IMG/VR virus record: IMGVR_UViG_3300025109_000077
Span: 1 to 22,155 of that record
Reading direction: 5' to 3' (one strand)
From: a virus
Length of the DNA: 22,155 nucleotides
Position numbers and translations under genes: made by a program. Below the pieces are notes generated by a model. It was not told where the DNA came from, made no database searches, and saw only the letters and a program-made list of their open reading frames with translations. Each line of letters opens with the position of its first letter. Position 1 is the first letter of the stretch. Shown one piece after another: positions 1-22,155 of this stretch.

Positions 1-135
1 CTTGAAGGTAATCTTGTATCCTTCGTCGAGGGCGCACTTAATTTTCTTTTCGGCTTCCTCCTTGTCCTCTACATCATCATAGATAAAACCTCCAACTTTT
101 TTTACTGTAGTTATTACAAATGAAGTCGTAGCCAT
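1..135 (-). CDS. hypothetical protein, N-terminal part (runs off left edge)
   Basis: An open frame of 45 codons starts at the ATG at 135 and is still open at base 1, so only the N-terminus is present. A GGAGGG ribosome binding site lies just upstream. The visible residues begin MATTSFVITTVKKVGG and continue into a Lys/Glu-rich stretch. The start codon overlaps the stop of the preceding gene by one base (TGATG), which implies translational coupling. No family is recognised. Confidence 0.6.
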   Translation of the reverse strand, partial: MATTSFVITTVKKVGGFIYDDVEDKEEAEKKIKCALDEGYKITFK

Positions 136-374
136 CACTGTCCCTCCTTCTTAAGAAGATTGTCGGATATAAAGGTCATCCCCTCCGCCTGTAGTCTGTC
201 TATCAATAGTACAGTGTCCTTCGGTGGTTGTGGAGGATGTCCACAGTAACCATCTATGTAACCATTGAATGCATTGATATCAGGTATAGTGTTAGGGAGG
301 TTGCACTCCTTCCCTTCCTTCTTATCAGTCAATCCATAAAAGTAATGTATGTGATATTGTTTATTCATCGTCAT
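135..374 (-). CDS. hypothetical 79-aa protein
   Basis: The frame is open upstream to 524, but the only start with a ribosome binding site (GGAAGGAGGC directly before the ATG) is at 374, giving MTMNKQYHIHYFYG. The protein is soluble, with a Tyr/His-rich N-terminus and a PPQPPKD segment in the middle. It overlaps the end of the upstream gene by 14 bases and touches the next start codon, so it sits inside a coupled operon. Function is unknown. Confidence 0.65.
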   Translation of the reverse strand: MTMNKQYHIHYFYGLTDKKEGKECNLPNTIPDINAFNGYIDGYCGHPPQPPKDTVLLIDRLQAEGMTFISDNLLKKEGQ

Positions 375-696
375 GCCTCCTTCCCTTGTTTGGATGTCTA
401 ACCTCCACATCGAAGAAATCACACAGCACACGCTGTACTTCCTCCTCCTTGCTGTAGTCGGTATAAAATAATTCTTCCCTCTGTGACGTATCCATTCTTC
501 TAAACTTCCTCTGTGCTGATGCAAATTCCTGTTTGCGTATCAGGACAAGTAATTGACTAAACTGTTCCCTATCCTCCATGTATATGTCAGATATTTCCTC
601 CTCCTTTACATCGTTAGCCAATCGTTTATAGTTGTCCATAGTCTTGAGGATTGCTAGTTCTACTATCATTTGGTCATGCATATTAAGGTTTCTCAT
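361..696 (-). CDS. hypothetical 111-aa charged helical protein
   Basis: The start at 696 follows GGAGGGAATCGG, a leader shared with other minus-strand genes here. The product is rich in Glu, Lys, Arg and Leu, looks mostly helical and lacks cysteine clusters or membrane segments. The leader carries one copy of the GGTGGCAGA/CCTCCC element at 718-735. No family is recognised; it is likely one of the small early phage genes. Confidence 0.65.
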   Translation of the reverse strand: MRNLNMHDQMIVELAILKTMDNYKRLANDVKEEEISDIYMEDREQFSQLLVLIRKQEFASAQRKFRRMDTSQREELFYTDYSKEEEVQRVLCDFFDVEVRHPNKGRRHDDE

Positions 697-712
697 CCGA
701 TTCCCTCCATTA

Positions 713-740
713 GGTCTGGTGGCAGATAGCCTCCCAGACC
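713..740 (-). promoter_or_regulatory. leader element copy 1 (GGGAGG-N3-TCTGCCACC)
   Basis: On the plus strand GGTGGCAGA (718-726) is followed after three bases by CCTCCC (730-735). The outer arms GGTCTGG (713-719 region) and CCAGACC (734-740) are perfectly complementary, so the transcript of the minus-strand operon can fold into a stem-loop. The TCTGCCACC end lies 22 bases upstream of the ATG at 696. The role is inferred to be translational or processing control. Confidence 0.5.
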
Positions 741-755
741 CTCATAAGGTTAGTG

Positions 756-1112
756 TTACTTTTTAATAATTATGATAGAGGTCTGGTCTTCAAAGGTGCT
801 AATCCTGTCTAAGTCCTCTATCCCTATAGCCTTCTCCGCATCCTTAACCTTAACACTAATACAATTAAGGAAAGTCTGTGCGGATACCTTATTAGAGAAC
901 TTCTTTACATTGACAGTTCTCACTTGCTTCTCTATCTGTTCAACTCCTTCATCATACATACCAAACATTTTCTTAACTGTCCTGTTGGCAAAGAGGGTAT
1001 CAAACCTAGATTTGATTCCTTCAATCTCCTTCTTGATTCGTTTTTCTTCCCTCTTAAGGTTCAAATAATAATCAACTGTCTTTCTAACGGATGTTCCTTT
1101 TAACGTATGCAT
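756..1112 (-). CDS. hypothetical 118-aa Lys-rich coiled-coil-like protein
   Basis: The ATG at 1112 has the leader AAGGAGGAATCGAAA, almost the same as that of the gene starting at 4896. Residues about 15-45 are dense in Lys, Arg and Glu and could form a coiled coil. The C-terminus ends in four isoleucines and two lysines. No domain is recognised. Confidence 0.65.
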   Translation of the reverse strand: MHTLKGTSVRKTVDYYLNLKREEKRIKKEIEGIKSRFDTLFANRTVKKMFGMYDEGVEQIEKQVRTVNVKKFSNKVSAQTFLNCISVKVKDAEKAIGIEDLDRISTFEDQTSIIIIKK

Positions 1113-1151
1113 TTTCGATTCCTCCTTCTACTACAAGTTAACGATATAAAA

Positions 1152-1589
1152 TTACCTTCCTAAAACAATCTTATCGAATCCCATTGTCTCCGTCATGTAT
1201 CGTGTACCATCTGGAGCCACGATAACATCACCGATGGACATGGAGGTATGGTCTGTCCCTGATTCTTTTATCAGGTCATTCATCTCCCCATTGGGACTCC
1301 ATCGCACATTCATTATCATCCAGATGTCCTCAAACCTAGCATAGACATTCTCACTATGGTTAGCAAAGTAAACCTTTGCTACCTTGTGGTGTGTCTCCGT
1401 CAGGTCTTCTGGAGGGTTAGGTGGTTCATTGTCCCCGAAGTACGGTTTGAATTCCTTTGCATACCATACCTCCCAGACAGGGTTAGTAAACCCCCTTCGT
1501 TCCTCTAGGTCTATGTCCTCCGATACAGAAATGTGTAAGTTCTCCAACACTTCGCCTGTTGGTAGTTCTATTATATATGCTACATTCAT
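1152..1589 (-). CDS. hypothetical 145-aa protein
   Basis: The start at 1589 is preceded by AAGGAGAATCAAA. The N-terminus reads MNVAYIIELPTGEVLE and a NEPPNPPEDLTE segment follows near residues 54-65. The chain is acidic, with several aromatic residues and no cysteines or membrane helices, so it is probably a small soluble globular protein. Neighbours are other unknown small genes of the same operon. No family is recognised. Confidence 0.65.
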   Translation of the reverse strand: MNVAYIIELPTGEVLENLHISVSEDIDLEERRGFTNPVWEVWYAKEFKPYFGDNEPPNPPEDLTETHHKVAKVYFANHSENVYARFEDIWMIMNVRWSPNGEMNDLIKESGTDHTSMSIGDVIVAPDGTRYMTETMGFDKIVLGR

Positions 1590-1642
1590 TTTGATTCTCC
1601 TTCCTAAAAGTTAAAAAATAGTAGATGTTAATTATGTATGTA

Positions 1643-1813
1643 TTATAACACTACCTCACTTTCTCTCAACAGTTTTAGAACCCACCGCAAAGTTTGTATC
1701 TCTTGTATTACAATTTTTCTCTCCTCTACATTAGAAGGTTGATACTTCATATCATCCCTCACATCTTTCAAAAATTTTATGTGCTCTTTTATTTCCTTTC
1801 TTGCCTTTTTCAT
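1643..1813 (-). CDS. hypothetical 56-aa basic helical protein
   Basis: This short frame runs from the ATG at 1813, which overlaps the stop of the GP88-like gene (TAATG), to a TAA at 1643. It has a ribosome binding site, GGGAGGG, seven bases upstream. The product begins MKKARKEIKEHIKFLKDV and is highly charged and helical throughout, with Leu/Ile repeats that suggest a short coiled coil. The strong SD, coupled start and leader element copy 2 support it as real. Function is unknown. Confidence 0.6.
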   Translation of the reverse strand: MKKARKEIKEHIKFLKDVRDDMKYQPSNVEERKIVIQEIQTLRWVLKLLRESEVVL

Positions 1814-2445
1814 TACGCTACCCTCCCTTGCTTGGTGGCAGAAGATTTCCTCCCACCCTTCAATAAGATTAGGGCTATATTGCCATTGCCCTCTTTGGCT
1901 GTCCTCATTGCTAACAGGTCTGACTTACTACAGTCTGTATAATCGTCTGGGATGTCCTCCTTGCTGTTGAAGATTGTAGCATGAGGTTTACGCTTGTTTA
2001 TTGGATACTTCCCTCCATCCGAATGTATTACAACAGTGTTAGGAAGTTTCTCCCATCCTGTCCAATCCAGTGAAGTAGATTTGGTATACATAAAGAACTC
2101 CACCTGAGGGACTTGCCTTGCTATTTCAACAAGCTTTTCGAGATACCCTTGTGAATAAACATCTCCACTTACATGCCATCTCACATACTTAATGTGTTTG
2201 CCTTTGTGTTTTCTTATAGTCAACTCCTTCACAGCCACAGGCACAAAGCACTCCGACAGAGATAGTTTTAATCTTTCTTGATATCCCTCCTGTACGTTGG
2301 GGAAAGTAAAATTTCCTACTCTTGCCAAACAGATAGACTTGCAGAAAGCAGTACAGCCTATGCAAGTATCAACGGCAGGGAGGCTACTACTGTAAATGTC
2401 CTCCTTGTCATGCTTACTGTTTTTCTTTCCAAATAGATATTGCAT
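1813..2445 (-). CDS. GP88 family protein (phage gene product 88-like, Cys4 cluster)
   Basis: The 210-residue product matches my memory of the phage GP88 family. It has an N-terminal cysteine cluster C28-x2-C31-x3-C35-x3-C39, a core VRWHVSGDVYSQGY (about 88-101), a hydrophobic strand and a YTKS motif (120-123). The family is common in phages and mobile elements and its biochemical role is not settled; the cysteines could bind a metal or iron-sulfur cluster. The C-terminal Cys-rich motif seen in many members is not apparent, with only C172 present. The start at 2445 has AAGGAGGAATCGG and leader element copy 3. The gene overlaps the start of the next gene. Family assignment is fairly sure; function is not. 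Confidence 0.75.
   Translation of the reverse strand: MQYLFGKKNSKHDKEDIYSSSLPAVDTCIGCTAFCKSICLARVGNFTFPNVQEGYQERLKLSLSECFVPVAVKELTIRKHKGKHIKYVRWHVSGDVYSQGYLEKLVEIARQVPQVEFFMYTKSTSLDWTGWEKLPNTVVIHSDGGKYPINKRKPHATIFNSKEDIPDDYTDCSKSDLLAMRTAKEGNGNIALILLKGGRKSSATKQGRVA
1834..1854 (-). promoter_or_regulatory. leader element copy 2 (inside the GP88-like 3' end)
   Basis: GGTGGCAGA (1834-1842), six bases, then CCTCCC (1849-1854) on the plus strand. The element is 21 bases upstream of the ATG at 1813 and overlaps the last codons of the GP88-like gene, so those C-terminal residues (GGRKSSATKQGRVA) are shaped by the leader of the next gene. A short GGTGG/CCACC stem is possible. Confidence 0.45.
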
Positions 2446-2465
2446 CCGATTCCTCCTTCAGGGTT

Positions 2466-2490
2466 GGTGGCAGAAAACACCTCCCAGACC
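2466..2490 (-). promoter_or_regulatory. leader element copy 3
   Basis: GGTGGCAGA (2466-2474), five bases, then CCTCCC (2480-2485), continuing AGACCCTCA exactly as in copy 1. The flanking GGGTTGG and CCAGACCC can pair with one bulge. It is 21 bases upstream of the GP88-like ATG at 2445. Confidence 0.5.
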
Positions 2491-2499
2491 CTCAAATGG

Positions 2500-2733
2500 T
2501 TAAATAAACATTATACCAACTTGGTAAGGCGCATCTCCACCAGTGTTTGCTAGTTTAGCCCTCTTAAGGGCTTGCGCCTCAGTCCTATAACAATGAACCT
2601 TCTCTTGCTCCTTGCCTATGTAATCAGTGTGGAAGAAATGTCGTCCACCCCTCCCTAGCACTTGCATATTAAACTGTCCTGAATGTTCGTCTATCCTACA
2701 ACTGAATATAAAATATTTTCTTGCTGTCCTCAT
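2500..2733 (-). CDS. hypothetical 77-aa protein
   Basis: The ATG at 2733 lies behind AAAGGAGGAGACAA and overlaps the stop of the 44-aa gene upstream. The product starts MRTARKYFIFSCRIDEHSG, has a short GRGGRHFFHTDY segment and ends in a hydrophobic tail (YQVGIMFI). It may be a small beta-rich soluble protein. No family is recognised. Confidence 0.6.
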   Translation of the reverse strand: MRTARKYFIFSCRIDEHSGQFNMQVLGRGGRHFFHTDYIGKEQEKVHCYRTEAQALKRAKLANTGGDAPYQVGIMFI

Positions 2734-2864
2734 TTGTCTCCTCCTTTAGGTTCAGGTTCGTAGTCCTCTAGGTCTATGCCATAACGATTTTCAAAGTCTC
2801 CAACAAAGTCTATTAATTCCTGTACTTCTCTTTCCTGTTGAATTATTTTAGCTTCCATAACCAT
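2730..2864 (-). CDS. hypothetical 44-aa acidic protein
   Basis: The frame starts at the ATG at 2864 with GGAGGAATATAAT upstream and stops at 2730, overlapping the next start (ATGA). The product begins MVMEAKIIQQEREVQELI, is helical and acidic, and ends EPEPKGGDK. The good SD and coupled stop support translation. Function is unknown. Confidence 0.55.
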   Translation of the reverse strand: MVMEAKIIQQEREVQELIDFVGDFENRYGIDLEDYEPEPKGGDK

Positions 2865-2891
2865 ATTATATTCCTCCATGTGTTAATTAAA

Positions 2892-3083
2892 CTACAAGTT
2901 CTTTAAACATTTCTTGCAACAGTATGCTGGATGCTTTTTGTATAGTTCCAAGAATGTATCTCTTTCATAAACTTCGTAATATGTTACAGTACCCCGACTC
3001 TTGAAAACACCAACACAACTTGCATCGTTGTATCTAAGGCTTGACTTATCTGTTACATCGGTTTTTAAATGGACTTTACTCAT
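2892..3083 (-). CDS. hypothetical 63-aa protein with C-terminal cysteines
   Basis: The start at 3083 follows AAAAAGGAGATGAGAAG. The last residues, HPAYCCKKCLKNL, hold a CxxC-type cluster that could bind metal together with C23. It lies directly downstream of repeat copy A and its stem-loop, so it may be an independently controlled cistron. No family is recognised. Confidence 0.55.
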   Translation of the reverse strand: MSKVHLKTDVTDKSSLRYNDASCVGVFKSRGTVTYYEVYERDTFLELYKKHPAYCCKKCLKNL

Positions 3084-3116
3084 CTTCTCATCTCCTTTTT
3101 GTTAAAATTAAAAATA

Positions 3117-3200
3117 AGTAACCATCCCCACTCTCCGTAGAGAGTGGAGGGGATACTCTTGGAAATCTCTTACGGTGTAAGTTTCTCTGAAGCCCTGTTA
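3117..3200 (-). repeat. 84-bp direct repeat, copy A, with stem-loop
   Basis: This stretch is identical to 3914-3997 except for one base. It contains a hairpin at 3126-3150: CCACTCTC, loop CGTA, GAGAGTGG, extended by a CC/GG pair. On the transcribed minus strand the hairpin is followed by GGTTACTTATTTTTAATTTT, so it could be a weak intrinsic terminator or an RNA processing site between cistrons. Confidence 0.7.
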
Positions 3201-3500
3201 TTGGTTATGATGCCTGTCCCATGCTATCTTAGCCTCTTGCTGGGTCTTTATGGCATCCCTCGCAACCATTGTCAAATGGTCATCTACCTGTTCAACTATA
3301 GTGATGTATCTCTGTGGGTCATCCTTGTACTTCTCAATCACATCCCTCTGCAAGAGGGACAGTCTGGTAATTAAAGATTGTACACCAGACTCCAGACTTC
3401 TAAGCACTTCATCTTCCTCCTTTGGTCGTGCATCTGTTTCTACTTCAAATCCAACTATTGCATTCTTACAAGGTATCCTCTGGTTTATTTCATTTAACAT
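3198..3500 (-). CDS. hypothetical 100-aa helical protein
   Basis: The frame is open from 3545, but those first codons are the GGTTAGGGAGGGG leader element. The ATG at 3500 has AGAAGGAGGACTAAA upstream and is the better start. The product begins MLNEINQRIPCKNAIVGFEV and continues as an amphipathic, Glu/Arg-rich helical region. No domain is recognised. Its stop overlaps the edge of repeat copy A. Confidence 0.6.
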   Translation of the reverse strand: MLNEINQRIPCKNAIVGFEVETDARPKEEDEVLRSLESGVQSLITRLSLLQRDVIEKYKDDPQRYITIVEQVDDHLTMVARDAIKTQQEAKIAWDRHHNQ

Positions 3501-3519
3501 TTTAGTCCTCCTTCTGGGT

Positions 3520-3538
3520 GGTGGCAGAAACCCCTCCC
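3520..3538 (-). promoter_or_regulatory. leader element copy 4
   Basis: GGTGGCAGA (3520-3528), four bases, then CCTCCC (3533-3538) on the plus strand. It is 20 bases upstream of the ATG at 3500, the same placement as copies 1-3. Confidence 0.45.
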
Positions 3539-3592
3539 TAACCATTCTTTTTCTCCTGTAAAATTAAACTGTGTTAAAAATATAAAGTGCTC

Positions 3593-3630
3593 CCCCCCAC
3601 CCTCCGTAGAGAGTGGAGGGGATACTCTTA
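3593..3630 (-). terminator. stem-loop related to the 84-bp repeat, possible terminator
   Basis: The hairpin core (CCACCCTC, CGTA, GAGAGTGG with one mismatch, then AGGGG) and the following GATACTCTTA match repeat copies A and B, but the rest of the repeat is absent. On the minus strand it follows the stop of the 81-aa gene at 3628 and is followed by TTTATATTTTT about nine bases on. This position fits a weak terminator or processing hairpin. Confidence 0.4.
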
Positions 3631-3873
3631 ATAGTCTGAATCATCTGGTAGATGGTCAAACGAGTTCTCAGGTTGTAACATTGAATGAGACAACCCAGCG
3701 TCAGGATATGCTTTTTCTGCCTCTTCAAGACTGTAAAACGCATCGAGAAAGTTTTTTCTTGTCTGTCCTGCTAACACTGAACTGTGTGGATATTCGTCAT
3801 ACCCATAAACAACAAACCTACCATCCTGCTTTTCTATAATGTCCAACCAATCATACTTTTTCTCTTCCCTCAT
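3628..3873 (-). CDS. hypothetical 81-aa acidic protein
   Basis: The ATG at 3873 is preceded by AAAAAAGGAGATGAGATT, a leader shared with the gene at 3083. The product begins MREEKKYDWLDIIEKQDGRF, is rich in Asp, Glu and Tyr, and ends DHLPDDSDY. The strong negative charge and small size resemble many phage host-takeover or anti-defence proteins, but that is only a resemblance. No family is recognised. Confidence 0.6.
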   Translation of the reverse strand: MREEKKYDWLDIIEKQDGRFVVYGYDEYPHSSVLAGQTRKNFLDAFYSLEEAEKAYPDAGLSHSMLQPENSFDHLPDDSDY

Positions 3874-3913
3874 AATCTCATCTCCTTTTTTACTGCCTGT
3901 TATAAAAATAAAA

Positions 3914-3997
3914 AGTAACCATCCCCACTCTCCGTAGAGAGTGGAGGGGATACTCTTAGAAATCTCTTACGGTGTAAGTTTCTCTGAAGCCCTGTTA
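3914..3997 (-). repeat. 84-bp direct repeat, copy B, with stem-loop
   Basis: This is the second copy of 3117-3200, with one difference. The hairpin is at 3923-3947. The repeat covers the last codons of the 60-aa gene ending at 3967 (ending EKLTP), whereas in copy A the same bases are non-coding after the stop. The repeat may therefore have moved with a gene 3' end. Confidence 0.7.
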
Positions 3998-4149
3998 ATA
4001 ATATCCTTCATCGTTTCTTTAACTTCTGATAATTTACAAAACACTTCCTCATATTCTTCTCCTTCAAAGTTTATTGCCAATGAATGAATACAATTAAAAT
4101 GTTCCTTCCATTCTTTTACAAATTGCTCTTTCGTATTTGCTATTCTCAT
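3967..4149 (-). CDS. hypothetical 60-aa helical protein
   Basis: The start at 4149 has AAAAGGAGAAGAGAGA upstream. The product begins MRIANTKEQFVKEWKEHFNC and looks all-helical and acidic. Its last ten codons lie in repeat copy B, so the C-terminus may be a recombination product. No family is recognised. Confidence 0.55.
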   Translation of the reverse strand: MRIANTKEQFVKEWKEHFNCIHSLAINFEGEEYEEVFCKLSEVKETMKDIINRASEKLTP

Positions 4150-4194
4150 TCTCTCTTCTCCTTTTGTTAAAAAAGTTGTGTGCGTGTAAAAACA

Positions 4195-4464
4195 TTAAGA
4201 TAGGTTCGGAGGGTATTTTGATGTATAGACATTTCCCTCTTCCAATATCTTTACTATTTCCTCAGCGTTATTCATGTCATGTACATTAGCACCAAATTCG
4301 ATAACAATATCTCTTAGTCCTATATTCCCTAAACTTTTCCTGACGATGTACGCATTAGTCATTCCTCCACTATGTCGTACAGTAATCATTGTTCCCTTTC
4401 CTACATTCTGATAAAGTAATTGTTCCTTTGGACTACCACTTACGTCTTCTCCTTGCTTAAACAT
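4195..4464 (-). CDS. hypothetical 89-aa protein
   Basis: The frame opens at 4479, but the ATG at 4464 has GGGAGGAAGAAAA before it and is the likely start (MFKQGEDVSGSPKEQ). The middle, GKGTMITVRHSGGMTNAY, and the alternating hydrophobic pattern suggest a small beta-sheet fold. It overlaps the upstream gene by eight bases. Function is unknown. Confidence 0.6.
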   Translation of the reverse strand: MFKQGEDVSGSPKEQLLYQNVGKGTMITVRHSGGMTNAYIVRKSLGNIGLRDIVIEFGANVHDMNNAEEIVKILEEGNVYTSKYPPNLS

Positions 4465-4651
4465 TTTTCTTCCTCCCACTTAAAAGGTTTTTGTAATAGG
4501 TTTGTAGTTCGTGTACTTTCTTATATCTCAACTCCCTTTGCTTAGTAGTAACATCATCCATCGTTCCTCCCTGATGCAACACTTCTATCATTATGCGTGT
4601 TCTTAAATCTCCCCTCCTTGACCTTTCAGCAATCCCACTTCCTAAAGCCAT
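4457..4651 (-). CDS. hypothetical 64-aa basic protein
   Basis: The ATG at 4651 overlaps the preceding stop (TAATG) and follows AAGGAGGAAGAT. The product is basic, with many Arg and Lys residues and a final SGRKKNV. It might bind nucleic acid, but no motif proves this. Confidence 0.55.
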   Translation of the reverse strand: MALGSGIAERSRRGDLRTRIMIEVLHQGGTMDDVTTKQRELRYKKVHELQTYYKNLLSGRKKNV

Positions 4652-4896
4652 TATCTTCCTCCTTCTTGTCTTGCGTAGTCATCAAAACCTACGGCATCTT
4701 GTTCAGCTTCTTTTATTCCCTTGATTATGTCCTCCCCGAAGCACATAACCTCAGGGTCTCCATCAAAGAACCAACTCTTTAATACATTGTCAATCACAGC
4801 CCCAGACTTCCAGTATTCAGTATAGATAGCCTCATCATTGGGCATTAACTTATTCAACTCCCTTCCTATCATTACATCATTCCTTTGTACTTTCAT
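4651..4896 (-). CDS. hypothetical 81-aa acidic protein, first gene of the leftward operon
   Basis: The start at 4896 follows AAGGAGGAATCGGAA, a leader nearly identical to that of the gene at 1112. The product begins MKVQRNDVMIGRELNKLMPN and is acidic, with a SWFFDGDPEVMCFGED segment. It is the first clear gene after the divergent region, so the promoter of the leftward operon should lie upstream of it. No family is recognised. Confidence 0.6.
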   Translation of the reverse strand: MKVQRNDVMIGRELNKLMPNDEAIYTEYWKSGAVIDNVLKSWFFDGDPEVMCFGEDIIKGIKEAEQDAVGFDDYARQEGGR

Positions 4897-4928
4897 TTCC
4901 GATTCCTCCTTACTACAGGTTAAGTCTA

Positions 4929-4948
4929 CCCTCCCTGACGGTGGCAGA
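4929..4948 (-). promoter_or_regulatory. leader element copy 5 (degenerate order)
   Basis: GGTGGCAGA at 4940-4948 is preceded, rather than followed, by CCCTCCC (4929-4935). It is 44 bases upstream of the ATG at 4896, twice the usual distance, so it is a diverged or rearranged copy. Confidence 0.35.
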
Positions 4949-4975
4949 CAAATTTTAATAACAGTATTAGACTTA

Positions 4976-4994
4976 CTCCCTACGGTATAGGGAG
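4976..4994. promoter_or_regulatory. hairpin CTCCCTA/TAGGGAG
   Basis: CTCCCTA (4976-4982), loop CGGTA, TAGGGAG (4988-4994) form a perfect 7-bp stem. No T-tract follows on either strand, so it is not a standard intrinsic terminator. It lies in the leader of the leftward operon. Confidence 0.4.
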
Positions 4995-5008
4995 GAAGCC
5001 TGATGACG

Positions 5009-5044
5009 TTATACCCTCATAACATACAAAATCATCACAAGCAT
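5009..5044 (-). CDS. possible 11-aa leader peptide
   Basis: An ATG at 5044 is preceded by AAGGAGGTG, a near-perfect complement of the 16S rRNA 3' end, at four to five bases. It opens a frame coding MLVMILYVMRV before a TAA at 5009. The strength of the SD argues for ribosome binding, and a short hydrophobic leader peptide upstream of the leftward operon is plausible. It could also be chance. Confidence 0.3.
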   Translation of the reverse strand: MLVMILYVMRV

Positions 5045-5187
5045 AATGCACCTCCTTCCGTTCTAATAGTTAGAAAACAATTACTTCCTCCTTCACCTTA
5101 GATAGCTGGGCGAGCCATCAAAGTTTCTCCCCAATAGGGTAAAGGAGTCAGTGATTATTTGCTAGGTGATATCCATAGTTATTAGAT

Positions 5188-5221
5188 GGAGGACAATGTA
5201 CTGGATTATACATTGTCCTCC
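5188..5221. promoter_or_regulatory. 13-bp perfect stem-loop
   Basis: GGAGGACAATGTA (5188-5200), an eight-base loop, and TACATTGTCCTCC (5209-5221) are exactly complementary. It is the strongest hairpin in the divergent region. No T-tract follows on either strand. Read on the minus strand, the stem contains both an SD (AAGGAGG) and an ATG, which would be hidden in the folded RNA. An operator palindrome is the alternative. Confidence 0.6.
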
Positions 5222-5287
5222 TTACTATATCCCGACCTCACTTGATATTATGAAATGATGTTGTGGTGACTGTCCTCCCTGTCAGGT

Positions 5288-5306
5288 GGTGGCAGATGCC
5301 CCTCCC
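5288..5306 (-). promoter_or_regulatory. leader-type element copy 6
   Basis: GGTGGCAGA (5288-5296), TGCC, CCTCCC (5301-5306). Same orientation as copies 1-4, but no gene start follows at the usual distance on the minus strand. Confidence 0.4.
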
Positions 5307-5473
5307 TGTGGTCAACAGTTTCTTTTGATTTCAGATATGTGGTACTCCATGCGGTTCAGGATATTTGTATCTCCCAGTGAGATACCTTTTGGCTTGGTAG
5401 TCTTGTTAAGGCTTGCCTGTCAGGGATTGTTCTGCTCAGGACTTACTCCCCTCTGTCCCCTAGTGTCACCTGC

Positions 5474-5492
5474 GGTGGCAGATGACCCTCCC
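5474..5492 (-). promoter_or_regulatory. leader-type element copy 7
   Basis: GGTGGCAGA (5474-5482), TGAC, CCTCCC (5487-5492). The end of the element, CCCACAAC, can pair with GTTGTGGG near 5514-5521, an 8-bp stem. No gene start follows at the usual distance. Confidence 0.4.
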
Positions 5493-5733
5493 ACAACCCC
5501 CTCTGCGGTGTATGTTGTGGGTAGGACGATAATGGATACGTTTGCTGGGCTGGCCGACCTCCCAGACTCAAACTTTTTTCAGGTCTCCCTTCCCATCTGC
5601 GCCTACTTATAACGACTTTCAGAACCTAACAGGTTCAAGGGATGTTAGAAAACTATATCAAAGAACAGATGTTATTGTACAAAAAAGACCCATAGAAAAC
5701 AACGAAATACTAGTAAATATAGGGAAAAAGATT

Positions 5734-5768
5734 GATATGTGTCCTAAGTCCTTACATATCAAGGACTT
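5734..5768 (+). promoter_or_regulatory. potential H-type pseudoknot upstream of terS
   Basis: Two stems interleave: GATATGT (5734-5740) with ACATATC (5754-5760), and AAGTCCTT (5746-5753) with AAGGACTT (5761-5768). The second stem can be extended by GTGT/ACAC. They can form a pseudoknot or act as mutually exclusive hairpins. The structure ends 35 bases before the first terS start candidate, so it may regulate packaging gene expression. The role is inferred. Confidence 0.4.
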
Positions 5769-5802
5769 ACACACCAAAAAATAGCTTGATTTTTGACCCT
5801 CT

Positions 5803-6504
5803 ATGTGGTCTAATTGGGACATGGAGAGACAGAAATCAAGAAAATCCTTCAGGCGCAGGAAACCGTCAAACAATGGTCATGGAGGGGGCTCCCTTCCTAC
5901 GACTACGATTAGGGAAAAGGAGGAAGCCCTTTTCATATCAGCATACCTCAACAGCTTTAATGCGAGACAAGCCTATATATCAATACGTCCAGATGTCACA
6001 ACAGGGACAGCAGGCGTGGAGGGTAGTAAATGGCTAAAGAAACCTCATATCATAGCTGAAGTGGACAGGCAACTCACTGTCCTATTTGAAACAGTCAATC
6101 TTAGCAATGAACAAATCCTAGCGGAACAATTAAAATTAGCCTTTGTAGATATCAGAGGTTTTTTTGATGATGATAATAACCTGAAGGAGATGTCACAATT
6201 AAACATAGCCCAGCAATCCGCAATAGAACAGATAGAGGTACAGGAAAATTATGAGGGACATGGTGACAAGAGGAAAAACATAGGCAAGACCACGAGGGTA
6301 AGATTTTATTCCAGACAGAAAGCCCTAGAGGCTTTAATGAAATATCGTGGTATGATTAGAGATGGTGGTAATACATTCAACTTCAAAGTAAATAATAATA
6401 TTGAGAAGGCACAATTAACAGTGGACATAAAAGCCCTGAAGGAGAAACTAGGTGCAGAGCGCATTATTGACATCAACAGACAACTCACAGAAAAAGATAA
6501 TTAA
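5803..6504 (+). CDS. terS: terminase small subunit (Terminase_2 type)
   Basis: TerS recognises phage DNA and recruits the large subunit to start packaging. After a basic N-terminus (QKSRKSFRRRK), residues about 40-85 (EALFISAYLNSFNARQAYIS, then GSKWLKKPHIIAEVDRQL) match the helix-turn-helix segment of the Terminase_2 family. The rest is helical oligomerisation sequence. At 233 residues it is somewhat longer than many relatives. Neither the ATG at 5803 nor the in-frame ATG at 5821 has a good SD, so the start is uncertain. The gene overlaps terL by 53 bases, as is common for this pair. Confidence 0.85.
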   Translation: MWSNWDMERQKSRKSFRRRKPSNNGHGGGSLPTTTIREKEEALFISAYLNSFNARQAYISIRPDVTTGTAGVEGSKWLKKPHIIAEVDRQLTVLFETVNLSNEQILAEQLKLAFVDIRGFFDDDNNLKEMSQLNIAQQSAIEQIEVQENYEGHGDKRKNIGKTTRVRFYSRQKALEALMKYRGMIRDGGNTFNFKVNNNIEKAQLTVDIKALKEKLGAERIIDINRQLTEKDN

Positions 6505-7954
6505 GCGTACAGTATCAGAGGAACTTTTAAGATATGCAGGCGCAGAGGTATCTTTAAAATTATACATCGAGCAAGCATGGCATGTAGTAGAACCTTCAAC
6601 TCCATTCGTAGGAGGGTGGCATCTGGATGCAATTTCCGAACACCTCCAAGCCTGTTCTACAGGAGAAATAAAACGCCTTATTATAAATATACCTCCAAGA
6701 CACATGAAATCTCTAGCTGTATGTGTATTCTTCCCAACATGGGTATGGATTAATGAGCCCACCTCAAGATGGTTATTCAGTTCCTACGCACAAGACCTCT
6801 CCACAAGAGATTCATTAAAATGCAGAAGATTAATACAATCAGAGTGGTATCAATCTATATGGGGAGATAGATATGAAATAACATCAGACCAAAACCAGAA
6901 AACAAGGTTTGAAAACAATTACACAGGAGTAAGATTATCTACTTCCGTAGATTCACTGGCATGCGGTGAGGGAGGTGACTACATAGTAGTAGATGACCCT
7001 CACAATACCAAGCAAGCAGAGAGTGAGTTAAAGAGGAATAATGTACTTTTATGGTGGGATGAAGTAATGAGTACGAGGTTAAATAATCCTAGAACTGGAG
7101 TCAAAATAATCGTGATGCAGCGTTTGCACGAACAGGATTTGACAGGACATATCTTAGAGAAAGAGCTAGATTATGAGCACCTCTGTCTCCCTGCCGAGTT
7201 TGAAGGAGGAACAAGATGCAAAACACGATTATTCACAGACCCACGCACCTCCAACGGAGAGGTTCTCTGGGACGGTATCTATAACAAACAGGCATTAGGT
7301 ATCCTTAAAAGGGAACTGAACGCTGAGGTGGACGAGTCTGGTAACACTATAACAGAATCCTATGCTGTAGCTGGACAACTCCAACAAAGGCCAGCCCCCA
7401 GAGGGGGAGGTATGTTTAAAGTAGAAAACTTCCGTACAATAAATATAGTAGACCCGAAGGAGATACAAAGGACAGTGAGGTACTGGGATAAGGCAGGGAC
7501 GGAGGACGGAGGCTGTGCCACCGCAGGAGTATTAATACATAGAATGAAGAATGGTAGTTTTATAGTAGCGGATAGGGTAAAAGGCAGATGGAGTGTAGGC
7601 AGAAGGGAGAAAAGAATAAGATTAACTGCTGAAATGGATGGTAAAGGAGTACATGTCTGGGTGGAACAGGAGCCAGGAAGTGGAGGTAAGGAATCAGCAG
7701 AAAACACTATAAGAAACCTCGCAGGATGGAGGGTTAAGGCAGATAAGGTAACAGGTGATAAGGTAGTGAGGGCAGAGCCCTATGCAGACCAAGTGGAGAT
7801 ATCTAATGTATTCCTCCTTAAGGGAGATTGGAATAAGGACTTTATACTGGAACATGAATCTTTCCCTGTAGGCAAGGAGAAGGACAGTGTAGATGCTACA
7901 GCGGGAGGGATAAATAAACTTATAGCACAGAAATCGAGGGCTGGGGTATGGTAA
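6452..7954 (+). CDS. terL: terminase large subunit
   Basis: TerL is the ATPase motor and nuclease that pumps and cuts DNA at the portal. The 500-residue product has a Walker A-like PPRHMKS (81-87; most relatives have PPRHGKS), Walker B IVVDDPH (178-184) and a coupling segment MQRLHEQDLTG (222-232). The C-terminal RNase H-like nuclease shows WDKAG (D346), VEQEPGSGGKE (E405/E407) and KDSVDATAG (D478, D481), a pattern typical of the TIGR01630-type C-terminal domain. A GTG start at 6452 sits seven bases after GGAG inside the end of terS. The Met in place of Gly in the P-loop is a small oddity. Confidence 0.93.
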   Translation: MQSALLTSTDNSQKKIIKRTVSEELLRYAGAEVSLKLYIEQAWHVVEPSTPFVGGWHLDAISEHLQACSTGEIKRLIINIPPRHMKSLAVCVFFPTWVWINEPTSRWLFSSYAQDLSTRDSLKCRRLIQSEWYQSIWGDRYEITSDQNQKTRFENNYTGVRLSTSVDSLACGEGGDYIVVDDPHNTKQAESELKRNNVLLWWDEVMSTRLNNPRTGVKIIVMQRLHEQDLTGHILEKELDYEHLCLPAEFEGGTRCKTRLFTDPRTSNGEVLWDGIYNKQALGILKRELNAEVDESGNTITESYAVAGQLQQRPAPRGGGMFKVENFRTINIVDPKEIQRTVRYWDKAGTEDGGCATAGVLIHRMKNGSFIVADRVKGRWSVGRREKRIRLTAEMDGKGVHVWVEQEPGSGGKESAENTIRNLAGWRVKADKVTGDKVVRAEPYADQVEISNVFLLKGDWNKDFILEHESFPVGKEKDSVDATAGGINKLIAQKSRAGVW

Positions 7955-8340
7955 TGGAGATACCTGATAGAGAACAGGAGGCTATATGCCTCCTAGCAAT
8001 GGAGAATAGCCAAGGAGACCAGGAGTTTTTACACCTCCCAGTGATAGAGAATAGTGATAGAGAAGAAGAGGGAGCTAAAGGAGGACGCAAATTTCTGGTG
8101 GCAGACCCTCCCTCCCACACCCTCAAGGAGGGAGAAGGGCAATGGAGGGCAGGAGCTTATTACCTACAGGTCATAGAGGAGGGTAAGGGAGAACAAGAGG
8201 CATTACACCTCCCGATAATATTTGATATGAAGGAGAATATGTGCGAGGCGGTGGAGGGCTGTGACAATGGAGGAGCCCTCCGAAGGAGGAACCCTCCCGT
8301 GGGAGGAGCCAATCGTAAACCCTCCCGTGGGAGGGCGTGA
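7948..8340 (+). CDS. doubtful 130-aa ORF in a hairpin-rich stretch
   Basis: The frame starts at an ATG overlapping the terL stop and follows GAGGGCTGGGGT, a weak SD. The product is rich in Glu, Gly and Arg and contains loosely repeated blocks (QEAICLLAMEN, QEFLHLPVIEN, QEALHLPII). The DNA is dominated by CCTCC/GGAGG hairpins and includes one GGTGGCAGA element in the orientation of the leftward genes. It may be a real fast-evolving accessory gene, or a non-coding structured segment that happens to stay open. I cannot name a family. Confidence 0.35.
   Translation: MVMEIPDREQEAICLLAMENSQGDQEFLHLPVIENSDREEEGAKGGRKFLVADPPSHTLKEGEGQWRAGAYYLQVIEEGKGEQEALHLPIIFDMKENMCEAVEGCDNGGALRRRNPPVGGANRKPSRGRA
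7976..7994 (+). promoter_or_regulatory. hairpin AGGAGGC/GCCTCCT
   Basis: A perfect 7-bp stem with loop TATAT lies 22 bases after the terL stop. One arm is an SD-like AGGAGG and the other its anti-SD complement. No T-tract follows, so a terminator is unlikely. Confidence 0.4.
8097..8116 (-). promoter_or_regulatory. leader-type element copy 8, inside the rightward region
   Basis: GGTGGCAGA (8097-8105), then CCCTCCCTCCC and ACACCCTCA, which resembles the tail of copies 1 and 3. It has the same absolute orientation as the leftward copies but lies in a region transcribed to the right. Confidence 0.4.
8277..8335 (+). repeat. three successive CCTCC/GGAGG mini-hairpins with a 16-bp direct repeat
   Basis: CCTCC-GAA-GGAGG (8277-8289), CCTCC-CGTG-GGAGG (8293-8306) and CCCTCC-CGTG-GGAGGG (8320-8335) follow each other. 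The 16 bases ACCCTCCCGTGGGAGG occur at 8291-8306 and again at 8319-8334. They could be successive RNA stem-loops or protein binding palindromes between terL and portal. Confidence 0.55.
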
Positions 8341-8403
8341 AAGACACCCGAGGCAAAAATTCTCAAAAATTTTGAAATGGTTTTTTCAAGGAGGAACAAA
8401 ACA

Positions 8404-8499
8404 GTGATACATTCATTCATGCGCTATATACCAGACGTAGATGACAGTGGGATGCTGATAGGGTATACATGGTGTGACGATGAAGGGGAGGACTATTAA
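8404..8499 (+). CDS. hypothetical 31-aa acidic peptide
   Basis: A GTG at 8404 has AAGGAGGAACAAAACA upstream, and the frame ends with a TAA directly abutting the portal ATG. The product contains FMRYIPDVDDSGMLIGYTW and ends DDEGEDY. Its 3' end carries the GGGGAGG site for the portal gene, so it may act as a translational coupler. It is too short for family assignment. Confidence 0.5.
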   Translation: MIHSFMRYIPDVDDSGMLIGYTWCDDEGEDY

Positions 8500-10077
8500 A
8501 TGGTTAGGGATAAGAGGGACATAACACAACGGAAGAAAAGCTTTAAGCGGAAGGAGAAACCTGTAAACAGGCTGAAGCAAAACGCTGTGGCTAATGGTAA
8601 TGGTAACGGTATCTTTGACAGGTTGACGGAGGATACGAAGACACAATTATTAATAAATTTTCAACAGCAGATATCAAGGAGGGAGATTGCCAACAGGTTA
8701 GGGTTATCATTCAAGAATGATGCGAGGGATACTTATAAGGCATTAGGTTATCCTGTAGAACTTACATTCGACCACTACTGGGCATTTTATACTAGGGAAC
8801 ATATAGCAAAGAGGGTTGTAGATGCACCTGTCAATTCATGTTGGCAAAAGCCTCCCACGATATCGGAAATAGATTCTGATGATGGGGAGGACACTAAATT
8901 TGAAAAGGCATGGAGTACAATGGTGAATGAGCGTAAGATGTGGCATTATCTTACAAGGATAGATAAGCTGTCGGGCATAGGTCAATACGGTGTACTGTTA
9001 TTGGGGTTTGATGGTGGAGGGGAATTAAAGACGGAGGTGACCACAGCAACAAAGCTCTTATACGTCAGACCGTATAAGCAGAACAACATAACGATTAAGA
9101 AATTTGAGGATAATATAAATGATGAACGATACGGTCTCCCTAAGTTATACCATCTGGTAGTTACTAATGCCGATGGAGGGACTACGGAGACTATAGTACA
9201 TTGGTCTAGGATTATACATGTAGCCGATGAACTGATAGAGGATGATATCTTCGGGACACCCAGAATGATGAACGTATACAATCTTATCGCTGGACTCCAT
9301 CTGGTTGCTGGTGGTTCTGGTGAAATGTTCTGGAGGGGTGCATTTCCTGGTCTTGCATTCATACTTGATAAGGATGCGGAACTAGACCCGAATCAATCTA
9401 AGGCACTGTTGGAGACGGAGATTAATGATTACATCCATGATATGAATAGAACCATGCGATTACAGGGCATGGAGGTTCAGAACCTTGCGCCTCAGGTTGC
9501 AGACCCTTCAAAGCATGTTGAAACACTATTATCGTTAATATCAGGTGCAAGGGAGATTCCTAAAAGGATTCTTACTGGTGCTGAAAGAGGGGAACTAGGT
9601 GGAGATAGGGACGAATCAGCTTGGAACAAGAAGGTAAGGGAGAGACAGACAAACTTCTGTACGCCCATGATAGTCAGAGCTGTTATAGATAGATTAATCA
9701 AGTTCAAAGTCCTCCCTACACCTACTAAGGGGTACGAGGTAGAATGGCCAGATATTACATCACCGAACAAGGAAGAGGATGCGAAGGTGGCGGAGACTTT
9801 AGCTAAAGCGGTTGCCGTATACGGTAACGCATTAGGGGCTCAGGAAGTTGTCCCTCCAGAAGTGTTCCTGTCGGAGATAATGGGATTTGATACTGATGTT
9901 ATTAAGAAGATAACAGGTATCCTTGAGACTATGCAAGCAAGTGACTTGGAGGATGAAAGTAAGATAGATGAACAAAGGAAAGAGATAGAAGCTGAATTGA
10001 TTAAAGAAGGTAAGAACGAAATAGCAAAGAGGAAAGCTGTGGGAGATATTGCAGCTTCAACACAGGGAGACAGGTAG
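8500..10077 (+). CDS. portal protein (DUF1073 / phage_portal_3 type)
   Basis: The 525-residue product should form the dodecameric portal ring at one head vertex, through which TerL pumps DNA and to which the tail attaches. A basic, Asn-rich N-terminus of about 45 residues is followed by segments typical of DUF1073 portals: DHYWAFYTREHIAKRVVDAP, then GIGQYGVLLLGF, IVHWSRIIHVADE, FWRGAFPGLAF and LISGAREIPKRILTGAERGE. The ATG follows GGGGAGGACTATTAA. It lies downstream of terL and upstream of the MuF gene, the usual order. Its stop overlaps the next start (TAGTG). Confidence 0.88.
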   Translation: MVRDKRDITQRKKSFKRKEKPVNRLKQNAVANGNGNGIFDRLTEDTKTQLLINFQQQISRREIANRLGLSFKNDARDTYKALGYPVELTFDHYWAFYTREHIAKRVVDAPVNSCWQKPPTISEIDSDDGEDTKFEKAWSTMVNERKMWHYLTRIDKLSGIGQYGVLLLGFDGGGELKTEVTTATKLLYVRPYKQNNITIKKFEDNINDERYGLPKLYHLVVTNADGGTTETIVHWSRIIHVADELIEDDIFGTPRMMNVYNLIAGLHLVAGGSGEMFWRGAFPGLAFILDKDAELDPNQSKALLETEINDYIHDMNRTMRLQGMEVQNLAPQVADPSKHVETLLSLISGAREIPKRILTGAERGELGGDRDESAWNKKVRERQTNFCTPMIVRAVIDRLIKFKVLPTPTKGYEVEWPDITSPNKEEDAKVAETLAKAVAVYGNALGAQEVVPPEVFLSEIMGFDTDVIKKITGILETMQASDLEDESKIDEQRKEIEAELIKEGKNEIAKRKAVGDIAASTQGDR

Positions 10078-10265
10078 TGGCTGAAGTATTAAACTGTAAG
10101 AACGAAGAATGCCCCTCTAAGGATGAATGTCATACCTTTAAATATAAGGCTTTTCAGGGCATGGAGGAATATGTTGTTTACAAGTTCGATGAATGGACAG
10201 GTAAGTGTGGTCACTTTGCACCACTGAAGGAGGAAGATGAACAAGCAACAGGAAGCAATAGCTAA
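10077..10265 (+). CDS. small 62-aa protein with four cysteines
   Basis: A GTG overlaps the portal stop and has GGGAG seven bases upstream. Cysteines at 7, 12, 18 and 44 (CKNEECPSKDEC, then GKCGHFAP) are spaced like a small metal-binding knuckle. It is the first of three small Cys-rich genes behind the portal. The family is not named; zinc binding is inferred. Confidence 0.6.
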   Translation: MAEVLNCKNEECPSKDECHTFKYKAFQGMEEYVVYKFDEWTGKCGHFAPLKEEDEQATGSNS

Positions 10266-10443
10266 GTTCAGGGAGTTTCAAGTTCAGCAGGTTAATGAAA
10301 GAAGGATAAGAGAAGGACTGTTAAAGAAAGGGGCAAAGAGGAACACTCCCTGTTGGTGTGGGAGTGGTTTAAAATATAAACGGTGTCATTGGTTGGAGGA
10401 TAAACATGCCGACAGGAAGATTACAAAGACAACGGTTAGCTAA
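10237..10443 (+). CDS. SEC-C motif protein (68 aa)
   Basis: The ATG at 10237 follows AAGGAGGAAG and lies within the end of the preceding gene. A helical Gln/Arg-rich N-terminus is followed by PCWCGSGLKYKRCHW, a full SEC-C zinc motif (C39, C41, C50, H51) like the C-terminal tail of SecA. SEC-C tails bind zinc and often mediate contacts with protein or the ribosome. Phages carry such mini-proteins near head genes, with unclear role. It may act as an adaptor during head assembly. Confidence 0.75.
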   Translation: MNKQQEAIAKFREFQVQQVNERRIREGLLKKGAKRNTPCWCGSGLKYKRCHWLEDKHADRKITKTTVS

Positions 10444-10678
10444 TAAGAAAGCACGAGGAAAAGAGAAACCTTATGAAGAATGTAAAGAGTGTCTTTATAT
10501 ACTGAATGATTGTATTTTATGTAAGGATACTAATGAGTTCTTTGACAGGGAGAACGTCTTACAGGATACAGTAAGCGAGATGGTTGTTGATGGAGAGGCA
10601 TTACAGAATGTACGATTTCCAATAAAGACTTTTAAGAATAGAGTCACCACACAGATGAGGGACGGTTGTATTGTTTGA
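10406..10678 (+). CDS. hypothetical 90-aa protein with CxxC-x6-CxxC
   Basis: The ATG at 10406 has TTGGAGGATAAAC upstream and overlaps the SEC-C gene. The N-terminus is very basic (GRLQRQRLANKKARGKEK), then C26, C29, C36 and C39 form a zinc-ribbon-like pattern. The remaining residues are mixed, with a basic C-terminus. A nucleic-acid-binding zinc protein is a fair guess; no family is recognised. Confidence 0.65.
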   Translation: MPTGRLQRQRLANKKARGKEKPYEECKECLYILNDCILCKDTNEFFDRENVLQDTVSEMVVDGEALQNVRFPIKTFKNRVTTQMRDGCIV

Positions 10679-10696
10679 CAAAGAAGGAGCTGTACT

Positions 10697-11125
10697 ATGT
10701 TGGAAACTAAAGAGTGTAGTGTGACAAAAGCGTTGGAGTTGTTCATGGAAGCTGTTGAGTTTTCTACTGACCTTGAAATAGTTGGTACAGCTACTCCAGA
10801 GGACAAGGAAGTCTTTGTATTAAGGGACTACAGCAAGGCAGAAGGAGTAGACGGTGCTTTTGTAGAAGTTGCCATTGCTGAGTTGGTTGAAAAAGTTTCT
10901 GACATGGATAGAGCAAAACAATTCTTACAGGTCATTGCAAACGACAGGAAACCTATTGTGTGTGAGGGCGTTACGAGGATTGTAGGATATTATTCCAGAA
11001 TGAATAACTGGAATAAAAGTAAAGTGGGAGAGCTAAGAGACAGGCAAAGTAAGAATTATGCGCTTGGAGGGGCTTCCCCTGAATTTGATGCAGATAGAAG
11101 TACATACGTTAATAATTTATCTTAA
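10697..11125 (+). CDS. stand-alone NrdD-like glycyl-radical domain protein (142 aa)
   Basis: The C-terminal part (residues 93-120) contains TRIVGYYSRMNNWNKSK and ELRDR, the signature of the C-terminus of class III anaerobic ribonucleotide reductase, where the Gly of the RxxGYY segment (here G97) carries the radical installed by NrdG. The catalytic barrel and the CxxC pair of zinc cysteines that precede this loop in NrdD are absent; only C89 remains. Residues 1-85 are an acidic helical domain I cannot name. The start follows AAGAAGGAGCTGTACT. It may be an autonomous spare radical domain, like YfiD/GrcA for pyruvate formate-lyase, or a relic with a new role. The motif is clear; the activity is inferred. 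Confidence 0.65.
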   Translation: MLETKECSVTKALELFMEAVEFSTDLEIVGTATPEDKEVFVLRDYSKAEGVDGAFVEVAIAELVEKVSDMDRAKQFLQVIANDRKPIVCEGVTRIVGYYSRMNNWNKSKVGELRDRQSKNYALGGASPEFDADRSTYVNNLS

Positions 11126-11214
11126 CTGTTTGATTCTGTTGTGGTGACAGTACTCCGAAACCCTTTGCTCTCTACTTTAGCTGGTAGAGACTTAGGGTGA
11201 AGGAGAAGAATATT
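11126..11214 (+). promoter_or_regulatory. non-coding spacer with stem-loop
   Basis: TCTCTAC (11169-11175) pairs with GTAGAGA (11184-11190), and flanking CCCT (11161-11164) with AGGG (11094-offset, 11194-11197) can close an outer helix. The upstream TTGTGGTGACAGTACTCC resembles a stretch near 5263-5280. It may separate the metabolic gene from the membrane gene set. Confidence 0.35.
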
Positions 11215-11301
11215 ATGATAGAAGGAATTATAATTTTAATAGCTTGGATTGTAGTAGTTTGGATTATTACTGATATACTTGATGAATTGAGGATAATTTA
11301 A
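11215..11301 (+). CDS. 28-aa single-TM peptide
   Basis: The ATG at 11215 follows AAGGAGAAGAATATT, and the stop overlaps the next ATG (TAATG). The peptide is almost one membrane helix, EGIIILIAWIVVVWIITDIL, followed by a short charged tail. The coupling with the coiled-coil membrane gene supports it as real. It could be a small holin-like or accessory membrane peptide. Confidence 0.55.
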   Translation: MIEGIIILIAWIVVVWIITDILDELRII

Positions 11302-11780
11302 TGTTCGAGAAATATAAACCAAAATTATATCCTAGATGTGATAAGGTGAGGGAAGAGTTAAATGAAGTAAAGAAAGAAGTAAGTAATATAGAGTTATTGG
11401 TTACGCAGAAGTTCGATAAGGTTGTTGGTTTGATTGAGAAGACTGAAGCAGGGAGAGAAAAGACAGAGGAGAGGATAGGAGACTTTCTTGATAAAGTGGA
11501 AGGTACGCTGTATGGTAACGGTGGTGTGGGAATGAAGACAGAGATGGAGTTGATAAAACAAAAAGAGGAAAGGATGTCGGAGAGAATAAATGGAATAGGA
11601 CAGAAGGTTAGTGAGAATGCCAAACAGCTAATAGAGAAGGAGAAAGAGTTATCAGATAAGATTATAAAAATAGATAAACAGGTAACAATTAATACGACAA
11701 AGATAATGGTCTATGCTGGGGGAGTAGGAACTATAGTTGGATTGATAAGTGTATTCGCTCCTATGCTATTTGATAAATGA
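11301..11780 (+). CDS. coiled-coil protein with C-terminal membrane anchor (159 aa)
   Basis: Residues about 13-125 are Lys/Glu-rich and heptad-like, interrupted by a glycine patch (YGNGGVGM, 71-78). Residues 135-157 (IMVYAGGVGTIVGLISVFAP) form one transmembrane helix, leaving a tail-anchored topology. This layout resembles small phage membrane proteins next to holins such as XhlA, but that is not diagnostic. It starts at the coupled ATG at 11301 and belongs to a membrane gene run within the head operon. Confidence 0.65.
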   Translation: MFEKYKPKLYPRCDKVREELNEVKKEVSNIELLVTQKFDKVVGLIEKTEAGREKTEERIGDFLDKVEGTLYGNGGVGMKTEMELIKQKEERMSERINGIGQKVSENAKQLIEKEKELSDKIIKIDKQVTINTTKIMVYAGGVGTIVGLISVFAPMLFDK

Positions 11781-11810
11781 AGATAGAAATGAGAATGGAG
11801 TGTGTGCTAA

Positions 11811-12290
11811 ATGCTGAAACGATTTATGGTATATGTATTATTATCGGGATTGTGTATTGGGCTTATTGGAGGTGGAGTAAGCAAGGCACAAGAACACAAG
11901 CATGAAGTGATACAACAAGAACCAGTATTTGTGGGTAAGTGTTGGGAGGATTGTGTTGAATACATAGGTATAGTTCTGGAGGAAAGATATTACAGGTTAG
12001 AAACTGAACATTATATTCATCAGAGCAATAGTAAGATTAGTCATGCTCTTGTTTTCAACAGAGACCAGTTGTTTTTTTTCTTGATTAAAGGGAATCACGA
12101 TGTATGGATAGCATGTGGAGAAGAGTTGGAGGATAAGAAGGAGAGATGGTCAGTGTTCAAGGTTAATAAGAAAGACAGTAGAAACCCTTTTACTTTATTG
12201 TATGAGGAGATGTTGGATGAGTTGAAAGAGGAGTTGGTGGGAAGTAATCATGGAACGTATATACAGATTATGTTTGGGGGCGAGTCGTGA
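11811..12290 (+). CDS. exported hypothetical protein with signal peptide (159 aa)
   Basis: The N-terminus MLKRFMVYVLLSGLCIGLIG is a clear signal peptide, with a likely cleavage after SKA (about residue 26). The mature part is acidic, with C44 and C48 close together (KCWEDCVEY), and could form a disulfide. There is no catalytic motif that I recognise. The SD is weak (GGAG 12 bases upstream). It may act in the periplasm or cell surface, for example in lysis or superinfection exclusion, by context only. Confidence 0.6.
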   Translation: MLKRFMVYVLLSGLCIGLIGGGVSKAQEHKHEVIQQEPVFVGKCWEDCVEYIGIVLEERYYRLETEHYIHQSNSKISHALVFNRDQLFFFLIKGNHDVWIACGEELEDKKERWSVFKVNKKDSRNPFTLLYEEMLDELKEELVGSNHGTYIQIMFGGES

Positions 12291-12451
12291 TAGATTGGGC
12301 ATTCAAGATACTTGAAGTAGTGGTAATTATATTCTTACTTAAATGGGTGTTCAATTATTTTTGTTATAAAGGCAGAGAACAGAGAGAAAAGGATGAAGCT
12401 CAAGAGATAGATGATGCAAAACAGGAATTCTTGAAGAAGTATTTTAGATAA
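12287..12451 (+). CDS. 54-aa protein, N-terminal TM plus charged tail (i-spanin-like layout)
   Basis: A GTG overlaps the preceding stop (GTGA). Residues 4-25 (WAFKILEVVVIIFLLKWVF) form a membrane helix, followed by a charged helical tail rich in Glu, Lys and Gln. The stop overlaps a following ATG. With a lipoprotein gene 60 bases downstream this resembles an Rz/Rz1 pair, although it is much shorter than typical Rz. Confidence 0.55.
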   Translation: MIDWAFKILEVVVIIFLLKWVFNYFCYKGREQREKDEAQEIDDAKQEFLKKYFR

Positions 12452-12576
12452 TGGCTTTAGACACTCAAGCAGTAGCCATAGATTATTTCAGGGATAAGGA
12501 GAATAAATACAATGAAAAAGAAGATTTTAGCAATATTTGCAATAATAACCTTAACAGGTTGTATAAGTACCGATAA
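12451..12576 (+). CDS. possible 41-aa ORF overlapping the lipoprotein gene
   Basis: An ATG at 12451 overlaps the upstream stop (TAATG) and gives MALDTQAVAIDYFRDKENKY, then an Asn-rich end that lies in a second frame of the lipoprotein gene. There is no SD of its own. It could be a coupling ORF that carries ribosomes to the lipoprotein SD. Confidence 0.3.
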   Translation: MALDTQAVAIDYFRDKENKYNEKEDFSNICNNNLNRLYKYR

Positions 12577-12700
12577 AACTGTAATAAAAGAAAAAATACC
12601 AAGATTCTCACCGACTTGTGTAATACCACAAGTAGAAGGAGTTAAAGATACACCAATGTCTATTCCTTTACCAGGTTCACTTTTACCTAATATAGAATAA
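12512..12700 (+). CDS. 62-aa lipoprotein, Pro-rich (o-spanin-like?)
   Basis: The start follows AAGGAGAATAAATACA. MKKKILAIFAIITLTGC is a lipoprotein signal with lipobox LTGC (C17). The mature part has many prolines (PRFSPTCVIPQ, PMSIPLPGSLLP). Short Pro-rich lipoproteins next to a TM protein are the pattern of Rz1-type outer spanins, but the position amid head genes is unusual. It may instead be a surface-exclusion lipoprotein. Its stop is followed closely by the MuF gene. Confidence 0.6.
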   Translation: MKKKILAIFAIITLTGCISTDKTVIKEKIPRFSPTCVIPQVEGVKDTPMSIPLPGSLLPNIE

Positions 12701-12707
12701 TGAAATT

Positions 12708-15626
12708 ATGTGTATAACATGTAATGATACAAAAACAGTAAATTTATTAGTCAATACAGACCCGACAAGGACTCTGTCTACTAGGGTGAGGTTTGTTAAG
12801 GACGTGGAGAAGCGTTTTAAAGCCTTGCGTAAGGTTGTAGCGGATAGGATAGAGTCTGGGGCTTTACTGAAAAGAGATGATATAGGATTTACTATTAACA
12901 CAACAGCAGCGGAATGGAGGAGTAAGTACGACCCTGACAAAATACCAGAATTTATGGAATGGTTGGAGGAACAAAACAACAATTTCATATTAAGTAAAGG
13001 AGGGAAAGGTATACAAACATTCCCGACCCAGACTACTCCCATCTTTCCTGGTCGGGCTTCGTTTGATACTAAGACACAAACTACGACAAGAGTACTGGGA
13101 GGAGTGGAGGGAAGGTGGACAGATGTTCACATCAGGTCAGCTTATCAGAAGGGTGTACAGAGGGCTAGATTAGAACTAAGAAAAGGAGGGGTTGATATAC
13201 CGACTTTTGAATCTACATCCGAAGGTATAGGAGGTATTTTTAATGCTCCCTTCCATGTAGATAGAGTACAATTAGCATACAGTCAGACGTTTACAGGAAT
13301 GCAAGGCGTTACAAAGGCAATGGAAGCCCCTATAGCTAGGGTATTAGCTACAGGCATGGCGGAGGGTAGAAATCCTAGAGCATTGGCATTACAAATTGCT
13401 GGTATTAAAGGGGAGATTAATAAGGTAGGATTGAGTAGGGCTAGGACGTTGGCAAGGACAGAAGTTATAAGGGCTCATCATGGAGCAAACATTGCTGAGT
13501 TCAGGGCGTTTGCGATAGAGGACGTAATAGTAAAAGCTGAATGGTTAACGGCTGGCGATAATAGGGTATGTCCCAGATGTGATGTAATGGAGGGACAAAT
13601 ATTTAAACTGGACGAAATAGAACCACTAATACCCCTCCATCCTAATTGTCGGTGTGTTGCTATTCCTATAACACCTAGAAATAAAAAGTTTGGTAAGCCC
13701 AAAGGAGAAGACCAGTCTGTGCGAGGGTTTGCAGGAAAACTTCCTCCTTGTCTTGATACAAACGAAGTAAGGCTAACGTTAAATGCGCCTATAGCATGTA
13801 TCAGTAAGAAGGATAAAATTAGGGCATTGAGGGCAAAGAAAGCCTTTGTGCCTTCTACAAAAGCTATGCAACGGTTGGGAAAAGCTAATGAAGTTTCATT
13901 AGCCAAACTTATTAAAGGAGAGTCTTTCATCACTAATGAGCCGTTTGATGTTATAGTAAAAGCGGCTGGAAAGAGGGCTCACATGATAGAGGTGAAAACC
14001 CTGATAAAGACTAAAGTAGATAAGATTACTATGAGAAAAGCGTCCCGATTAAGAAAGTTGGCGGAGGCTGCAAAACATCGTGGTGGTCAAGTACATACAG
14101 TAGTGTTTGATGCTAGAGGGAAAGGAAGACCAAAGATATTTTATTCACAGGGCGTAGGGAGTTTCAGGCTTGGAGGCATGCGGAAGGTATCACAGAAAGA
14201 ACTGAAAGGAATATTTAGTAGTGGTAGAGCAACAAGTAGTCCTATACGGATTAAACCAATAGCTAAAATAAAGGAAACAACAGTGGGGTGGAAGAGGGTT
14301 AGTAGTGGTAAAGATTTTGTGCCTCAGATGTCGAAGATGACAGGGAAAGGTCTTACTCTTACTGGCGATAAACAGGCTTTTGTGAGAGAGTTTGGGAACA
14401 CACTTGGTAGGGATTTTAACAGGGTATTTAATGACCCAAAGAATAAGGGATTGAGAGCGTTTGCAAAAAAGAACCCTCTTAAAGAGTTTAACTTTCAAAG
14501 ACCACATAAGATACAATATACTGGCCCCTCTAACAGTGGGGTAGGGAGCAATCTTACCAATGCTTTTTATGATGAGTCTAAGAAAAGTATACATACTGGA
14601 ATGAAAGGATACAATACCTCCAACACTTTAAGATTGAGTGAAGATGTTTTCAATGTTACTGGAAATGATTTTGCAGGGATGGTGAGGCATGAATATGGGC
14701 ATCATATTTTAGAGAATGGAGGAAAGAAGTTTACAGATGCATATTATAGGGTATGGAGTAAATACGAGAATCAGATGCGGATTTCAGACTATGGCACAGC
14801 AAATTATAGAGAACAGTTTGCAGAAGCGTGGGCTGCGTTTACTTCTCCTAAGTATGCTACAACGCCAGCTCTTAGGCTTCATTCAGGTATAGAAAAACTA
14901 TTCACTAAGTTTATACAGGGTGAAGGAGGCTTTGGGAAAGAGGTTGTTAAAAAGATAGTTAAGAAAGTACCTAAAGTTAAAAAGATAAAATCAACAGTGG
15001 GAGGATGGAAAAAGATAAGTACCAAAAAGGAATTTGAGAAAGGGATGAGTTCCCTTTTAGGAAAGAACTTTAAGGTGAAAGGACTTTCTAGTGGAGCAGA
15101 AGATGTGTTTATAAAGAAGTATGCTAACGATGTGGGAGAGTCTTTAACCAACATGGCAAAGGGACATGGCAAGTTGGAGAAGTTAATGAAGAAAAAAACA
15201 TTAAAGAGTTTTGTTTTCGATGATGCAGATAAAGTAAAGTGGGTACAATATACAGGTGATAGAGCTAAGAAGGTGGATGCTTTTTATAAAAATAAAGAAA
15301 TCACTGCCTCCCTTAAAGGGTTCTCTAATAGACAACAATTAAAAGCAGGGAATGGAGTATTTAATGTTACTGGAAATGATTTTGCAGGAATGATAAGACA
15401 TGAGTATGGACATCATATTTACAACTCCATCCCACAAAGCACACAAGATAAGTTTATTGATATTTTTATTAATGAGAATACAAGAGGGGTTTCTAAATAT
15501 GCAGACACAAACGTATTGGAATTATTTGCAGAGTCATTTGCAGCATTTACTTCTCCTTCATTCTCAAAGGTGAAATCAAAAATACCGTCTTCAATAGAAA
15601 AGTTTTTAGTTAATTTGTTTGATTAG
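12708..15626 (+). CDS. MuF head protein with PD-(D/E)XK-like nuclease and two zincin domains (972 aa)
   Basis: The N-terminal ~330 residues form a phage Mu gpF-type minor head domain: DPTRTLSTRVRFVKDVEKRF near the start, then ARTLARTEVIRAHHGANIAE (246-265) and the zinc-type CPRC and HPNCRC segments (288-291, 311-316). Residues 391-480 look like a restriction-endonuclease fold, with E395, FDVIV (D414) and IEVK (E428, K430). Two tandem copies of a zincin-like domain follow, each with VTGNDFAGMxRHEYGHH (H661/E662/H665; H898/E899/H902) and a downstream AExxAAFTSP that could give the third ligand Glu. MuF proteins sit in the capsid and some carry toxin or enzyme cargo. The start at 12708 has no good SD. 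Confidence 0.85.
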   Translation: MCITCNDTKTVNLLVNTDPTRTLSTRVRFVKDVEKRFKALRKVVADRIESGALLKRDDIGFTINTTAAEWRSKYDPDKIPEFMEWLEEQNNNFILSKGGKGIQTFPTQTTPIFPGRASFDTKTQTTTRVLGGVEGRWTDVHIRSAYQKGVQRARLELRKGGVDIPTFESTSEGIGGIFNAPFHVDRVQLAYSQTFTGMQGVTKAMEAPIARVLATGMAEGRNPRALALQIAGIKGEINKVGLSRARTLARTEVIRAHHGANIAEFRAFAIEDVIVKAEWLTAGDNRVCPRCDVMEGQIFKLDEIEPLIPLHPNCRCVAIPITPRNKKFGKPKGEDQSVRGFAGKLPPCLDTNEVRLTLNAPIACISKKDKIRALRAKKAFVPSTKAMQRLGKANEVSLAKLIKGESFITNEPFDVIVKAAGKRAHMIEVKTLIKTKVDKITMRKASRLRKLAEAAKHRGGQVHTVVFDARGKGRPKIFYSQGVGSFRLGGMRKVSQKELKGIFSSGRATSSPIRIKPIAKIKETTVGWKRVSSGKDFVPQMSKMTGKGLTLTGDKQAFVREFGNTLGRDFNRVFNDPKNKGLRAFAKKNPLKEFNFQRPHKIQYTGPSNSGVGSNLTNAFYDESKKSIHTGMKGYNTSNTLRLSEDVFNVTGNDFAGMVRHEYGHHILENGGKKFTDAYYRVWSKYENQMRISDYGTANYREQFAEAWAAFTSPKYATTPALRLHSGIEKLFTKFIQGEGGFGKEVVKKIVKKVPKVKKIKSTVGGWKKISTKKEFEKGMSSLLGKNFKVKGLSSGAEDVFIKKYANDVGESLTNMAKGHGKLEKLMKKKTLKSFVFDDADKVKWVQYTGDRAKKVDAFYKNKEITASLKGFSNRQQLKAGNGVFNVTGNDFAGMIRHEYGHHIYNSIPQSTQDKFIDIFINENTRGVSKYADTNVLELFAESFAAFTSPSFSKVKSKIPSSIEKFLVNLFD
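14283..15623 (+). repeat. tandem intragenic duplication of the zincin domain
   Basis: Unit 1 spans about 14283-14913 (residues 526-735) and unit 2 about 14997-15623 (764-972). Both begin VGWK/VGGWK, share FNVTGNDFAGM and RHEYGHH, and end near an AAFTSP segment plus SIEK. At DNA level 26 bases are identical at 14652-14677 and 15363-15388, while the rest has diverged. Confidence 0.8.
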
Positions 15627-15640
15627 AAAGGAGTAAACCT

Positions 15641-15859
15641 ATGTTAACCACACCTAGATGTTTTGAAAGAAAATGCATTCATTTTAGACAGGTAGAGGAA
15701 GGGGTACAAGGGGAGGAAGGAAGTCAGGTACTTGTGTGTAGTGCTTTTCCTATTGAAGAAAGAGGGATACCAGAAGATATAGCATATGGGGATAACCTAC
15801 ACTTAAATCCAATAAAGGGACAAAAAAATACATTGGTCTTTCATAAAGAGGGAACATGA
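15641..15859 (+). CDS. small 72-aa phage protein (Cys/AFP-GIP type)
   Basis: The start follows GAAAGGAGTAAACCT. The product has CFERKCIHF, then VCSAFPIEERGIPEDIAYGD and HLNPIKGQKNTLVF. I remember this arrangement (a CxxxxC pair, AFP, GIPxxI, GD) from small proteins next to portal and MuF genes in other phages, but I do not know a family number or function. It overlaps the next gene by four bases (ATGA). A metal-binding accessory head protein is possible. Confidence 0.6.
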   Translation: MLTTPRCFERKCIHFRQVEEGVQGEEGSQVLVCSAFPIEERGIPEDIAYGDNLHLNPIKGQKNTLVFHKEGT

Positions 15860-16167
15860 GCTACCAGCTATATGACGTTAACGGATATAAGGGAGACCTT
15901 ACTAATAATCAGGGATTGGAGGACTTAAGGGAGGTAGTTACTAATAAACCTGTTACTTACAAGAATTTCCTTGACTTTATAAATGCGGGTGCTACATTTA
16001 TTACAGAGCCCCTCATGAAGGAGATAGTCTCCTTCATTAGTGACGAACCAGACGGAGATGTCAAGAAGGTTGTCAGAAACCTGAAGCAATTGTTAATAGA
16101 CAGTTCAGTAGTTGCTATTATAACTAGCAATCCAGACGAAGGAGATTTAACAGCAGAAGACATCTAA
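15856..16167 (+). CDS. hypothetical 103-aa protein
   Basis: The ATG overlaps the preceding stop and has GAGGG a few bases upstream. The product begins MSYQLYDVNGYKGDLTNNQG and is acidic, with an amphipathic C-terminal half (VVRNLKQLLIDSSVVAIITS). It reads as a small soluble head-region protein. No family is recognised. Confidence 0.6.
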   Translation: MSYQLYDVNGYKGDLTNNQGLEDLREVVTNKPVTYKNFLDFINAGATFITEPLMKEIVSFISDEPDGDVKKVVRNLKQLLIDSSVVAIITSNPDEGDLTAEDI

Positions 16168-16181
16168 GGAGGGAACATATT

Positions 16182-16226
16182 ATGGAGATATTAGGAATAA
16201 CTAAAAAAAAGAAAAAGAAGAAATAG
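16182..16226 (+). CDS. 14-aa Lys-tailed peptide with strong SD
   Basis: The ATG at 16182 follows AAGGAGGGAACATATT and encodes MEILGITKKKKKKK before a TAG. The run of A residues is a potential slippery site, and a -1 shift would add about fourteen residues. It may be a short translated peptide of unknown purpose or a leader. Confidence 0.35.
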   Translation: MEILGITKKKKKKK

Positions 16227-16236
16227 AGGGTTTTTA

Positions 16237-16264
16237 ATTATTTGTGCCTTGTGAAACAAATAAT
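16237..16264 (+). promoter_or_regulatory. AT-rich 9-bp hairpin before the phosphoesterase gene
   Basis: ATTATTTGT (16237-16245) and ACAAATAAT (16256-16264) are exactly complementary around a ten-base loop. Further on, TAAACGC and GCGTTTA flank the next 50 bases, and a T-rich tract precedes the ATG at 16355. The untranslated stretch 16227-16354 is the largest gap in this part of the operon and may regulate the phosphoesterase. Confidence 0.4.
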
Positions 16265-16354
16265 ATAGATGCGGTTAAACGCTTTAGATAGACACAATTA
16301 TTCTGTAAATGAAGACTACCGAAAGATTGACTGCGTTTATTCTTTTTTATTATT

Positions 16355-17251
16355 ATGGAATTTAACCAGATAACAATTCCATGTGCTCGGCGTGTTGATG
16401 AGTGGTTTACATTGATAGGTCTTGGAGACATCCACGAAGGCAATGCAGGGTGTGATTTAGATGCTTTGCAGAAAGTCGTGGATAAGATAAAACACAATGA
16501 ATCCTACTATTGGGTCGGGATGGGCGATTATGTAGAAGCGATTAATTTTACAGACAAACGCTTTGACATACGACAAGTGGCAAAGAAGTACAGGAACGAA
16601 AGTATTGAACGAATTTGTCAGGAACAGATAGAGACAATGAGCGAAATCTTTTATCCTATACGGAAGAAATGTGTTGGGTTGCTGAGAGGCAATCATGAAG
16701 AGACAGTAAGACAGCATTATCATTATGATGTTTTGTATGATATGTGGAAACACCTTAATGATATTAAGGTTGGGATAAGAGGCAAGTCTAAAACAGCGAC
16801 AGAGAATCTTGATGCTTATCCTAATCCTGTCGTGAAGTTGTTGTATGATGCAGCGGTAGTGCGATTATCCTTCATCAGTAAGAAGGAGAAGAAGAGTACA
16901 TGGAAAATATCTTTTGATGTTTTTGTAACTCATAGTAATATAGCAGGGAGAACAGCGGGGGGGAAGGTAAACAGGCTTGAAAAGTTATTAGCCGATTGGC
17001 ACACTTGTGATGTGGTAATGGTAGGGCATGGACACGATATGCCTGTTGACCCAACAGCAGCGTTGAGTTTTAATCGGTATGGGAAGTTTATATCAAGAAA
17101 GAGGAGGGGAGTTATGACAGGTACATTCTTAAAAGTATATACATTGGGGGGAACAGGGTATGCTGAGAAGGCTGGTTATTCTCCATCAGAGATAGGAACT
17201 CCCTCTATCCAATTCAATCCTGTTTCAGAAGATTTGAGGGTGATAGTATGA
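16355..17251 (+). CDS. calcineurin-like metallophosphoesterase (298 aa)
   Basis: The motifs of a two-metal phosphoesterase are complete: GDIHEGN (24-30; D25, H27), GMGDYVE (55-61; D58), RGNHEE (111-116; N113, H114), VTHS (H193) and GHGHDM (H225, H227). Such enzymes cleave phosphomonoesters or phosphodiesters, and phage versions may act on DNA or nucleotides. No extra nuclease or membrane domain is seen. The ATG follows a T-rich stretch without an SD, in contrast to its neighbours, so translation may be controlled differently. Its stop overlaps the next ATG. Confidence 0.88.
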   Translation: MEFNQITIPCARRVDEWFTLIGLGDIHEGNAGCDLDALQKVVDKIKHNESYYWVGMGDYVEAINFTDKRFDIRQVAKKYRNESIERICQEQIETMSEIFYPIRKKCVGLLRGNHEETVRQHYHYDVLYDMWKHLNDIKVGIRGKSKTATENLDAYPNPVVKLLYDAAVVRLSFISKKEKKSTWKISFDVFVTHSNIAGRTAGGKVNRLEKLLADWHTCDVVMVGHGHDMPVDPTAALSFNRYGKFISRKRRGVMTGTFLKVYTLGGTGYAEKAGYSPSEIGTPSIQFNPVSEDLRVIV

Positions 17252-17517
17252 TGGAATATGAAGAAGAAGAAGAGAGAAAAGATATTAGTGAAGAAAAAGA
17301 ACTGTATGATTGGCAGATAGAGTTCAAAGGCTTTATAGAAATAAAAGGTAGGCATGAAAAGATGCCAATTTGTTATCCTGTATTAAGATATTTACAGAGG
17401 GCAATAAACGAAGCAGTAGAAAAAGAGTCAGACAAATTCAGATTATATAAATACACTGCGGAAGTAACTGATTATGATGGAGAAGAAGAGATAGAATTTG
17501 AAGGTGATATGGATTAA
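17248..17517 (+). CDS. hypothetical 89-aa acidic protein
   Basis: The ATG overlaps the phosphoesterase stop and has GAGGG seven bases upstream. The N-terminus EYEEEEERKDISEEKE and C-terminus DGEEEIEFEGD are strongly acidic, with a more neutral centre (PICYPVLRYLQRAI). Function is unknown; coupling to the phosphoesterase suggests co-expression. Confidence 0.6.
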   Translation: MMEYEEEEERKDISEEKELYDWQIEFKGFIEIKGRHEKMPICYPVLRYLQRAINEAVEKESDKFRLYKYTAEVTDYDGEEEIEFEGDMD

Positions 17518-17541
17518 TTTATTGTAAGGGAGGTGAGAGGT

Positions 17542-17691
17542 ATGTTAAAGAGTTGGAAAATGAGATTAATATTGTTGGCTATCATAGCCCTTTTTGTAGC
17601 TGGTTGTGTACTCAACACAGAAGGAGTCGATATTAAAAAGACTACAATAGACACAAAAGATGTAGGTGTGGGAGCATTAGACCCTACATAA
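17542..17691 (+). CDS. 49-aa lipoprotein
   Basis: The ATG follows AAGGGAGGTGAGAGGT. MLKSWKMRLILLAIIALFVA then GC gives a lipoprotein signal with the lipobox Cys at 22. The mature part is only 28 residues and Thr/Asp-rich. It is the second small lipoprotein of the head operon. A surface role such as superinfection exclusion is possible. Confidence 0.6.
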   Translation: MLKSWKMRLILLAIIALFVAGCVLNTEGVDIKKTTIDTKDVGVGALDPT

Positions 17692-17726
17692 TATTTAAAA
17701 ACCTTAACCAAAGGGAGATAATAAGA

Positions 17727-18017
17727 ATGTTTCAGATAATAATAACAAATATGGCAATCGGACTTTTAGCAGCAGTTGGGACAAGTATGGGGACGTATGT
17801 AGCAAAGATGAGGGCGGGGGAGGAGTTCGATGTTAAGAAGTTCGGGAGGACAATGTCAGCAGGTATTGGAGCTGGGATTACTACAGGGCTTCTAGGTGGT
17901 AACGCTGATACGGTAGACGGAGCGGTTGCTACTGTTGGAGCTAGTGCTGGTCTTGTAAATATAATTGACCATACAACCAAATTCATTTGGAGATTGTTTA
18001 GTAACAAGAAGAAGTAA
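17727..18017 (+). CDS. Gly/Ala-rich membrane protein (96 aa)
   Basis: The start has AAGGGAGATAATAAGA upstream; the wider leader (TTTAAAAACCTTAACC) resembles that before 21229. Hydrophobic stretches at about 4-24 and 42-80 (GIGAGITTGLLGG, TVGASAGLVNII) suggest two or three membrane helices, with a basic end (SNKKK). A holin or holin-like role is conceivable from size and composition, but its site between head genes does not support it strongly. Confidence 0.55.
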   Translation: MFQIIITNMAIGLLAAVGTSMGTYVAKMRAGEEFDVKKFGRTMSAGIGAGITTGLLGGNADTVDGAVATVGASAGLVNIIDHTTKFIWRLFSNKKK

Positions 18018-18029
18018 AGGAGATAGCCT

Positions 18030-19595
18030 ATGATTCACAACATCAAAAATTTACTTATTAACTTTACCCTCACGACTGAGGAGAAGGAGGGTGTGAACTT
18101 CCTTGTTATTCCTATAATAGCATTGGTGGAGGGAGTCCATGCTGGTAGTGGTGGAGCAGGTTTCTACCCAGCTGCCGAAATAAATCGGACAGCCCAGAAC
18201 TGGAATGGAGTCCCCCTCACTATTAATCATCCACAGGATAACAGTGGGAGTCCAATCACAGCTAACAACCCTGATATATTGAAACAGTACGCCATTGGTA
18301 CTTTTGAGAATGTTCATTACGAGTCAGGGAAGTTGAAGGGGGAGGGTTGGATAGATGTAAACAGGATAGAATTATTGTCCCCAGAAACATTGGAGATATT
18401 AAGGATGGGGAGGAAGTTGGAAGTAAGTACAGGGCTGTTTACAGGTAGTGATGGAATGCCAGGAGAATGGCATGGAGAGAAATTTGAAGAAACATTGTCG
18501 GATTTTATACCCGACCATTTAGCGTTACTCCCTAATGCTGAAGGAGCATGTAATTTTGATGCAGGGTGTGGAGTCAGGGCAAACAAAAATTTAGGTTGTG
18601 GAAAATGTTTAGTTAAGAAGGAGGGGGGTGAGATAGTGAAAAAGAAAGATGCAAATGTAGCACTGTCGATAGATGGAGTCAAACTAGACCTGTTTACCGT
18701 TTTAAAATCGCAGGGTTACTGGGTGAATAAAATCTCCCACAGTAAGATAAGGGAGCAGTTGTTCAAACTTGTCAGTGACATGGACAAGCCAGGAACGATG
18801 CACTTCTTACGAGAGGTATTCGATAAAACTTTCATCTTTGAGAAGGTAACTAATAACGATTCACAATTATTCAGAATTGGTTACAAACTCAACAGGGAGG
18901 ATGAAATAACTTTAGGTAAAGGAGACCCAGAAGAAGTAAAAGAAAAGATTGATTTTATTAGTGTAAATCTTAGCAAGGAGCAGATAATGGACAGGAAGCA
19001 AGAAGTAGACGCTCTTATTGCCAATGAGAAGCTTGACTTTATTGAAGCTGATAGAGACATGTTGACTGATATGGCTGATGAGAGTTTTGACAGGTTGTTC
19101 AAAGTGAACGACTGTGACTGTCAGGATGGCAAGGAGGAATTAGTTAAGGCTAATGAAACCATTGCTACCCTTACAGAAGAATTGGACAAAGCAAAGGAGG
19201 ACTTGAAGGTGAACGAGGACAAGAAAGATGAGCCGAAAGTAGTAACGATGGAGACTATCCTTGCCAATGCCGAACCAGAAGACAAGGAAGCATGGGAGGG
19301 CATGAAGAAGGAGAAGAAGGCTAGAAAGGATAATGCTGTACAGACTATTCTTAAGGCTGAAGGTAACAAGTTTACCGAAGAAGAATTACAGGCAATGCCG
19401 TTTGACATGTTGGAGAACATCATCTCCATGTCACCTGTAAAAGCAAACTACGCAGGTAATGGTAGTGTAGTTAAGACGGAGAAGAAAGAAGTAAAAGCAA
19501 ACGAGAGACAGGAAGATGGTAGTGGAGTACCTTTAATTCCAGAAGCAAGATGGAACAAAGACGGTACACCAGATTTCAGTCATCTTGAGGCATAA
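18030..19595 (+). CDS. DUF2213 protein: putative prohead protease fused to scaffold (521 aa)
   Basis: The N-terminal ~185 residues match the DUF2213 pattern: FYPAAEINRTAQNWNGVPLT, NHPQ (H67), LEVSTG (S133), FIPDHLALLPNAEGAC and GCGVR. The fold is believed to be that of HK97-type prohead proteases, so H67 and S133 are candidate catalytic residues. The C-terminal part is charged and coiled-coil-like (about 365-440), as in internal scaffolds. VRAN/VKAN occurs four times and could mark processing sites. It lies directly before the decoration and capsid genes. The start follows AAAGGAGATAGCCT. Confidence 0.8.
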   Translation: MIHNIKNLLINFTLTTEEKEGVNFLVIPIIALVEGVHAGSGGAGFYPAAEINRTAQNWNGVPLTINHPQDNSGSPITANNPDILKQYAIGTFENVHYESGKLKGEGWIDVNRIELLSPETLEILRMGRKLEVSTGLFTGSDGMPGEWHGEKFEETLSDFIPDHLALLPNAEGACNFDAGCGVRANKNLGCGKCLVKKEGGEIVKKKDANVALSIDGVKLDLFTVLKSQGYWVNKISHSKIREQLFKLVSDMDKPGTMHFLREVFDKTFIFEKVTNNDSQLFRIGYKLNREDEITLGKGDPEEVKEKIDFISVNLSKEQIMDRKQEVDALIANEKLDFIEADRDMLTDMADESFDRLFKVNDCDCQDGKEELVKANETIATLTEELDKAKEDLKVNEDKKDEPKVVTMETILANAEPEDKEAWEGMKKEKKARKDNAVQTILKAEGNKFTEEELQAMPFDMLENIISMSPVKANYAGNGSVVKTEKKEVKANERQEDGSGVPLIPEARWNKDGTPDFSHLEA

Positions 19596-19635
19596 TTGTT
19601 TAATATTTTTATTTTTATTAATGGAGGTTTTATTA

Positions 19636-20088
19636 ATGGCTAGTAATAGAACGATTGTATTAAAAGGAAATGGGATGTATCTTGAGGGATTAATCACAGC
19701 CGTTGCTGTCCCTCCTGGTACTCTCATGGAGAGGGTGGCTGGTGCTGCTACTTTTAGAGCACAGTCCGTTGCTGAAGCAGCTGGTACTTATCCAGAAAAG
19801 CTGATAGCAATAGAGAACTCTCTTGTGGGAGATGAGACTGGAACAAGTTGGACAGCAAGTACCAACATTCAGATGTACAAGGCACAGAGTGGAGACATTG
19901 TTCAGTTGAGACTGGAAGATGGTCAAGCTGCTACTATTGGAGCTGCTATGACAGCTAATGGTACTAACGGTACTTTGAAGACAAGGGATACAGGAACTAA
20001 CCCTCCTTTCGCTTATGCGTTAGAGGCTGTAGATGCTTTGTCTGACAATGCTTCACTTGACCTGTTGGTCAAATGTGTGATAGTTTAA
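19636..20088 (+). CDS. putative head decoration / structural cement protein (150 aa)
   Basis: The frame opens upstream at 19585, but the ATG at 19636 follows GGAGGTTTTATTA and gives MASNRTIVLKGNGMYLEGLI. The product is rich in Ala, Gly and Thr and has beta-type patterns, with no cysteine except near the end. Its place between the protease/scaffold and the capsid gene is that of head-stabilising proteins such as those of the gpD/DUF2190 kind. The leader is AT-rich and unstructured, as expected for strong expression. Function rests mainly on position. Confidence 0.65.
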   Translation: MASNRTIVLKGNGMYLEGLITAVAVPPGTLMERVAGAATFRAQSVAEAAGTYPEKLIAIENSLVGDETGTSWTASTNIQMYKAQSGDIVQLRLEDGQAATIGAAMTANGTNGTLKTRDTGTNPPFAYALEAVDALSDNASLDLLVKCVIV

Positions 20089-20124
20089 GTATTTTTAATT
20101 TATTTATTGGAGGAAATTGTAACG

Positions 20125-21144
20125 ATGATTAATTACAACAACATGATTGATACACCCGCAGAAGTGGGTAGTGTTGATAACTTCCTCGGTGGAGCAGGCG
20201 GAGACATAGCACACAAACTCATAGCTAATAATATGAATATTAGTTCACTGAGAAACAATGCTACACTTACCTATGACGCTTGGAAGAAAATTGACACAGC
20301 AGTACTAAGGGAGTACCAGATTAGGTTACAAGGCATAGCTGACTTGCAGAACAAGGGGCTTACCTTTCAGACCGATGGACTCGCCCAGACCATGTTACAG
20401 TATCAGGATGAAAGTGACATCACAGATGCAGAGATTAACATGGATGGAGTAAATCGGACTGATAGAGACCGACCTGAGTGGGATACTTTATTTCTCCCAT
20501 TGCCTATCATCTCTAAGAACTTTAGTTTTAGTGCTAGGGAGATAGCAGCAAGTAGAAACACAGGACAGGCTTTAGACACAAGGATGGCTGAGAAGGCATC
20601 CAGAAAAGTTGCTGAGAAAGCAGAAGAGATTCTCTTTCAGGGTGCGAGTGCCTATACTGCTGGTGCTAGTGGAGAGACTGGTACTATTAGAGGGTATGAA
20701 GACCATCCGAACCGTAACACTGGTTCTGTAACAGCAGCATGGGCTTCTACAACTGGAGCAAACATATTGACTGACACTATAGCCATGAAGAATGCGGCGA
20801 TAGCTGACAGGAAATACGGGCCGTATACGATGTATGTTGCAACTAACATCGAGGGCAATCTTGACCAGAACTTTACAACTAATTACCCTGTCACTGTAAG
20901 ACAGAGAATCCTTCAGGTGGAGAACATCACTGAATTAAAAGTGATTGATAAGATGACAGCTGGTGGAGTCCTGTTGATTAGCATGCAGAGTGACGTTGTA
21001 AGGCTTGTACAAGGTTTACCAATCCAGACAGTTGAATGGTCTACTGATGGAGGCATGATGGTTCACTTTAAAGTGATGGCTATTATAGTTCCACAGGTTT
21101 TCAAAGACCAGAGCAACAGGTCTGGTGTTATTCATTATTCATAA
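20125..21144 (+). CDS. major capsid protein (HK97 / encapsulin-like fold)
   Basis: The ATG at 20125 follows GGAGGAAATTGTAACG; upstream codons are leader. The 339-residue product has features of the DUF6260/encapsulin-like capsid family: a long N-terminal arm, LPLPIISKNFSFSAREIAAS, RMAEKASRKVAEKAEEILFQ (spine helix), IRGYEDHPNR, GPYTMYVATNIEGNLD and a C-terminal HFKVMAIIVPQVF. It would form the icosahedral shell with the decoration protein. Synteny with DUF2213 upstream supports this. Confidence 0.85.
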   Translation: MINYNNMIDTPAEVGSVDNFLGGAGGDIAHKLIANNMNISSLRNNATLTYDAWKKIDTAVLREYQIRLQGIADLQNKGLTFQTDGLAQTMLQYQDESDITDAEINMDGVNRTDRDRPEWDTLFLPLPIISKNFSFSAREIAASRNTGQALDTRMAEKASRKVAEKAEEILFQGASAYTAGASGETGTIRGYEDHPNRNTGSVTAAWASTTGANILTDTIAMKNAAIADRKYGPYTMYVATNIEGNLDQNFTTNYPVTVRQRILQVENITELKVIDKMTAGGVLLISMQSDVVRLVQGLPIQTVEWSTDGGMMVHFKVMAIIVPQVFKDQSNRSGVIHYS

Positions 21145-21162
21145 GTAGTGGGTGGAGAGAGA

Positions 21163-21199
21163 GGATTCTACAACAGTAACCAGACTGTCCATCCTTTTT
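21163..21199 (+). terminator. weak terminator-like stem-loop after the capsid gene
   Basis: GGAT and ATCC flank an inner ACAGT/ACTGT stem and are followed by TTTTT (21195-21199). The stem is interrupted, so termination would be partial. A partial terminator behind a capsid gene would lower expression of downstream genes. Confidence 0.35.
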
Positions 21200-21228
21200 A
21201 AAAACCTTTAACCAAAAGGAGATTTAAG

Positions 21229-21762
21229 ATGGCAAGTGCAACAAAGAAGAAAGGCAAAGAGAAGAAGAAGAAGTTTGATAGAAAATCGTTTAAGAGGAAA
21301 GAAGTCCCAGAAGGTATGGGAGAGTTCAGACTTAGAAAAGGGTTTGGTAAACATATCCTTAGTGAAAACAATAAGGATATGACAATAAAGGGAAAGAGGC
21401 TCAAAAGAATAGTTGAGCCTGGTGATATTCTGGTTTGTCCTCCTTCAAAGGTAGGGGCGTTTATGGACAAGTTCATGAGAATTGATGTTTTGCCTAAGAA
21501 GGAGAAGGTAGAACAGAAGCGTTTGAAAAGAGAACATCATGGTGGAGGAAGATACAATGTAATTAACATTGTTTCAGGAGTCAAGTTAAATGATGGCTTC
21601 CTTACTAAAGATGAAGCAAACGAAATGATAGTGAGTGAAGGTGTGAAGCCTACACCAGACGAGCCAGATGAAGAGGAAGAATTTGACGAATACGAAGAAG
21701 AAGAAAATGACGATGAGACTATTGATGTTGGAGAGGACGAAGACGAGGACGATGAACAGTGA
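21229..21762 (+). CDS. 177-aa protein with basic N-terminus and acidic tail
   Basis: The start follows AACCAAAAGGAGATTTAAG. Residues 1-25 are Lys-rich, the centre (about 30-145) may form a compact domain (GDILVCPPSKVGAFMDKF; YNVINIVSG) and residues 147-177 are almost all Asp and Glu. The layout suggests a head-associated or DNA-mimicking protein, or one with a long flexible charged tail. It lies after the capsid gene, where connector proteins usually sit. No family is recognised. Confidence 0.65.
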   Translation: MASATKKKGKEKKKKFDRKSFKRKEVPEGMGEFRLRKGFGKHILSENNKDMTIKGKRLKRIVEPGDILVCPPSKVGAFMDKFMRIDVLPKKEKVEQKRLKREHHGGGRYNVINIVSGVKLNDGFLTKDEANEMIVSEGVKPTPDEPDEEEEFDEYEEEENDDETIDVGEDEDEDDEQ

Positions 21763-22155
21763 AGTCAGAATATTGGCAAGTCCCTGAAATGTGGAAAGGG
21801 GCAACTGTCTATATTCTAGGTGGAGGGTCATCCCTCCTTGATGAGAAACTTGAACTGATAGAGAGGTCTAGAGTCATAGGTGTCAACTGTGCATTTTTGT
21901 TGGGAGATTGGGTTGACATCTGTTGGTTTGGAGACCCACCCTGGTTCGATTGGAACGAGGAAGAATTATCTAAGTATGGAGGGTTGATTACTTGTTGTTG
22001 TGAAAAGATGAGATTCGACCATCCGACCATCAAGGTTCTCGAAAGAGGAAAGAAGATGGGGTTGGAAGATGGTAAGAATTATCGAACTCGTATATCGTGG
22101 AACTGGTCTTCAGGAGGGAGTGCTGTTAATCTTGCTACTCTGTTGGGAGCTAGTA
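21759..22155 (+). CDS. DUF115/MptE-like protein, truncated at the window end
   Basis: A GTG at 21759 overlaps the previous stop and follows GAGG at ten bases; an in-frame ATG at 21789 is an alternative. The visible 132 residues contain ATVYILGGGSSLLDEKLELI, VIGVNCAF, a WFGDPPW segment and WNWSSGGSAVNLATLLGA. This is the pattern of phage relatives of DUF115/MptE-like Rossmann proteins found near structural genes. Nucleotide or sugar-phosphate binding is possible. The frame runs off the edge. Confidence 0.6.
   Translation, partial: MKSEYWQVPEMWKGATVYILGGGSSLLDEKLELIERSRVIGVNCAFLLGDWVDICWFGDPPWFDWNEEELSKYGGLITCCCEKMRFDHPTIKVLERGKKMGLEDGKNYRTRISWNWSSGGSAVNLATLLGAS

Follow-up and report, generated by a model that had tools for sequence, protein, structure and literature searches.

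The window, meaning the whole stretch of 22,155 nucleotides that was analysed (positions 1 to 22,155 of the IMG/VR virus record IMGVR_UViG_3300025109_000077), contains, between the tailed-phage genes for the portal and MuF proteins, a gene for a small putative glycyl-radical protein. The features of this locus are as follows:

6452..7954, + strand, large terminase (context; PF17289)
8500..10077, + strand, portal protein (context; PF06381)
10684..10689, + strand, Shine-Dalgarno-like AAGGAG, eight bases upstream of the ATG (from the sequence)
10697..11125, + strand, predicted gene of a stand-alone NrdD-type glycyl-radical protein (ORF of 142 aa with ATG start; NRDD C-terminal match, homologues, dN/dS)
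10697..10951, + strand, predicted N-terminal alpha/beta domain, residues 1-85, H-E-E-E-H-H (AlphaFold2)
10952..11047, + strand, glycyl-radical loop, residues 86-117, corresponding to NRDD positions 532-560 (profile match, conservation)
10985..10987, + strand, codon GGA of G97, the predicted radical glycine (unchanged in all 24 aligned members and all 64 anammox copies)
12708..15626, + strand, MuF-type head protein with C-terminal extensions (context; PF04233)
20107..21144, + strand, major capsid protein (context; PF19774, PF09950, PF04454)

The sequence-only reading had proposed a 142-residue product encoded in a phage head operon, and both parts of this proposal were borne out, the first by the ATG and the upstream AAGGAG, the second by the terminase, portal, MuF and major capsid families flanking the gene. 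A promoter scan before the gene gave nothing above expectation.

The loop of the window protein reads TRIVG97YYSR..NNWNKSK..ELRDR, which contains the C-terminal motif RxxGY...W.KxK..E...R typical of NrdD. Residues 86-117 match positions 532-560 of the 562 positions of the Pfam family NRDD (PF13597) with an E-value of 2.4e-5 and 23.6 bits, just below the cut-off of 26.2 bits, and the end of TIGR02487 is also matched (E 3e-4). Every one of the 24 aligned family members also hits NRDD (best E 1.1e-6), with an invariant G97, so the sub-threshold score is not due to chance, and a chance match was ruled out. The mean frequency of the commonest residue is 0.92 in residues 91-117 versus 0.58 in residues 1-85. 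The protein shares 21 of 26 loop residues with the loop of a Planctomycetota NrdD, but lacks the barrel, ATP cone and zinc cysteines of NrdD (PF13597, TIGR02487). The ten-stranded barrel with the thiyl cysteine is absent, as the 142-residue protein matches only the last 30 profile positions, and there is no zinc-binding C..C...C..C before the loop, the only Cys residues being at positions 7 and 89. Thus, the assignment of the C-terminus to the NrdD radical loop without barrel or zinc cysteines, made earlier from the letters alone, stands: NRDD is the only Pfam family found there (24/24 members), and G97 is replaced in none of the 24 aligned homologues or the 64 anammox copies. PF01228 (Gly_radical) gave no match with the window protein at E-values up to 1 or with the 24 family members at 0.1.

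AlphaFold2, run with 24 relatives, predicts a compact alpha/beta domain for residues 11-80 (pLDDT 84-90), whereas loop residues 86-105 have low confidence (pLDDT under 50), as expected for a segment that would become ordered only on its partner. Profile searches with the N-terminal domain found no Pfam or PHROG family, and fold searches revealed no significant PDB or viral match (best Foldseek E 0.15 against PDB and 0.02 against the viral library; best VIA Z 4.9, HicB3). This part had been described as helical and not recognised; the latter holds, but the predicted fold is not purely helical. The domain is perhaps the docking module of the radical protein.

Related proteins on viral contigs are of two kinds. 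Those of kind (a) (the window, L002-L005 and L017-L028) have 132-168 aa with a variable N-terminal part and a nearly invariant TRIVGYYSR[MV].NWNKSK..EL..R, and those of kind (b) (L029-L034) have 51-116 aa and are barely more than the loop. The ANMV-1 virus has a third form, a zinc-ribbon-like part followed by the loop, and was the only known phage or plasmid record with a comparable stand-alone domain among the matches inspected. Its 144-residue protein AJP62049 (L010 5680-6114, KP703175) is annotated as an anaerobic reductase, and similar proteins are present in L101 and L104, from genomes that also carry intact NrdD. The phage records (6 to 87 kb) contain no full NrdD and exactly one NRDD match each, and NrdG is absent from all 15 records tested, which answers the earlier suggestion to look for intact nrdD and nrdG elsewhere in the phage. 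A broken full-length phage nrdD was ruled out, since no phage record has a second NRDD match. Close phage copies (L017, L019 and L021) show dN/dS of 0.10-0.15, indicative of purifying selection, and phage copies occur in differing phage gene neighbourhoods. Purifying selection and repeated capture into different neighbourhoods indicate that the gene is useful to the phage, but not how.

Among 84,980 species genomes scanned, stand-alone proteins of kind (a) turned up in Planctomycetota MAGs, including those of Candidatus Scalindua and Anammoxibacter. The order to which the Scalindua genome G030 belongs, taken as Brocadiales from its named members, is represented by 62 genomes (most anammox genomes are incomplete MAGs); 58 of them carry the gene, in 64 copies that all retain RIVGY[YF]S[RK]. 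In most Scalindua its chromosomal surroundings are conserved, with GroEL, Hsp20 and Lon genes upstream and BadF-type ATPase genes downstream (names assigned by eye), which identifies the stand-alone protein as a host gene product and rules out a prophage origin of most Scalindua copies. The stand-alone protein thus belongs to the conserved genes of the host and is no phage invention. A tree of 75 proteins places the phage copies within the host ones, with five changes of the host/phage label at best and four forced by well supported branches; this number of transfers is approximate, as the bootstrap did not settle completely and the tree contains some long branches. The window clade is the sister of Candidatus Scalindua arabica (support 100/99), and the tree therefore suggests that Scalindua, marine anammox bacteria, are the likely host lineage of the phage. 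Some Brocadiaceae-type genomes (G076, G079, G065 and G075; L224, L250, L218 and L240) have a second, divergent stand-alone copy, perhaps prophage-borne.

Anammox NrdD has lost its radical glycine in many genomes and is otherwise complete, with ATP cone, NRDD domain and zinc cysteines retained. The thiyl motif ACCRL (CCRL) is present in 62/62 readable NrdDs including six outgroups, and nrdG lies directly downstream of nrdD in the anammox genomes examined, so that Scalindua, the host suggested by the tree, has a cognate nrdD-nrdG pair. The glycine column of 57 readable anammox NrdDs contains G (33 proteins), S (13), T (3), C (3), D (2), N (1), L (1) and A (1); hence the glycine is gone from 24 of the 57, in Scalindua as well as other lineages. 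For example, the loop of the Scalindua G030 NrdD reads YGIRKRVSHDKINNWDRTKIEEL versus YGITRIVGYFSRVNNWNKSKIGEL in relatives. Scalindua-clade loops carry a one-residue deletion, and the flanking R-I-V-x-Y is degraded in the glycine-less NrdDs. Two of the 33 glycines (G053 and G055) are in an altered RxDGY context, and the NrdD of G085, from an otherwise intact clade, reads RIGDYF. On an NrdD tree built without the loop, the glycine state changed at least five times. G031 and G027 (L140 and L141) have a second, more canonical NrdG-like gene away from nrdD (TIGR02491 E 1.7e-31 and 1.5e-28).

The stand-alone gene is present in 22 of the 24 glycine-less genomes. The loss of the glycine from an otherwise intact NrdD, together with an invariant stand-alone loop, points to a loop that is under relaxed constraint in cis but fully constrained in trans. 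No class I/II large subunit (PF02867) was detected in seven of the glycine-less genomes, which should leave NrdD as their sole ribonucleotide reductase (RNR) and argues that it works; gaps in the MAGs weaken this argument. The following points count against action in trans: the gene was not detected in the glycine-less genomes G060 and G101; in anammox MAGs, NrdD and the stand-alone gene are on different contigs; many glycine-less genomes have a PF02867 RNR as well and could live without a working NrdD; and the phage gene is placed with late head genes rather than replication genes.

A glycine-less NrdD might itself be an aminoacyl-radical enzyme acting through Ser, Ala or Thr, with the small protein doing something else. 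Radical enzymes using Ala, Ser or Thr exist (PMC11528403), and S, T or A occupies the glycine position in 17 of the 24 proteins. However, C, D, N and L are also found there, the degraded motif and the shortened Scalindua-clade loops look like relaxed constraint, and the stand-alone loop stays invariant. This explanation is disfavoured, and we consider it very improbable, although a Ser, Ala or Thr radical may apply to individual lineages.

In the Brocadiaceae-type clade most genomes combine an intact NrdD loop with the stand-alone protein. This arrangement would suit a pure spare part that replaces the NrdD C-terminus only after oxygen cleavage at its glycine, for which GrcA provides a precedent with pyruvate formate-lyase (PMC8683613). 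Yet the nearest host lineage of the phage has no NrdD glycine to cleave, so repair cannot be the small protein's whole function there, and we regard an exclusive spare-part role as unlikely. The sequence-only reading had proposed a spare part for host NrdD that keeps dNTP synthesis running after oxygen damage. Strong support for action on host NrdD comes from homology, distribution and conservation, and from the operon context in other bacteria, but the restriction to oxygen damage is probably too narrow, since Scalindua NrdD lacks the glycine.

Outside the anammox order, the partner enzyme may lack the entire loop. Independent splits of this type occur in Halanaerobium, Thermodesulfobacterium, Patescibacteria, Chloroflexota and others: NrdD ends at about position 530 of 562, and a separate gene of 42-66 codons, often 25-900 nt downstream of the loop-less nrdD, encodes the remaining 30 positions. 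In a sample of the Halanaerobium phylum not chosen for the loop, and with low-scoring divergent partial matches left out, a stand-alone loop is present in 4/4 genomes with loop-less NrdD versus about 2/43 with complete NrdD. With the centre genome omitted the counts are 3/3 versus about 2/43 (p 6.6e-4, indicative only, given the relatedness of the genomes). The most telling gene context linking such loops to RNR is that of Spirochaetales, where the order is nrdR, nrdD core, a loop fused to a thioredoxin fold and an nrdG-like radical SAM gene. This operon is located at L075 3338-7091 and also in L056 and L077, and the loop-thioredoxin protein is perhaps a radical carrier and reductant in one.

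The same gene order bears on a regulatory or dominant-negative function, in which the small protein would dock on NrdD or NrdG and block or redirect host dNTP synthesis without a catalytic radical. Docking is expected under either reading, and phages commonly control the nucleotide metabolism of their hosts. However, a blocker need not keep the glycine and the entire loop invariant, and the loop domain is an operon member between nrdD and nrdG. We therefore find such a function highly unlikely.

Based on sequence, conservation, phylogeny, the loss of the glycine with the rest of NrdD retained, and operon neighbours, we consider it very likely that the window gene encodes a glycyl-radical subunit acting in trans on the host class III RNR, either as sole carrier or as spare part. 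The radical-transfer steps can be proposed by analogy with GrcA (PMC8683613, PMC12338860), with binding to the acceptor, activation of the loop, entry into the barrel and transfer to the catalytic cysteine. On this analogy, the N-terminal domain would dock the small protein on host NrdD, and the host radical-SAM activase NrdG would abstract hydrogen from G97. The loop would then enter the NrdD barrel, where G97 would hand the radical to the thiyl cysteine, and the reduced ribonucleotides would feed phage DNA synthesis. The binding and activation parts could be served, as in GrcA, by the N-terminal domain together with the NNWD.TK..EL that remains in Scalindua NrdD. With an intact host NrdD the protein could act as a spare part; for the window phage it would be the only radical carrier, because its likely host is Scalindua with a glycine-less NrdD. 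The phage would bring only the 142-residue subunit and borrow NrdD and NrdG, thus renewing the part destroyed by oxygen, or perhaps limiting, while reusing the long-lived host proteins.

Like the window protein, E. coli GrcA (YfiD) is a small stand-alone glycyl-radical domain without a catalytic barrel that has an extra N-terminal part and acts in trans with a radical-SAM activase; a phage example of such a domain is Y06I of T4. In contrast, GrcA and Y06I serve pyruvate formate-lyase and have different N-terminal domains, whereas the window protein has an NrdD-type loop (NRDD alone in Pfam) and a family of partner enzymes that lost their own glycine for good in part of its range. Spare radical parts have been validated for pyruvate formate-lyase only, and those for other glycyl radical enzymes proposed but not shown (PMC8683613). 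E. coli PflB G734A produces formate only with GrcA, and the full-length variant is rescued in vivo (PMC12338860). By analogy, this pair is the laboratory equivalent of the natural state suggested for Scalindua. In the split class II RNR NrdJa+NrdJb of Pseudomonas aeruginosa a C-terminal functional domain is likewise a separate product (PMC4520616, PMC5704485), but it is cysteine-rich and serves reduction and oligomerisation, not radical storage. Phage nrdD genes split by introns and homing endonucleases (PMC3653736) also yield NrdD pieces, but are interrupted full enzymes, unlike a radical domain alone that is conserved as a separate gene across host genomes. We found no description of a separate, split or trans NrdD glycyl-radical subunit in the open-licence literature, although single small ORFs are annotated as reductase in databases.

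The window family would thus extend the spare-part principle to RNR and go further, as the radical residue seems to have been shifted out of the enzyme in entire bacterial lineages. Class III RNR probably exists, with several independent origins, as an obligate two-chain enzyme of a glycine-less catalytic chain and an exchangeable radical subunit, on which anammox bacteria would depend and which phages would have captured repeatedly, driving host dNTP synthesis. The annotation of class III RNR would then change, with glycine-less NrdDs not dead and tiny 'reductase' ORFs not fragments. It would also explain DNA-precursor supply in anammox bacteria and reveal a very cheap phage route to a hold over host nucleotide metabolism.

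Several other genes of the window have distinctive features. The MuF-type protein (12708-15626) contains two similar C-terminal regions with HEYGHH followed by an AAFTSP-type motif (weak match to the PF07737 metallopeptidases); it also has a weak NOV_C match and resembles effector-tipped MuF proteins. The major capsid protein (20107-21144) also matches encapsulin families (PF04454; NF041155 below cut-off). A GP88-family protein (PF17338, E 3e-30) is encoded on the opposite strand (1813-2445, -), and a tiny SEC-C zinc-motif protein (PF02810, 10237-10443) is conserved with two adjoining small ORFs in L002 and L003.
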